DNA of 64,000 nucleotides, taken from positions 1 to 64,000 of the forward strand of contig PHBU01000007.1 of NCBI GenBank assembly GCA_002840685.1, read 5' to 3'. Numbering within the stretch: position 1 is the stretch's first letter; each line of letters begins with the position of its first letter. The translations under genes and the position numbers were made by a program. The notes below the pieces were generated by a model, which was given only the letters and a program-made list of their open reading frames with translations, did not search any database and had not been told where the DNA came from. Below, piece after piece: positions 1-64,000 of this stretch. The stretch is from Chloroflexi bacterium HGW-Chloroflexi-6 (lineage in GTDB: Bacteria > Chloroflexota > Anaerolineae > Anaerolineales > Villigracilaceae).

Positions 1-145
1 CCTCCTGGCTCGTTTGTGCTCGCTACACAAAACTCTACCAGAAGGTCTGTTTCTTTTCTATTACCCCGTTTCCTGAGATTCGGGGTTAATCATGTTTTTT
101 TATCTTTGGGGGCGAGTTCTGGGCCTTTGCATCCATCCAGGTTTT

Positions 146-964
146 TTACTCACTGGTTGGCAGTTCGTCCGGTGTTTCGGTTTGGGCGCGCATCAACAAG
201 TCGAAGCCTTCGTGGCGGATGCGCAGATCGTAGAACATAACCACGTAAGTAGCCATGCTGACCGGGGTTGTAATCAGTGCTCCGAATGTTCCAATCGCGC
301 TGCCAATGCCTGAGAGCAGGTTGGGCGGCAGATCGTTTTCCACGAATTGAGAGAAGTAGGTGAAGAATATTATCGGTAAGCCACTTAACAGCAAGCCCAA
401 AGCGCTGAGGGTGAGGCTGATTGCGATCACCCGCCACATGGAGAGCTTGGTCAAATCCCAGCTTCTTGTAAGACTATCGGATGCTCCCGAACCTTCCAGG
501 ATGATGGCGCAATCTGTTACAGACCACCGCGCGCCCAGAAATACGGCAATCGGCATTATGATAATAAACCCAAGGATAGGATTCTTCAATGCCAGCGCAA
601 TGATGGCATAGGGAATCCCTGCTGACAGACCGATGGCCAAACCCTGAAGAAAATTTGCCCCGAAGATTGTCCAAAAACGCGCCCAGCCGATCCTTACAGA
701 ATCTTTGAAAGCCGCATCTTTGGATAGATAGGTTTGCCCAAACAAATACACAAGCGCGCCGGTCATAATAATTCCCAGTGGTGCCGCGATCAGGTTTGTC
801 AATGACGACAAATCGCCCGGAATTAGTAACTCCAGCACCAAAGCTGGCAGGCTGAAGGCGGCTGTGATCCATGTGGCAGTCAGAAAATTATTCCGATACA
901 GGCGGATGGCTCTGTCCAACAGTTCGCCTGTGCGAAGCGGATGCAAGTAATCATATTCTGTCAT
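146..964 (-). CDS. multi-pass membrane protein, glycerophosphodiesterase-type membrane domain-like
   Basis: 272 aa ORF with several hydrophobic segments; MTEYDYLHPLRTGELLDRAIRLYRNNF start. Confidence 0.65.
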   Translation of the reverse strand: MTEYDYLHPLRTGELLDRAIRLYRNNFLTATWITAAFSLPALVLELLIPGDLSSLTNLIAAPLGIIMTGALVYLFGQTYLSKDAAFKDSVRIGWARFWTIFGANFLQGLAIGLSAGIPYAIIALALKNPILGFIIIMPIAVFLGARWSVTDCAIILEGSGASDSLTRSWDLTKLSMWRVIAISLTLSALGLLLSGLPIIFFTYFSQFVENDLPPNLLSGIGSAIGTFGALITTPVSMATYVVMFYDLRIRHEGFDLLMRAQTETPDELPTSE

Positions 965-989
965 TATTAACCCTCCTGAATGAATTTTA

Positions 990-1040
990 TGCCTGTCAAT
1001 GCGATCACCGTCACAAGTAAGATGATCGCACTGACAGGCA
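990..1040. terminator. long inverted repeat downstream of glmS (TGCCTGTCAaTGCGATCA ... TGATCGCAcTGACAGGCA)
   Basis: 18 bp arms with one mismatch, located between the stop codon of glmS and the next gene. Confidence 0.5.
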
Positions 1041-1060
1041 GTGCAGTAACAGATTTTAAT

Positions 1061-2848
1061 TTAATCCACTGTCAGCGTCTTGGACAAGTTGCGCGGGAAA
1101 TCGGGATCGTAGCCGCGCAGGACGCTCATGTGGTAGGAAAGCAGCTGTAGCGGCAGAACCGCCAGCAGCGCGGCGATCTCGGGCGTCGAATCGGGGATGA
1201 CGATCACGTCGCTGGCGTTGGCGTGCAGGCGCGGGTCATCCTGTCCGATGGCGATGGCGCGCGCGCCGCGGCAGGTGACTTCGTTCAATCCGCTGACCAG
1301 CAGCGGTAAATCGTTTGGCCCGGCCGCGAACAGGATCGGGAAGCCCTTGGTGACCGCCGAGAGCGGTCCGTGCTTGAACTCGGTCGAGAGCATGCCTTCG
1401 CAGTGGGCGTAGGTGATCTCTTTCAGTTTCAAGGCGCCTTCCAGGGCGATCGGATAGGTTGCGCCGTAGCCCAGGCAGTACAGATCGTTCCAACTGTTGA
1501 TCTCGGCGGCAATTGTCTCAACCTGTTCGGAAACCATCTCGAGGGTTTTATCCATCAGCGCCGGAATAGTCTCCAACTCTTTGGTATCGCGCCCGGCCAG
1601 GCGGTAGGCGAGATACAGGAACGATACAACCTGATTGGTGAAGGTCTTGGTGGCCGGGACGCTGATCTCGTATCCGCAGCACAGCGGCAGCGAGCAGACG
1701 GTGGCCTTGGTCAGGGTCGAGCCGATAACGTTGGCCAGCCCGAAGCAGGTCATGCCCCTGGCTTCGGCTACTTCGAGGGCATTCAAGACATCCTTGGTTT
1801 CGCCGCTCTGGCTGACGAAGAGACCGACATCCTGGGCGTTGACCGTCGGGGCGTACTGCGGCATGAACTGCGGGGCCAGGACCGGGATAACGGGCCGCCC
1901 GGCCAGTTGCGCAAAATAAACGGCCCCGGTCAGGCAGGCGTGGTAACTCGTCCCGCAGCCGATGAAGTACAGGTTGCGGGCGTTCTTCATTTTTTCGACA
2001 ACGCTCGCCACGTCCGGGGAGCCATCCAGCATATGCAGCACTTCGCGCGCCACCTGGCTCTGTTCGTGGACTTCCTTGAGCATGAAATGGGAAAATCCGC
2101 CCTTTTGGACGGCTTCCATCGTCTCTGTGACCAGTTCCGGTTCGCGGGCGATGAGCGAACCGTCCTTGACGGAATGCAGTTCGACGCGGTCATGCCAGAG
2201 GGTGATGATCTCGCCGTCGTTCAGGCGCATGATCTTGCGGGTCAGGGGCAGAATCGAAGGCAAGTCCGATGAAACGCAGGAGAAATCTTCGCCCAGGCCG
2301 ACCACCAGACCGGAGCCTTTTTTGAAGGCGTAGAGTTTGTCATCGGTAATGCTGCCGATCACAAAGGAATAATCGCCTTGCAGATCGTCATAAGCATGGC
2401 GGATGGCGTCGATGAAGCCCTCGCCGCGGTTGATGTAGCGCTCGACGGCATGCACGCAGCTTTCGCCATCGTTCATCGAGCGCACGGTCATGCCTTCGGC
2501 TATGAATTGCTGGCGCAGTTCAACGTTGTTGACCACGTTGCCGTTGTGCGCGCCGACCAGGTCGCCGTCCGAATCAAGATGGGGCTGCGAGTTGATCTGG
2601 GACGGCTCACCGAAGGTTGCCCAGCGCAACTGGGTGATGCCGCGCTGGCCGCTCATCTCGGCGAAATTGTATTTGACCGCGACATCCTTGACCCGGCCAA
2701 CGTCCTTGCGCAGATCGACCTTTGCGCCGCTGATGGTGGCCGCGCCGACCGAATCGTAGCCGCGATAGGTCAGCCGCTGGGCCGCTTCGGCCAGGATGTT
2801 GCCGAGGGGTTGCTCATTCTTTGTTACGATGCCAAAAATACCGCACAT
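1061..2848 (-). CDS. glmS: glutamine--fructose-6-phosphate aminotransferase (isomerizing)
   Basis: MCGIFGIV N-terminal Cys amidotransferase, SIS domains, C-terminal DPDFPRNLSKTLTVD. Confidence 0.97.
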   Translation of the reverse strand: MCGIFGIVTKNEQPLGNILAEAAQRLTYRGYDSVGAATISGAKVDLRKDVGRVKDVAVKYNFAEMSGQRGITQLRWATFGEPSQINSQPHLDSDGDLVGAHNGNVVNNVELRQQFIAEGMTVRSMNDGESCVHAVERYINRGEGFIDAIRHAYDDLQGDYSFVIGSITDDKLYAFKKGSGLVVGLGEDFSCVSSDLPSILPLTRKIMRLNDGEIITLWHDRVELHSVKDGSLIAREPELVTETMEAVQKGGFSHFMLKEVHEQSQVAREVLHMLDGSPDVASVVEKMKNARNLYFIGCGTSYHACLTGAVYFAQLAGRPVIPVLAPQFMPQYAPTVNAQDVGLFVSQSGETKDVLNALEVAEARGMTCFGLANVIGSTLTKATVCSLPLCCGYEISVPATKTFTNQVVSFLYLAYRLAGRDTKELETIPALMDKTLEMVSEQVETIAAEINSWNDLYCLGYGATYPIALEGALKLKEITYAHCEGMLSTEFKHGPLSAVTKGFPILFAAGPNDLPLLVSGLNEVTCRGARAIAIGQDDPRLHANASDVIVIPDSTPEIAALLAVLPLQLLSYHMSVLRGYDPDFPRNLSKTLTVD

Positions 2849-2893
2849 GTGTTTCCTTTCGGGAATTTATCTTTTTAAGAAACTGTCAATGAT

Positions 2894-3913
2894 TTACGAC
2901 AGCGGCCAGGTCGGCAGAACATCCATCTCGAGGCCGCTGGTTTGTCCGTGCATATAGCGGAACGACCCCGCCGCGGCGATCATGGCGGCGTTATCGGTGG
3001 TGTAGGCGAACTTGGGGATGTGAACCTTGAACCCGTCGTTTTGCAGATTCAGGAAGGCTTCGCGCAGCGGTTTGTTGGCCGAGACCCCGCCTGCCAGGAG
3101 CAGTTCACGCACGCTGTGGGCGCGGGCCGCATCGACGGTTTTGGCGATCAGGTAATCGACGACAGTTGCCTGGAAACTGGCGGCAATATCATTGACTGGG
3201 ATCGGCTGGCCGGCTTTTTCGAGGTCGCGGATGGTGTAGAGCACGGCGGTTTTGATGCCGCTGAACGAGAAATCCCAGCGTTTGTCGGTTTTGGGGCGGG
3301 TGAACTTGAAGGCTTTCGGGTCGCCGCTTTCGGCGGCTTTTTGAACCGAAGGGCCGCCGGGGTAGGGCAGCCCGAGCAGGCGGGCAACCTTGTCGAAGGC
3401 CTCGCCGGCTGCATCGTCCAGGGTGGCGCCCAGGCGCTGGTAGGTCAGGTGGGCGGTCATCAGGTCGATCTCGCTGTGTCCGCCCGAGACGAGAAGAGCC
3501 ACGAGCGGGAATCCCGGCGCTTCGGGCGGATTCTCCGCCCCATGGTCGTACAGCCAGGAAGCGTAGATGTGCCCCTCGAGGTGGTTCGCGCCGACCAGCG
3601 GTTTGCCGCTGCCGAGCGCCAGCCCCTTGGCGGCGTTCATCCCGACCACCAGCGATCCGGCCAGGCCGGGTCCGCGCGTGACCGCGATGGCATCCAACTC
3701 GTTCAGGGTCAGGTTGGCTTTGGTCAGCGCTTCTTCGATGACCGGCAGGATGCTCAAAACGTGCTGGCGCGAAGCCACTTCAGGGAAGACCCCGCCGTAG
3801 CGGGCGTGCATCTCCATTTGAGATGCGACTACCGACGAGATCAGGGCGCGCCCATCTTCGATGACGGCCGCTGCGGTTTCATCGCAGGATGTTTCAATGG
3901 CAAGTAAACGCAT
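2894..3913 (-). CDS. tsaD: tRNA N6-adenosine threonylcarbamoyltransferase
   Basis: [28 protein letters not shown] motifs. Confidence 0.97.
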   Translation of the reverse strand: MRLLAIETSCDETAAAVIEDGRALISSVVASQMEMHARYGGVFPEVASRQHVLSILPVIEEALTKANLTLNELDAIAVTRGPGLAGSLVVGMNAAKGLALGSGKPLVGANHLEGHIYASWLYDHGAENPPEAPGFPLVALLVSGGHSEIDLMTAHLTYQRLGATLDDAAGEAFDKVARLLGLPYPGGPSVQKAAESGDPKAFKFTRPKTDKRWDFSFSGIKTAVLYTIRDLEKAGQPIPVNDIAASFQATVVDYLIAKTVDAARAHSVRELLLAGGVSANKPLREAFLNLQNDGFKVHIPKFAYTTDNAAMIAAAGSFRYMHGQTSGLEMDVLPTWPLS

Positions 3914-5160
3914 TATTTTTTCCAGTTCTTCATTTCCAAAACAAAATCATACGGATATTCGGCCAGCAGTTCGATTTTACCTTCAGCGCTCATCCAGTAG
4001 CTGTCTTCGATGCGGAATCCCATGCCCTGTTCGGGGTAGTACAGGCCGGGTTCGATGGTGAAGACCACCCCGGGTTTGAGCAGGTTGTCATCAGTGGCGG
4101 TCAGGCCGCTCCACGGGCGCTCGTGGATGTTCAGGCCCAGCCCATGTCCCAGGCTGTGGACGTAACCTTGCAGGGGCGCTTTCTCTGTCCGGACGGTGGG
4201 GTGGCCGTCTTTTTCGAAAATGTCGCAGGTCAGGGCCTGGTAATCCTTGAATTTGGCGTTCATATCCAGGTTTTCGACAACCCGCTCGTAGGCATTCTTA
4301 ACCTGATCGTAAAGTTTCTGTGCTTCAGGGGTCGCGTAGCCCAGACTCCAGGTGCGGGTGAAATCGTAGAAGTAGCCGCCGCCGTTTTCCTGCGGATAAA
4401 TGTCAAAGACGATCGTCTGGCCGAGCTTGACTTCATCCACCGGGTTGCCCTGCGAGTGCGGCACGCCGGCATCCTTGCCGATCGCCAGGATATAGCCCTC
4501 GCTCGGGGTTGCGCCGCGTTCGGCCAGCCACAGGTTGATCTTTTCTTTCAGGTCGCCGATCGTCAGCGGGGAGCCGTTTTCTTTTAAGACAACTTCATCG
4601 GTGCGGACTTCGCGTTCTTTAAGATAGGCGGCGGTCAGGCCGACAACTTCGGTGGTGATCTTGCCCATGCGCCGGATGCGCGCCACTTCGCCGGCGTCCT
4701 TGGTTTCCATGGCGATCATGAAGATCGAGTTTTCGCGGGTTTCACCAACCAGTTCCACTTCAGGGGTCAGGCGTTCGAAATGGGAAAGCACTGCAAACAG
4801 GCTGCTGACATCGCTGAAACCGTACAGGCCGACCCGACCGCTGATCTCCAGATCCTTGAACATCCGTCGCAGGCGCAGGGCGCTCATCAGGGCGGTATCG
4901 CCGCCGGCTTCTTTGAGCATTTCCTGCCAGGGATATTCGCCGTACAGTCGGACGGTTAATCCACTTTTGGCGGCTTCGTCGCGTTCCATATCGTTGCAGA
5001 ACAGCACGGCGGTTTCACCGCGTTTTTTGATGAGGGTGGCCGCGCTGACGTGCCCGCCGCCGGTCAGGTAGGTCATGGGCGGGTTGTTTTCAGCGTTGCC
5101 AAAGACCAGCAAGGCATCGAAGTTCTTTTGTGCCATCAGGGCATCAAGATCAGATTTCAT
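3913..5160 (-). CDS. M24 family metallopeptidase (Xaa-Pro aminopeptidase-like)
   Basis: [44 protein letters not shown] motifs. Confidence 0.9.
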
Positions 5161-5184
5161 GGAGTCTCCAAGTTTATATTTATG

Positions 5185-6057
5185 TTAGCCGACTTTTTTA
5201 GAAAACCACAAACTTTCGGATATGACGACAAATCCCATTGTTGTTGCCAACTGTTGCATGGCGATATTTTCACTGCTCGTGCCGAGTTCTGCGCGTTCGA
5301 TGCCCCTTTGCTTGAGTGCCTGTAATCCCGCACCGAGTACGGCTTTCCCCAGCCCAAGCCTTTGGTAGTTTTTGTGCACGCCGATAGGGTCGGTATAACC
5401 GATATTTTTATTTTCGATCCCGCAAATGCAAAAGGCAGCCAGTTCGCCGTTTGGCGCAATTGCCAGCAGATCCAATTCTCGTTCATACTGTGGCGCGCGC
5501 ATGATTGCCAACCGTTCTTCCACGGTCATGTTTTCTGTGCCAAAAGCGGCGCGATGAAGAGTTACGAGATTCTCGACTTCATCTTCGCCTTTGACGCAGC
5601 GCAGGGAAAACCCCGGCGGCAAGGGATGTTCGGGGATCGGTTCGTTCAGGGTGCGGGCGTAATGCAGGAATCGCAGGTTTTCCTGCACAAAACCGCTTCT
5701 TTGAAGCAATGTGACTTGCCAGGCATTCTCTATCAGGAACGATGCGTCCAGGGTGTCGTTTTGGCCGGTTTCGGCATTTCGCTTTTTCATGCAGCCAAGG
5801 CCCCAGGCGATTATTTCATCTTCAAGTTGGGCAGAACGGAACTGTGGCTCAACTTCAAAGCGAAGATTGTTGAAATCGTCGACATAGGCGAATCCGATGA
5901 GTTGGCGGTCATTTTTCCATAGCCGGGTCCTGGCCCTGATAGAATCGAGCTGGATTGTCTCTTCAAAGTCAATCGCTGTTGATTTCTGCGGCAGGCGGGC
6001 GATCAAATCCCGCATGGATTGGATATCTGACTCATCTTGAAACAGGCAGCTTTTCAT
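5185..6057 (-). CDS. GNAT family N-acetyltransferase
   Basis: IGVHKNYQRLGLGKAVLGAGLQALKQRG acetyl-CoA binding motif. Confidence 0.85.
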   Translation of the reverse strand: MKSCLFQDESDIQSMRDLIARLPQKSTAIDFEETIQLDSIRARTRLWKNDRQLIGFAYVDDFNNLRFEVEPQFRSAQLEDEIIAWGLGCMKKRNAETGQNDTLDASFLIENAWQVTLLQRSGFVQENLRFLHYARTLNEPIPEHPLPPGFSLRCVKGEDEVENLVTLHRAAFGTENMTVEERLAIMRAPQYERELDLLAIAPNGELAAFCICGIENKNIGYTDPIGVHKNYQRLGLGKAVLGAGLQALKQRGIERAELGTSSENIAMQQLATTMGFVVISESLWFSKKVG

Positions 6058-6698
6058 TCAACTTCTCCGAGAATTTTGTCCCAAAGTGGTGATAATTTCG
6101 GAATCTCCCATTCAGGATTTGCCTGCCAGTTTTGCCATTGTTGATAGAAGTCGCGCCGTTCAGAAGTCAACAGTCTGGCCGCTTTTTCGCCTTCAGCCCA
6201 AATTTCACGAGCCGTCTCGTGGGAATAGAAACCAACCTGCTCGGCTTCTGCAAACTCATCATCATCTTTCCATTTCCATTCGGACATATCCGGGCTGACA
6301 ACAACATCCAGCATATTGTCCATGGTGTCAAAACCAATTTGGGTGCGCCGGATGGGTTCCTGCAAGTTGATATACCAGCAGACCAGGTTTTTCGTGCCGG
6401 TTTCCCACATAACGTAAGTACTGAACGCTTCACCGGGCACGATCAGCATCAAAACATCGGTTCTATCCCACTGGCAGTCGGTGATATTGATTTTTTCTGC
6501 GGCCAGCAATTCTTGCGGAGTGGGTTTGTGGTCGGTGTCCTTGCCGAGAACACCGGCGGGCATGTACAGGGCGATCAAATCGGGCAAGTCTTGAACGACG
6601 ATGGTTGGGTAAGCCCAAAAAACTTTGACCCCAACCCCGCGCAAGGTTGCATTGTCGCCGGGTTGCCAGGGAGTTTTCTTGTTCAGGATGCTTTTCAT
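6054..6698 (-). CDS. DUF402 domain-containing protein
   Basis: WYINLQEPIRRTQIGFDTMDNMLDVVVSPD, DUF402-like. Confidence 0.75.
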   Translation of the reverse strand: MKSILNKKTPWQPGDNATLRGVGVKVFWAYPTIVVQDLPDLIALYMPAGVLGKDTDHKPTPQELLAAEKINITDCQWDRTDVLMLIVPGEAFSTYVMWETGTKNLVCWYINLQEPIRRTQIGFDTMDNMLDVVVSPDMSEWKWKDDDEFAEAEQVGFYSHETAREIWAEGEKAARLLTSERRDFYQQWQNWQANPEWEIPKLSPLWDKILGEVE

Positions 6699-6734
6699 TG
6701 CAAAGGATAATTGACGATCGGCTGATGCGTGCAG

Positions 6735-8078
6735 TTACAGGATTCGTTTGAGCGTTTTAACCAATACCGCATCCTGCTCGGGCAAAACGGTGCGCGGGTC
6801 GAAGAGCACCCGGTCGTTTTCGGTGCGGGCGATGATGGCCGGGCTTTGTTTGCGCAGCTTTGCTAAAAAGGCGTCGGGTTTGGGGATATTGAGGCTTAAT
6901 ACGTAGGTGGGCAGGTTCTCACCCGGCAGCGATCCGCCGCCGACGGTTGATTCAGCCGGAACGATCTCACCGTAACCTGTCTCGCGCTGCCAGTGCGCGG
7001 CCCTGGCTTTGAGTGACTCCGGCGTCTGCGAGATCATCTGCCAGATCGGGATCTCACGCTCTGCTTCGTCTTTCAGGTAATGCAACAGGGTGGCGCTGAT
7101 GCCTGCCAGACAGGTTTTATCGGCGCGGACGGCTCTCGCCAGCGGGTGTTTTTTTATTTTATCGAGCAGGGCTTTTTTGCCGATGATGATCCCGGCTTGC
7201 GGCCCGCCGAGCAGCTTGTCGCCTGAGAAGGTGACCACATCTGCCCCGGCGGCGAGCGATTCAAGGATGGTCGGTTCGTGGGTCAGCCCGTATTTTTCAA
7301 CGTTGAAGAAGGTTCCCGAGCCGAGATCGTCGATAACGATCGCTTCGTGAGCGTGGGCCAGCTCGCAAATTTCTTTCAGGGATGGTTCTTCGGTGAACCC
7401 GACGATCTTAAAGTTCGAGCGGTGAGCGCGCACGACAACGGACTGGGAAGCGGACTCGGCTAGCGCTTCTTCGTAATCAGACGGGTGGACTTTGTTGGTG
7501 CTGCCGACTTCGACCAGTTTTGCGCCGCTTTGCTTCATCACATCCGGCACGCGGAAGGAGCCGCCGATTTCGATCATCTGGCTGCGGGCGATGATGGCGC
7601 GTTTGCCCCTGGCCAGCGCGGATAGCGCCAGCAGGATGGCGGCGGCGTTGTTGTTGACGACAACGGCCGCTTCGGCCCCGGTCAGGCGCTGCAGCACAGA
7701 TTCGGCGTGGACGAGGCGTGAGCCGCGTTTGCCGGTTTTCATGTCAAATTCAAGAGTGGAGTAGCCCGCTGAAACGGCCTGCATGGCCTCGATAGCGGAT
7801 TTGCTCAACGGGGCGCGGCCCAGGTTGGTGTGGATGATGACGCCCGTGGCGTTGATGACCGGCTCCAGCGTGGGACGCGTCCAGGCTGTTAGGCGGGATT
7901 CGGCCAGGGCCAGGAGGGCCTGGTTTGACGGGACATCCGCACCCGCGCGGACATCCGCCCGAATGGCTTCGAGGCTTTCGCGCATGGCCTGGGTCACCAG
8001 CGGCCGGCCAAAGTTGCGGATGAGTTCTTCCGCAGCCTGTAGCAGTTGTTCAACGGAGGGGATGTTACGGAGCGTCAT
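6735..8078 (-). CDS. selA: L-seryl-tRNA(Sec) selenium transferase
   Basis: NATGVIIHTNLGRAPLS and FSGDKLLGGPQAGIIIGKK PLP-binding region. Confidence 0.93.
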   Translation of the reverse strand: MTLRNIPSVEQLLQAAEELIRNFGRPLVTQAMRESLEAIRADVRAGADVPSNQALLALAESRLTAWTRPTLEPVINATGVIIHTNLGRAPLSKSAIEAMQAVSAGYSTLEFDMKTGKRGSRLVHAESVLQRLTGAEAAVVVNNNAAAILLALSALARGKRAIIARSQMIEIGGSFRVPDVMKQSGAKLVEVGSTNKVHPSDYEEALAESASQSVVVRAHRSNFKIVGFTEEPSLKEICELAHAHEAIVIDDLGSGTFFNVEKYGLTHEPTILESLAAGADVVTFSGDKLLGGPQAGIIIGKKALLDKIKKHPLARAVRADKTCLAGISATLLHYLKDEAEREIPIWQMISQTPESLKARAAHWQRETGYGEIVPAESTVGGGSLPGENLPTYVLSLNIPKPDAFLAKLRKQSPAIIARTENDRVLFDPRTVLPEQDAVLVKTLKRIL

Positions 8079-8484
8079 CGGCTTGCGGGGGTGGGGCGGG
8101 CGTATCGCGCCAGCGCATCAGGTATTCGATGATGACAATGCCAACCGCCAGCCACAGGCCAAGCGAAAAGTTCAGGATGCGCCCCTGTTGCAGCCAGGCC
8201 AGGCTTGCGCCGTAGACGCCGACCCAGATCGATTCGCGCAGCACGGTGCCCGGGCGCAGATTGGTCGAGAAGGTGTTGTTGATCAGGTACGAAATGGGCA
8301 GGGCTGTGCCGGTCAGGGCGATCACGATCAGGGCGAAAAAGCCCCAGCGCGGCCAGACGGTGGGCAGGGTATAGTTGGTGATTAAAGCCAAACCGCCCCA
8401 ACCACCGATGATCATCAGCAGGGTAGGGACGAGAAAACGTCGATAAGCGAATTGTGGTTTTGTTTCGGGCGCTGGTTGTTCCAT
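8065..8484 (-). CDS. small membrane protein of unknown function
   Basis: 139 aa ORF with hydrophobic segments; overlaps the selA start by 14 nt. Confidence 0.5.
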   Translation of the reverse strand: MEQPAPETKPQFAYRRFLVPTLLMIIGGWGGLALITNYTLPTVWPRWGFFALIVIALTGTALPISYLINNTFSTNLRPGTVLRESIWVGVYGASLAWLQQGRILNFSLGLWLAVGIVIIEYLMRWRDTPAPPPQADDAP

Positions 8485-8567
8485 GCCCGTGATTATACCC
8501 GTGACCGTTATTTCTGGCGTTTAGAATTCAACAACAATCAAAAAATTCTGACGTTTTACCCCAGAAT

Positions 8568-9497
8568 CTATTTCCATTCCTGTGGAATTTTCTGGATGTC
8601 GTAAGGCACGTTCTGGTAAACGTAGTAGTTGAGCCAGTTGGTGTAGAACAGGTTGGCGTGTGAGCGCCACAAGACGAAAGGCGGCTGGCCTGGGTCGTTG
8701 TTGGGGTAGTAGTTGTGCGGCAGGGCGATCGGCAAACCCTTCTTGACATCGCGATCGTATTCGCCTTTTAAGGTCAAGGGATCGTATTCCGAGTGGCCGG
8801 TGACGTAGAACTGGCGGCGGTTCTTGGATGCGACGATGTAGACCCCGGCTTCTGGTGATTCGGAGATGATATCGACCTCGGCCACTTTTTCGATGTCGCT
8901 GCGGCGGATCTCGGTGTGGCGCGAGTGCGGGGCATAGAAGATATCGTCGAATCCGCGCAGGATGGGTTCGTTGGCGAAGTTGGCCGTATGGGGGAAAACG
9001 CCGAACATTTTGGCGGGCAGTTCATATTTGGGAATGCCGTAGCGGTGGTACAGCCCGGCCTGGGCCGCCCAGCAGATGTGAAAAGTGGAGTGAACGTTCT
9101 CTTCGCTCCAGTCGAGCACTTCCTGCAGTTCGTTCCAGTAGTCCACTTCTTCGAAGGGCAGCAGTTCGACCGGCGCGCCGGTGATGATCAGACCATCGAA
9201 TTTCTGATCGAAAATATCGCGCGGGGCAACGTAGTGTTCGAGCAGGTGTTCGGGTGGGGTGTTCTTCGAGTCGTGGGTCAGGGTGTTGAGCAGGGTGATC
9301 TCGACTTGTAAGGGCGAGTTTCCCAACATGCGCAGCAGTTGGGTCTCGGTGGCGATCTTGGTCGGCATCAGGTTGAGAATCGCCAGACGCAGCGGACGGA
9401 TGTCCTGGCGGCGGGCGCGCTCTTCGTCCATAACGAAGATGTTTTCGCTTTCGAGCGTGGCTTTGGCGGGTAGGGTTGGGGGAATGATAACGGGCAT
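8568..9497 (-). CDS. metA: homoserine O-acyltransferase (MetA family; residue pattern suggests acetyl-CoA use)
   Basis: [60 protein letters not shown]. Confidence 0.93.
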
Positions 9498-9575
9498 AAG
9501 TTTCCTTTAACTCAGAATGGTGAATGACACTTGCATCGCACGCAAGTGCAGTTGTGAATGCATTATAGCCAATGA

Positions 9576-9616
9576 AGAGTGCAGAATGCAGATTTTTATT
9601 CTGCATTCTGCACTCT
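9576..9616. repeat. 17 bp perfect inverted repeat of the AATGCAGA low-complexity family between metY and metA
   Basis: AGAGTGCAGAATGCAGA TTTTTAT TCTGCATTCTGCACTCT. Confidence 0.85.
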
Positions 9617-9626
9617 GACTTTTGCA

Positions 9627-10913
9627 TTACCCGAGCGCTTGACCCAGATCCCACAAAATGTCTTCGATATCTTCGATGCCGATACTCAGGCGCACGAAGT
9701 CGGGGCTGACGCCAGCGCTGACCTGCTGTTCTTCGTTCAGCTGGCTGTGGGTGGTGGTAGCCGGGTGGATAGCGAGACTCTTGGCGTCGCCAACGTTGGC
9801 CAGGTGGCTGAAGAGCTGCAGGCTTTCGATGAACTTCTTACCGGCTTCCGCGCCGCCCTTGATGCCGAACCCGAGGATGGCGCCGGCGCCCTTGGGCAGG
9901 TAACGCTTGGCGCGTTCGTAATCGGGGTGACTCTTCAGGCCAGGATATTTAACCCAGCTGACCTTGGGGTGTTTCTCAAGGTATTCGGCAACCGCCTGGG
10001 TGTTCTGGACATGCCGGTCGAGGCGCAGGGAGAGCGTTTCGATGCCGAGCAGGGTTTGCCAGGCGTTGAAGGGTGACTGGCAGGCGCCGAAATCGCGTAG
10101 GACCTGGACACGGGCCTTGATCGCGAAGGGCGGCAGTCCCGCGCCGAGCAGGTCGGCGTAGACCAGGCCGTGGTATGAGGGGTCGGGGCTGGTGAAATTG
10201 GCGAAGCGTCCGCTGGTCCAATCGAAGTTGCCGCCGTCGACGATCACGCCGCCGATGCTGGTGCCGTTGCCGGTCAGGAATTTGGTGGTGCTGTGGGTGA
10301 TGACGTTTGCGCCCCACTCAAACGGGCGGAACAGGTAGGGCGTGGCGAAGGTATTGTCGATCATCAGCACGATATTGTGCTTTTTGGCGATCTCGGCCAC
10401 TTCCTCGAACGGGAACACGGAAATATCGGGGTTGCCCAGGGTTTCACCGTAAAGGATCTTGGTGTTCGGACGAATGGCCTTCTCGAACTCTTCGGGCTTG
10501 GTCGGGTCGACGAAAGTGACCTCGATGCCCAGCTTGGGCAGGCTGTACTTGAACTGGTTGTACGTTCCGCCATACAGGCGGCTGGATGAGACGATATGGT
10601 CCCCGGCTTCGGCCAGGGTGAAGATGGCCTGGGCCTGGGCGGCGTGCCCGCTGCTGGCGGCCAGGCCGGCCACGCCGCCTTCCAGGCTGGCGATGCGCTG
10701 TTCGAGCACATCGGTGGTCGGGTTCATCAGGCGGGTGTAAATGTTGCCGAGTTCTTTGAGTGCAAATAAATTGGCGGCATGTTCGGTGCTCTTGAACTGA
10801 TAACTGGTGGTCTGGTAGAGCGGGACGGCGCGCGAACCGGTGGTCGGGTCGGGGCTGTAGCCAGCGTGCAGTTGGCGGGTGGAAAATCCTTGCTTGTGGG
10901 TGCTGTCAGACAT
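9627..10913 (-). CDS. metY: O-acetylhomoserine aminocarboxypropyltransferase / sulfhydrylase
   Basis: STRQLHAGYSPDPTTGSRAVPLYQTTSY; PLP motif HSTTKFLTGNGTSIGGVIVDGG; start chosen at MSDSTHKQ. Confidence 0.93.
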   Translation of the reverse strand: MSDSTHKQGFSTRQLHAGYSPDPTTGSRAVPLYQTTSYQFKSTEHAANLFALKELGNIYTRLMNPTTDVLEQRIASLEGGVAGLAASSGHAAQAQAIFTLAEAGDHIVSSSRLYGGTYNQFKYSLPKLGIEVTFVDPTKPEEFEKAIRPNTKILYGETLGNPDISVFPFEEVAEIAKKHNIVLMIDNTFATPYLFRPFEWGANVITHSTTKFLTGNGTSIGGVIVDGGNFDWTSGRFANFTSPDPSYHGLVYADLLGAGLPPFAIKARVQVLRDFGACQSPFNAWQTLLGIETLSLRLDRHVQNTQAVAEYLEKHPKVSWVKYPGLKSHPDYERAKRYLPKGAGAILGFGIKGGAEAGKKFIESLQLFSHLANVGDAKSLAIHPATTTHSQLNEEQQVSAGVSPDFVRLSIGIEDIEDILWDLGQALG

Positions 10914-10980
10914 TGGTTTTCTCTCCTTTGATGAGATAGGGTTGGGATAAATCAAACGGATTTGGCGGTCCGGTGATTGG

Positions 10981-11043
10981 CAAAATAAAAAGCGGCGGAC
11001 AGCCTTTCGCAAACTGGAAGTTTGCGGGAAGACTGTCCGCCGC
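10981..11043 (-). terminator. intrinsic terminator/attenuator hairpin in the metY leader
   Basis: Minus strand GCGGCGGACAG ... CTGTCCGCCGC followed by TTTTTATTTTG, about 70 nt upstream of metY. Confidence 0.85.
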
Positions 11044-11075
11044 CTGGCGGTGCGCCCTGAGAGGGCGCGCTCGGA

Positions 11076-11165
11076 TTAAGCGTTATGCTCAACCTCCGAG
11101 GCGGTGGGATCAGCTCCCGCCCGGGGCATGGACATGGGTAAACAGCTACAGGGTTTATATTTCAT
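11076..11165 (-). CDS. candidate leader peptide MKYKPCSCLPMSMPRAGADPTASEVEHNA upstream of metY
   Basis: 29-codon ORF beginning about 22 nt after the predicted transcription start, purine-rich AAAGAGA upstream, followed by an attenuator. Confidence 0.5.
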   Translation of the reverse strand: MKYKPCSCLPMSMPRAGADPTASEVEHNA

Positions 11166-11194
11166 CAGATTTATCTCTTTCAAGATTTCGCGCA

Positions 11195-11222
11195 ATTATA
11201 TGGATTGTTAGGAAGTTGTCAA
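11195..11222 (-). promoter_or_regulatory. sigma70-type promoter of the metY leader
   Basis: TTGACA (11222-11217), 16 nt spacer, TATAAT (11200-11195) on the minus strand. Confidence 0.8.
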
Positions 11223-11450
11223 GACAATAATTGAAATTGGCTATAGAATTAAATCAACACGGAAACTTTTTGAGGTCTCCGTGCGTCTGTGAGCTAACTA
11301 ACATTCTGACGGGGGTTGCACACACACAAAGGCAGGAGGCAAAACGTACTGATACGATTTCCTGTTTGTGGCTTGTTCCCTGCCCAACGCCGAGGGCCCG
11401 GAACGTACTATTGTCGCTTTTTTTTGAACAACTGTAAGAAGGAGAAAGAA

Positions 11451-13040
11451 ATGACCGCCAAGTTTTTGGTTCATTTTGCATTGCTTGTTTTGGTAGGTTT
11501 GATTTCAGCCTGTGGGGCTCCAGCGGCTACCGCGCCAACTTCTGAAAAATATCTTGAACCTGGTGCACAGGTTTACGAGGAGCCTGCTGCGCCTGCCGCC
11601 GAGTATGAGTCTGCGCCCGCCGAAGAGGGGTTAGCGGCTCCAGCGCCGCACTCAGCGCCAGACAACGACCCGGCTGATGATATGTTCTTCAAAGACTACG
11701 GGGTCAACCCGATGGTGGATGTCGAGGATGATAACCTGTCCACCTTTGCGCTGGATGTTGATACCGGCTCCTATACGGTAGCCAGAAGCTATGTCATGGA
11801 TGGCAATATCCCGCCCACGGATGCGGTCCGGGTTGAGGAGTTTATCAACTATTTCGAGCAGGGCTATCCTTTCCCGCCGGAACGCCGCGCTTTTGGCATT
11901 CACATCGATGGAGCGCCCAGCCCCTTTGCCCAAACCGAACGCTACGAGATGATGCGTGTCGGAATCCAGGGGTATGAGGTTCCCGAAGATGAGCGCAAGG
12001 ATGTTTCGCTGACCTTTGTGATCGATGTTTCCGGTTCGATGGACATGGACAATCGCCTGGAACTGGTTAAACGCTCGCTCGAATTGTTGGTTGAGCGGCT
12101 GGGCCGGCGCGACCGGGTCAGCATCGTGGTTTACGGGTCAGATGCGCGGGTCGTGTTGGAGCCAACTCCCGGGGACGAGCAGGATATCATCCTGAGAGCC
12201 ATTCGCAGGCTGCGCCCCGAAGGCTCGACCAATGCCGAGGCCGGGCTGCGGCTCGGTTACCAGATGGCATCTGAAGCGTTCAACTCCGAAGCCATCAATC
12301 GTGTCGTTTTGTGCTCGGACGGGGTTGCCAATGTTGGCGCGACCGGAGCTGGCTCGATCTGGGAAGAGATCGAACGCTATGCCCGCGAAGGTATTACCCT
12401 GACCAGCATTGGCTTTGGGATGGACAATTACAACGATGTGCTGATGGAACAACTGGCTGACAATGGCGATGGTTTCTATGCCTACGTTGATGACATCAAG
12501 GAAGCCGAACGCCTGTTCGTCGATGACCTGACCAGCACTTTGCAGGTGATCGCAATGAACGCCAAGGTGCAGGTTGAGTTCAACCCCGAGGTCGTGGCGC
12601 GCTACCGCCTGGTCGGGTACGAGAACCGCGATGTCGCCGATGAAGACTTCCGTGAAAATGATGTCGATGCCGGTGAGATTGGCGCCGGGCACAGCGTTAC
12701 CGCCCTGTACGAGATCAAACTCTACCCCGAGGCCGAAGGCCGGATCGCCACCGTTTTCCTGCGCTGGCAGGATCCGGATACGGGTGAGGTGGTCGAGCTC
12801 TCCAGCGATTTCAACGCCAACGAAATGGAAAGAGATTTCGAGGACGCCGATCCTTACTTCCAGTGGACGGTGATCGTGGCCGAATACGCCGAAGTGCTGC
12901 GCGACAGTTACTGGGCCCGGGAAAGCAGCTTTGGCGATGTGCTGGTCGAAGCGCGCCGGGTGGCCGATGAATTGATCCGCGACCCGGATGTCGAAGAGTT
13001 TGTCGAATTGGTGCGCAAGGCCAACCGCCTCGACGATTAG
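11451..13040 (+). CDS. lipoprotein with von Willebrand factor type A domain (VWA plus DUF3520-like)
   Basis: Lipobox LISACGAPA; VTLTFVIDVSGSMDMDNRLELVK MIDAS motif. Confidence 0.92.
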   Translation: MTAKFLVHFALLVLVGLISACGAPAATAPTSEKYLEPGAQVYEEPAAPAAEYESAPAEEGLAAPAPHSAPDNDPADDMFFKDYGVNPMVDVEDDNLSTFALDVDTGSYTVARSYVMDGNIPPTDAVRVEEFINYFEQGYPFPPERRAFGIHIDGAPSPFAQTERYEMMRVGIQGYEVPEDERKDVSLTFVIDVSGSMDMDNRLELVKRSLELLVERLGRRDRVSIVVYGSDARVVLEPTPGDEQDIILRAIRRLRPEGSTNAEAGLRLGYQMASEAFNSEAINRVVLCSDGVANVGATGAGSIWEEIERYAREGITLTSIGFGMDNYNDVLMEQLADNGDGFYAYVDDIKEAERLFVDDLTSTLQVIAMNAKVQVEFNPEVVARYRLVGYENRDVADEDFRENDVDAGEIGAGHSVTALYEIKLYPEAEGRIATVFLRWQDPDTGEVVELSSDFNANEMERDFEDADPYFQWTVIVAEYAEVLRDSYWARESSFGDVLVEARRVADELIRDPDVEEFVELVRKANRLDD

Positions 13041-13050
13041 TTTTAGCGAA

Positions 13051-13119
13051 TGCCCCGCAGGTTTTCCCGAGTGACCTCATGAAATTGCAAGGTTTCACGG
13101 GCCGAAATCTGCGGGGCAA
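13051..13119 (+). terminator. inverted repeat TGCCCCGCAG ... CTGCGGGGCA downstream of the VWA gene
   Basis: 10 bp perfect arms with a long loop. Confidence 0.4.
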
Positions 13120-13173
13120 TTTGTTCCTGGCGTGGGGTGTATAATTCTGGCACTCCATTTTTCTGCCAGGGTT

Positions 13174-14418
13174 ATGACAAACCAAGCCCCAACCTCCCCT
13201 TTTGATATTGAAAGACAAAATTATCGCAACGTTCAACTCGATGCCATTGGCGTTGGGCTGGCTTCTGCCGCTGCGCCTTTCCTGCCGGTCTTTTTGGCGC
13301 GCCTGGGGGCCAGCAACTTCCAGGTTGGCCTGCTCTCATCCATGCCGGGTGTCACCGGATTGATCCTGGCGATCATCGTCGGGCGCTTCCTGCAAACCCG
13401 CCGCAACATCGTACCCTGGTTCAGCCTGTCGCGTTTGCTGGTACTCTCCAGCTATGCCTTTACCGGGCTGATCGCCATTTTTGTTGCCCAGGCGCTGGCG
13501 GTTAAATCCATTCTGGCGGTTTGGGCGCTGGCGACCCTGCCACAAACCGCCCTGGCGGTGGCTTTCAGCGTGGTGATGAACGCCGTCGCCGGGCCGGACG
13601 GGCGCTATAACCTGCTCAGCCGTCGCTGGGCGATCATCGGCCTGACCAATACGGTGGTGACGTTTCTGGCAACCCAGATGCTCGACCGGGTTGTTTTTCC
13701 GCTTAACTACCAGCTTTTATTCATCGCCCTCTCGGTCGGTGGCTTGATCAGTTTTTACTTCTCGAGCCGCATCACCCTGCCAGACCAATCGCCTCCGCCA
13801 CTTGTCAAAACGGGACAACCCCTGGGCGCGATTTTGCGCGATTATCGGGAACTGCTGCGCACCAACCCGGCATTTGTTTCGTTTGTCTCGAAGCGTTTTG
13901 TCTACCTTTCGGCGATTGCCCTCGGCGCGCCGATCTTCCCACTCTATTACGTCCGCCAGGCAGCCGCTACCGACGCCCAGATCGGGACGATCAACATGAC
14001 CCTGACCTTGATGCTGATGGTGGGCTACTTCACCTGGGCGCGTGTTTCCCCGAAGCGCGGCGCTCGTTTTGTGCTTTTGGTGACGACCCTCGGGCTGACT
14101 CTCTACCCGGCGCTCACCTCCACTTCGGTCGATATCCGCTTGATGATCGCTTTTGCGGGGCTGGCGGGTTTTTTCCAGGCGGGCATCGACCTGGTCTTCT
14201 TCGACGAGTTGATGAAAACTGTTCCGCCTGAATACAGCGCAACCCTGGTTTCGATCGCCCAAAGCCTGCAATATCTGTCCGCGATCCTGGCCCCGCTGAT
14301 CGGAACCTTTCTTGCCGATACGATCGGCCTTTCGGGGGCCCTGCTGGTCAGCGCCGGATTGAGATTGATCGGTTTCCTGCTCTTCCTGCGCCCCGATCGA
14401 CGCGCAAATGGCGGATAA
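13174..14418 (+). CDS. MFS transporter
   Basis: 12-TM-like hydrophobic protein, GLLSSMPGVTGLILAIIVGRFLQTRR. Confidence 0.8.
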   Translation: MTNQAPTSPFDIERQNYRNVQLDAIGVGLASAAAPFLPVFLARLGASNFQVGLLSSMPGVTGLILAIIVGRFLQTRRNIVPWFSLSRLLVLSSYAFTGLIAIFVAQALAVKSILAVWALATLPQTALAVAFSVVMNAVAGPDGRYNLLSRRWAIIGLTNTVVTFLATQMLDRVVFPLNYQLLFIALSVGGLISFYFSSRITLPDQSPPPLVKTGQPLGAILRDYRELLRTNPAFVSFVSKRFVYLSAIALGAPIFPLYYVRQAAATDAQIGTINMTLTLMLMVGYFTWARVSPKRGARFVLLVTTLGLTLYPALTSTSVDIRLMIAFAGLAGFFQAGIDLVFFDELMKTVPPEYSATLVSIAQSLQYLSAILAPLIGTFLADTIGLSGALLVSAGLRLIGFLLFLRPDRRANGG

Positions 14419-14475
14419 TTTTCAGTCCTGGCCGATTTTGCTGTAAAATGAAAGTATCGCAAAAGAAGGCTAAAA

Positions 14476-15435
14476 ATGAACGATTTTCTCGAATTTCTCA
14501 ACACTGCCGATACCGAAAGTTTACAAAAAACGCCCGGCGTCAGCCCGGCCCTGGCCGAACGGATCATCGCCGCGCGGCCTTTCGCCAGCCTCGAAGACTG
14601 CCGGCGCGTCAGCGGCCTGGGCGAGAAACTCATCCAGCGTTTGCAGGATTCTTTTCAGGGAACAATAGCCATGTCCGAAGAAACTTCGCTTGTCCCCAGC
14701 CCGTCGCCCGAACCCGAATCCGTCCCGTCCCGACCTGAGCTGGCCCCCAAACCGCAGTCGAATTTTGGACAGCGCTTGGGGCGCGCTTTCGTTGGCTTTC
14801 TCAAATTTCTTTTGACGCTTTTCATCATCCTTGTCATCCTGGGCGGGATCGGAGCCGGCCTGTATTTCGGCCTGCCTTACCTGTATCAGGTGTATGTTGT
14901 GCCGGTCAACCAGAACACGGCCCGCATCGCCGATGTTGCCCACCAACAGGCGCGGGATGTGCTGGCCCTGCAAGCTGAGATCGACTTGCTCAAAGAACGC
15001 GATATGCAGTTCGAAACCCAGTTGGCAACGATTGAAACCGCGATTGAGACCCATACCACCAGCCTGGCCCGGCTGGATGAAATGCAGGCCAAGCTCGACC
15101 TGGCCGCCAACCAGGAGCGCGAAGGACTCAACGCCGAACTATCGCGCCAGATAGAGTTGACGCGCGCCATCGAATTGCTCTCCCGCGCGCGCCTGTATCT
15201 TTCGCAAAGCAATTTTGGCCAGGCCCGCCTAGATGTGCAATCGGCCCGGGATTTGCTGACCGGGCTGCGGGTGGAATTCCCGGCCGACAAACTGGCCTCG
15301 CTCGATGCAGTGCTGTCCCGCCTCGACCTGGTTTTGGGCAACCTGCCCGATTTCCCCGTCATCGCAGTCGATGATCTGAATATTGCCTGGAACTTGCTGG
15401 TGCTCGGTTTGCCCGAGACAGGCGCAACCCCATAA
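14476..15435 (+). CDS. helix-hairpin-helix plus TM plus coiled-coil protein
   Basis: LQKTPGVSPALAERIIAARPFASLEDCRRVSGLGEKLI HhH motif, then TM segment and coiled coil. Confidence 0.7.
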   Translation: MNDFLEFLNTADTESLQKTPGVSPALAERIIAARPFASLEDCRRVSGLGEKLIQRLQDSFQGTIAMSEETSLVPSPSPEPESVPSRPELAPKPQSNFGQRLGRAFVGFLKFLLTLFIILVILGGIGAGLYFGLPYLYQVYVVPVNQNTARIADVAHQQARDVLALQAEIDLLKERDMQFETQLATIETAIETHTTSLARLDEMQAKLDLAANQEREGLNAELSRQIELTRAIELLSRARLYLSQSNFGQARLDVQSARDLLTGLRVEFPADKLASLDAVLSRLDLVLGNLPDFPVIAVDDLNIAWNLLVLGLPETGATP

Positions 15436-15517
15436 ACCCGTAGCGCGAGGCATTATTCTCTCGCGCTATAAAATTTCATAATCAACGGTATATCTCATAT
15501 CTTTTTAGGAGACCCTT

Positions 15518-16936
15518 ATGACCTTCAAAATTAAATTTGGCACCGATGGCTGGCGCGGCGTGATCGCCGAAGAATACACTTTCGACAACGTCCGGCGCTG
15601 CGCCCAGGGCTACGCTTCGTACATGCTCGAACAAGGTAATGTCGGCAAGTCGATCGTGGTCGGCTTCGACAAGCGCTTTGGCAGCGAAAATTTTGCCGCT
15701 TCCGTCGCCGAAGTGCTGGCGGGCAACGGTTTCAAGGTCTTCCTGACCGACAGCGCCACGCCGACCCCGGTCATCGCTTTCGCGGTGGTCAATACCAAGT
15801 CTTGCGGCGCGGTCAACATCACCGCCAGCCATAACCCGCCAGCGGATAATGGCTTCAAGGTCCGCAACGAGACCGGCGGGGCGATCGACCCCGAAGGACT
15901 GCTGCGCATCGAAGCGCTGATCCCCGATTCGGTGGAGTCTGCCAAACGCCTGGCGATGGCCGAGGCTGAGGGCAAGATCGTTGTTTTCGATGCCCATACG
16001 CCCTATTTTGAGCACATCCGCAAGCTGATTGACCTGCAGCCCATCCGCGACGCCGGCCTGACCGTGGTGGTGGATGTGATGTGGGGCAACGGCGCGGGCT
16101 ATTTCACCAAACTGCTGGGCGGCGGCAAGACACGCATCATTGAAATCCATAACGAGCGCAACCCGTCTTTTCCTGAAATGAAACGCCCCGAACCGATCCG
16201 CCCCAACATCGATGTTGGGCTAAAGGCCACCGTCGCGAACAAGGCAGACATTTTGCTCGTGACCGACGGCGATGCCGACCGCTGTGGGATTGGCGACGAG
16301 AACGGCGAATTTATCAACCAGTTGCGCGTGTATGCCCTGCTGGCTTATTACCTGCTCGAAGTGCGCGGAGAGCGCGGCGATATCGTCAAGACGCTTTCGA
16401 CAACCAACATGCTCAACCGCCTGGGCGAGATCTACGGAGTGCCTGTCCACGAGACTGGGGTCGGATTCAAGTATGTCGCCCCCAAGATGACCGAGACCAA
16501 CGCCCTGATCGGCGGCGAAGAAAGCGGCGGATACGCCTTCCGCGGCAATGTGCCCGAACGCGACGGCATCCTGGCGGGCCTGTATATGCTCGATTTGATG
16601 GTGCGCACCGGCAAGAAGCCGACCGAGCTGCTCAAGATCCTGTTCGAGAAGGTCGGCGGCGAATACTTCTACGACCGGGTCGACAGTGCCTTCAGCGGCG
16701 ACCGCGCCACCCGCGAGAAGATGATCCTGGATGCCAACCCGAAAACCCTGGGCGGATTGAAAGTAACCGAGCTGGTCACGGTCGATGGCTTCCAGTTCCG
16801 CATGGAAGACGGCGGCTGGATGTTGATCCGCTTCAGCGGCACCGAGCCGATCATGCGCGTCTACTGCGAAACCCGCCACGGCGACAAAGTCCAGGCGATC
16901 TTGCAGGACGGCCTGAAAGTGGCCGGGATCAAGTAA
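15518..16936 (+). CDS. phosphoglucomutase/phosphomannomutase family protein
   Basis: [46 protein letters not shown]. Confidence 0.95.
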
Positions 16937-16957
16937 AGTCAATTGGTAAGAAATCAA

Positions 16958-16983
16958 AACTCCCCGCAAGGGGAGTTTTTTTG
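16958..16983 (+). terminator. intrinsic terminator after the phosphohexomutase
   Basis: ACTCCCC GCAA GGGGAGT TTTTTTG. Confidence 0.85.
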
Positions 16984-16984
16984 T

Positions 16985-17887
16985 TTACGGGAGCAGCACA
17001 AACACCGTTATGATCGCCAGTTGCGCCAGCGGATAGTAGCTGGCGCGGTCGAAAAGCCGGCCCGCCTGGCGGCTTTCACGTTTCTGGTAGAGCTGGATGC
17101 CGGGCAAGATCAGCAGGAACAGGCCGGCCAGGCCTGTCGCGACCAGGTATGGGATGCCGAGCGCCTGGGGAGACATGAGCGGCAGGAACAGACTGGTCAG
17201 AACTGTCAGTGTCAGGGTGATGACCACCAGCATCCCGGCTTTTTGCGGCCCAAAAGTCAGAGGAATGGTCTTGGCCCCAACGCGCTTGTCTTCCTCGACA
17301 TCATTCCAGTCGGCGGGGATATTTTGCCCGCCGATTTCCCAGAGCATCAGCCAGGCCAGCATGAGCAGCAGCAACGGCAGGGATGGCTCGGGGTTGACCA
17401 CGAAAACAGCTGCAACCGGCCCGCAGGATTTGACCAATCCGCTGACCAGGGTGCGCCAGTAGGTCACTTTCAACAACCGGCAGTAGATCACTTCCAACAC
17501 GGCGGCGGCCAGCACAATGAAAACGATGGACGGGTTGAGCAGGTAAGCCCCAAGCAGCGCCAGTCCGTACCAGAAAGCGAACCAGGCCAGCCCGCCCCGA
17601 AAGCTGACCAGCTTCTGCGCCAGCGGATAACGCATATCGGAGGCTTCGACCGAATAGCCCTGGTTAATACCGCCCGGCCCGGTAAATTTTTCCTGGTCGG
17701 TTTTGACCCCGGCCAGATCGTTCAGGGCGTAGATGGCGGTGTAGCCGGCAAAGGCGGTCAACAGCGAGAGCAGCAGGGTCTGCCATGCGGGGAAGGCCCC
17801 CAGCCAGAGCAGGGCTGTGAAGCCGGGCATGGCTACATCCAAAACGCCGTGGGTGGTGCGGGAGAGGGCGAAGAAACGAGAAAGCAT
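16985..17887 (-). CDS. UbiA-family prenyltransferase-like membrane protein
   Basis: NDLAGVKTD first motif, ADWNDVEEDKRVGAKTIPLTFG second motif, multi-TM; start chosen at MLSRFFAL. Confidence 0.8.
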   Translation of the reverse strand: MLSRFFALSRTTHGVLDVAMPGFTALLWLGAFPAWQTLLLSLLTAFAGYTAIYALNDLAGVKTDQEKFTGPGGINQGYSVEASDMRYPLAQKLVSFRGGLAWFAFWYGLALLGAYLLNPSIVFIVLAAAVLEVIYCRLLKVTYWRTLVSGLVKSCGPVAAVFVVNPEPSLPLLLLMLAWLMLWEIGGQNIPADWNDVEEDKRVGAKTIPLTFGPQKAGMLVVITLTLTVLTSLFLPLMSPQALGIPYLVATGLAGLFLLILPGIQLYQKRESRQAGRLFDRASYYPLAQLAIITVFVLLP

Positions 17888-17962
17888 GAGATCACTCCGA
17901 AAAAAAGTTCTTAAACACAAAGTATACGAAGGTTAAGCAAATGAAAAGGATTTCCTTCGTGT

Positions 17963-18679
17963 TTACTGTTTTTTTGATTTGATGAAATAAGCCATGTAAT
18001 TCATATCTTCTTTATCGTGGGCAACTTTGAATTTGCCTGTGAGTGGATTGTACATCAGACTGGACAGGCGCACAAAATCGAGCCCGCTCTGTTGTGACCA
18101 GGCTTTAAGCTCGGATGGGCGGATCAGCTTGCTGTAGGTGTGTGTGCCGCGCGGCAGCAGGCGCAAAATATTTTCGCCAACTAGGATGACCGCAAAAAGC
18201 GACTTGAGCGAGCGGTTGATGGTCGAGAAGAAAGCCCGCCCGCCCGGTTTGAGGGCCTGGGCGCAGGCAGCGATCACTTTGGCGGGTTCGGGAACGTGCT
18301 CGAGCATTTCCATGCAGGTGACAGCGTCGAACCCGCCTTCATTTTCCTGCGCGATCTGTTCGACCCCCTGATAAAGATAATTGATCTCCAGCCCCCCGGC
18401 GCTGGCGTGCAGGCGGGCAGCCTCCAGCGAGGGCAGCGACAGATCGCTGCCCGTTACCCTGGCCCCGGCCTTTGCCAGCGCTTCAGACAGGATCCCGCCG
18501 CCGCAGCCGACATCCAGGATGCGCGGGTTGGGCGTGTCGATATTGTCCATGATAAATTTTGTGCGCAGCGGGTTGATGGTGTGCAGCGTTCCCATCTCGC
18601 CTTTGGTGTCCCACCAGATTTGCGAGACTTTGTCGAATTTGGTGATTTCCTGATCGTCAGCGTTCGAGAATTGGGTCAT
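17963..18679 (-). CDS. UbiG-like class I SAM-dependent O-methyltransferase
   Basis: WWDTKGEMGTLHTINPLRTKFI (UbiG-like), ILDVGCGGGILSEALA. Confidence 0.88.
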   Translation of the reverse strand: MTQFSNADDQEITKFDKVSQIWWDTKGEMGTLHTINPLRTKFIMDNIDTPNPRILDVGCGGGILSEALAKAGARVTGSDLSLPSLEAARLHASAGGLEINYLYQGVEQIAQENEGGFDAVTCMEMLEHVPEPAKVIAACAQALKPGGRAFFSTINRSLKSLFAVILVGENILRLLPRGTHTYSKLIRPSELKAWSQQSGLDFVRLSSLMYNPLTGKFKVAHDKEDMNYMAYFIKSKKQ

Positions 18680-19805
18680 TTTTTATGCTTATCCAGTCAT
18701 TAAGGTTTTTTACGGCGGATTCGATTTCTTGGTAGGTAATGTCATTGATAAAAATACAGTTGCCCAGCGAATCGGGCATGGGTACGCGCTGGTAGCCATT
18801 ACGGTGCTCGACGCGCTCCAGCAGGGATTGCCACATCAGGCCGGCATCGAGAACATCTGTGTTTAGAACGATTCCCAGCTGACCGATCAGGTTGAAAATC
18901 CGGCAGGTTTCCTGCTCCGAGAGCAGATCCCGTCCGCGGGCGATCAGGGTTGAGATAACGATATCGAGCAGAACGGCTTCACCGTGCAGCAGGTGGGCTT
19001 CGTGGCGGGTTTCGAGTCCATAACTGAAGGTGTGTCCAAAATCGACCTTGCGCGCCAGGTTTTCTTCGTACAGGTTGGGCTCAAGTTCCTCGAGCATGCC
19101 GCTGATGGCGCGGTTGAGAATTTCTCCGCCGCGTTCATCCTGAAAGTTGATCGCGGCGCTCTGCGCCCCGTGATATTCGAGCAGGCTGAACAAGCCGGTG
19201 TCTTTGATGACGGCCAGTTTGATGATCTCGCAGATCCCGTTCAGGATGTGACGGCGGGGCAGGGTCTTCAAAAAGTCCCGATCGAGGAAGACCCGCAGCG
19301 GCGGCTCGAACGAGCCCAAACGATTTTTGTGACCGTTGAAATTGATGCCGGTTTTGATGCCGACCGAAGCGTCGATGTAACCCATCAGCGTGGTCGGAAC
19401 TTTGATGTGCGGCACGCTGCGGCGGTAACTGCTGGCGATGAAGCCGACCACGTCGGTCAGCACCCCGCCGCCGACGGCGATGATCGGTTCGTCGCGGCGG
19501 TGGATGGGGAAGGAATCCAATTCGTACAGGATGCCGAGATAGGCATCGACTGTTTTGTTTTCCTCGCCGCCGGGGAAGGTGATGATTTTTGCTTCGATCT
19601 CGTGGTGGGCGAAATAGCTGTGGATCTTGTCCCCGTAGAAGCGGGCGACGTTGCCATCGACGACAACAAACCTGCGTCCGCCCCGGATCTTGCCTACCGA
19701 TAAAAGGGCTTCGTTTTGCAGTTCGAACAGGTTCGGGGCGTTGACGATCTCGTATTCTATTGGGCGCTGGTAAACAACGCGCCAGCGGCTGGTTCCACTG
19801 GTCAT
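18657..19805 (-). CDS. sedoheptulose-7-phosphate cyclase / 3-dehydroquinate synthase superfamily enzyme (2-epi-5-epi-valiolone-synthase-like)
   Basis: EPIIAVGGGVLTDVVGFIASSYRR, VPTTLMGYIDASVGIKTGINFNGHKNRLGSFEPP, MLEELEPNLYE, DFGHTFSYGLE, LLHGEAVLLD; start chosen at MTSGTSRW. Confidence 0.8.
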   Translation of the reverse strand: MTSGTSRWRVVYQRPIEYEIVNAPNLFELQNEALLSVGKIRGGRRFVVVDGNVARFYGDKIHSYFAHHEIEAKIITFPGGEENKTVDAYLGILYELDSFPIHRRDEPIIAVGGGVLTDVVGFIASSYRRSVPHIKVPTTLMGYIDASVGIKTGINFNGHKNRLGSFEPPLRVFLDRDFLKTLPRRHILNGICEIIKLAVIKDTGLFSLLEYHGAQSAAINFQDERGGEILNRAISGMLEELEPNLYEENLARKVDFGHTFSYGLETRHEAHLLHGEAVLLDIVISTLIARGRDLLSEQETCRIFNLIGQLGIVLNTDVLDAGLMWQSLLERVEHRNGYQRVPMPDSLGNCIFINDITYQEIESAVKNLNDWISIKNDPILER

Positions 19806-20284
19806 ACCACTTCCAGCCAATCTGGTTTCGCATCCAGCACCCGTCGGGCAACTTTTTGGGCGAGTTCCAGGTTGTGGTTCATGTAATTGCCGCATTGCTC
19901 GATGCTGGTATAGGGCACCGCCGTGGCGGTTAACATATCGTTGAAGATGTTCGCCAGCACGCTGCAAATTTTCTCCGAGCGGCCTTCGTTGAGCAGGACA
20001 ATGTAAAAACCGGTCTGGCAGCCCATGATGCCGATCGACAGGAAGTTTTCGGGCAGGTAGCGCTGCAAGCCTTCGAGCAGGAAATGCTCAACGGAATGTA
20101 ATTCAGTCGACGATAAATATTCGCCGGCATTCGGTTTGTTGACGCGCAGGTCGATGCAGTAGGCCACATCGCCGCTTTTGCCAGGGTTGGCCGAGCGCAG
20201 CTTGACGCGCGGCGCTTTGAGCAGGCGATGATCCAGTTCGCCAACGGTGCGGACGTCCCAGCCGAGTTGTTGGATGTTGATCAT
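19802..20284 (-). CDS. luxS: S-ribosylhomocysteine lyase
   Basis: ELDHRLLKAPRVKL, DLRVNKPN, HSVEH zinc motif, MGCQTGFYIVL, QCGNYMNHNLELAQKVA. Confidence 0.88.
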   Translation of the reverse strand: MINIQQLGWDVRTVGELDHRLLKAPRVKLRSANPGKSGDVAYCIDLRVNKPNAGEYLSSTELHSVEHFLLEGLQRYLPENFLSIGIMGCQTGFYIVLLNEGRSEKICSVLANIFNDMLTATAVPYTSIEQCGNYMNHNLELAQKVARRVLDAKPDWLEVV

Positions 20285-20305
20285 GGTGACTCCTATTTTT
20301 TTATA

Positions 20306-20427
20306 TGTCATTGCGAGCCCCGCAAGGGCGAAGCAATCTCCCGTTTAGCGGACGAAACTGGTCGAAAAGCAAATACCGTTTTATCGGAGATTGCTTCAGC
20401 GGTAAAGACCGCCGCTTCGCAATGACA
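20306..20427. repeat. TGTCATTGCGAG-type inverted-repeat element (MITE/REP-like)
   Basis: TGTCATTGCGA...GAAGCAATCTCC ... GGAGATTGCTTC...TCGCAATGACA. Confidence 0.8.
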
Positions 20428-20440
20428 TCAAGTTCGTGAA

Positions 20441-21679
20441 TTAAACAAATTGCGACAAGTGCCGGTAGCTGTCGGCCAAAGCCTTTTGCCACGATTCGAC
20501 GTGGTGGTAGAGCTCGACCGAGCCATAGCCGGAGAATCCGTTCTCGGTCAGGGCCTTGAAGCTGGCGGCGAGATCGAGCGTGCCTTCACCGGGAATCTCG
20601 TGGAAGTGAACGATTCCCGTCAGGGTGTTGGCGACCATTTTATCGACCAGTTGCGGGCCGCGCACGCCGCGCAAATAGCCGAGGATGGGTTTGGTGCGTT
20701 CGAGCACATCATAACTCAGACCGGGGACGGAGATCAGGTAGGTGAAAAACTCATCGTCGAAGGGGGATGCGCCAGCGTAGAGGCCGGGGTAGTGGACAAT
20801 TTCGGGGGATTTCTGGATTCCGGCCTCGGCCAGGAGCGCATCCAGCCGTTTGCGTTGGGCGAGGCCGGGGGTCTGGTCGCAGAAATAGCGCGGGAAATGC
20901 CGGTCGAGCAGGGCATAATCCGCTGTTTCGGGGAAATAAACGAGATAGGATGCAAAATCGAGGTCGAAGGACAGGTCCTGGGCGTCTTTGACGATCTTCA
21001 GGTTGTAGCCCTGGCGGGCGTCTGAGATGTGCAGGTAGCGGGTAAAGGGCGCGGCTTGGGCCAGGGTTTCGATGTAGTTTTTCTCGGAGCAGTAGGCGTG
21101 GGTGATATCGACGTGCAGTTGGAAGCGCGGCGAGTTGATCTCGTTGATCAGCGACAGGCCCTGTTCCATCGTTTCGATGAACATGCCGGGTTCCGGTTCG
21201 ATCAGCAGGGTGATGTCTTCATCGTCTCGGATCTCGGCGATGCACTGTTGGATGCTGTCGATGAGCAGTTCGCGCGGGTTGACGGATGGGTTGCTGACGT
21301 GCTCGTCGCGGATAAATCCGCTGCCGAAGGTGACCAGGTCCACACCCAGTTGGCGGGCAACGTGGATGCCGCGCTTGACCAGGGCGATGCGCCGTTTGCG
21401 CCCGGCCAGGTCGGGGGCCATCAGGGACGGTTCGTGCGGGCGCTGGGGGGTGAAAAAGTGCGAGGCGGTTGCCACACAGGCGGCCCTGACGCGGCCCGCG
21501 TCGAGGCGCTTTTTGACCGCGGCGAGCGTTTCGTCGGAGATATCGAAAGCGTTGAACTGGTCGCGGTGAAAGGAAATTTCGATGCCGGGGTAACCGGCCT
21601 TGTCGACTTCATCGATCGCGGTCAGGAAATCGAGATTGGTCAGGCCGAAGGTGCTGTAACTGAGTTGGATCTTGCCCAT
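20441..21679 (-). CDS. TIM-barrel sugar phosphate isomerase/epimerase family protein
   Basis: IQLSYSTFGLTNLDFLTAIDEVDKAGYPGIEISF; xylose-isomerase-like TIM barrel; start chosen near MGKIQLSY. Confidence 0.75.
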   Translation of the reverse strand: MGKIQLSYSTFGLTNLDFLTAIDEVDKAGYPGIEISFHRDQFNAFDISDETLAAVKKRLDAGRVRAACVATASHFFTPQRPHEPSLMAPDLAGRKRRIALVKRGIHVARQLGVDLVTFGSGFIRDEHVSNPSVNPRELLIDSIQQCIAEIRDDEDITLLIEPEPGMFIETMEQGLSLINEINSPRFQLHVDITHAYCSEKNYIETLAQAAPFTRYLHISDARQGYNLKIVKDAQDLSFDLDFASYLVYFPETADYALLDRHFPRYFCDQTPGLAQRKRLDALLAEAGIQKSPEIVHYPGLYAGASPFDDEFFTYLISVPGLSYDVLERTKPILGYLRGVRGPQLVDKMVANTLTGIVHFHEIPGEGTLDLAASFKALTENGFSGYGSVELYHHVESWQKALADSYRHLSQFV

Positions 21680-21856
21680 CGTTCCTCCATTCGATTGTCG
21701 AAAAAAGCACAAATCAAACTGCCATTCTATTGAGTTATCAGGTTAGGGTCAAGGGTTGTTTTTCTATCACCCCTGTTGAAACGGACAGACATCTGCCGGC
21801 CGGTACTGGTGACTTTGCCAGACGTGATAATTGCTGTCGAGAAAAATCAAAATCTT

Positions 21857-21961
21857 AACCACGACCCCGCCCAGAACACGGGGCAAGCGGACACCACGAG
21901 ACACAAAGGAAAACCTTTTTAGCTTTTCCTTTGTGTTGCCTTGTGCTCCTTTGTGGTTAAA
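21857..21961 (+). repeat. ~105 bp palindromic element copy A (TTAACCAC...ACACAAAGGAAAACC...GTGGTTAA)
   Basis: Terminal and internal inverted repeats; second copy inverted at 24534-24636. Confidence 0.8.
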
Positions 21962-21998
21962 AAAGTTTTACCGAAATGGACAGACATCCGCCGGTTGG

Positions 21999-23759
21999 TT
22001 AGGGAGCCAAGCTCGTTTCGGCCGAGTCTGAGCCTTCTCCGAGGGCGTTGACGGCGCTGACCACATAAAAATACGAACTGCCTGCTTCTGCCTGGGTATC
22101 CACGTATTCGGGAGTTTGAATTCCTGTTTCAAGCACTGTGTAAGGCCCGCCAGATTCGGTGGAACGCTTAACGTTATAGGATTCTGCCAGCGCTGAAAAC
22201 TCCCAAGTGACGATCAACTGGCCGGCAGGGTTGCTCCTTACTTTCAGATCGGTGGGTTTGGCCGGGATTTTTGAATTCTGCTGGGCGCCCTCCCAGGTGA
22301 AAGTTGCCACCGACTCGCCTGGGAGCGTGTAAGCCAAAAACCGGTCCCCCCAACGGAGGGCAAAGGCCTTCTCCTTGCTGCCGGTGTTGGAGGCGATCAA
22401 CACTTTGGAGCCATCCGGGTTCAGGAAGGCCACGCTTTCGAGCCCTTCATAGGTGAACGACGATGAAGCGATGCGATAAGCGCCAGGCGCAACGAATTTA
22501 CTGGCGTGCCCAAACGAGAAATAATCAGCATTGAAGGTAAACCCGGATTCTAAGGCAGGGTCTATTGCCACAAAGCCGTAGCAATTGCCGCACCCGCCGT
22601 TGTGCGGGCCATAAGATGTGTCCAGGGCCAGGTTCCACAGGATGACCGTTTTGGCCCAGTTGCGCGTGGAACCTGTTACCAGTTCCTTCACATCGCGTTT
22701 CAGTTGCGCGCCAAAGCCGGGAATCCAGGCGCCGCTGCTACATTCGGTGAAATAAATATCCCGGTCGGGGTGGGCTTCATGCACCAGCCCCTGGGCGATG
22801 ACCGTCCCGCCGTAGCAATGGAAGGCCGAACCGGCGATGTAGGCTTTGGCCTGAGGATCGTCGAGAACGGCGATCGGGTAGTCCGGTTCGTCCCAGTTGT
22901 GATCCCAGATAATGATCTTTGTATCCAGCCCGGCAGCCTCAAAGGCTGGCCCCAAATGGTTCTTGACGAATTCGGCAGCTTCCTCCGGCTCCATGCGCAT
23001 GCCGGGATAGGAATGCGGCTCGAAGTGGGGCTCATTTTGCAAGGTGATGGCGTAAACCGGGATATTTTCAGCCTGATAAGCCTGAATGAACTTCACGAAA
23101 TAATTGGCATAAACCGAATAGTATTCGGGCAACAACTTGCCATTGCCGAGCGCGTCGCTGGATTTCATCCAGGCTGGCGCGCTCCAGGGCGAAGCCATGA
23201 TCTTCAGGTCCGGGTTGAGTTTTAGGGCATCCTGGAGGGCAGGGATGATGTAAGCCTGGTCGTGTTCGACCGAAAAGTTTGCCAGCTCAGGGTCGGTTTG
23301 GCCGGCGGGCATGTCATCGTAGGTGTACGGGTCGCCGTGCACAAAATCGCTGGCTCCCATCGGGATGCGCGTGATGCTGACCCCGATGCCTTCGGTTGGG
23401 GAAAACAAGGCCGACATGACGTTTGCCCGCTGGGTTTCTGACAATTGGGTATAGATCAGCCAGGCCGAAGAATCGGTCATCGACGCGCCAAACCCGTCCA
23501 TTTGTTGGTAGGGATTGTTTTCGTTAACCTGGATGATCTTCGCAGCCTCGACCGGCTGGAGTTCAAAGGCGAGATCCGGCTGCGGCTCCAACAATTTGGA
23601 TTGGTCGGCCGTGGTCAGCCAGACTTGAACCGGCACGCTTTGCACCGGGGTCGCGGTCGGCGCGGGCGCGGTGACGGTTGCGGCGGGAGCGTCTGCTGCT
23701 GGGGCAGCGCAGGCGGCGAGCAAAACGGTCAGGATGATGAGTTGGGCGATGCGTTTCAT
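21999..23759 (-). CDS. glycoside hydrolase family 30 lipoprotein with C-terminal Fn3-like domain
   Basis: LLAACAAPAA lipobox; NPYQQMDGFGASMTDSSAWLI; TLQNEPHFEPHSYPGMRM; C-terminal PTDLKV..VTWEFSALAESYNVKRS. Confidence 0.9.
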   Translation of the reverse strand: MKRIAQLIILTVLLAACAAPAADAPAATVTAPAPTATPVQSVPVQVWLTTADQSKLLEPQPDLAFELQPVEAAKIIQVNENNPYQQMDGFGASMTDSSAWLIYTQLSETQRANVMSALFSPTEGIGVSITRIPMGASDFVHGDPYTYDDMPAGQTDPELANFSVEHDQAYIIPALQDALKLNPDLKIMASPWSAPAWMKSSDALGNGKLLPEYYSVYANYFVKFIQAYQAENIPVYAITLQNEPHFEPHSYPGMRMEPEEAAEFVKNHLGPAFEAAGLDTKIIIWDHNWDEPDYPIAVLDDPQAKAYIAGSAFHCYGGTVIAQGLVHEAHPDRDIYFTECSSGAWIPGFGAQLKRDVKELVTGSTRNWAKTVILWNLALDTSYGPHNGGCGNCYGFVAIDPALESGFTFNADYFSFGHASKFVAPGAYRIASSSFTYEGLESVAFLNPDGSKVLIASNTGSKEKAFALRWGDRFLAYTLPGESVATFTWEGAQQNSKIPAKPTDLKVRSNPAGQLIVTWEFSALAESYNVKRSTESGGPYTVLETGIQTPEYVDTQAEAGSSYFYVVSAVNALGEGSDSAETSLAP

Positions 23760-23801
23760 GGGTTTTCTCCTATGACAAGTATCCCCCAGCGTTGTTTTTG
23801 T

Positions 23802-24137
23802 TTAAGCGATTTTTTCGAGATTTTTAATCAGTTCTGGCAGATCGTTTTTGACAATGGCCCACAGGATGTCAAAATCAATCGAGTCGTAGCCGTGGATCAG
23901 GCGGTTGCGCAGGCTGATAATTTGTCCCCAGGCTATTTCAGGATGCGCTTCCTGTATTTCTTCGGGCACACGATTGGCCGCTTCGCCGATGATTTCGAGC
24001 AGGCGGGTTAATGCCAGATCCAACAAGCGGTCATTGTCCAAATCGGCGCGCTGCCTGTCTTGTGAAATTGTTAGCGCCTCGCGGGCATAATCCAGCATCT
24101 GGCGGACAGGCAAAACATCACGCCGCGACATATTCAA
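23802..24137 (-). CDS. hepT: HepT-like (DUF86) component of an MNT/HepT system
   Basis: RNRLIHGYDSID RX4-6H motif; overlaps an MNT gene. Confidence 0.85.
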   Translation of the reverse strand: MNMSRRDVLPVRQMLDYAREALTISQDRQRADLDNDRLLDLALTRLLEIIGEAANRVPEEIQEAHPEIAWGQIISLRNRLIHGYDSIDFDILWAIVKNDLPELIKNLEKIA

Positions 24138-24417
24138 CCGCTTCTTCCTGAACCTGCTTGCGGAAATAAGGGCTTAAAAAGCCGGTCGTATTTAAATCCA
24201 CTTTGCGGCCAAGAATATCGGAGAGTTCTTCTTGCATGGCAAAAAATGCCAGACCGGGAGTGTATCCCGCCTCGAACTCGACCAACACGTCCACATCGCT
24301 GGTTGGGGTGAAATCATCCCGCACGACAGAACCGAAAAATGCCAGCCGACGAATGTGATTGCGGCGGCAAAACTCGGACAATTTCTGGCGTGGGATTGGG
24401 ATTTTCAGCGTGTCCAT
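24118..24417 (-). CDS. mntA: MNT-domain minimal nucleotidyltransferase antitoxin
   Basis: LAFFGSVVRDDFTPTSDVDVLVEF. Confidence 0.87.
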   Translation of the reverse strand: MDTLKIPIPRQKLSEFCRRNHIRRLAFFGSVVRDDFTPTSDVDVLVEFEAGYTPGLAFFAMQEELSDILGRKVDLNTTGFLSPYFRKQVQEEAVEYVAA

Positions 24418-24533
24418 GCTTAGATTATAGCAAAATTGGCAATAAACCTACTACCGAAACGGACAGACATCCGCCGCTTGGTACTGGTGACTTTGCCAGC
24501 CGTGATAATTGCCGCCGAGCGGGACAAAATATT

Positions 24534-24636
24534 AACCACAACGGGCACAAAGTAACACAAAGGAAAAGCTAGAAAGGTTTTCCTTTGTGTCCCGTGGTGT
24601 CCGCTTGCCCCGTGTTCTTTGCGGGGTCGTGGTGAA
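24534..24636 (-). repeat. ~105 bp palindromic element copy B, inverted relative to copy A
   Basis: ACCACGACCCCGC..GAACACGGGGCAAGCGGACACCACG.GACACAAAGGAAAACC shared with copy A on the opposite strand. Confidence 0.8.
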
Positions 24637-24643
24637 AATGTCT

Positions 24644-26128
24644 TTACCGAAACGGACAGACATCCGCCGGTTGGTACTGGTGACTTTGCATGCCATGATA
24701 ATCGCTGCCGAGCGGAATAAGAATCTCAGGGTGGGCGTCGGCATATGCGATGGCGGCGGCGCAGGCCTCGTACATCAGTCCGCTGGACTGGTAGGCGTTC
24801 CAGAAATCGGTCGCCATCTCAACGTAGGGGTGGCCGGGGCTTTCAACCGGGAATTTCTCTTGCAGGGTGGCGTATTTGACCTGGGCTGCCTCCGTTTCGC
24901 CGAGGAAGCTGTGCAGGATGACCATGCGGTAGTAGGCGTAGGCAGCCAGCCGCGGGTATTCGGCGGGATCGGGAGCGGGAGGTGTTGGGGTTGGTTGTGT
25001 TGAATTGTTGAGTCCGTTTAACCAGGCATATTGCAAATTCTGTCTGATTTCAGAAGAATAGGTTTTGAGCTCGGCGTTGAAAATTGCTTGTTGGTAAAGT
25101 TCAATCGCCTTGTCATACTCTTGCTGGGAAAGTGCCAAATCACCATCCTGAATGCTCTGAAACCGAAACTCCGGTTCTGCGAATTCTCTATGTCCAGGCT
25201 CATAGTTTTTCCCATTCCAGGAATAAACAGTTCGCTCATTGCGCCAGGGTAAACCATCATGGTAGATGGACCAAACTGGAATTCCGCTATCCAGTATTAG
25301 TTCTTGGACAAAATCATTATTGATATCTGTATAATGAATTTTTCCGGTTGCTTCTACCCAAATTCTGCCTGAATCTGGATAATCTTTATCGCCAGAAACC
25401 AACAAATTAGCAAATCTTTCCCCATTCCAGGCGTAAATTTGGTATGTATGTCCTCCTTGTGACAAAACCCCTGTCAAGAGGGTCATTTCGGGAATATTGT
25501 CCAGGTTTATATCTTTAACGGAGAATATGCTTGCTGGATGTAGGTAGCCATCTGGTTCCAAAAATAAAAGTTTCTCGTATTTCCCGTTTTTGCACCCAAA
25601 GATATAGAACCATATTGCTCCCATGGCTATTTCTGGTTCGCCATCGTTTGTTAAATCTTGCAGAAGAACATCATGAATATCATTTGCTTGTGGCGATTTT
25701 GCGGCATCATACAGCGCTTTTGCACCATATTGATTGAGAAAATTTAATAAATTTTCTTCTGCGTTCCACCGATTTTCTTTTTTCTCGAAGGATAAATCAA
25801 GAAATTCAAGATCGGCGTTTTCTGCAGATGTAACTTTTGGGCACTCTGCCTTTGGCGCGGGCGTGGCGGTGACAATTGTGCGCACATCGAAGGTTGGGGT
25901 GAAGGTGGGGATGATTGGCAGGCCTGGAATAGGAGTAATGGTATTACTTGACTTGGGCGTGTGTGACGGAATGAGCGTTTTGGTTGGCCCGGGAGTTCTG
26001 CTTGGTCGCCGGGTTCTGGTTGCCTCTGTGGAAGGGCCTGGGCTGGCGGCGGGGATGTCCACTGTTGGGGCGGAGCAGGCCGAGAGCAAAATTGTAAGAG
26101 TGACAAAAAAGATAAAAAGTCGTTTCAT
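24644..26128 (-). CDS. lipoprotein of unknown function with FG-GAP/TPR-like character
   Basis: MKRLFIFFVTLTILLSACSAPT lipobox; Pro/Thr linker; GDLALSQQEYDKAIELYQQAI. Confidence 0.6.
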   Translation of the reverse strand: MKRLFIFFVTLTILLSACSAPTVDIPAASPGPSTEATRTRRPSRTPGPTKTLIPSHTPKSSNTITPIPGLPIIPTFTPTFDVRTIVTATPAPKAECPKVTSAENADLEFLDLSFEKKENRWNAEENLLNFLNQYGAKALYDAAKSPQANDIHDVLLQDLTNDGEPEIAMGAIWFYIFGCKNGKYEKLLFLEPDGYLHPASIFSVKDINLDNIPEMTLLTGVLSQGGHTYQIYAWNGERFANLLVSGDKDYPDSGRIWVEATGKIHYTDINNDFVQELILDSGIPVWSIYHDGLPWRNERTVYSWNGKNYEPGHREFAEPEFRFQSIQDGDLALSQQEYDKAIELYQQAIFNAELKTYSSEIRQNLQYAWLNGLNNSTQPTPTPPAPDPAEYPRLAAYAYYRMVILHSFLGETEAAQVKYATLQEKFPVESPGHPYVEMATDFWNAYQSSGLMYEACAAAIAYADAHPEILIPLGSDYHGMQSHQYQPADVCPFR

Positions 26129-26198
26129 GTTTGGCCCTCGTTCAATCAAAAAGAGGAAAGAAGAAAGCATCCGTTCTCTTTCTTCTTTCCTCTTACAT

Positions 26199-29100
26199 TT
26201 ATCCCGGCAAAAACTTGCCATCCAAAACATCGATCACGCGTTTGTTCAACCGGTCGAGCACTTCCATCAGGCGTTCCTGCCAGTCGGGGTCTTTCAGGAA
26301 GGTGCACCAGTAGGCATTCTTGCCGCCGCGCACACCGGGGCCGAGATCAGAGAGCACACGCTGTGACATATGCTCGGTCAGGGCCGGGTAGCGCAGGGCG
26401 ATCTGGCTGCTTTCGGCGTTGACCGAGAGCAGCCCGGCTGCATCGGCGCGCAGTTTGACCTTCATCTGGAAGAACAGGTTTTGGACCATCTCGGGCAGCG
26501 GTCCGAACCGGTCGCCGAATTCGGCCGCCAGGGCTTCGACGCCCTGCTCGTCGCGCAGGCTGGCCAGGCGCCGATACAGGCGCAGGCGCAGGTCCTGGTT
26601 CGAAACGTAGGATTTCGGAATGCCGATCGCCAGCGGCAGATCGACCGTGACCGGCTCTTTGAGTTCGTCTTCGAAGCTGGCGAAGGGCAGCGCCGTCAGG
26701 GCCTTGACCATTTCGCCGCTTTCCACATCCCCGCTTTCGACTGCCAGCGCGGCAACCTTCAAGCGCCTGACTTCCGCGGCCAGCATGCGCGTGTACAGAT
26801 GGAATCCGACTGCATCGATCTGTCCGCTCTGGCGCACGCCGAGCAGATCGCCTGCGCCGCGGATCTCCAGATCGCGCATGGCGATCGAGTAACCTGCGCC
26901 CAGTTGGGTGTTCTCGGCGATCACTTCCAGGCGTTCCTGGCCGTCGACCGTCGGCGGCTTCTTGCGGTGCCGGAAGAAATAAGCATAGGCGCGCGAAGCG
27001 GCCCGCCCAACCCGCCCGCGCAACTGGTAGAGCTGGGCCAGGCCAAAGGTGTCGGCCCGGTCGACGATCAGCGTGTTGGCGTTCGGGATGTCGAGCCCGC
27101 TTTCGATGATGGTGGTCGAGAGCAGGATGTCGATCCTGGCCTCGCTGAAATCGTGCATCACGTTCGAGAGCTGGTGCTCGTCCATCTGGCCGTGCCCGAC
27201 CCCGATCCGCGCTTCAGGGACGAGTTTCTCGAGGTGCATCTTCATTGCGTGGATGGTCTGGACGCGGTTGTGGACGAAGAAGATCTGCCCACCGCGCTCG
27301 AGTTCACGCAAAATGGCCTGGCGGATGAGCTTGGGCGAGTACGGCCCGATATGGGTAATGACCGGCAGCCGTTCTTCCGGCGGCGTGTTGAGGGTCGAAA
27401 TGTCGCGGACGCCGCTCAAAGCCATGTACAACGTGCGCGGAATGGGAGTCGCCGTCAGCGTCAGCACGTCCACTTCCGTTCGCAGCTTCTTTAAATGTTC
27501 TTTGTGGGTCACCCCGAAGCGCTGTTCCTCGTCGATGATCGCCAGTCCAAGGTCTTTAAACTCGACGTCCTGCGAGATCAGGCGGTGGGTGCCGATCAAA
27601 ATGTCGATCTGCCCGAGCAGCAGCTTGCGGATGATCTCGGTCTGTTCGCGCGGCGAACGGAAGCGCGAAAGCATCTCGACCGTGACCGGGAAGGCCGCCA
27701 GACGCTGTTTGAAGGTTTCATAATGTTGTTGGGCCAGAACGGTGGTCGGCACCAGCACCGCCACCTGCCGGCCGTCCTGAACGGCCTTGAAAGCCGCCCG
27801 CAAGGCGACTTCGGTCTTGCCGTAGCCGACATCCCCGCACAGCAGGCGGTCCATCGGGCGCGCTGTTTCCATGTCGCGCTTGATGGCTTCCAGCGCCGAA
27901 GCCTGGTCGGGCGTTTCAACGTACGGGAAGCTGTCTTCCAGTTCTTTTTGCCAAGCGCTGTCGGCTGAAAAGGCATATCCGCCCACGGTCTGGCGCTTGG
28001 CGTACAGTTCGAGCAACTCCTGGGCCACTTCCTGCACGGCTTCGCGCACGCGCTGCTTGGCATTCGGCCATTCCTGCGTCCCGAGGCGGCTCAGGCTGGG
28101 CGCGCCGCCCTCGCGGCCCACGTAGCGCGTCAGCCGATCGGCCTGATGGACCGGCACGAAGATCTGGGCGTTATCCTGATATTCGACCGCCAGGAACTCG
28201 CGCTCGTGCCCATCCAGCAGGCGCTGCACCAGGCCGGCGAACTTGCCGATCCCAAAATCGACATGCACGATGTAATCGCCGATCTTCAGGTCGGCAAAGG
28301 CCGCTTCGGGCGCTTCGGCTTGCGGGCGCTGGCGGCTGCGCGGCAGGGGCCGTTCCCAGCCGAAAATTTCAGAATCGGTGATGAGATGGATCAGTTGGGA
28401 TTGATCCTGCCCCGAGCGCAGGATGAAGCCTTCGGAGAGCGAGGCGTCGAAGAAGCGGATCTGTTCGGACTCGCCCTGCCCGTGGCCTGGCTCGCGTTGA
28501 TCGGGCGTTTCCCAATCTGTGGCATCTTGCAGCAACTCCTGCAGGCGTTTGCTCTGGCGCGAATGGATCAGCACCTCGTCGCCCTGGGCGGTCAGCGCAA
28601 ACAGATACTCGATGAACGGCTTCAACCGTCCGCCGAAGCGCTGGTCGTGCCCGAAAACGGAGGCCAGGCCGAGGCCTGCGTCCGGGCCTGGGGCCTCCTC
28701 CGCGCTCGAAAAACCCAACGCCAGCGACGGTTTGACCCGGATGGCATCGTTCAGTTCCGACCACGAGAGATACGGCAGCGGGAAGTCCGCGGGCAGGGTG
28801 CCCTCGTTGATGCTTTCCTGCCTGAACCGCACGGCCTGCTCCTCGACCTCGGACGCCATGGTTTCCATCAGGCTGAAATCGTCGGCCAGAATGAGCGCCC
28901 TATGCGGCAGGTAATCGAGCAGCGTTGCCGGGAAGGGGTGCAGGATCGGGATATGAAATTCGGAGAGTTCGGGGCTTTCTGGAAGCTGGAAAGTAGAAAG
29001 GTTGCCACTTTCCACTTTCTCGGTGGGTGTGATGAATTCCCTCGCCGGGGTTACTAAAACTGATTCGAGTTTCGCCAGCGTTCTCTGCGTGGCCGGGTCG

Positions 29101-29744
29101 AAACTGCGGATGGTGTCGAGCTCGTCGCCGAAAAAATCCAGGCGGACGGGGGCGGGCTGGGCGGGCGGCCAGATATCGAGCAAGCCGCCGCGCCGTGAGA
29201 ACTGTCCCGGCCCGGTGACGGTGTCGGCCAGTTCGTAGCCCAACTCGCTCCAGGCGCGGAGCAGGGCTTCGGTCTGGTATTCCTCGTTCAGTTTGAGCCG
29301 TTTGCAGGCTTTGAGAAAATCACGGCGGGGCAGGGTGCGCGTCATCAGCGCCCGCACCGAAGCGACGATGATCGGTGGGATTTCGGGCTTTTGCGCACCG
29401 GGCAGGTGGTAGGCCGAGAGGGCGCTCAACGCATCCAGGCGTTCGCGGCGGGTGTTGACCCCCCAGGCGGCCTGCTCGTAAAAGAGCGGATTGGGCTCGG
29501 CGAATAAATAGCGTTTGGCGCCCGGCAGCCAGAAAGCCAGTTCATCGTGCAGGGCGGTGGCATGGTCGGCGCGGTCGGTCAGTAACAGGATCGGCTGGCC
29601 CAGATCGCCATGCAGGGCGGCCAGGGTTGGCAGCCGCGCCGCGCGCGGCAGTCCCAGCCCGGGCAGGGGCTTGCCGCCGCGGACTTGGGCGAGGAAGGAT
29701 TGATATTCAGGAGTCGAGCGAAGGGATGTGAGAAGAAGTTCCAT
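26199..29744 (-). CDS. mfd: transcription-repair coupling factor
   Basis: MDRLLCGDVGYGKTEVALRAAFKAV, DEEQRFGVTHKEHLK, LTATPIPRTLYMALSGVRD. Confidence 0.97.
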   Translation of the reverse strand: MELLLTSLRSTPEYQSFLAQVRGGKPLPGLGLPRAARLPTLAALHGDLGQPILLLTDRADHATALHDELAFWLPGAKRYLFAEPNPLFYEQAAWGVNTRRERLDALSALSAYHLPGAQKPEIPPIIVASVRALMTRTLPRRDFLKACKRLKLNEEYQTEALLRAWSELGYELADTVTGPGQFSRRGGLLDIWPPAQPAPVRLDFFGDELDTIRSFDPATQRTLAKLESVLVTPAREFITPTEKVESGNLSTFQLPESPELSEFHIPILHPFPATLLDYLPHRALILADDFSLMETMASEVEEQAVRFRQESINEGTLPADFPLPYLSWSELNDAIRVKPSLALGFSSAEEAPGPDAGLGLASVFGHDQRFGGRLKPFIEYLFALTAQGDEVLIHSRQSKRLQELLQDATDWETPDQREPGHGQGESEQIRFFDASLSEGFILRSGQDQSQLIHLITDSEIFGWERPLPRSRQRPQAEAPEAAFADLKIGDYIVHVDFGIGKFAGLVQRLLDGHEREFLAVEYQDNAQIFVPVHQADRLTRYVGREGGAPSLSRLGTQEWPNAKQRVREAVQEVAQELLELYAKRQTVGGYAFSADSAWQKELEDSFPYVETPDQASALEAIKRDMETARPMDRLLCGDVGYGKTEVALRAAFKAVQDGRQVAVLVPTTVLAQQHYETFKQRLAAFPVTVEMLSRFRSPREQTEIIRKLLLGQIDILIGTHRLISQDVEFKDLGLAIIDEEQRFGVTHKEHLKKLRTEVDVLTLTATPIPRTLYMALSGVRDISTLNTPPEERLPVITHIGPYSPKLIRQAILRELERGGQIFFVHNRVQTIHAMKMHLEKLVPEARIGVGHGQMDEHQLSNVMHDFSEARIDILLSTTIIESGLDIPNANTLIVDRADTFGLAQLYQLRGRVGRAASRAYAYFFRHRKKPPTVDGQERLEVIAENTQLGAGYSIAMRDLEIRGAGDLLGVRQSGQIDAVGFHLYTRMLAAEVRRLKVAALAVESGDVESGEMVKALTALPFASFEDELKEPVTVDLPLAIGIPKSYVSNQDLRLRLYRRLASLRDEQGVEALAAEFGDRFGPLPEMVQNLFFQMKVKLRADAAGLLSVNAESSQIALRYPALTEHMSQRVLSDLGPGVRGGKNAYWCTFLKDPDWQERLMEVLDRLNKRVIDVLDGKFLPG

Positions 29745-29833
29745 CAGGCGTTTTCCCGTGAACAAGGCAATCGTTAAGTATACAGCAAAATGTTCAGGTA
29801 CGCTTATTTTTTTCCGGGAAAACCCGGCAGTGA

Positions 29834-30144
29834 TTGTCATTTCGAGCCGTTTTTGGCGAGAAATCTTATGCATGGGGATGGGAAGATTTCCACCTTACGG
29901 GCACGATGTTGCTCAGGGCGATTGCATCTAAATCCAGATTTGCTATGATTTTGCAGATTCGCCAACGGGCTAAAGCCCTGGCTCATTACATGGAAGCCCC
30001 TTTGGGGCTTAAGGCACCAGTCCGAAGGACTTTCATGCCATGAGTAGGGGCTTTAGCCGCGCCGATACCGGCAAAAATTGATGATTTCCAACGAAAAATT
30101 AGATGCGATTGCCCTGCGATATCGCTCGGCGCTCGAAATGACAA
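29834..30144. repeat. composite element with three nested inverted repeats, outer ends TTGTCATTTCGAGC / GCTCGAAATGACAA
   Basis: 14 bp perfect outer arms; middle arms AGGGCGATTGCATCTAA / TTAGATGCGATTGCCCT; inner CGGGCTAAAGCCC / GGGGCTTTAGCCGCG. Confidence 0.85.
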
Positions 30145-30172
30145 AGCTCCAATAAGTGTATAATCCGCGTTT

Positions 30173-31003
30173 GTGAACATCACGCACCCGCGCCACGCAC
30201 CCAAAAAGCCGCTCGGACAAATCACCCGCGGCAAAACGGCCCGCAATCGCCTGCGCCCGGTCGATAACTTTTTCCTAAAATACGATCCCGGCCTGCTGAC
30301 CCGCTGCGACGGCGATTTTGCCAAAGCCCTGTTCGTCGACCTGGGATACGGGGCCGAGGCGGTCACCACGCTTGAGACGGCCTCCCGTTTTCGCAAGCTT
30401 AATCCGGGCCTGGGCATTCTGGGGATCGAGATCGAACCGGAACGGGTGGCGCGCGCCCTGCCCTTCGCCGATGAACGGACATTTTTCCGGCTAGGCGGCT
30501 TCAATATCCCGCTTTTATCCGGCGAATCTATCCGCGCCATTCGGGCTTTCAACGTTTTGCGCCAGTACGAAGAAGCGGATGTGCTCCCGGCCTGGGCCCA
30601 GATGGCGCGCGGGGTCTTGCCGGGCGGGCTGCTGGTCGAAGGCACCTCCAACCCGTTTGGCAGTATCCTGGCGGCGAACGTCCTGCGCCGCGTGGACGAT
30701 GAATCCGCTCCGTGGCGGCGGGAGGCTCTCGTTTTTTACACCAATTTCCGGCTGGGGTTCGACCCGGCCGAATTCCAGACCATTTTGCCCAAGAACTACA
30801 TCCACCGCGTTGTTGCGGGTGAGACGATATATAATTTCTTCGAGGCTTGGAAGGCCAGCGCCGCCGAAAGCGCCCCGATACGGACGTTTGGCCTGCGCCC
30901 GTGGTTTGTTGCCAGCGCCGATGGCCTGGCGCGGCGTGGCTACCGGGTCCGCATGCAGAAGAAGTGGCTCAACCGTGGCTGGCTGGTGGTTGAAAACATA
31001 TAA
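30173..31003 (+). CDS. SAM-dependent methyltransferase-like protein
   Basis: ALFVDLGYGAEAVTTLETASRFRKLNPGLGILGIEIEPERV. Confidence 0.65.
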   Translation: MNITHPRHAPKKPLGQITRGKTARNRLRPVDNFFLKYDPGLLTRCDGDFAKALFVDLGYGAEAVTTLETASRFRKLNPGLGILGIEIEPERVARALPFADERTFFRLGGFNIPLLSGESIRAIRAFNVLRQYEEADVLPAWAQMARGVLPGGLLVEGTSNPFGSILAANVLRRVDDESAPWRREALVFYTNFRLGFDPAEFQTILPKNYIHRVVAGETIYNFFEAWKASAAESAPIRTFGLRPWFVASADGLARRGYRVRMQKKWLNRGWLVVENI

Positions 31004-31009
31004 AAAGGA

Positions 31010-32362
31010 ATGAACATGGAAGAAAATACCAACAGACCGACCGGCATGTTTGCTTTTATCGTTATCTGGATCGGGCAACTGGTCTCGGTGCTGGCCTCCA
31101 GCATGAGCCACTTTGCGCTGACGATCTGGATGTACCAGCAGACCCAAAGCGCCCTGGCGATGGCCTGGATGCAGGTCTGCTTCATCGTCCCTTTTCTGCT
31201 GATCTCGCCTTTTGCGGGGGTGATGGTTGACCGCTACAACCGCAAGCTGATGATGATGATCAGCGACCTGGCGGCCATTCTGGCGACAGGCACGATCTTC
31301 ATCCTGTATTCGTTGGGGATGCTCGAATTCTGGCACCTCTACATCGCAGCCGTGCTGAATGGGATCGGCAATACCTTCCAGTGGCCGGCCTATTCGGCGG
31401 CCATCAGCACCATGATCCCCAAAGAGCAATTGGGGCGCGCCAACGGTCTGATGTCGCTGATGGAAGCCGGGCCGGGCGTGCTGGCTCCGCTGCTGGCCGG
31501 GGCTTTGCTGCCCTTTATTGGCTTAACCGGCATCCTCGGGATTGATGTGGTCACGTTCTTCTTCGCGATCGGCGCATTGTTGTTTGTCCACATTCCTCAG
31601 CCGCGCAAAACCGAGGAAGGCCAGAAGGAATCAGGCAACATCTGGAGCGAGGCCGCCTACGGGTTTACTTACATCTTTGCCCGCCCCAGTTTGTTGGGGC
31701 TGCAACTGGTCTTTTTCTTTGGAAATCTGTTCAGCGGCATCGGCTTTACGGTGATGGCCCCCATGATCCTGGCGCGCACGGATAGCAACAGCCTGATCTT
31801 TGGCACGGTTCAAACAGCCGGGGCTATTGGTGCGGTCGCAGGCGGAATCTTAATGAGCGTTTGGGGCGGTTTCAAACGCCGGGTGCATGGCGTTCTGCTT
31901 GGCTGGATCATAAGCAGCCTGGCGGGTATGGCCCTGCTTGGAATTGGCCAGGGTTTGTCCATCTGGATTCCGGCGATGGTGTTTGGGGCCCTGTTTGGGC
32001 CATTGATCAACGCCTCCAACCAGGCCATTTGGCAGGCCAAAGTTGCGCCCGATTTGCAGGGGCGGGTTTTCTCTGCACGGCGGCTGATTGCCTGGTTTGC
32101 CCAGCCCATTGCGCCGATCATTGCCGGAACGCTGGCGGACTTTGCCTTGGAGCCTGCCATGCGCTCGAATGGCGCGATGGCCTCGATCTTTGGCGATCTG
32201 GTTGGCACCGGCCCTGGCGCGGGCATGGGGTTGCTGATGGTCGTTTGCGGTCTGGCTGCCGCTCTGGTCGGTCTGACGGGGTATTTCATCCCGGCCATTC
32301 GCAATGCTGAAGATCTGCTGCCCGACCACGATACGCTCAAAGATGCCGCGCCAGCGCCTTGA
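31010..32362 (+). CDS. MFS transporter
   Basis: FAFIVIWIGQLVSVLASSMSHFALTIWMYQQT; 12-TM MFS pattern. Confidence 0.88.
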   Translation: MNMEENTNRPTGMFAFIVIWIGQLVSVLASSMSHFALTIWMYQQTQSALAMAWMQVCFIVPFLLISPFAGVMVDRYNRKLMMMISDLAAILATGTIFILYSLGMLEFWHLYIAAVLNGIGNTFQWPAYSAAISTMIPKEQLGRANGLMSLMEAGPGVLAPLLAGALLPFIGLTGILGIDVVTFFFAIGALLFVHIPQPRKTEEGQKESGNIWSEAAYGFTYIFARPSLLGLQLVFFFGNLFSGIGFTVMAPMILARTDSNSLIFGTVQTAGAIGAVAGGILMSVWGGFKRRVHGVLLGWIISSLAGMALLGIGQGLSIWIPAMVFGALFGPLINASNQAIWQAKVAPDLQGRVFSARRLIAWFAQPIAPIIAGTLADFALEPAMRSNGAMASIFGDLVGTGPGAGMGLLMVVCGLAAALVGLTGYFIPAIRNAEDLLPDHDTLKDAAPAP

Positions 32363-32436
32363 GCATCCCCCCATCGGTCACAGGGCGACATTCCACAGGG
32401 ATGCCGCCTTTTTTCTTACTGTATAATCACGCCGTT

Positions 32437-33429
32437 ATGCGAAAAATTCTCCTGCTTCTGGTTTTCTTCCTGGCAATCGGATTTTTTATCCTGAGCTTTG
32501 GCGAACTGGAAAACGTTCTGTTGACTTTCGAGCAAAGCGACGGGCGTTTTATCCTGTTGGCTGTGCTGGCGGTGACGGCCTGGGTGCTGATCGAGGCTTA
32601 TATTTATCGCAAGCTTTACCGCCTGATGGATATGGATGAAAATCTGCGCCACCTGATTCTGTTGGCCATGGCAGCCAATTTCATCAATGTGGTTGCGCCG
32701 ACTGGCGGTATCGGTGGTATTGCCGTTTTTACCGACGATGCCCAAAAACGCGGATTGCCGCGCGGCCGCGCTTCTGCGGCGGCGGCCTTGTTCCTGTTTC
32801 TGGATTATGGTGCGTTTATGTGCGTCCTGGCCCTGGGCATCCTGGTGCTTTTCAGGCGCAACAACCTGAATTCCGGTGAACTTTTTGCTTCGGCCATTAT
32901 GGCACTCATTTTTAGCGGATTGGGAGCCTTGCTTTACATCGGCTCCCATTCGGGCCCGCAACTGGAAAAAGTTCTCGGCTGGCTGGCGCACCAGATCAAC
33001 CGCGTGCTGCGCCCTTTTATCCGCCGCGATTATCTGCGCGAGGCGCGTGCCCACGAATTTGCCCAGGAAATTGCCGAGGGCCTGACGATCTTGCGCACCA
33101 ATCATCGCGGCCTGATCGTGCCATTCGTGATGGCGCTGGGCGGCAAAGCGCTGCAGACGCTGGTTTTGATGCTGACGTTTTTGGGTTTCGGGGTGGAATT
33201 CTCTGCCGGGACAGTGATCGCCGGCTTCTCGTTGTTCTATCTGTTCCTGATCGTTTCCCCTACGCCTTCGGGTGTGGGGATCGTCGAAACGCTCCTGCCG
33301 TTGGCGCTGGGTTCCCTGCGGATTGATCTGGAGGAAGCCGTCATCGTCACCCTGGCCTATCGCGGGTTAACCTTCTGGTTGCCGATCGCTCTGGGCGGGG
33401 TGGCTTTCAGGTTGCTGCAAAAAGAATAA
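32437..33429 (+). CDS. flippase-like / lysylphosphatidylglycerol synthase TM-domain family (UPF0104) protein
   Basis: ANFINVVAPTGGIGGIAVFTDDAQKRG; SPTPSGVGIVETLLP. Confidence 0.8.
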   Translation: MRKILLLLVFFLAIGFFILSFGELENVLLTFEQSDGRFILLAVLAVTAWVLIEAYIYRKLYRLMDMDENLRHLILLAMAANFINVVAPTGGIGGIAVFTDDAQKRGLPRGRASAAAALFLFLDYGAFMCVLALGILVLFRRNNLNSGELFASAIMALIFSGLGALLYIGSHSGPQLEKVLGWLAHQINRVLRPFIRRDYLREARAHEFAQEIAEGLTILRTNHRGLIVPFVMALGGKALQTLVLMLTFLGFGVEFSAGTVIAGFSLFYLFLIVSPTPSGVGIVETLLPLALGSLRIDLEEAVIVTLAYRGLTFWLPIALGGVAFRLLQKE

Positions 33430-33431
33430 AC

Positions 33432-34280
33432 CTACCCGGTTGAAAGCATCACCCCGGCGCCGTAGCCGACAACGCGTTCATAATCCCCTGTGACATTGCC
33501 AGAAGTGGCATAATTTAGAATTTTGACGGCATCCGCGCCGAGCGTTTTGGCGGCCCAGAGCGTGGCGGCCAGAGCCCCGATCCCGCAGGCCTGACCTTTT
33601 CCGCTGCGTTCGACTTCGAAGAGCAAATCAGGGTCGAAGGATTCGGCGGCGGAGAGCATGGCCGAATCGAGTTTTTGGGCGGTGGCCTGATCGTAGAAGT
33701 GCGATAGATCGGTCGATGCGACCAGCAGACAGTCCTGTCCGCGCAGGATCTCGGCCAGGGTTTCACCCAGGATGCGAGTGGTATGCGGGTCTTGCTGACG
33801 CACCATGATCGGTATCAGTGAAAATGGCGCGGCCAGAGCCCGCTGCAGGAAGGGCAGTTCGATCTCGAGCGAATGTTCGGGGTCATTGGCGACCGCGGAC
33901 AGCCCAAAGCCGAGCTGCGCTTCGAGACGGGCAGATAGATCGTCGAGCGCGGCGCGGGCTACAGGGATGTCGCCGAGCGGGGTGTGGTAATAGGCATGGG
34001 CTGATGTAATTAACGGGTAGGGATATGGGTGGTGCATCGGTGCGATAACGGCGACCAGGCTGGGGGTCAGCCCGCGGGCGGCGGCAAAGGCATAGCCGGC
34101 GACCGGCCCTGAATAACGGTGCCCGGCGTGCGGGGCCACCAGGCCGATCACTTTTCCCGTGATTTCTTCGATTTTCGCGCGTTCAAGGTAAGAATCGACC
34201 GATTCGGCCAGGCGTTTGGGCTGGCCTTCGTACCATGTTCCGGCGATCGATGATGGGCGGATTTCGGAGACGGTTTGCAT
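33432..34280 (-). CDS. MEMO1 / AmmeMemoRadiSam system protein B family
   Basis: RPSSIAGTWYEG, GLVAPHAGHRYSGPVAGYAF, VASTDLSHFYD. Confidence 0.9.
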   Translation of the reverse strand: MQTVSEIRPSSIAGTWYEGQPKRLAESVDSYLERAKIEEITGKVIGLVAPHAGHRYSGPVAGYAFAAARGLTPSLVAVIAPMHHPYPYPLITSAHAYYHTPLGDIPVARAALDDLSARLEAQLGFGLSAVANDPEHSLEIELPFLQRALAAPFSLIPIMVRQQDPHTTRILGETLAEILRGQDCLLVASTDLSHFYDQATAQKLDSAMLSAAESFDPDLLFEVERSGKGQACGIGALAATLWAAKTLGADAVKILNYATSGNVTGDYERVVGYGAGVMLSTG

Positions 34281-34315
34281 GGAAAAGCCTCCTTTTTATT
34301 TTATTGTAGCATTTT

Positions 34316-34342
34316 GTAGAGCGAGATATTATCTCGCTCTAC
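34316..34342. repeat. 27 nt palindrome overlapping the nudix stop codon
   Basis: GTAGAGCGAGATATTATCTCGCTCTAC. Confidence 0.85.
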
Positions 34343-34853
34343 CCATTTTTGTCTTGTCCAGGATATACCGCGTGGCCTCGAAGGCCAGCGGCGGCAGGTC
34401 TTCGGGCGAAAACCACTCGGCGGCATCGGCGTCGTCGGCGGGCTGGAGCGTGCCGCCTTCGATCTCGGCCTGGTAAAAGATGACAAAGTCGGCCCCGCGC
34501 GGATGTTCGCGGCGGGCATAGATATCGAGCAGGGCGGTGATGCGCACCTCGAGACCGGTCTCTTCAAGACATTCGCGGATGGCGGCCCGGGCGGGGTCTT
34601 CGCCGCCGTTGATGAATCCTGCCGGCAGGGTCCACTGGCCGCGATGGGGTTCATTGACGCGCCGCACCAGCAGGATCTTGCCGTTTTGGACGATCAGCGC
34701 GGCGGCGGCGACTTTGGGGTCGTCAAAGTAGACCCAGCCGCAGGCCGGGCAGACCGGGCGCGACTGGCCGAATTTTTCACGGCTGACGAGTGCGGTGGCA
34801 CACGAGGGGCAAAAACGAATATCTTCCAGGCGCATAATGGGATTGTAACCCAA
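34329..34853 (-). CDS. NUDIX hydrolase with N-terminal zinc ribbon
   Basis: CPSCATALVSREKFGQSRPVCPACGWVYFDDPK; GGEDPARAAIRECLEETGLEV Nudix box. Confidence 0.92.
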   Translation of the reverse strand: MGYNPIMRLEDIRFCPSCATALVSREKFGQSRPVCPACGWVYFDDPKVAAAALIVQNGKILLVRRVNEPHRGQWTLPAGFINGGEDPARAAIRECLEETGLEVRITALLDIYARREHPRGADFVIFYQAEIEGGTLQPADDADAAEWFSPEDLPPLAFEATRYILDKTKMGRAR

Positions 34854-34892
34854 AAAGAAAAACCGCCCGGGTCAGCGGGCGGTCAAGGATGG

Positions 34893-35663
34893 TTACTTTT
34901 TGCTGGCGGTATTTACTTTCCAGCGCTGGTCCGATTGCCAGCGTAAGAAGATGGCCGCGCTGCCGCTGATAAGGGCCAGCGCGCCCAGCACGATCATAAC
35001 CCAACCGGGGATGGGTGGAGCGACGGGCTCAGGATCGGGGAGTGGCTCTTGTACAGGCTGTTCTTCCGGGGCTGGCATTGCTTCCTCGACCGGGGCCGGG
35101 GGCAGCGCTGCAAGTTCCAGGGTAGGTTCTGCCGCCAGGGTCGCTTCAGCGGCCAGTTCAGCGGTAGGTTCGGCGGTCTTGGCGGAGGGTTCCTCAGCTT
35201 CGGCAGCCGGGGCCATTTCGAGGGCGGCTTCTGGCGCAGCATCTTCGGCCGGGTCCCCGCCGCCGCCACCCATGGCGCGGTCAATCGATGGGGCGCCGCC
35301 CATGCCATACGCAATTTGTTGAGAAGCTGCCATGCGCGAAAGCGCCGGCAGGGCGCTGTTGGTTGCGACAGAGAAGAAGAGCAGGAGGCTTGCCAGGGCG
35401 GAGGCCAGGCGGAAGACCGGGAAAATGCGCGGCAGCGGTGGGCGGACGCGTGCGGCAGAAGGTTTCAGGGTGAAATTGCGCGGAGCGCGGCGCTGGGGTA
35501 ACTGGTTCAGCAAGAAACGAGTCTCGCGCAGATCATTGTAGACGGCGCGCAGCTCGGGTTCGATTTTGAGACGGTTTTGCAGGCGCGCAACATCTGCCGG
35601 ATCGAGTTTTTCATCGATCAGGGCAGAAAGTTGTTCAACGTCGCGGAAAGAAGTTTGTGTCAT
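34893..35663 (-). CDS. putative anti-sigma factor, single TM
   Basis: Overlaps the sigma gene; N-terminal SALIDEKLDPADVARLQNRL zf-HC2-like; TM segments. Confidence 0.65.
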   Translation of the reverse strand: MTQTSFRDVEQLSALIDEKLDPADVARLQNRLKIEPELRAVYNDLRETRFLLNQLPQRRAPRNFTLKPSAARVRPPLPRIFPVFRLASALASLLLFFSVATNSALPALSRMAASQQIAYGMGGAPSIDRAMGGGGGDPAEDAAPEAALEMAPAAEAEEPSAKTAEPTAELAAEATLAAEPTLELAALPPAPVEEAMPAPEEQPVQEPLPDPEPVAPPIPGWVMIVLGALALISGSAAIFLRWQSDQRWKVNTASKK

Positions 35664-36268
35664 GCTTGGCTCCCTTCCTCAAGACGAAAAGATGCCGGCA
35701 AAAGTTCCCTGAATCCTTGCAGACATTCGCGCAGGCGCAAGCGGGCGCGCGCCAGGCGGCTTTTGATGGTTCCGAGTGGAGTGCGGATCGAGTCGGCGAT
35801 TTCGCTGTAATCCAAACCCTGAATGTCGGCCAGGACGACGACGGTTCGGAAGTCGGTCGGCAGGGCGTTCAGACAGTGCTGGATGGCGTGTTCCAGTTCG
35901 TCGGCTTCGCTTTTTTGTTCGGGGGTCATGGAGGTGTCGGCCATCCAACGCGGGGATTCGATCTCTTCATCATCGTCGGTGGCGGGTTCGAGCGGGGTGG
36001 TGGGGCGGCGTTGTTTACGGCGCAATTCATCGTAGCAGGCATTGGTAACGGTGCGCAGCAGCCAGGCCTTGAACGATCCGCCGCGGAAACTGGTGATATG
36101 CCGAAAGGCCGAAATGAAGGCCTCCTGGGTGGCGTCGGCGGCCTGGTCTTCGTCGCCAAGGATGCGCAGGGCGGTGTTATAGAGCGAGTCTTGATAAGCC
36201 AGCACCAGCCGGTTGAAGGCATCTAGGTCGCCGTTTTGAGCATCGTGAATCAGGGCATTTTCGTCCAT
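35660..36268 (-). CDS. RNA polymerase sigma-70 factor, ECF subfamily
   Basis: RLVLAYQDSLYNTALRILGDEDQAADATQEAFISAFRHI; GLDYSEIADSIRTPLGTIKSRLARARLRL. Confidence 0.95.
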   Translation of the reverse strand: MDENALIHDAQNGDLDAFNRLVLAYQDSLYNTALRILGDEDQAADATQEAFISAFRHITSFRGGSFKAWLLRTVTNACYDELRRKQRRPTTPLEPATDDDEEIESPRWMADTSMTPEQKSEADELEHAIQHCLNALPTDFRTVVVLADIQGLDYSEIADSIRTPLGTIKSRLARARLRLRECLQGFRELLPASFRLEEGSQA

Positions 36269-36294
36269 ATCAGTATCCAGCCTTTGAACAGCGA

Positions 36295-36699
36295 TTATTG
36301 TACCAGAGACAGGCGGTGTTGGATGAACAGGAAGAGTGCGCGCCATAAAAGCATTCCCAGGGCGGCGCTGGCCCCCAGGATCAACACGAACAAAGGCAGG
36401 GCAATCCCATTCAGCATGACCGCGCGCAAGACCCCGACCAACGGAGCCGCCAGGAGCATGGCATAAACCGGTCGCCACAACTGGCGCGGGTTGATCGTGA
36501 TCTGTGCTGAGAACAATCCGAGCAGGGGAGCAAGCAGGAACCAGCCCACGAGCAAAGGCAGGAAGCTGGTCAGCATGCGCAGCATTATGCGCGGCGCGAG
36601 CGTCAGGCTGGTTTCGCCGTGGGTGGCAAATCCGGCCAGGGTGACCACGGCCAGGGTCAGTGTGTCGCCAAGGATCAGGGTTGGATGGAAGGCTTTCAT
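36295..36699 (-). CDS. DUF3054 family membrane protein
   Basis: GDTLTLAVVTLAGFATHGETSL and TM pattern. Confidence 0.7.
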   Translation of the reverse strand: MKAFHPTLILGDTLTLAVVTLAGFATHGETSLTLAPRIMLRMLTSFLPLLVGWFLLAPLLGLFSAQITINPRQLWRPVYAMLLAAPLVGVLRAVMLNGIALPLFVLILGASAALGMLLWRALFLFIQHRLSLVQ

Positions 36700-36871
36700 G
36701 TGACCAAATTATAAGCGTCTTTGATCGCAATGCCTGTTATCAAGCTTCATTGTCGTGATTAGAAATCGTTTTCCTGTTTCCCGCTCGATCAGGATAACCG
36801 CAATCTGGCGGTCAAGTTGGTCGATCCAGGCGCGGACTTTTTCGATGGAATTGCAGAGTACAGGCACGGGG

Positions 36872-37177
36872 TTATGGGGCGGGGTTGGCAAGAGTCAGGC
36901 TGTAATGTTCCACCGTTGGAAATGGGTCATAGAAGTGATGGAGGAGTTTCTTCCATTCCAGGTATTCTTGCGAGCCGCGAAAACCGACAGTGTGCGCTTC
37001 CAGCGTATCCCAATGGGCCAGTAAAATGTAGCGATTGGGCTTTTCGAGGCAATGCTGCAACTGATGGGAAAGATAGCCGGGCATGCTGGCGATGATGGGC
37101 GAGGCCTGGGCAAATGCGGCTTCAAATTCAGCTTCCTGGCCAGGAATAACGTTCAGGATGGCGACTTCCATAATCAT
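36872..37177 (-). CDS. antibiotic biosynthesis monooxygenase (ABM)-type small protein
   Basis: MIMEVAILNVIPGQEAEFEAAFAQASPIIASMPGYLSHQLQHCLEKPNRYILLAHWDT. Confidence 0.85.
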   Translation of the reverse strand: MIMEVAILNVIPGQEAEFEAAFAQASPIIASMPGYLSHQLQHCLEKPNRYILLAHWDTLEAHTVGFRGSQEYLEWKKLLHHFYDPFPTVEHYSLTLANPAP

Positions 37178-37221
37178 TGGCTGTGTCCTCTCTGGTATTT
37201 GATAATTTGACATTCAAATTA

Positions 37222-38418
<1,197 letters not shown>

Positions 38419-38461
38419 GATTTCTCTCTTTGGAAAGTGGAAGGTGGAAAGATTCTACTTT

Positions 38462-39133
38462 CTATTGGATTTTTCGGACGGCTTCTACAAACCGGCGCAT
38501 CTTTGCGGGATCTTTCACCCCCGGGCTGGTTTCCACACCGGAGGCAACATCCACACCCCAGGGTTGGACCTGCTCAAGCGCTTCGGAAACGTTTTCGGGG
38601 GTCAGGCCGCCCGCCAGCAGGAGCGGAATCCGCCTGGCCAGTTGCGCGGCAGCGGACCAGTCTGCTACCGTGCCTGAGCCGCCGTACATGCCTTTGACAG
38701 CGGCATCCACCAACAGGGCGGGAACGGATGCGTGAGCGGATTCGGAAACGAAAAAGCGGATGGCATCTGGAATCTGTTTGTCTGCTTCAAAATCCGTCCG
38801 CGCATCTGATTGTAGCCGAATGGCTTTGAAGGCGTGCGGTTGAAGTTCGGCCAGCATTTCTGGGGTTTCGTCGCCGTGGAGTTGGGCGAGGTGCAGTTGT
38901 GCCGTTTCAAGAATGGAACGGATCTCTGAAACCGGCGCATTGACAAAAACCCCGACCAGGGTGATCTGCGGAAAGTCTTTTCGCACAATGGCTGTGATCT
39001 CGCGGCAGGCTTGTGGTGTGAGATAGCGCGGGCTTTTGGGGTAGAAGTTGAATCCCAAAAGATCTGCGTCGGCGTCGATGGCGGCCAGGGCGTCTTTCAG
39101 GACAGTGATTCCGCAGATTTTGATTTTGGTCAT
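38462..39133 (-). CDS. trpF: phosphoribosylanthranilate isomerase
   Basis: MTKIKICGITVLKDALAAIDADADLLGFNFYPKSPRYL; LAGGLTPENV. Confidence 0.95.
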   Translation of the reverse strand: MTKIKICGITVLKDALAAIDADADLLGFNFYPKSPRYLTPQACREITAIVRKDFPQITLVGVFVNAPVSEIRSILETAQLHLAQLHGDETPEMLAELQPHAFKAIRLQSDARTDFEADKQIPDAIRFFVSESAHASVPALLVDAAVKGMYGGSGTVADWSAAAQLARRIPLLLAGGLTPENVSEALEQVQPWGVDVASGVETSPGVKDPAKMRRFVEAVRKIQ

Positions 39134-39146
39134 AGGCGTTAAACGT

Positions 39147-39947
39147 TTATCGTTGAACGTTGAACATGGAAAGTTCCCGCACCTTTGCAGGGATATCCGC
39201 TGCCGTAACCAGCGCTTCGCCGACGAGAATGGCGTCGATGTCTGCTTTTTGCAGGCGGGAAACATCGTCCGCGCTGAAGATGCCGCTTTCGGCGACAACG
39301 GTGATCCCGGCCGGGATCATCGGGCGCAGGCGTTCGGTGGTTGCGAGGGAAACTTCAAAGGTGGCCAGGTTGCGGTTGTTGATGCCGATTAAACGGATCC
39401 CGTTGATTCTCAGGGCGCGCTCGGTTTCGGCTTCGTCATGAACTTCAACCAGGGCGGTCAGCCCCAGGCTGAGGGCGCATTCGTGCAGGGCGGCGAAGTG
39501 GACATCGTCGGGCAGGGCCGCGGCGATCAACAGGATGGCATCGGCGCCGTTGGCGCGCGCTTCGAAAATTTGGGATTCGTCAATGATGAAATCTTTTCTT
39601 AAGAGCGGTAATTGGTGATTGATAATTCGTAACTGGCGTAATGTTTCGAGGCTGCCCTGGAAGAATTTTTCATCGGTCAGGACGCTGATTGCGGCCGCGC
39701 CGTTTTGGGTGTAGATCTCCGCCACCTGGAACAGGTCGAGATGCGGGGCAAGAATCCCTTTGGATGGGCTGGCGCGCTTCAGTTCAGCGATCAAGGCCGG
39801 GGGCAGAGAGTTCCGGCGGCGCGAAACTGCGGCGAGGAAATCTCTGGGCGCAGGGGCGGATTCCGCGGCGCGGCGCAAGGCCGGGGCGTCGTGCGCCGCG
39901 ATTTCCAGGCGTTTTTGGTCGAGGATGGTTTCGAGAATGTTTGTCAT
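39147..39947 (-). CDS. trpC: indole-3-glycerol phosphate synthase
   Basis: LIAELKRASPSKGIL; LPLLRKDFIIDESQIFEARANGADAILLI; GINNRNLATFEV. Confidence 0.96.
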   Translation of the reverse strand: MTNILETILDQKRLEIAAHDAPALRRAAESAPAPRDFLAAVSRRRNSLPPALIAELKRASPSKGILAPHLDLFQVAEIYTQNGAAAISVLTDEKFFQGSLETLRQLRIINHQLPLLRKDFIIDESQIFEARANGADAILLIAAALPDDVHFAALHECALSLGLTALVEVHDEAETERALRINGIRLIGINNRNLATFEVSLATTERLRPMIPAGITVVAESGIFSADDVSRLQKADIDAILVGEALVTAADIPAKVRELSMFNVQR

Positions 39948-39956
39948 GTGATTTGG

Positions 39957-39985
39957 GTAGGGGCGCAGCATTGCTGCGCCCCTAC
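39957..39985. repeat. REP-like palindrome at the trpD stop codon
   Basis: GTAGGGGCGCAGC ATT GCTGCGCCCCTAC, same class as the palindromes around the RAYT gene. Confidence 0.9.
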
Positions 39986-41004
39986 AGGGCAAAGGATTGG
40001 CTGAATTCAACGAGTTGGTTCATCTTGGAGAGGGCCGCGCCGCTGTCGATGGCGTGGACAGATTCGGTCAGGGCGGCTTTGAAGTTGCCGGTTTCAGCCG
40101 AAAGGGTGGCGGCGGCGTTCAGCAGGACGGCATCGCGGCGCGCGCCGGACAGCTTACCGCTGAACATATCGCGCATCATGAGCGCGGCTTCGTCGGGCGC
40201 TCCTCCGCGCAGGTCGGCGACGGTGGTTCGGGCAAAGCCATAGTCGAGCGGGTCAAGATCGTAGGTGCGGACAACGCCGTCTTGCAGGTGGCTGACGCGG
40301 TTGACGCCGACCGGGCTGAGCTCGTCCGTGCCGCCTGCGCCGTGGATGACGAGCGCGGCGCGCGAGCCGAGTTCGTTGAGCACGTGGGCGAGCGGTTCGG
40401 TCAGGGCGGGGGCGTAGACGCCGGTTAGCTGGATCTCGGCCCCGGCCGGGTTGGTGAGCGGGCCAAGCAGGTTGAAGATGGTGCGCTGGCCGATTTCCTT
40501 GCGCGGGCCAACAGCGTGTTTCATGGCCGGGTGGAATTTGGGCGCGAACATGAAGCCGATGCCGATCTCGTCGATGGCCTGGCCGACCTGTTCAGGGGTC
40601 AGTTCGAGGTTGACGCCGAGCGCAGCCAGCACATCCGCGCTGCCGCATTGGGACGAGGCGGCGCGGTTGCCGTGTTTGGCGACACGGCGGCCAGTACCCG
40701 CCAGGACAAAAGCTGCGGCAGTCGAGATGTTGAAGGTGTGGGCGCCGTCGCCGCCGGTGCCGACGATGTCGTAGATGGGAGTGGTGCGGTCGCTGACCGG
40801 CACCTTGACGGCCACGGCCCGCATGGCGCGTACCGAGCCGGTGATCTCTTCGACCGTTTCACCTTTCATGCGCAGGGCGACGAGATAAGCCCCGATCTGA
40901 GCCGGGGTGGCCTGGCCGGTCATGATGATGGTCATGGCCTGCTCGGCTTCATCGGCAGTCAGGTGGGTTGTGTTGATGGCTTTGGCGATAAAGGGTTTTA
41001 ACAT
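39982..41004 (-). CDS. trpD: anthranilate phosphoribosyltransferase
   Basis: IVGTGGDGAHTFNISTAAAFVLAGTGRRVAKHGNRAASSQCGSADVL. Confidence 0.96.
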   Translation of the reverse strand: MLKPFIAKAINTTHLTADEAEQAMTIIMTGQATPAQIGAYLVALRMKGETVEEITGSVRAMRAVAVKVPVSDRTTPIYDIVGTGGDGAHTFNISTAAAFVLAGTGRRVAKHGNRAASSQCGSADVLAALGVNLELTPEQVGQAIDEIGIGFMFAPKFHPAMKHAVGPRKEIGQRTIFNLLGPLTNPAGAEIQLTGVYAPALTEPLAHVLNELGSRAALVIHGAGGTDELSPVGVNRVSHLQDGVVRTYDLDPLDYGFARTTVADLRGGAPDEAALMMRDMFSGKLSGARRDAVLLNAAATLSAETGNFKAALTESVHAIDSGAALSKMNQLVEFSQSFAL

Positions 41005-41015
41005 AAGGGCCTCCC

Positions 41016-41065
41016 GAATGAAGAATGCAGAATGATGAATATTCTGCACTTTGCATTCTTCATTC
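41016..41065. repeat. low-complexity inverted repeat between trpG and trpD
   Basis: GAATGAAGAATGCA ... TGCATTCTTCATTC. Confidence 0.85.
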
Positions 41066-41073
41066 TGCATTTG

Positions 41074-41637
41074 TTACAGGTTCAAAAAGTTTTGCAAGAT
41101 TTGCTTGCCGTGCTGGGTCAGGATCGACTCTGGGTGGAACTGGACGCCGTAGGTCTGGGCTGTTTTATGTTTCAGACCCATAATCTCGCCTTCGGAGGTG
41201 AAGGCTGTCACTTCCAATTCGGCCGGGACAGGCGATTCAACGATCAGAGAGTGGTAGCGGGTGGCTTCAAACGGGCTGGGGATGCCGCTGAACAGTCCCT
41301 GGCCGTAGTGGTGGACGCGCGAGGTCTTGCCGTGCATCAGGCGCGGGGCGCGTGAGACTTTTCCACCGTAGACTGCGCCCAGGCACTGGTGGCCGAGACA
41401 AACGCCCAGGACGGGGATCTGACCGGTGAAATGGCGCATGGCCTCGGCGGAGATGCCGCCGTCCGCGATCGGTTGGCCGGGGCCGGGAGAAATGACCAGG
41501 TGCGAGGGTTTGAGCGCGATCAACTCGTCGAGCGTGATCTGATCATTGCGGAAGACGCGAATGTCCGCGCCGAGTTCGCCAAAATATTGGACGAGGTTAT
41601 AAGTAAAGGAGTCGTAGTTATCGATAAGGATGAGCAT
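41074..41637 (-). CDS. trpG: anthranilate synthase component II (glutamine amidotransferase)
   Basis: [45 protein letters not shown]. Confidence 0.96.
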
Positions 41638-41757
41638 AATAGAACCTTTCTAAATGGAGAATGCAGAGTGCAGAATTGAAGATTGGAGATTAGAAATTAG
41701 AGATTGGTAATTGGTAATTCGAGATGCGTGGTTTTATTCTTCATTCTGCATTCCGCA

Positions 41758-43218
41758 TTATCTCTTCTCCGCCATTTCGACAGCTTTCAAAACGGCGCGG
41801 GCTTTGTTGAGCGTTTCTTCATATTCCTTGGTCGGGTCAGAGTCGGCCACGATGCCCGCTCCGGCCTGGACGCTGACCGTCTCGCCGTGGCCGACCAGGG
41901 TGCGGATGGCGATGCAGGTGTCCATGTTGCCGTCGAAGGAGAAGTAGCCGATGGCACCGGCGTAGGGGCCGCGCGCATCCGGCTCGAGCTCGGCGATGAT
42001 CTCCATCGCGCGGACTTTGGGCGCGCCGGAAACTGTCCCGGCCGGGAAGGTGGCCCGCACCAGGTCGAAGGCGTTCAGTTCGGGCCGCAGCGTGCCCTCG
42101 GCGTGCGAGACGATGTGCATCACGTGCGAATAGCGTTCGATGGTGAAAAACTCGGGCACTTTGACCGTGCCAAACTCGCAGACCCGCCCGAGATCGTTGC
42201 GGCCCAGGTCAACCAGCATCAGGTGCTCGGCGCGCTCCTTGGGGTCGGCCAGCAGGTCGACAGCCAGGGCCTCGTCCGAAGCGATGTCTGTGCCGCGCGG
42301 GCGCGTCCCGGCGATCGGGCGCAGACTGGCTTTGCGGCCCTCGAGCCGCACAAAGATCTCAGGCGAAGCGCCGACGATGTAGAACGGTTCGCCGTCCAGG
42401 TCGCCGAAATCGAAAAAGTACATGTAGGGTGAGGGGTTGAGCCGGCGCAGGGCGCGGTAGATGTTGAACGGGTCGCCGTGGGCCGGGCGCGAAAGGCGCT
42501 GCGAGAGCACGACCTGGAAAATATCGCCAGCCGTGATGTGCTCCTTGCCGGTCAGCACGGCCTGTTCGTACTCGGCCTGGGTCAGGTTCGAGACCACTTC
42601 CACGGTGGCCGCTGCGGGTGAGTCCGCTGCGCGCGGGAGCGGCGTGGGAGCGAGCAAACGCGCTTCAATGGCGTCCAGCTTGCGGTTGGCAGCTTCCACA
42701 TTTCCATCGAAGGCATAGGTGATGATCTCGAGGCTGTGGCGGGCGTGATCGAAGGCGATCAGGGTATCGGCCAGCAAGAAAACCGATTCGGGCAATTTTC
42801 CGCTTTGCAGGTGCTTTTGCAGACGCGGTTCGAAGTAGCGGATGGTTTCATAGCCGAGATAGCCGACCAGCCCACCGATAAAGCGCGGCATGCCCTCGGG
42901 CAGCTCGGGCGTAAACCCGTCGAGCTGGGATTGCAGGTAATGGAGCGGATCCTGCCCCTCGGGGATTTGGAAGTGCTCGACGGAGGTTGCCGAGCGGCGT
43001 TCCACGCTCTGGCCTGTGATGCGGTACTCATAGCGTGGTTCCAGGCCGATAAAGGAGTAGCGGGCGATGCGCTCGCCGCCTTCGACCGATTCGAGCAGGA
43101 AGGAGGGGCCGCTGCCGCGCACTTTGAGATAGACGCTGGCCGGGGTATCGAGGTCGGCCGGCAGGTGGCGGACGATCGGGGCAATGCTGGTGCTGGTTCG
43201 GATCAGTTCAGTGACCAT
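41758..43218 (-). CDS. trpE: anthranilate synthase component I
   Basis: PIAGTRPRGTD; GRNDLGRVCEFGTVKV; FPAGTVSGAPKVRAMEII. Confidence 0.96.
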   Translation of the reverse strand: MVTELIRTSTSIAPIVRHLPADLDTPASVYLKVRGSGPSFLLESVEGGERIARYSFIGLEPRYEYRITGQSVERRSATSVEHFQIPEGQDPLHYLQSQLDGFTPELPEGMPRFIGGLVGYLGYETIRYFEPRLQKHLQSGKLPESVFLLADTLIAFDHARHSLEIITYAFDGNVEAANRKLDAIEARLLAPTPLPRAADSPAAATVEVVSNLTQAEYEQAVLTGKEHITAGDIFQVVLSQRLSRPAHGDPFNIYRALRRLNPSPYMYFFDFGDLDGEPFYIVGASPEIFVRLEGRKASLRPIAGTRPRGTDIASDEALAVDLLADPKERAEHLMLVDLGRNDLGRVCEFGTVKVPEFFTIERYSHVMHIVSHAEGTLRPELNAFDLVRATFPAGTVSGAPKVRAMEIIAELEPDARGPYAGAIGYFSFDGNMDTCIAIRTLVGHGETVSVQAGAGIVADSDPTKEYEETLNKARAVLKAVEMAEKR

Positions 43219-43221
43219 AAT

Positions 43222-44271
43222 TTACTCGTTTCCAAAAATGTCGATATCATCTACAAATAAATCGAGCGAATAGGATAATCCGGTGTGGGCGCGCACGATT
43301 TCCATCGTCTCTTTGGCTTCGGCCTGCATCCGGCGGATGCCGTTGGCCAGCACATCCTGCGGCAGGGTGGGGTGGGCGATGTAATAAGCGCGTTTCTCGC
43401 GAATCGGTTCGAGAAAGTTGTTCAGGGCGCGGGTCAGTTTGGCTTTGACTTCCACGTCGCCGACTTTGCCAGCCCGATAACGCTCTTTCAGTTCGGCGAC
43501 TTCATCTTTGTCGGGGTTGAATGCCTCGTGATAATCGAAGACCGGGTTGCCTTCAACTGTGCCGGGGTCCGTGGCGCGCAGGCGTTTCGGGTCGGTGTAC
43601 ATGCCCTTGACCTTGAGCTCGACCGTTGCGGCGTCATCGGACAGGAAGATGGCATTGCCAAGCGATTTGCTCATCTTGTTCTTGCCATCCGTGCCGATCA
43701 GGGTCGGCACATCGCCGACGATCTCTTCCGGTTCGGGGAAAACCTCGCCATACAGGTTGTTGAAGCGGCGCGCCATTTCGCGGGCCAGTTCAACATGGGC
43801 CTGGTTGTCTTTGCCGACCGGCACTGCCTGGGCGCGCGGCAGCAGGATATCGACGGCTTGCAGCACCGGGTAGCCGAGCAGGCCAAAGGGCATTGTCTCG
43901 AGATTGGCGTCGCGGGCCATATCCTTGAGCGAGGGCAGCCGTTCCAGGCGCGGGACGGTCACCAGCATCTCGAAGAGCAGGTTGAGTTCGTAGGTCTCAG
44001 GGATGGCCGACTGGACGAAGATGGTGCTGATCTCCGGGTCGATGCCGACCGCCAGGTAATCGAGCACGATCTCGCGGATGAAGAGCGGGATCTGCCCGAT
44101 GTGGGCGCGCTCGGGGCGGGTGGTCAGGGTGTGCAGGTCGGCAATGATAAAAAATGATTCGTACTGGTGCTGCAGTCTGACGCGGTTTGCGAGCGAACCA
44201 ACATAGTGACCGAGATGCAGTTTGCCTGTCGGGCGGTCGCCGGTCAGCAGGCGCGGTTTGGATGAATGCAT
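43222..44271 (-). CDS. trpS: tryptophan--tRNA ligase
   Basis: RLLTGDRPTGKLHLGHYVGSL; KMSKSLGNAI. Confidence 0.96.
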   Translation of the reverse strand: MHSSKPRLLTGDRPTGKLHLGHYVGSLANRVRLQHQYESFFIIADLHTLTTRPERAHIGQIPLFIREIVLDYLAVGIDPEISTIFVQSAIPETYELNLLFEMLVTVPRLERLPSLKDMARDANLETMPFGLLGYPVLQAVDILLPRAQAVPVGKDNQAHVELAREMARRFNNLYGEVFPEPEEIVGDVPTLIGTDGKNKMSKSLGNAIFLSDDAATVELKVKGMYTDPKRLRATDPGTVEGNPVFDYHEAFNPDKDEVAELKERYRAGKVGDVEVKAKLTRALNNFLEPIREKRAYYIAHPTLPQDVLANGIRRMQAEAKETMEIVRAHTGLSYSLDLFVDDIDIFGNE

Positions 44272-44298
44272 AATTTTCTCCTTGTGACTTAACAAAAT

Positions 44299-44331
44299 AG
44301 TCCCCTTCGTCCGTTGGGACGAGAGGGGACT
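44299..44331 (-). terminator. T-box leader terminator hairpin
   Basis: AGTCCCCTCTCGTCCCAACGGACGAAGGGGACT followed by ATTTTGTT. Confidence 0.85.
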
Positions 44332-44645
44332 CCCGTGGTACCACCCAAATTACGCTTGCGCTTATCCCGTTGTTCGGGGCTTAAGAAAAAATCCCTGTGA
44401 TGATGCACAGGGATTAAAGGCCAGCGTCACTTTTTTCGGGTACGGCCTCGATCGGCTTATACCCTCACCCTGTAACGGGAGTTCCCGGATTGGGTTACTG
44501 GTTTTGGTCTCGATACCTTCGTACTCGACCAACGTTCACCCGCTCAACTCGGTGGGCCATTCGGCTTCTGCGCTTTTACCGGATTCACACCAACCACCGG
44601 CTCTCTGAAAATCGCTTTGAAACGTACTCGTCCACGTCTTTGTTT
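44299..44645 (-). promoter_or_regulatory. T-box leader (tRNA-Trp sensing) upstream of trpS-trp operon
   Basis: Minus strand AGAGAGCCGGTGGTTGGTGTGAATCCGG, candidate UGG specifier at 44559-44557 (GAATGGCCC), T-box AATTTGGGTGGTACCACGGG, then terminator. Confidence 0.93.
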
Positions 44646-44665
44646 TTGCTTGTTAAGTTGGCGTG

Positions 44666-44693
44666 ATTATATGCAGTCAGGCAGATTTGTCAA
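44666..44693 (-). promoter_or_regulatory. sigma70-type promoter of the trp T-box leader
   Basis: TTGACA (44693-44688), 16 nt spacer, TATAAT (44671-44666). Confidence 0.8.
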
Positions 44694-47491
44694 GACAATA
44701 ATTCGCGCTTGTTTTCTTCCATCGCCCAGAGCAATTTTTCCTGATCGACCGGCAGGCTGTCGAAGCGCACGCCGACCGCGTTGTAGATCGCATTCGTGAT
44801 CGCAGGCGGGGTCGGGATCAGCACAATCTCGCCGACGCCTTTCGCGCCGTAGGGGCCATCCTTGGTCGGGTCTTCAACGATGATCGAGGTGATCTCGGGC
44901 GTATGCATAATCGACGGGATGCGGTAGCGCGACATGCGGTCGGTGACCACGTAGCCGTCTTTGGTGATGAAGTTCTCGAGCAGGGCATGCCCGACGCCCA
45001 TCACCACGCCGCCCTCCACCTGTCCGCGCAGGCCAAGCGGGTTGATGGCGCGGCCGACATCGTTGGCCGAGATCACATGCAGCACACGCACTTCGCCGGT
45101 GTTGGTGTTGACTTCCACTTCGGCGGCTTGCGAGGCGAACGAGAAGGCAACGTGCATGTCGCCGCCCTGGCCGAGCGGTTTGGTCTCGGGAGCGTGATAT
45201 TCATATAAAACGCGCGGGTCTTTGCCGGAGGCTTTCATCTCACTGTAAACTTCGCGCATGTTCAGGGTGTGCCCGTTGACATGCACGCCATCTGCCGCGA
45301 AACGGATTTTCTCGGGGGCCATGTCAAATTTTTCAGAGAGGGTCGCCGTGATCGCTTCGCGCAGGGTCTTGGCCGCCAGCCGCGAGGCGTTGCCGGTGAC
45401 GTAGGTCTGGCGGGAGGCGGTCGTCGGGCCGCCGTTGGGGGTCAGGTCGGTGTCCATGACGAGCACGGAAACCTGCTCGGCCGGGACGGCCAACTCCTCG
45501 GCGACCATCATGCGCATGATCGTCACCAGGCCCTGGCCGAGCTCCGCAGCCGCCGAACGGACCTGGAAACTGCCGTCTTCGTACAGTTCGACTTCCGCAC
45601 CGGAAGTGTCGTCCGCGCCGCCGCCCAGGCCGGTATTTTTAAAGGCCGAGGCAAAACCCCAGGCGCGAACCAAATGTTCTGCGTCTGGCACGCGCCGCGC
45701 TTTGAACAACTCTTCATACGGCAAACCTGAAACCTTCAACATGGAACTTTCAACCTTATCAATACACTCGACCAAGCCGGCGCTCTCGCGCATGATCTGC
45801 CCGGTGCTGGTTTCGTCACCGACGCGCAGGGCGTTCTTGCGGCGCAGTTCGATGCGGTCGAGGCCGAGTATTTCGGCCAGATTATCCATCATGGTTTCGA
45901 AGGCAAAGGCCGATTGCAGCACACCGAATCCGCGGAAGGCGCCTGCCGGGGGGTTGTTGGTGTACATCGCATAGCAGTCGGCGTGGACGTGCGGGATCTT
46001 GTAAGGGCCGGCCGAGTGGGTCGTGGCACGGGTCAGCACTTTTTCGCCGAGCGAGGCGTAAGCCCCGGTATCTCCGTACAGTTCGGTCTTGGCGGCAACG
46101 AGTGTGCCATCCTTCTTCGCGCCGAGCTTGACCTTGATCTGGGTGGCATGGCGCTTGGGATGCACGATCAGGCTTTCGTGGCGGTCAAAGAGCAATTTGA
46201 CGGGCTGCCCGGTAGCATTTGCCAATAGCGCGGCGTGGATCTGCCCGGCGATATCTTCCTTGCCGCCGAAACCGCCGCCCATCAACTGCCCGACGATGCG
46301 CACACGCGTCTCTTCCCAGCCCAGCGCCCGCGCAACCTGAGTGCGGTCCTGGTAGGGGATTTGCGAGCCAACGTAAATCAGCATCCGGTCGCCTTCGGGA
46401 ACCGCAATACTGCATTCCGGCTCCATGAACAGGTGATCGGTGGCCGGGGTATGGAAGGTGTGCTCCAGCACCACATCCGCTTCGGCGAAACCGATCTCCG
46501 GGTCGCCCTTGCGGACTTTGATGTGTTTGAGCAGGTTGCCCTTCTCGTGGATCTGCGGCTGGCCTTCCTTGCGGGCCTGGACGGCATCGCTGACCACCGG
46601 CTGCAGGTCGAAATCGACCTCGATCAGTTCGACCGCCGCTTTGGCGGCTTCCTGGCTCTCGGCGGCGACAATCGCGATCGCATCGCCGACATAACGGACG
46701 CGTTCCCCAACGCCGACCATCACCGGCCAGTCGAGGATCACCAGCCCGTGAATGTTCTCGCCGGGTACGTCCCTGGCGGTCATGATGGTCACAACGCCGG
46801 GCACTTCGCGGGCCTTATCCACGTTGATTCTTTGGACAAAAGCGTGCGGCACGCCTGCTCGTTTGACCGCGGCGAAAAGCATGTTCTCGAATTTAAGATC
46901 GTCGGTGAAGATTGCCTCCCCCGTTACCTTCTCGACGGCATCCGGGCGGATCTTCAACGTCCCGACCGTTGCGCCTTCGGTGGCTGAGGGCGGCACTTGC
47001 GGTTCTGCTACTGGCTGCCCGCTCTGGAGCGATTCCGCGGCTGCAAGAATGGCGTTTTCGATGGTCGGGTAGCCTGCGCAGCGACAGAGCGTGTCTTTGA
47101 GCGCGTGACGAATATCTGCTGAACTCGGTTTTTGTTTTTTCTGCAACAGGGCATAGGATGTCATGATCTGGCCAGGGATGCAGAATCCGCACTGGACCGC
47201 GCCGTGTTTGATGAAGGCTTCTTGCAGCGGGTGAAGTTTTTCCGGTTTGGCAAGACCTTCGATGGTCGTGATCGTTTTGCCATCCGCCCGTTCAGCGGGG
47301 GTCGAGCACGATAAAACCGGTTCGCCATCCATGATGACGGTGCAAGCGCCGCATTCGGCCTCGTTACAACCGATCTTGGTGCCGGTTAATTTGAGCCGAT
47401 TGCGCAGCAGATCTGCCAGCGTTTCACCGGGCAGGGGGGCAAGCTGATAGTTTTGTCCGTTTACGGTTAAGGAAAGTTGAGTTTTTTTCAT
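44690..47491 (-). CDS. fused xanthine dehydrogenase/aldehyde oxidase family protein (2Fe-2S plus molybdopterin-binding domains)
   Basis: GCNEAECGACTVIMDGEPVLSC; QCGFCIPGQIMTSYALL; GGGFGGKEDIAGQ; PPAGAFRGFG. Confidence 0.93.
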   Translation of the reverse strand: MKKTQLSLTVNGQNYQLAPLPGETLADLLRNRLKLTGTKIGCNEAECGACTVIMDGEPVLSCSTPAERADGKTITTIEGLAKPEKLHPLQEAFIKHGAVQCGFCIPGQIMTSYALLQKKQKPSSADIRHALKDTLCRCAGYPTIENAILAAAESLQSGQPVAEPQVPPSATEGATVGTLKIRPDAVEKVTGEAIFTDDLKFENMLFAAVKRAGVPHAFVQRINVDKAREVPGVVTIMTARDVPGENIHGLVILDWPVMVGVGERVRYVGDAIAIVAAESQEAAKAAVELIEVDFDLQPVVSDAVQARKEGQPQIHEKGNLLKHIKVRKGDPEIGFAEADVVLEHTFHTPATDHLFMEPECSIAVPEGDRMLIYVGSQIPYQDRTQVARALGWEETRVRIVGQLMGGGFGGKEDIAGQIHAALLANATGQPVKLLFDRHESLIVHPKRHATQIKVKLGAKKDGTLVAAKTELYGDTGAYASLGEKVLTRATTHSAGPYKIPHVHADCYAMYTNNPPAGAFRGFGVLQSAFAFETMMDNLAEILGLDRIELRRKNALRVGDETSTGQIMRESAGLVECIDKVESSMLKVSGLPYEELFKARRVPDAEHLVRAWGFASAFKNTGLGGGADDTSGAEVELYEDGSFQVRSAAAELGQGLVTIMRMMVAEELAVPAEQVSVLVMDTDLTPNGGPTTASRQTYVTGNASRLAAKTLREAITATLSEKFDMAPEKIRFAADGVHVNGHTLNMREVYSEMKASGKDPRVLYEYHAPETKPLGQGGDMHVAFSFASQAAEVEVNTNTGEVRVLHVISANDVGRAINPLGLRGQVEGGVVMGVGHALLENFITKDGYVVTDRMSRYRIPSIMHTPEITSIIVEDPTKDGPYGAKGVGEIVLIPTPPAITNAIYNAVGVRFDSLPVDQEKLLWAMEENKRELLS

Positions 47492-47513
47492 GGGTTAAGT
47501 CCTCGAATTACGA

Positions 47514-47564
47514 GGGTCGAGTAGCCGGTGATCGAGCTCGTCGAGAGCCGGCGTATCGAGACCC
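47514..47564. repeat. GGTCGAGTA...GTATCGAGACC inverted-repeat element
   Basis: GGGTCGAGTAGCCGG ... CCGGCGTATCGAGACCC. Confidence 0.7.
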
Positions 47565-47615
47565 GCAAGTGCTGGTTTCGATATGAGTGGAAAATCACCG
47601 CTCTACTCAACCAGC

Positions 47616-48485
47616 CTATTTTGCCCGTTCCCAGGCAGTCGATAAGGCGTTTTTCAATAAAACCACCACCAGTTCGCGGCGGTATTCGGCGGTGGCGCGC
47701 GAAGGCGATGTGCGGAATTTTGCTTCAGCCAGCAGGGTTTCCTGTGCTTCGGCGATTGTTTCAGCCGAGAAAACCTTCCCGGTCAGATAGGCTTCGGTCT
47801 GTCTGGCGCGGAAGGGGACCGGGCCGGCCGGGCCAACCGCAATCTGCGCGGCGCGGATGGTCTCGCCGTCGCGCTCGAGCCAGGCGGCCAGGTTGAGAAT
47901 TGGCAGGGCAATCCCCTGCGCCCGCATGACGCGGCAAAAGGCTGAGGCCTGGTGGGCTTTGATCAGCGGCAGGCTAAAGCCGACGATGATCTCGTCCGCT
48001 TTCAGGGACGATTTGCCGGGGCCGACGAACAACTCCTGTAACGGCTTCACGCGGCGGCCAGTGGGCGAAGCAACCTGTGCTTCAGCCTCGAGAGCCAACA
48101 GGCCGATCATGCCGTCGGCGGCGGGCAGGGCATGGGCCACATTCCCGCCCAGCGTGGCCGAGTTGCGGACTTGCGGTCCGCCGATCAGCCCGCACGATTC
48201 GACCAGCGATTGGGCATGTTCCTGAACGAGCGGCGATTCGACGATGCGGTTGTGCGGCACACCCGCGCCAATAAAGAGCCTGTCGCCGCGGATCTCGAGG
48301 GCGCGCAGTTCGGCGATGCCGGTCAGGTCGACCAGGGTATGAACCGGGGCGTGATGGCCCTGTTGCAAGTCGAGCATTAAATCAGTTCCGCCCGCGATGG
48401 GGATCGCGGGTGCGGGTGCGGAGGCGAGGGCCTCCACGGCTTCTTGTACGGTCTGGGGGTGCAGATATTCTTTCCAGAGGCTCAT
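47616..48485 (-). CDS. FAD-binding subunit of xanthine dehydrogenase / CO dehydrogenase-type oxidoreductase
   Basis: AIPIAGGTDLMLDLQQG; LIGGPQVRNSATLGGNVAHALPAADG. Confidence 0.93.
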   Translation of the reverse strand: MSLWKEYLHPQTVQEAVEALASAPAPAIPIAGGTDLMLDLQQGHHAPVHTLVDLTGIAELRALEIRGDRLFIGAGVPHNRIVESPLVQEHAQSLVESCGLIGGPQVRNSATLGGNVAHALPAADGMIGLLALEAEAQVASPTGRRVKPLQELFVGPGKSSLKADEIIVGFSLPLIKAHQASAFCRVMRAQGIALPILNLAAWLERDGETIRAAQIAVGPAGPVPFRARQTEAYLTGKVFSAETIAEAQETLLAEAKFRTSPSRATAEYRRELVVVLLKNALSTAWERAK

Positions 48486-48806
48486 AGGGTCGGCTCCTTC
48501 GAAGGCCTCCCCCTATTTTGCGCTTTTCGCCAAATGGGGGGATTGAGGGGGGTAAAGCGGCGGCACTTTTCGAGAGTGTTTCTCACGCCGCGGGGTTGAC
48601 CCTAGCGACCGCCGAACCAATGTTTGAACTGGACAGGTTGTTAATTTGCGATGTTGAGTTTATTTTACTGCCTGTGGATGCCCAATTCAAGTTACAAATG
48701 TCATCTGGCATCACAACAAAGCGCAAAATCTTTCTCCTGTAACTTTAGGCACAGAAACAATATCACATCTTGTGTTATAGTGCCGGAATAACGAAAGGAA
48801 TAAAAT

Positions 48807-49130
48807 ATGTCCACAGCCCCTGTTTCCCAAATACTGACCCTGGCCGAGATGGTTTCCTACCAGGAAGGCAGCATTGTCAGCCGCCAGGTGACCAAATCTG
48901 AAGCCGGAAATGTCACCCTGTTTGCGTTCGATACCGACCAGGCTCTCAGCGAACACACCGCCCCGTACGACGCCCTGGTGCACGTCCTGGATGGCAGCGC
49001 CGATATCTCCATCTCGGGCCAGCATTTCACGGTCGACGCCGGGCAGGCCATCGTCATGCCGGCCAATGAACCACACGCCCTGCGGGCCAGCAAACCCTTC
49101 AAGATGCTGCTGACCATGATCCGGGCCTAG
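48807..49130 (+). CDS. cupin domain-containing protein
   Basis: LSEHTAPYDALVHVLDGSADISISGQHFTVDAGQAIVMPANEPHAL. Confidence 0.92.
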   Translation: MSTAPVSQILTLAEMVSYQEGSIVSRQVTKSEAGNVTLFAFDTDQALSEHTAPYDALVHVLDGSADISISGQHFTVDAGQAIVMPANEPHALRASKPFKMLLTMIRA

Positions 49131-49143
49131 CCTGATCAGTCGA

Positions 49144-49184
49144 AAAATCGTCCCTGTCGAAATGGCAGGGACGATTTTTATTTC
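49144..49184. terminator. bidirectional terminator between convergent genes
   Basis: AAAAATCGTCCCTG TCGAAATGG CAGGGACGATTTTT. Confidence 0.85.
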
Positions 49185-49204
49185 GCCTTGCATCTACGAG
49201 AACG

Positions 49205-50455
49205 TTATTCCAAAAATTTCTGGATGTGAACTTGCAGTTTCTGCGGCTGGATGAGGCTTACATCGACTTGACGCGCGCCGACGAAAGCGGCGAAACGCGC
49301 CAGGCCTTTGCCGAGGGCGTCGGCAAAAGCGGGATCGCCGGCCGGGGCTTCATCTTCCAGCCAGAAACCGTTGATCTTGAGCGTGCCCGTCTTGCGCTCG
49401 AGTTTGGGGTCGAGGCGGGCCACCAGGTTGTCGCCGTAGAGGATCGGCAGGGTGTAGTAACCCCAGCGGCGCAGTTCGAGCGGTTTGTAGACTTCCCAGA
49501 TGTAGTCAAAATTGAAGACATCTTTGGCGCGCCCACGGGCGCTGACGATCTCCAACGGGGCAAGAAAAGTCACTTCGTCGAGGGTGGACGGCCCAAGGGG
49601 AGTCCACGCTGATGGAATTTCTCCATTGGCGATCGTCTCGAGCAGCGCAATATCGCTTGAGAGGGCGATCCAATCCTCCTTTGATCCTTCAACATTGACT
49701 TTTGTGAACACATTTTGTTCGTAGAGCGCGGCTAACTGTTTTTTGGCCTGCTCCGGGCTGACTTGCATATCGAAAAAGAGCAGGTTGCGCGGCCAGCGCT
49801 TTTCGCGGGTCAGGCCGAGGAAGGCGACAACTTTGCGGCTGAAACGGTCGAGGGCTTCCTGGTCGCTGGCGATGCGATCGTGCTGCAGCGGCAATACGCG
49901 CTCGCGCAGGTCGTAATAGCGGTCGAAGCTCTGACGGTGATGGACCATCAACTCGCCCTTGAGCCACAGGCTGTAGAGTGCCAGGGCGGTGTCTTTGCGC
50001 CCGCGGTAGCTTTTGACGGCCTGGTTGCCTTCGAAATCGCGGTTGCCGAGCGGGCCGCGCTCGCGGATGGCCTCCAGCACCTGGCTCAGAACTTCGGGAT
50101 GTTCGGCTATGAAATTCGTCCAGCGCGGATAGAGTTCCGGGTGCTGCATGCCGGCGCGCCAGTAGGGGAAATCTTCCATGGGATAGAAGAACAACCCGCC
50201 GCCGTAATCGAAAAACTGACGCTCGTCATAGGCGACCTGGTAGAGATGCTCGGGATGGAAATCGAGCACGCGGCCCCACATGGCGATCTCCTGGCTGCGG
50301 GCGACGACATTCAGCGGGTCAAGCTGGAGCGCCTCGCTGTTGCGAATGGCCGCGGCAACCCCGTCCTTGCCCGCGAAACGCCGCCCCGGCCACAATCCCT
50401 GGCGGCCGATGATGAATCGTTTGTAGGTGGTTTTCGAGATGGAGATGGGGGTCAT
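49205..50455 (-). CDS. winged-helix DNA-binding / YcaQ-like crosslink repair glycosylase family
   Basis: RFIIGRQGLWPGRRFAGKDGVAAAIRNSEALQLDPLNVVARSQEIAMWGRV (QxD-type motif). Confidence 0.85.
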   Translation of the reverse strand: MTPISISKTTYKRFIIGRQGLWPGRRFAGKDGVAAAIRNSEALQLDPLNVVARSQEIAMWGRVLDFHPEHLYQVAYDERQFFDYGGGLFFYPMEDFPYWRAGMQHPELYPRWTNFIAEHPEVLSQVLEAIRERGPLGNRDFEGNQAVKSYRGRKDTALALYSLWLKGELMVHHRQSFDRYYDLRERVLPLQHDRIASDQEALDRFSRKVVAFLGLTREKRWPRNLLFFDMQVSPEQAKKQLAALYEQNVFTKVNVEGSKEDWIALSSDIALLETIANGEIPSAWTPLGPSTLDEVTFLAPLEIVSARGRAKDVFNFDYIWEVYKPLELRRWGYYTLPILYGDNLVARLDPKLERKTGTLKINGFWLEDEAPAGDPAFADALGKGLARFAAFVGARQVDVSLIQPQKLQVHIQKFLE

Positions 50456-50955
50456 GGCTGTTTCTCGTTCTTTCTGGTTGTCCGTTTCAGGCGCGGGAGC
50501 CAACGCGGGACGGTCTGGCAGTAATCGAGATAGGCCTGGCCGAAGGTTTTACGCAGGTGCGGTTCTTCATAAAGCAGGATGAAGGTCTGGAAAGCGCCCC
50601 ACAGCAGCAGTACATACCCGAACAAGAACGGTGAGCCGCGCCAGAGTGCCTGTCCGCTGGCGACGGTCAGCACGCCCAAATACATCGGGTTGCGGACGTA
50701 GCGATACAGCCCGCCGATGACCAAGACTTTGGGCGGGTCGACCGGGATGGGAGTCCCCTTTCCGGTGCGGACGAAATCGATGGCGCACCACAGCAGGATC
50801 GCCAGTCCGCTGACCCAGAGAGGCAGGGCGGCCCAGGCGAAAGGCCCCAGGTCGATGGCATTTTTCTCGACTGGCAGGATGAACGTGACCGGAACAACGA
50901 AGAGCACAAACCCCGGCACGGCCAGGAGGAAGAGCATGGTTTTGAGCGTGTTCAA
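50452..50955 (-). CDS. isoprenylcysteine carboxylmethyltransferase-family membrane protein
   Basis: LVIGGLYRYVRNPMYLGVLTVASGQALWRGS; EEPHLRKTFGQAYLDYCQTVPRWLPR. Confidence 0.85.
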   Translation of the reverse strand: MNTLKTMLFLLAVPGFVLFVVPVTFILPVEKNAIDLGPFAWAALPLWVSGLAILLWCAIDFVRTGKGTPIPVDPPKVLVIGGLYRYVRNPMYLGVLTVASGQALWRGSPFLFGYVLLLWGAFQTFILLYEEPHLRKTFGQAYLDYCQTVPRWLPRLKRTTRKNEKQP

Positions 50956-51536
50956 TGTTGGGCTATCTCCTTGGGGGTCCGGGCGTTGTCCGGGTTTTCA
51001 TCATCCTCGGCCCACATCGCGGGGTTGGATTCGATGTAACGCCAGATGTTGCCCATTTCGCGGTCGTTGCGAATGATGTGTTCATAATAGTTGCGTTGCC
51101 AGATGCCGGTGGCGTTGAGTTGTTTGTTGATTTTGTGTGAAACGGCGGATTTGAACGAACCGATGATTGATCCTAATGATCTTTGTTTTGGTCCCTTGGA
51201 GCGTATTCCGGGGGTGGTAGGGGCGACGCATTGCGTCGCCCCTACGTTGTTGCGCGAATCATCCTCGTTAATCAAAATAATCCCATGCACATGATTGGGC
51301 ATGACAATTTGCGCGCCCAATTCAACGTTCGGGAAATGTTGCGGAATGGCGCACCAACATTCATCCGCGATCTGGCCGAAGGGGGATAATTTCATTTCCC
51401 CGTTGACAACCTCGCCGAAAAGGGTTTCGCGATTTTGGGCCACGATCGTGACGAAATACGCCCCGGCCTGGGAATAATCGTATCCTGGTAGGCGGATAGA
51501 TCGGCGATGGTGGATTTTAGGGTTGAATGGGGACAT
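50952..51536 (-). CDS. REP-associated tyrosine transposase (RAYT, Y1/HUH)
   Basis: RRSIRLPGYDYSQAGAYFVTIVAQNRETLFGEV; MPNHVHGIILI HUH motif; GIWQRNYYEHIIRNDREMGNIWRYIESNPAMW. Confidence 0.9.
   Translation of the reverse strand: MSPFNPKIHHRRSIRLPGYDYSQAGAYFVTIVAQNRETLFGEVVNGEMKLSPFGQIADECWCAIPQHFPNVELGAQIVMPNHVHGIILINEDDSRNNVGATQCVAPTTPGIRSKGPKQRSLGSIIGSFKSAVSHKINKQLNATGIWQRNYYEHIIRNDREMGNIWRYIESNPAMWAEDDENPDNARTPKEIAQH
51217..51245. repeat. REP-like palindrome inside the RAYT coding sequence
   Basis: GTAGGGGCGACGCATTGCGTCGCCCCTAC. Confidence 0.95.
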
Positions 51537-51555
51537 GGCATTAGATTGGTTGGCG

Positions 51556-51583
51556 TAGGGGCGGTTCGCGAACCGCCCCTACG
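51556..51583. repeat. REP-like palindrome upstream of RAYT
   Basis: GTAGGGGCGGTTCGCGAACCGCCCCTAC. Confidence 0.95.
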
Positions 51584-51598
51584 ATGGTATTTAATTTG

Positions 51599-51641
51599 GC
51601 AGACGGATGGAATGGCGGTGGTGGGTTTTGGGGTTGAATTT
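51599..51641 (-). pseudogene. RAYT N-terminal remnant (FNPKTHHRHSIRLP) between two REP palindromes
   Basis: Minus-strand TTCAACCCCAAAACCCACCACCGCCATTCCATCCGTCTGCC translates to FNPKTHHRHSIRLP, compare FNPKIHHRRSIRLP at the RAYT start. Confidence 0.8.
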
Positions 51642-51671
51642 GGTCACGTTCCGGATGTGTGGTCGATTGGC

Positions 51672-51700
51672 GTAGGGGCGACGCATTGCGTCGCCCCTAC
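51672..51700. repeat. REP-like palindrome between the RAYT remnant and the herA stop codon
   Basis: GTAGGGGCGACGCATTGCGTCGCCCCTAC, identical to the copy inside RAYT. Confidence 0.95.
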
Positions 51701-51707
51701 AATGTTA

Positions 51708-53405
51708 TCAAAACCCCAAATCCTTCAAAATCTCGCCCTCACTCTGCCTGCCCTTGTTGCCGAGCAAATCACGCCAGAAATTATCGTCATACCGTCTTGA
51801 CCGCACCGGCAGCGGCATGGGCACGCCCCAGCCGAGCAGCAGGACTTCTTCCTTGGGCTGCAGGCGCGCCAGCATGCCGCGGATCGCGTCCCGCCCGGAA
51901 AGGCCCGAGAGCACGGCCTGGATGTCGAAGTCGTCTCCGAGCCAGCCGCTGATGCGCGTGCCGAGCTGCGACATGACCTCGTCGTAAATTTGCGAGGGGC
52001 GCTGGTCAACGATCAGCAGGGTGACGTAGTATTTGCGCAGTTCGCGCGCGATGGTGGCGAAAGCCGTCTGGGCAGCCATCTCGCGGTTGAGCAGTTTGTG
52101 GGCCTCCTCGACCACGATGATCAGCGGGCGCGGCTCCAGCCCGCCGTGTGAGCGAAACTCGTTCGTGCGCTTCTCCCAGGCTTCGCGGATCTTGCGCGTC
52201 AGCAGGTTCGAGACCAGCAGGTAATCCAGGTCGCTTTCGTTGTCGCCAAACGAGAGCACCACATGCCGCCCGGCTTCGAGCGTGTCGATGACCTGTTTGA
52301 TGCTGTCAGCGGCGGGTTTTTCGACGATGTAATGCTTGTTGAACAGGCGGCGCAGTTTATCGTGCAGGCCCTCGGCGGCGGCCACGTTGACTCCGTTGGC
52401 CAGCGCCCAGGCAGCAACACTCTCAGGGTGCGGCTGCTTTTTGATGCGGCCCTTCTCGTCCTCGACCTCGATCTCCTCGCGGTTCATCTCTTTGAAGGCC
52501 TGGAACCAGCGCTCGCGGAAGGTGGTCATCAGCGCATTGAGGGTGGTTGGCGTGGTTTCCTTGAGATTCAATTCGCGGCTGAGCATTTCGATATCGGCGG
52601 GGGCGATATCGTTCATCGCGATTTCGAGATTGAAATCGGGGGTGTTCGCCCCGCGGATCCTGGCTCCCGCGCCTAACCCGACGACGCTTAAGCGGCTCGC
52701 GAATTTGGTTTTCAACCCGATCACTTTCAACTTGGTGTCCGAGGCGATATCATCGAATCCGTACTCGTTGTGCATATCCAGGACCAGGACCGAGGCCTTG
52801 TTGTGCTGCATCAGCCCGGCCAGCACGAGACGGGTCAGGAAGGATTTGCCGGTGCCAGTCGCGCCAAAGACGCCCGAGGAGCGCTGAATGAATTTGTCGA
52901 GGTTGATGCACACGGGATGTCCCTGCTCGCGGGTGTAGCCGATGACGAAGTTGCCGTCCTTGTCCGGGTCGCCGAAAATGGCGGCGATATCGGCCTGGTC
53001 GGCCAGCGAAACCGGGGCGTGGTGCAGCGGGACGGTTTTGACCGGGATCGGGCGCGGGTCTTCGGGGTGTTCGGTGCGCCACAGTTTGTAGTCGGGCGTG
53101 CCCGGTTCCGGTCCGCGTTCGAGCATCAGCGCCGGCAGGATTTCGAGATTGGTGTAGAGGGTCTGCCCGTGCAGGGCCTTGGCCAGGGCGGGCGGCAGGC
53201 GCGTCTCGGTCTGTTCGTCCGCGAAACGCGGGTCGGTTGCGCCCAGTTGCAGGTCCGTGACCAGCCCGTAGAAGCGATAGTCGCCGCTGTCGATCACAAC
53301 GAATCCGCCTTCCTGAACATCGAGCGGGTCAACGGTCAAACGCGCGGAGAAGGATTCCTTCAATCCGCCGCCGATTACATAGCCGATTTGTTGGTTGTTT
53401 GTCAT
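51708..53405 (-). CDS. herA: HerA-like ATPase with N-terminal HAS barrel
   Basis: GVFGATGTGKSFLTRLVLAGLM Walker A; PLIIVVEEAHKLL Walker B; IVDQRPSQIYDEVMSQ. Confidence 0.9.
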   Translation of the reverse strand: MTNNQQIGYVIGGGLKESFSARLTVDPLDVQEGGFVVIDSGDYRFYGLVTDLQLGATDPRFADEQTETRLPPALAKALHGQTLYTNLEILPALMLERGPEPGTPDYKLWRTEHPEDPRPIPVKTVPLHHAPVSLADQADIAAIFGDPDKDGNFVIGYTREQGHPVCINLDKFIQRSSGVFGATGTGKSFLTRLVLAGLMQHNKASVLVLDMHNEYGFDDIASDTKLKVIGLKTKFASRLSVVGLGAGARIRGANTPDFNLEIAMNDIAPADIEMLSRELNLKETTPTTLNALMTTFRERWFQAFKEMNREEIEVEDEKGRIKKQPHPESVAAWALANGVNVAAAEGLHDKLRRLFNKHYIVEKPAADSIKQVIDTLEAGRHVVLSFGDNESDLDYLLVSNLLTRKIREAWEKRTNEFRSHGGLEPRPLIIVVEEAHKLLNREMAAQTAFATIARELRKYYVTLLIVDQRPSQIYDEVMSQLGTRISGWLGDDFDIQAVLSGLSGRDAIRGMLARLQPKEEVLLLGWGVPMPLPVRSRRYDDNFWRDLLGNKGRQSEGEILKDLGF

Positions 53406-53416
53406 AAGAAAAACCT

Positions 53417-53923
53417 TTCACCACGACGGTAACGAAGTTACACGACGGAAAACCTTTTAATGAACCTTACGAGTGAAGCCATCCCTGAAATGCTGAACGT
53501 TGAAGTTCATCAGATAGCCCAGGCGGCAGCCTGTTACTTTAAGATATGTGATCAATTGGGCTTGATACAGGGGATTCATCTTTTCAACTGCCTTAAGTTC
53601 AAGAATGACCTTTCGCTCCACCCAAATATCGAGCCGCAGCCCAGTTTCTACAAAAACATCCTGATATTTGACAGGGACTGCCACCTGTGTTTCAGCGCTC
53701 AAACCCAGTTTTTTAATCTCATAAGCCAGACAAGCCTCATAGACCGATTCCAACAGGCCTGGCCCAAGTGCGCTATGAACGGTATATGCTGCGTCGAGCA
53801 CTTTTTTGCCAACATCATCTACTTCTAAAGGGATAGGTTTATATATTCTGGATTTTGTGCTTGAGTTTTCCATAATAAAAAATTCTCCGTCGTGTCCCGT
53901 CGTTGCCGTTGTGGTTAAATTAT
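53417..53923. mobile_element. candidate inverted-repeat unit carrying a GxxExxY gene
   Basis: Left TTTCACCACGACGGTAACGAAGTTACACGACGGAAAACCTTTT; reverse complement of right end TTTAACCACAACGGCAACGACGGGACACGACGGAGAATTTTTT. Confidence 0.6.
53457..53873 (-). CDS. GxxExxY protein (PDDEXK_3-like)
   Basis: AAYTVHSALGPGLLESVYEACLAYEI; GLRLDIWVERKVILELKAVEKM; QAQLITYLKVTGCRLGYLMNFNV. Confidence 0.93.
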   Translation of the reverse strand: MENSSTKSRIYKPIPLEVDDVGKKVLDAAYTVHSALGPGLLESVYEACLAYEIKKLGLSAETQVAVPVKYQDVFVETGLRLDIWVERKVILELKAVEKMNPLYQAQLITYLKVTGCRLGYLMNFNVQHFRDGFTRKVH

Positions 53924-54505
53924 TTCCCCTAAGGCGCCAAGCACGCTCATTAATGTGGGATAGTCATCTCGCAAAAGCGTGATCAACTCTTGGGTGGCTT
54001 TTTCTTTCCACGCTGGCGATTGTGCCGCACCGGCCTGCTGGAGGTGCGCGGCCAGGATCTCGCCGATCGGGGCGTCTTTGGCCCTCAAGATGTGGCGGAA
54101 GTAGCCAAATTTACCGGCGCTGGTGAAACGTGCCAGTTCCCTGTCGTCGCACAGGTAGATCACATCCAGGCTGAGCGGCGGACGGGGCGGCAGCAGGTGG
54201 AATATTTTGCCATCCTGTTCGTAGCCGACCGACAACACCGACATTTCGACCGGCACGATGCGCCGCTCGCGGTTGTCTTTCATCACCTCGGCGCTGACGT
54301 TTTCGGCGGTCACCAGTTGGCGCACCAGCCCGTCATCATCGATATGGATATCGTAGATCAGGCCGTAGACCTGGTAGCCGTTCCCGAGCGGGGCGCGGAC
54401 GAGGGCGCCAAAGGCTGGGGCTTCGAACTGCGAGACCGAGCAGCCGGCGATGAAGCCGGTTGTCCCGGCGCGTAGCAAACGTCCGATTTCGATTTGTGAT
54501 GGCAT
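53915..54505 (-). CDS. HAS-barrel domain protein without ATPase domain
   Basis: IGRLLRAGTTGFIAGCSVSQFEAPAFGALVRAPLGNGYQVYGLIYDI, resembles the N-terminal part of HerA. Confidence 0.7.
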   Translation of the reverse strand: MPSQIEIGRLLRAGTTGFIAGCSVSQFEAPAFGALVRAPLGNGYQVYGLIYDIHIDDDGLVRQLVTAENVSAEVMKDNRERRIVPVEMSVLSVGYEQDGKIFHLLPPRPPLSLDVIYLCDDRELARFTSAGKFGYFRHILRAKDAPIGEILAAHLQQAGAAQSPAWKEKATQELITLLRDDYPTLMSVLGALGEII

Positions 54506-54525
54506 GTTGCCTCCAAAAGAAAATA

Positions 54526-55341
54526 TTATCGCTTAGTTGGCATTACTTTCAAAATGATGAAAAAAGTGGGCAGAAGGGCTATTAGCGCCAAAGATTGATC
54601 AAAGTTATCTTGAATAATCTCATAAGCAACCAATGGATTATCAGTTGTTGGAATCGCATATGTTATGACAGATTCCGAAAGATCTGTATTTTTACCGGTA
54701 ATAGGAGGAAAAGAGTCAGAAAATATCCAAGTATTGATTGAATATGGAGCATTGACATATTGGGAATAGATTAGTGTCACTTTACCATTCCATATCTCAA
54801 TATTGAGAATTGCCCCTCTTGGAAAGCTAATTTCGGCAAAGTTATCAAGCACATCGTTGCGGCGATGAACGGGAAAATATATATCAGATACGCCAAATAA
54901 CTTCGGATCTATTTCCAAATTCGGCACAATTCCTACTTCATATTTATCGAGCTCTTTTGATTGTAGGACAACCAGATAAGCGTATTTTTCATAGATTCTT
55001 TTATAGGTGGTTATTCCTCCGTATTTATTGGTTGAGGATCTGATAGGTGATATGTCTACTGTTTGACGTTGCAAAACTCTTGCCGGTATCACTTTGCGAC
55101 AAATACCACCCTGATCACAAAAAGGCGCTGTTGAATAATCTCTTATATCGATTTGGGCCTGTTTTATACGTAATGAGCTATAGACAAAATACGCGCCACA
55201 GACGAGCAAAGAAGTAATGATTGCCCAGGAAAGAAACGAAAGCCGTTTTAAAACAGAGAAACGTTTTCTACTGCCCAAAACGCCCCCTTCCTGATAAATC
55301 CTTGGCCGATTGTTTGAACGAACCGTCGTCGGTCTCTTCAC
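54526..55341 (-). CDS. hypothetical protein with N- and C-terminal TM segments
   Basis: LSFLSWAIITSLLVCGAYFVYSSL; SLALIALLPTFFIILKV. Confidence 0.5.
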   Translation of the reverse strand: MKRPTTVRSNNRPRIYQEGGVLGSRKRFSVLKRLSFLSWAIITSLLVCGAYFVYSSLRIKQAQIDIRDYSTAPFCDQGGICRKVIPARVLQRQTVDISPIRSSTNKYGGITTYKRIYEKYAYLVVLQSKELDKYEVGIVPNLEIDPKLFGVSDIYFPVHRRNDVLDNFAEISFPRGAILNIEIWNGKVTLIYSQYVNAPYSINTWIFSDSFPPITGKNTDLSESVITYAIPTTDNPLVAYEIIQDNFDQSLALIALLPTFFIILKVMPTKR

Positions 55342-56464
55342 CGGCGCGGCGGATCTCCATCAGCAGCATTTGCTCGACCTGGTTTTTTTCCTCGTGCTTG
55401 ACGACTGCCGTTTCATGGGCGCGATGCAACAGGTACGGATACGGTTTCGCGCCCATTACCCGGCACTGTTCGATCAGCACGGCGTGCAGCGCATCCAGCT
55501 TTTCTGGGTCGTCGGCCACCCAGCGGGGGATTTCGACGCGCACCGGCCAGGGATGTCCGTGGGTGCCGACGTTGAGATAGAAAAAATGCAGGGCCAGCAG
55601 GCCGCGATAATCCTTTTCGGATTTGGCTTGCAACTGGAATACCGCCGAACGTTCACCGGGTTCGAGCAGCGGGTTGCCTTTTTCGCCGAACAGCCAGCGG
55701 TCGCTCACACCCCGAAACGGATGCTGGGCGCGCAGGTTTTCGACTTGCGACAGATCGCCGAGTTTCATCAGTTCGAGCAGGCGCACCACCAGGTCGGCGG
55801 CGGGTTTGTCGACATACCCGGCAGTGGTGACCCCGTTGGTTTGCAGGCGCGAGAGCACGGTCTTGTAGGTTTCGAGGCTCTGGCTGAAGGCAGCGTCCTG
55901 GCCATCTTTTGCGCCCCACAGCTCGATCGGGCCGTCGGTAAAGGTGATGACCGGGGCCGGGTACTGTGCGGAGAGTTCGTCCAGTTTGCGGCGCTCGTCG
56001 AGGTCGCGCTTGAGGGCGACCATGCCGTCGGTCAGCGGATTGCCTTCCGCTGTGTAGAGCTCGTCGTCGTAGAGCAGTTGGCTGTCGGTAAAGGTTTGGG
56101 GTGTTTGGCCGGAGCCAGGCTGCAGCACGATCGCCCCGACATTGACCAGTCCGTATTGAACGGCGCCATGTCGGTCGGGGTTGATCTGCGAACCGTCAGC
56201 GGCGATCAGAGTCGCGTTTAACGGCAGGCCAGGCGTCGGGTGGTGCGTGTCGAGCGCTTCTTTTAGCGGGAGCGCGCAACGGATGGCCGGGTCAACCGCT
56301 TTGGCGGATTCGACCTTGTCGCGCAGGGCATCCACATCCTGTGCCGTTTGGCGAAAGAGCGCCCGGGCCTCGCGGCGCAGACTTTCGAGCCGCTCGCGCC
56401 GCTGGCGGGCGGTTGCGCCGATCTCGTGTATTTTTGTATAAATCTGTTGAAAGTCCAGTGCCAT
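55268..56464 (-). CDS. nurA: NurA-domain nuclease
   Basis: ATLIAADGSQINPDRHGAVQYGLVNVGAIVLQPG; VITFTDGPIELWG; downstream herA-type genes. Confidence 0.88.
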   Translation of the reverse strand: MALDFQQIYTKIHEIGATARQRRERLESLRREARALFRQTAQDVDALRDKVESAKAVDPAIRCALPLKEALDTHHPTPGLPLNATLIAADGSQINPDRHGAVQYGLVNVGAIVLQPGSGQTPQTFTDSQLLYDDELYTAEGNPLTDGMVALKRDLDERRKLDELSAQYPAPVITFTDGPIELWGAKDGQDAAFSQSLETYKTVLSRLQTNGVTTAGYVDKPAADLVVRLLELMKLGDLSQVENLRAQHPFRGVSDRWLFGEKGNPLLEPGERSAVFQLQAKSEKDYRGLLALHFFYLNVGTHGHPWPVRVEIPRWVADDPEKLDALHAVLIEQCRVMGAKPYPYLLHRAHETAVVKHEEKNQVEQMLLMEIRRAGEETDDGSFKQSAKDLSGRGRFGQ

Positions 56465-56578
56465 CGAGTCACCTATTAGAACATTTGTTGTATTTTAATC
56501 GATTTGGGGGTTTTGGGGAACTTTTTGTGGAACCGGAGCGTTATAGGGGAAATATTCAACATTCACAAGGAGCATAAC

Positions 56579-57307
56579 ATGCGTAACAAATTTTTTATCG
56601 TATCAATTCTAATGGTTTTAGCGGTGCTTTTGAGCGCCTGTGGAAGTGTCGCTTTGCCCGCCGCCCAGCCCCAGCCTGCCGTTGTCCGCAACTTGAGCGT
56701 GAGTGGCGCCGGACAGGTTACGCTGAAACCGGATATCGCTTACATCTACATTGGTGTTCACACTGAAGACCCCAGCGCCGCCGATGCGGTTGCCAAGAAC
56801 AACGCCGACACCCAGAAGCTGATCGATGCGCTCAAGGCGCAGGGCGTTGCCGCGGATGATCTTCGCACAACCAATTTCTCGATCTGGACCAACACCCCCT
56901 ATGGCGCGGATGGTTTGCCCGGCGCGCCGGTCTATGCGGTCGATAACACGGTTTATGTGACCGTGCGCGACCTGGCCGGTCTGGGTGACCTGCTCGACGC
57001 CGCCGTCCAGGCGGGCGCCAACAACATCAACAGTATCCAGTTCGATGTTGCCGACAAGACCCAGGCCATGGCCGATGCCCGCAAGGCTGCCGTTGCCGCC
57101 GCCAAGACGCAGGCCCAGGAATTGGCCGATGCTGCCGGGGTGAGCCTGGGCGAGATCCAGACCATTTCGTACTTCGACAGCGTGCCTTACCCGGTCTTTG
57201 ACGGTGTTGGGCGGGGTGGTGGCCAGGCAGAAGCAATGTCTGTGCCGATCAACCCTGGCACGATGCAGTTGACCGTGACCGTGACGATTTCGTACGAAAT
57301 CAAATAA
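56579..57307 (+). CDS. SIMPL (DUF541) domain lipoprotein
   Basis: LLSACGSVA lipobox; LSVSGAGQVTLKPDIAYIYIGVHTEDPSAADAVAKNN. Confidence 0.93.
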   Translation: MRNKFFIVSILMVLAVLLSACGSVALPAAQPQPAVVRNLSVSGAGQVTLKPDIAYIYIGVHTEDPSAADAVAKNNADTQKLIDALKAQGVAADDLRTTNFSIWTNTPYGADGLPGAPVYAVDNTVYVTVRDLAGLGDLLDAAVQAGANNINSIQFDVADKTQAMADARKAAVAAAKTQAQELADAAGVSLGEIQTISYFDSVPYPVFDGVGRGGGQAEAMSVPINPGTMQLTVTVTISYEIK

Positions 57308-57340
57308 TCCTGACAACTTCCTCCCCTGACTGCATCCCTC

Positions 57341-57366
57341 GCGTAAGCGGGGGATGCTTTTTTAAC
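57341..57366 (+). terminator. intrinsic terminator after the SIMPL gene
   Basis: GCATCCCTCGC GTAA GCGGGGGATGC TTTTTT. Confidence 0.8.
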
Positions 57367-57421
57367 CCTCGCCGCAGGGGCAGCGTTATAATCATCCAAA
57401 ATCTGTAACAAGGAGCTTGGA

Positions 57422-58318
57422 ATGTTAAAAGTCGGCTATATTGGTTTGGGTTTGATGGGCAAATCGATCGCCCGCAACATTCTCAAAGCCGGGTTCCCGG
57501 TCGTGGTGCATAACCGCAGCCGCGCGGCAGTGGCCGAACTGGTGGCCGAGGGCGCAACCGAAGCCTTTTCAGCAACGGAACTGGCCGGCCAGGTGGATGT
57601 GATTTTTACCAATCTGCCAGATTCGCCGGATGTCGAAAGCGTTGTGCTTGGCCGCGGCGGGATTCTGGAAGCTGCCCACCCCGGGCTGGTCTACGTGGAC
57701 AATAGCACGGTCAAACCCGCCACCGCCCGCCACATTGCGGAGGCTTTGGCGAAAAAAGGAACGCTCGCGTTGGACGCTCCCGTTTCCGGCGGCGATATCG
57801 GCGCGAAGAATGGCACCCTGACCATCATGGTCGGCGGCGACGCGGCGGCGCTCGAAAAGGTCAGGCCAATTTTCATGGCGATGGGCAAGACCGTCACGCA
57901 TGTCGGCGGGCCAGGGGCCGGGCAGGTGGCCAAAGCCGCCAACCAGATCATGGTTGCCGCGCAGATGGTGGCGATGGCAGAACTGCTGGTTTTCTCGCAA
58001 AAGGCCGGGGTCGACCCGCAAAAAGTGGTTGAGGCCATCAAGGGCGGCGCCGCCCAGTGCTGGACCCTGGATGTCAAGCCGCCGCGCCTGTTTGCCGGCA
58101 ATCGCAACCCTGGTTTCAAGGCCTACATGCAGGCCAAAGACCTGAACATTGTCATGGAAACTGCCCGCGAGTACGGCGTTCCGCTGCCGGGGACAGCCGA
58201 AAATGCCCAACTCTTCAACGCCATGCTGCAAATGGGCATGGGCGAGCTGGACAATTCGGCGGTGGTTGGGGTGTTGGAGAAGCTGGCAGGGATGACGCTG
58301 CAAACCAATGCAGAATAG
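57422..58318 (+). CDS. NAD(P)-dependent 3-hydroxyisobutyrate dehydrogenase-family oxidoreductase
   Basis: KVGYIGLGLMGKSIARNILKAGFPVVVHNRS; DAPVSGGDIGAKNGTLTIMVGG. Confidence 0.94.
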   Translation: MLKVGYIGLGLMGKSIARNILKAGFPVVVHNRSRAAVAELVAEGATEAFSATELAGQVDVIFTNLPDSPDVESVVLGRGGILEAAHPGLVYVDNSTVKPATARHIAEALAKKGTLALDAPVSGGDIGAKNGTLTIMVGGDAAALEKVRPIFMAMGKTVTHVGGPGAGQVAKAANQIMVAAQMVAMAELLVFSQKAGVDPQKVVEAIKGGAAQCWTLDVKPPRLFAGNRNPGFKAYMQAKDLNIVMETAREYGVPLPGTAENAQLFNAMLQMGMGELDNSAVVGVLEKLAGMTLQTNAE

Positions 58319-58340
58319 CTGTAATGACTTGATGATGCGA

Positions 58341-58374
58341 AAGTGGCCGTTTTCAAAAAACGGCCACTTCTTTT
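58341..58374. terminator. bidirectional terminator
   Basis: AAGTGGCCGTTTT CAAA AAACGGCCACTT CTTTTT. Confidence 0.8.
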
Positions 58375-59447
58375 TATGGAACTATGTTCTTGAGAAAAGG
58401 AATTGCCCTGAGCACAAGCGTGAATAACAGGGATGCCAAAAATACGCTCAAGATCGTTATTGGAATGCCGTACAAAGGGTGCAAGGCAGTCGCCGACATT
58501 TGGAAACCGAAATAGCCGCGCCGAAAGGCTTCGATGAAGATCATATGAACCAGATAAACCCCATAACTGGCTGCGCCAAGATTTGCCAGGCTGTTTTGGA
58601 AGAAGGCTGGTAGCGCATGCAAACCTGCTTCGATCCCGGGTAGAAAAATCAGCAACCCGGCAACTTCAATAAAAACCAACAGGCCCAGGTAGTTATCGAA
58701 GAAATTATCAAAACGAGCTGCAGCCAGGCTGCGGGCATAATTGCCATAAATCGCCAGGCTGGCCGCCAGGAAAAAGGCAAATAACCCTGCTGCGCGCCAG
58801 GCGGGCGGAATTTGTCGCTGTCCAAGCCAGTGGCCAAGCAAAAAATACCCGGCATATTCGCCAGCCAGCGGGAAATTAAACCCGATCTCGATTGCAAATA
58901 GCATCGAGACGATATTTTTGAACGGGACAAAAATAAACCATAAAGCCAGGAAATACGTTACCAGACGGTCAGAGTCGCCTTCGAGCCATTTCCAGAAAAG
59001 CGGCACGGCCAGGTATAGACCGATCAGAACATAGAGAAACCACAGATGGTCTGCCACCGGGCCGGAGAGCATGGAAAGCAGGGCCGATAAAATGGTGTAC
59101 TGACGCTCTCCCGATGCCACCGTCCAGACAACATAAATGATCGACCAGGCCAGCAGGGGCAGAATAACTTTTCCGAAGCGCTTGCGAAAAAAGACTGAGA
59201 GTGGTTCGGGGCGAGACAAGATCAGGAATCCGCTCAGCGCAAAAAACAAGGGCACCGAAAAGCGCCCAAAAGCATTGGCGGCTTCCGCGATCAGCCACCA
59301 TTTGGTGGATATTTCTCCCCACTTGGCGGTCAGGGGGTATGCGACATGGATTGCAATCACCCCCAGAACACTGATAATACGGGCGAGATGAACCCAGAGC
59401 AAAACATTCGGGGGCAGGCTGACATCAGAAATTTTTCGAGTTTGCAT
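58374..59447 (-). CDS. acyltransferase family 3 membrane protein
   Basis: LARIISVLGVIAIHVAYPL; RFSVPLFFALSGFLILSRPEP. Confidence 0.9.
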   Translation of the reverse strand: MQTRKISDVSLPPNVLLWVHLARIISVLGVIAIHVAYPLTAKWGEISTKWWLIAEAANAFGRFSVPLFFALSGFLILSRPEPLSVFFRKRFGKVILPLLAWSIIYVVWTVASGERQYTILSALLSMLSGPVADHLWFLYVLIGLYLAVPLFWKWLEGDSDRLVTYFLALWFIFVPFKNIVSMLFAIEIGFNFPLAGEYAGYFLLGHWLGQRQIPPAWRAAGLFAFFLAASLAIYGNYARSLAAARFDNFFDNYLGLLVFIEVAGLLIFLPGIEAGLHALPAFFQNSLANLGAASYGVYLVHMIFIEAFRRGYFGFQMSATALHPLYGIPITILSVFLASLLFTLVLRAIPFLKNIVP

Positions 59448-59461
59448 ATCAGGCCGGAATT

Positions 59462-61270
59462 TTATTCCTGAAACCCGCTCTGGTACAGGTTGTAGTACAT
59501 GCTCTGCTTCGCCATTAATTCAGCGTGCGTGCCCTGTTCGACGATCTGGCCGTCGTGGACGACAACGATTTTGTCGGCATTGGTGATGGTGGAAAGGCGA
59601 TGGGCGATGACGAAGCTGGTGCGTCCCTGCAGCAGGGTTGCCAGGGCTTTTTGGATGACCTGCTCGGTCTGGGTATCCACACTGGAGGTGGCCTCATCCA
59701 GCACCAGGATGCGCGGGTCAGCCAGCAGGGCGCGTGCGAAGGAGATCAACTGGCGCTGCCCGACGCTCAACAAAACTCCGCCTTCTTCGACCGAGGTTTC
59801 GTAACCCTTTTTTAGATTCATGATGAAATCATGTGCGCCAACAGCCTGGGCCGCAGATTCGACTTCCGTGTCTGTAGCTTCGAGGCGGCCAAACTTGATG
59901 TTGTCTTTGACCGTGCCGTTGAACAGGAAGGGATCTTGCAGAACGATGCCCATCTGCTGGCGCAAGGAATCTTGAGTCACCGTACGCAGATCGTGGCCGT
60001 CGACCAGGACAGCGCCCTCGACCGGGTCGTAGAAGCGCGAGAGCAGTTTGACGAGGGTCGTTTTTCCGGCTCCCGTCTCGCCGACCAGGGCAACGGTTGA
60101 ACCTGCCGGGGCGAAAAGCTCAATTTGGCGCAGGACAGGCGTCGGGTCGTCTGAATAGTTGAAGGAAACGTTCTCGAAACGCACATCGCCCTTAATCGGC
60201 GGCAGCGCGGCAGCGTTAGCGGCATCCTGCACTTCCACCGGGGTATCGAGCAGATCCAACAGGCGTTCGCCGCCGGCCATGGTCGATTGCAGGGTGTCGA
60301 AACGACGCGACAGGTCGCGGATCGGTTCAAAGTAGCGATCGATGTAAAGCACAAAGGCAACCAGCACCCCGGCGGTGATGCTTTCGCCGAGCACGGCCGT
60401 TCCGCCGATATAGATGACGGCGGCGGTCGCCAGCGCGCCGAGAATATCGACAACCGGCAGGAAGGATGCGGCGACTTTGGCGGCGCTGATGGCGGTTTGC
60501 AGGTGGTAGCGGTTGGTGACCTCGCTGAACCTGGCATAGTTATGGGCCTGGCGGCTGAAGGCCTGCACAACGCGGATGCCGTTGATGTTCTCTGCCAGCA
60601 CCGAATTGACCCACGAGATGGCGGCGCGCACGCGGCGATAGGCGAAGCGGGCGCGGGTGCGGTAGATGTAGGTGGCCAGGATCATGAGCGGGATGGTGGC
60701 AAAGGTGATCAGCGACAGTTTGACGTTGAGTGCCAGCATGGCGACGATGATCCCGACCAGGGCGAACAGGTCGCGGGCGATGGCCAGCACAGCCCAGGTG
60801 ATGAATTCGCGCAGGGTTTCAACATCGTTGATGACGCGCGTGATAACGCGCCCGACGCTGTAACGGGTGTAAAAACCGAGCGAAAGTTTTTGCAGGTGGG
60901 CAAAGAGCACTTTGCGCAGGTCATAGATCACCGATTGGCCAACCTTGGCCATGATGTTGACGCGCAGGTAGATAAATCCCCAGCGGACGACGGCTGCGCC
61001 GAGGTAGATCAGCACGGCGTTGCGCAGAGCGACCGGGTTGCGGGCCATCAGTCCGTCGTCGATGGCGATTTTGACCAGGTAAGGGCCGATCACCGATGAG
61101 GCGGTTGCCACCAGCATCAGGAGCGCTGATATGAGCATTTCCCATTTGTAGGGGGCGATGAATCCCATCAAGCGGCGGGCAACATGCGGGTCGAGGGCCT
61201 TGTCGTACAGTTCCTCGGATTGGACAACATAGGCGGGTGGGGTAATTGTGGTTTGGGTCATACTATCCAA
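59462..61270 (-). CDS. ABC exporter half-transporter (consensus Walker B, degenerate LSVGQ signature)
   Basis: GETGAGKTTLVKLLSRFYDP; LLSVGQRQLISFARALLADPRILVLDEATSSVD. Confidence 0.95.
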   Translation of the reverse strand: MDSMTQTTITPPAYVVQSEELYDKALDPHVARRLMGFIAPYKWEMLISALLMLVATASSVIGPYLVKIAIDDGLMARNPVALRNAVLIYLGAAVVRWGFIYLRVNIMAKVGQSVIYDLRKVLFAHLQKLSLGFYTRYSVGRVITRVINDVETLREFITWAVLAIARDLFALVGIIVAMLALNVKLSLITFATIPLMILATYIYRTRARFAYRRVRAAISWVNSVLAENINGIRVVQAFSRQAHNYARFSEVTNRYHLQTAISAAKVAASFLPVVDILGALATAAVIYIGGTAVLGESITAGVLVAFVLYIDRYFEPIRDLSRRFDTLQSTMAGGERLLDLLDTPVEVQDAANAAALPPIKGDVRFENVSFNYSDDPTPVLRQIELFAPAGSTVALVGETGAGKTTLVKLLSRFYDPVEGAVLVDGHDLRTVTQDSLRQQMGIVLQDPFLFNGTVKDNIKFGRLEATDTEVESAAQAVGAHDFIMNLKKGYETSVEEGGVLLSVGQRQLISFARALLADPRILVLDEATSSVDTQTEQVIQKALATLLQGRTSFVIAHRLSTITNADKIVVVHDGQIVEQGTHAELMAKQSMYYNLYQSGFQE

Positions 61271-63053
61271 AATCCTTGGTTCGTCTTACTTCCAGCTTTT
61301 CTTTTTCCACGATTTCTTCTTCATCGGGCTTGTTCTCGATCAGCTGCAGATCGTGGATTTCGCGGTACAGGCCGCCTTCCGCCAGCAGACCTTCGTGCGT
61401 GCCGGTCTGGACGATGCGTCCCTTATCCATGACCACGATCAGGTCAGCCCGGCGGACAGTGCTCAAGCGGTGGGCGATGACAAAGGTTGTGCGGCCCTCC
61501 ATCAGCTTGTCGAGCGCTTGCTGGATGAGTTGTTCGGTTTGGGTATCGACGCTCGAAAGCGAATCATCCAAAATCAGGATGCGTGGATCCATCAGCAGGG
61601 CGCGGGCGATGGCCACGCGCTGGCGCTGCCCACCCGAAAGGGTCACACCGCGCTCGCCGACCATCGTCCCGTAACCTTCAGGGAAGCCGCGGATAAATTC
61701 ATCAGCCTGGGCGGCGCGGGCCGCGGCGAACACCTCTTCATCGGTCGCGTCCGGGCGGCCATAGGCGATGTTTTCGCGAATGCTGTCTGAGAACAAGAGC
61801 GAGGTCTGCAAGACCAGCCCGATCTGCCTGCGCAGTCCAACCAGGTCGTAACGGCGCACATCCACACCGTCCACAAGCACTTCACCATCGGATACATCGT
61901 AAAAACGTGGGATGAGATTAACCAGCGATGATTTGCCGGAACCGGTCGTGCCAATTAATGCGATTAACTGATTCGGGGCGACCCGCAGGTTGATCTCCGT
62001 CAAAGAGTGTTTTTTCTCATCCAGGTATTTCAGCGTTACATCCCGAAATTCGACTTCGCCGCGCAGCACGGACGGTTTGAGCGCATCTGCCGGGGTTTCG
62101 ATCTCCGGGTCGGTATCGAGTACTTCGAGCACACGCTTGGCCCCGGCAGATGCTTCACCGGCGGCATTGACCAGCCAGGTCAGTTGTTGGGCGGGCGTCG
62201 CCAGCATCAGCACATAGGCATTGAAAGCTACCAATTCGCCCACGCTCAATTCGCCGCTTAAAACCATGCCGCCCCCGAACCACAGGATCAAAATGGTGCA
62301 CATCGTCACCAGAAAGTCGGTGGTTGGCATAACTTTGGCCCAGGTGCCAATGACTTTAATGCGGGCGTTGAAATAACCGCGGTTGGTTTCATCGAAGCGG
62401 CTGATCTCGTGATTTTCGCGGGCAAAAGCGCGCACCACCTGCACCCCGCTCACGTTTTCCTGCAAGCGCGCCGAAAGTTCGCCGAGCATGTTGTCAACCT
62501 GAAAAAACAGGGTCGTGATACGGTTGCCAAAATCAAAAGTCATCCAAACCATCGGGAATATCGGGATGATGGCGATCAGGGTCAATTGCCAGTTGGCGCT
62601 GAACATGATCGCCAGTGCCCCGAACAGCAGGAAAAGCAATTGAATAATTTCAACCACCGAGCCGCCGATAAAATTCTGCACAGCGCGGGTGTCTTCAATA
62701 CAGCGCGAGATGATCTGACCGGTCTGGGCATGGTCGTGATACGAAAACGATAAATGCTGGATGTGGTCATAAAGCTTGTTGCGGATATCGTAGCCAATGT
62801 GGCTGCCGATCCACTCTGAGATGAAGCGCTGGAAGCCAGACAGGGCGGCGGTCAACAGTCCCAGCCCGAGCAGGATCAGCGCCGAGCGGATGATAACCTC
62901 CAAATTTGAAGGCGCAAGCCCATCGTCAATGACCTGGCGGATGACGCGCGGCACGTACAGGCTCAGGCCGGTCAACGCCAGAAGGTTGAGCATCGAAAGG
63001 GTCAGTTGCAGCAGGTAGGGTTTGAGGACAAAACGCAGGCGGAAGAGGGACAT
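61263..63053 (-). CDS. ABC exporter half-transporter (degenerate Walker B LDDSLSS, consensus LSGGQ)
   Basis: GTTGSGKSSLVNLIPRFYDV; TLSGGQRQRVAIARALLMDPRILILDDSLSSVD. Confidence 0.95.
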   Translation of the reverse strand: MSLFRLRFVLKPYLLQLTLSMLNLLALTGLSLYVPRVIRQVIDDGLAPSNLEVIIRSALILLGLGLLTAALSGFQRFISEWIGSHIGYDIRNKLYDHIQHLSFSYHDHAQTGQIISRCIEDTRAVQNFIGGSVVEIIQLLFLLFGALAIMFSANWQLTLIAIIPIFPMVWMTFDFGNRITTLFFQVDNMLGELSARLQENVSGVQVVRAFARENHEISRFDETNRGYFNARIKVIGTWAKVMPTTDFLVTMCTILILWFGGGMVLSGELSVGELVAFNAYVLMLATPAQQLTWLVNAAGEASAGAKRVLEVLDTDPEIETPADALKPSVLRGEVEFRDVTLKYLDEKKHSLTEINLRVAPNQLIALIGTTGSGKSSLVNLIPRFYDVSDGEVLVDGVDVRRYDLVGLRRQIGLVLQTSLLFSDSIRENIAYGRPDATDEEVFAAARAAQADEFIRGFPEGYGTMVGERGVTLSGGQRQRVAIARALLMDPRILILDDSLSSVDTQTEQLIQQALDKLMEGRTTFVIAHRLSTVRRADLIVVMDKGRIVQTGTHEGLLAEGGLYREIHDLQLIENKPDEEEIVEKEKLEVRRTKDFG

Positions 63054-63110
63054 AGTTTTTTTTGGAATGCAGAATTTAGAATGCAGGATGAAGAATGGAA
63101 AGCGGGAAAT

Positions 63111-63539
63111 TTAATCCTTGAGCGTTTTTTGAAGAAGTTCGAGCGCGTCGAGCACCTGGGTGCGGGCCGGGGGATCAAGCTGAGTGAATTTGGTTTCGAG
63201 CCAGGTGTTGGTTTCGGCATAAATGCTGTTCATGACCCGCGCGCCTTCCTCGGTCAGGGATAGCTGAATGTGGCGGCGGTCGTTGGTGTCGGTCAGGCGT
63301 GTCACGAAGCCGCGGTTGACCAGCCCATCGACCGCCTTGCTAACCGCGGGACGGCTGGTGCGGCTGTCTTCGGCGATCGTGCTGACAGAATCGAATCCGC
63401 GCCGGATGCGCCTCAGCACCTGGAACTGTTCAACGGTCAAGTTGAACTGCTCCGCAGCGGTGCGGCGGATCTGGGCGCGAGCCTGAAACCAGGCCGGGGG
63501 CACAACTTCCCAAAATTTATCGATCAGGGGATTTGACAT
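63111..63539 (-). CDS. MarR family transcriptional regulator
   Basis: VEQFQVLRRIRRGFDSVSTIAEDSRTSRPAVSKAVDGLVNRGFVTRLTDTNDRRHIQLSLTEEG. Confidence 0.94.
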   Translation of the reverse strand: MSNPLIDKFWEVVPPAWFQARAQIRRTAAEQFNLTVEQFQVLRRIRRGFDSVSTIAEDSRTSRPAVSKAVDGLVNRGFVTRLTDTNDRRHIQLSLTEEGARVMNSIYAETNTWLETKFTQLDPPARTQVLDALELLQKTLKD

Positions 63540-63589
63540 AGTTAATCCATAGAATAGTTATAGTTGTTAACTATTCTATGGATTAACTA
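63539..63589. promoter_or_regulatory. 22 bp perfect inverted repeat abutting the marR start codon, probable operator
   Basis: TAGTTAATCCATAGAATAGTTA tagttgt TAACTATTCTATGGATTAACTA. Confidence 0.8.
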
Positions 63590-63687
63590 TAAAAAGTCAA
63601 GGTGTCATAATACCGGTATTTCGGGTGACTGGAACAGATTGCGCCAACAACCGGCATGTGTTCAAACCAGCGCCAAGACAGGCCGAG

Positions 63688-64000
63688 TTAACCGCCCGTC
63701 ACCTCAAGAAAAGCCATGCTCAAGTTTTGTGAACTGCCGCCGACCATCAATTCAAACTTGCCTGGTTCGACCACTTTTTGCATCGATTCGCCCCAAAACT
63801 GGAGCTGTTCGCGACCCACTTCAAACATCACCGTGCGGGTTTCTCCTGGCTGGAGCGTGATGCGCTGAAAGCCTTTGAGCAGCTTCACCGGGCGGGTGAC
63901 ACGCTCACTTAAAACATCGTGGATGTAAAGCTGTACAACTTCGTCGCCGGAGCGGCTGCCGGTATTGGTCACGTCCACCGCAAGTGTGGTGCTTTGATCG
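63688..64000 (-). CDS. GH3 beta-glucosidase C-terminal Fn3-like domain (truncated by window edge)
   Basis: DVTNTGSRSGDEVVQLYIHDVLSERVTRPVKLLKGFQRITLQPGETRTVMFEV. Confidence 0.85.
   Translation of the reverse strand, partial: DQSTTLAVDVTNTGSRSGDEVVQLYIHDVLSERVTRPVKLLKGFQRITLQPGETRTVMFEVGREQLQFWGESMQKVVEPGKFELMVGGSSQNLSMAFLEVTGG

Follow-up and report, generated by a model that had tools for sequence, protein, structure and literature searches.

Across microbiology, the presence of LuxS is commonly taken to indicate AI-2 signalling and methyl-cycle recycling, and the locus studied here raises the question of what a luxS gene does between the genes for a sugar isomerase-like protein and a sugar phosphate cyclase. 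The window analysed comprises 64,000 nucleotides of contig PHBU01000007.1 from Chloroflexi bacterium HGW-Chloroflexi-6, and all positions refer to it. An initial annotation had read the gene set as a pathway to a prenylated or methylated cyclitol-type metabolite, in which LuxS would process the S-ribosylhomocysteine from the methylation step or supply a C5 fragment. Such a product is the natural reading of the gene set and was retained, whereas neither role for LuxS was supported by our analysis.

Gene order and conservation of the operon

The five open reading frames lie on the minus strand in the order TIM barrel (20441-21679), luxS (19802-20311), cyclase (18657-19805), UbiG-like methyltransferase (17963-18679) and UbiA prenyltransferase (16985-17887). 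Profile searches confirmed the annotated families with PF01261, PF02664, PF01761, TIGR01983 and PF01040, respectively. The luxS stop and the cyclase start share an ATGA at 19802-19805, a 4-nt overlap with translational coupling, and the cyclase overlaps ubiG by 23 nt; both overlaps had been noted before and are present. The same ATGA overlap was found in 59 of the 73 loci in which it could be measured; the cyclase and ubiG genes overlap in 66 of 70.

All five genes were found with their order kept in 23 of 23 family genomes with a close cyclase, a count that includes the window's own genome. Among 80 loci from four phyla, drawn from Chloroflexota, Gamma- and Betaproteobacteria, Mycobacterium and Eremiobacterota, 79 carried the five genes in identical order; the sole exception, L098, lacks ubiG only. 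Hence, luxS and the cyclase are conserved neighbours in relatives, and the linkage of the five genes is far beyond chance. When the neighbourhoods of the loci were compared, no sixth conserved gene was found beside the five, so that five enzymes seem to suffice. Prenyl diphosphate synthases are encoded near the operon in L099, L102, L119, L136 and L141. They are probably incidental; those that were read sit on the opposite strand.

The pairwise distances agree among the five proteins (Spearman 0.65-0.83), and in the cyclase tree the mycobacterial cyclases are nested within a Chloroflexota branch, as if the operon had moved as a whole. Jointly with the pathway described below, and with the same moderate confidence, we consider it a dedicated biosynthetic operon that is inherited and transferred as one unit. 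It is present in the cultured strains Rhodanobacter, Lysobacter and strain HdN1, which makes the prediction directly testable.

The cyclase and its partner enzymes

The cyclase has 382 amino acids and matches DHQ_synthase (PF01761) with 119.5 bits; its best PDB match is ValA (4P53, E 1.7e-94). The signatures VPTTLMGY..KTGINFN..KNRLG and MLEELEPNLYE are present and largely invariant across the family. The active site was compared with reference sequences, some of them taken from the PDB-match alignment, and the positions which we take to be the EEVS fingerprint were mapped onto it. The window's cyclase carries the fingerprint L241/D255/H334 and the metal ligands E193, H258 and H274, and the same residues were found in 21 of 21 operon cyclase rows examined. 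Beside the active site, Tyr262 takes the place of a proline in EEVS and DDGS, and for this reason the product may not be EEV (2-epi-5-epi-valiolone); the remaining active-site columns match EEVS. In the tree, the operon cyclases form their own clade (100/100) within a joint EEVS+DDGS clade (99/97), a placement that holds for the two groups together and implies no branching order inside them. They stand away from the AroB/DHQS and EboD clades. As the initial annotation had argued, the enzyme is therefore EEVS-like rather than AroB-like, with a predicted activity as a sedoheptulose-7-phosphate cyclase of the EEVS type.

Two other roles were considered for the cyclase and rejected. A function as AroB in the shikimate pathway disagrees with its score of 212.6 bits against the curated aroB cut-off of 305 and with its position outside the DHQS clade, and the same genome has a separate AroB-type gene (at C36). 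A DDGS function in mycosporine synthesis disagrees with the Leu/Asp/His at the fingerprint, where DDGS has Glu/Ala/Thr.

The xylose-isomerase-like TIM barrel has 412 amino acids, which include an insertion (about residues 230-345), and matches PF01261 with 121.6 bits. E161, D191, H217 and E389 are invariant in the alignment and presumably form, by homology, a Glu-Asp-His-Glu metal site. With the AF2 model (pLDDT 95.1), Foldseek found UlaE, IolI, AsbF and other sugar epimerases and dehydratases. The relatives include pentulose-5-phosphate epimerases, and the superfamily includes AsbF, which aromatises dehydroshikimate. We propose that the TIM barrel is an isomerase or dehydratase; since its superfamily contains epimerases as well as dehydratases, aromatisation is put forward as a proposal.

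The UbiG-type O-methyltransferase (238 amino acids, motif EMLEHV) scores 253.6 bits with TIGR01983 against a cut-off of 103, has the EXXEH motif as EMLEH and matches 4kdc in the PDB with 294 bits. In the operon-bearing Chloroflexota and Mycobacterium genomes examined it is the only UbiG, while 15 of 20 of the other genomes have a second one. The known substrates of UbiG are polyprenylated catechols. The UbiA-superfamily prenyltransferase (300 amino acids, PF01040 with 109 bits) starts at a conserved ATG at 17887, with a TTG at 17920 as an upstream alternative. It contains the motifs NDxxGxxxD, without one usual Asp, and DWNDxxEDKR, and Foldseek led from its AF2 model (pLDDT 90.6) to archaeal UbiA/DGGGP synthase.

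LuxS and the proposed pathway

The LuxS homologue has 169 amino acids and matches PF02664 with 108.9 bits. Its best score with the curated S-ribosylhomocysteine lyase models was 112.1 bits, under the cut-off of 158, and the operon LuxS proteins form a separate clade (100/96). Residues were compared between 81 operon rows and 35 canonical rows; the B. subtilis LuxS sequence that served as a reference agrees with the PDB row over the aligned part. The catalytic and metal-site residues H54, E57, H58, C84, C126 and R39 are kept in 81 of 81 operon rows, and because every catalytic residue is kept the protein might still cleave S-ribosylhomocysteine. In contrast, the operon LuxS mostly has other residues in place of S6, F7, R20, A61, D78, S80 and P81, seven positions that hardly vary in ordinary LuxS. 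A literature search for contacts of the substrate pocket gave no usable residue list; the case made here for the pocket is therefore drawn from conservation, and a role for D78 to P81 is our assumption.

We propose that the operon LuxS is a metal-dependent ketol isomerase/beta-eliminase that acts on a pathway intermediate. Judged from its active site, the EEVS-type cyclase would convert sedoheptulose 7-phosphate to EEV or a close epimer. The TIM barrel and the LuxS-fold enzyme would then bring about a metal-assisted ketone migration and the loss of two waters, LuxS being used for the carbonyl migration and the beta-elimination beside a metal-bound ketone. This would yield an aromatic trihydroxybenzyl alcohol (C7H12O6 - 2 H2O = C7H8O4), in likeness to the path from dehydroquinate through dehydroshikimate to protocatechuate. 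The ring would be prenylated by UbiA and one hydroxyl of the resulting catechol methylated by UbiG. The five operon genes include no kinase, nucleotidyltransferase, ATP-grasp enzyme or oxidoreductase. This speaks against pseudo-sugars and mycosporines as products and is in keeping with a redox-neutral aromatisation. We infer every substrate, product and step order; what was observed is the gene set with its order and coupling, the family placements, the conserved and changed residues and, in most hosts, the absence of a recognised Pfs. With moderate confidence, we suggest that the operon encodes a self-contained route by which a C7 sugar phosphate becomes a C7-cyclitol-derived lipid that is prenylated, O-methylated and probably aromatic. 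More tentatively, LuxS could be a dehydratase/isomerase in a shikimate-independent aromatisation of C7-cyclitols that leads to a prenylated, methoxylated quinol-type lipid in several phyla.

An ordinary LuxS would act as an S-ribosylhomocysteine lyase that clears the by-product of UbiG and makes AI-2 on the side, and the retained catalytic and metal residues and the SAM-dependent methyltransferase within the operon are in line with this. S-ribosylhomocysteine, the usual LuxS substrate, is made by the nucleosidase Pfs, which passed the cut-off in five of the 32 operon genomes, namely those of the three mycobacteria and two others. In the other 27, the window's genome among them, Pfs above the cut-off was absent; they include the complete genome of HdN1 and two Chloroflexota genomes that each consist of a single contig, G012 and G063. 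AhcY was present in all 32, and in each the operon LuxS was the only LuxS. With AhcY everywhere and Pfs mostly missing, it is unlikely that LuxS recycles the methylation by-product; the seven replaced positions and the scores below the curated cut-offs also count against it. A divergent SAH nucleosidase may exist among the five PNP_UDP_1 paralogues of the window's genome. Altogether, we regard an ordinary LuxS as distinctly unlikely; the operon LuxS probably does not work as an S-ribosylhomocysteine lyase and seems to have been recruited for its chemistry instead. The other annotated role, in which LuxS supplies 4,5-dihydroxy-2,3-pentanedione (DPD) as a C5 fragment joined to the cyclitol, would use the known reaction of the family and suits the place of luxS between isomerase and cyclase. 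It requires the same missing substrate, whose known enzyme is absent in most hosts; none of the conserved neighbours encodes an aldolase or another condensing enzyme and direct support was not found, which makes it highly improbable.

LuxS and the TIM barrel might also act before the cyclase, so that a heptulose phosphate is epimerised or dehydrated and the modified sugar is closed to a non-aromatic prenylated, methylated cyclitol. The gene order, the luxS/cyclase coupling, the pentulose-5-phosphate epimerases among the TIM relatives and Tyr262 are consistent with this order of events. However, the cyclase active site otherwise agrees with that of EEVS, whose substrate is unmodified sedoheptulose 7-phosphate, and the catechols known as UbiG substrates need an aromatic ring, so that we consider it unlikely. 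An Ebo-type variant of EboC, EboD and EboE with luxS and ubiG added is very improbable. The superfamilies of UbiA, cyclase and TIM barrel do co-occur in Ebo clusters, and the TIM barrel has a weak BLAST similarity to one EboE (E 9e-5), but it scores 11.7 bits against the EboE cut-off of 250, UbiA matches no EboC model and has no significant BLAST similarity to EboC, the cyclase does not fall within the EboD clade and differs from it in its fingerprint, and no EboA, EboB or EboF gene is conserved alongside. Membership in Ebo was thus rejected on the basis of curated models, tree and neighbours, and the flanking genes do not encode EboE and EboC.

If the proposed role of LuxS is true, annotation as luxS is misleading for Chloroflexota, Mycobacterium and Rhodanobacter-type bacteria, and the fold has been reused for new chemistry. 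To our knowledge, this would be the first function of LuxS other than on S-ribosylhomocysteine. The operon predicts a widespread, so far undescribed prenylated C7-cyclitol or aromatic lipid, which would be a new class of lipid or quinone.

Comparison with known systems

The earlier literature on this gene set consists of a listing in a table. Table A1 for the NirS neighbourhood of SURF MAG 42 contains the identical five ORFs in identical order (PMC8756737); these are table rows beside nirS, and no analysis of function, distribution or LuxS was found in that paper. A link to denitrification, to which this paper points, was rejected, as NirS occurs in 7 of 23 operon-positive and 15 of 67 operon-negative family members (Fisher p 0.57).

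The scytonemin-associated Ebo cluster eboA-F occurs in many phyla and has a proposed isoprenoid-cyclitol product (PMC5133447, PMC6282210). Both systems combine UbiA, a sugar phosphate cyclase and a TIM barrel and are spread over phyla, but the operon cyclase belongs to another clade with another fingerprint, EboA/B/F are missing and luxS and ubiG are added. The BE-40644 cluster of Actinoplanes has an EEVS and a UbiA-type farnesyltransferase (PMC5133447); as proposed for the operon, the EEVS there leads to a product that is prenylated by a member of the UbiA superfamily. BE-40644 is one actinomycete terpenoid with further tailoring, whereas the operon is a fixed five-gene set in four phyla. We know of no luxS or ubiG in the BE-40644 cluster.

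The C7N aminocyclitol clusters (validamycin ValA and relatives) share the cyclase fingerprint; an EEVS plasmid example has an aminotransferase, a ROK kinase, a glycosyltransferase and a dehydrogenase, none of which is conserved in the operon. In mycosporine and gadusol synthesis, a C7 cyclase (DDGS or EEVS) is likewise followed by an O-methyltransferase (Nostoc example; PMC4426668), but the operon lacks the DDGS E/A/T and the ATP-grasp ligase and has a membrane prenyltransferase and luxS. With canonical LuxS, the S-ribosylhomocysteinase of AI-2 synthesis, the operon LuxS shares the fold, the metal ligands H54, H58 and C126, and E57, C84 and R39; it differs by its separate clade, the seven changed positions, its mostly Pfs-less hosts and its fixed place in a biosynthetic operon.

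A five-gene operon and its conservation

Five open reading frames were found on the minus strand exactly where the initial annotation had placed them. In transcription order they encode a TIM-barrel protein (PF01261, 21679-20441), LuxS (20311-19802), a DHQ-synthase-like cyclase (19805-18657), a UbiG-like methyltransferase (18679-17963) and UbiA (17887-16985). The luxS end and the cyclase start have an ATGA in common, and the cyclase gene runs 23 nt into ubiG. The window also contains a selA-type selenocysteine synthase gene at 6738-8078 (PF03841, 430 bits).

The window's genome and 150 relatives were searched for the cyclase. It was found at 62-100% identity in 23 genomes, its own included, all of the family Villigracilaceae. 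A wide search through roughly 85,000 species genomes gave 103 stretches that passed, of which 80 loci were listed; certain Chloroflexota loci are the same genomes as in the family set. Among these 80 of the 103, 40 belong to Pseudomonadota, 36 to Chloroflexota, 3 to Mycobacterium (angelicum, szulgai and simulans) and 1 to Eremiobacterota (Vulcanimicrobiota in NCBI naming). The Pseudomonadota were mostly Lysobacterales, e.g. Rhodanobacter, Thermomonas, Dokdonella and Luteimonas, the remainder being some Burkholderiales and strain HdN1. The suspected linkage of luxS with the cyclase gene was kept throughout, with the five-gene set complete and in an unchanged order in 23/23 cyclase-bearing family genomes and at 79 of the 80 listed loci; only locus L098 has no ubiG between cyclase and ubiA (7122-7160). 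From the same 80 of 103, the exact 4-nt luxS/cyclase overlap was present at 59/73 loci and the cyclase/ubiG overlap at 66/70. No sixth conserved gene was found in the neighbourhoods of the loci. The TIM-barrel gene was matched as two separate pieces in M. simulans (L119, 4132-5483) and in a Chloroflexota MAG (L065, 2492-3708), possibly because of broken frames or assembly errors.

The pairwise distances of the five proteins parallel one another (Spearman 0.65-0.83) and the mycobacterial cyclases are nested among those of Chloroflexota, a pattern that movement of the operon in one piece would produce. When compared with genome G003 (L096), the window LuxS is 81% identical and the cyclase, UbiG and UbiA are 67-69% identical, suggesting recombination inside the operon.

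Identity of the cyclase

The best solved relative of the window cyclase is the 2-epi-5-epi-valiolone (EEV) synthase (EEVS) ValA (E 1.7e-94), followed by the cyanobacterial cyclase 5TPR (3e-74), which bears the DDGS fingerprint, and by AroB proteins (from 8e-39). Three positions separate EEVS (Leu/Asp/His) from DDGS (Glu/Ala/Thr), and the EEVS letters were present in 21/21 operon cyclases examined; EboD and AroB have different letters again. The EboD sequences used for comparison stem from plasmid loci that also carry eboE and further ebo genes nearby; one DDGS sequence is from a locus that also has genes for an O-methyltransferase and a protein of D-Ala-D-Ala-ligase type. In the tree, the operon cyclases form one clade (100/100) inside the sedoheptulose-7-phosphate cyclase group (99/97), where they may or may not be sister to EEVS, and outside EboD and AroB. 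The reading of the cyclase as EEVS-like rather than AroB is thus borne out, and its tree position and different fingerprint contradict an assignment to EboD. At position 262 the operon cyclase has a Tyr where EEVS and DDGS have Pro, a difference that may point to an altered product. The second cyclase homologue of the window's genome is an AroB-type protein encoded in a 547-aa open frame.

An atypical LuxS

LuxS residues were tabulated (B. subtilis numbering) for the 80 listed loci of 103 and the window, and compared with 35 canonical sequences. D10, H11, R39, H54, E57, H58, C84 and C126 were retained in 81/81 rows. S6, F7, R20, A61, D78, S80 and P81, nearly invariant in the canonical proteins, were mostly replaced; the canonical letter was kept at position 6 in 5/81, at P81 in 7/81 and at A61 in 13/81. 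The alignment register is uncertain at S6-F7, and the canonical motif is missing in either register. The operon LuxS proteins group in a separate clade (100/96). The scores of the window LuxS stay below all curated cut-offs for S-ribosylhomocysteine lyase, the best being 112 bits vs 158. A profile of operon LuxS (E <= 1e-10) matched 12 of 400 Chloroflexota genomes, 12/12 being operon carriers.

The initial annotation had proposed that LuxS either processes S-ribosylhomocysteine arising from the methylation or supplies a C5 fragment. All 32 operon genomes examined have one LuxS each and all 32 have AhcY, whereas Pfs, the nucleosidase that makes S-ribosylhomocysteine, scored above cut-off in only 5/32. 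In a 2016 survey LuxS was reported as absent from Chloroflexi and from M. tuberculosis (PMC5029033). Taken together with the replaced residues, the separate clade and the low scores, these results make an ordinary LuxS role unlikely and speak against the proposed processing of S-ribosylhomocysteine from the methylation.

Proposed pathway and known systems

UbiG scored above its curated cut-off. The operon copy was the only UbiG in 9 Chloroflexota and 3 mycobacterial genomes tested, and 15 of the 20 remaining operon genomes had two, so the operon copy is not just the ubiquinone gene. In the complete genome of the proteobacterium HdN1 (L141) it is likewise the only UbiG above cut-off and might also serve ubiquinone synthesis there. 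The UbiA model (pLDDT 90.6) matched archaeal UbiA and digeranylgeranylglyceryl phosphate synthase structures, and its first Asp motif is NDxxGxxxD. The TIM-barrel model (pLDDT 95.1) matched UlaE, IolI, AsbF and ketose epimerases, so that the protein may be an isomerase, an epimerase or a dehydratase.

We propose that the cyclase converts sedoheptulose 7-phosphate to EEV (C7H12O6), which two dehydrations and a ketone migration would turn into a trihydroxybenzyl alcohol, C7H8O4. By analogy with dehydroquinate to dehydroshikimate, the first dehydration might remove the tertiary hydroxyl by beta-elimination, and the second might be an AsbF-like aromatisation. One of them would suit LuxS, whose chemistry combines carbonyl migration with beta-elimination next to a metal-bound ketone, and the other the TIM barrel; either protein could take either step, and could act before or after the cyclase. 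UbiA would then prenylate the product and UbiG methylate a catechol hydroxyl. Such a pathway would require neither a redox enzyme nor a kinase or ligase, which agrees with the lack of any conserved gene of these kinds. The claims for the operon, its order and its conservation are strong; the chemistry of the five enzymes is a proposal that can be tested.

Table A1 of PMC8756737 lists the five ORFs, with annotations, next to nirS of a Chloroflexi MAG, and we found no comment on them in that paper. Inside the family the operon showed no association with nirS (7/23 operon-positive vs 15/67 operon-negative genomes, p 0.57). In one genome (G034, contig C74), nirS lies at 18889-20061, a few kb from the operon, an arrangement also present in the published SURF MAG 42 neighbourhood. 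Among the freely available papers searched, none was found that links luxS with such a cluster and interprets the link. We conclude that this five-gene pathway is real, strictly conserved, equipped with an atypical LuxS and essentially undescribed. The nearest known systems in which a cyclase and a UbiA enzyme occur together are the Ebo clusters and BE-40644 (PMC5133447).
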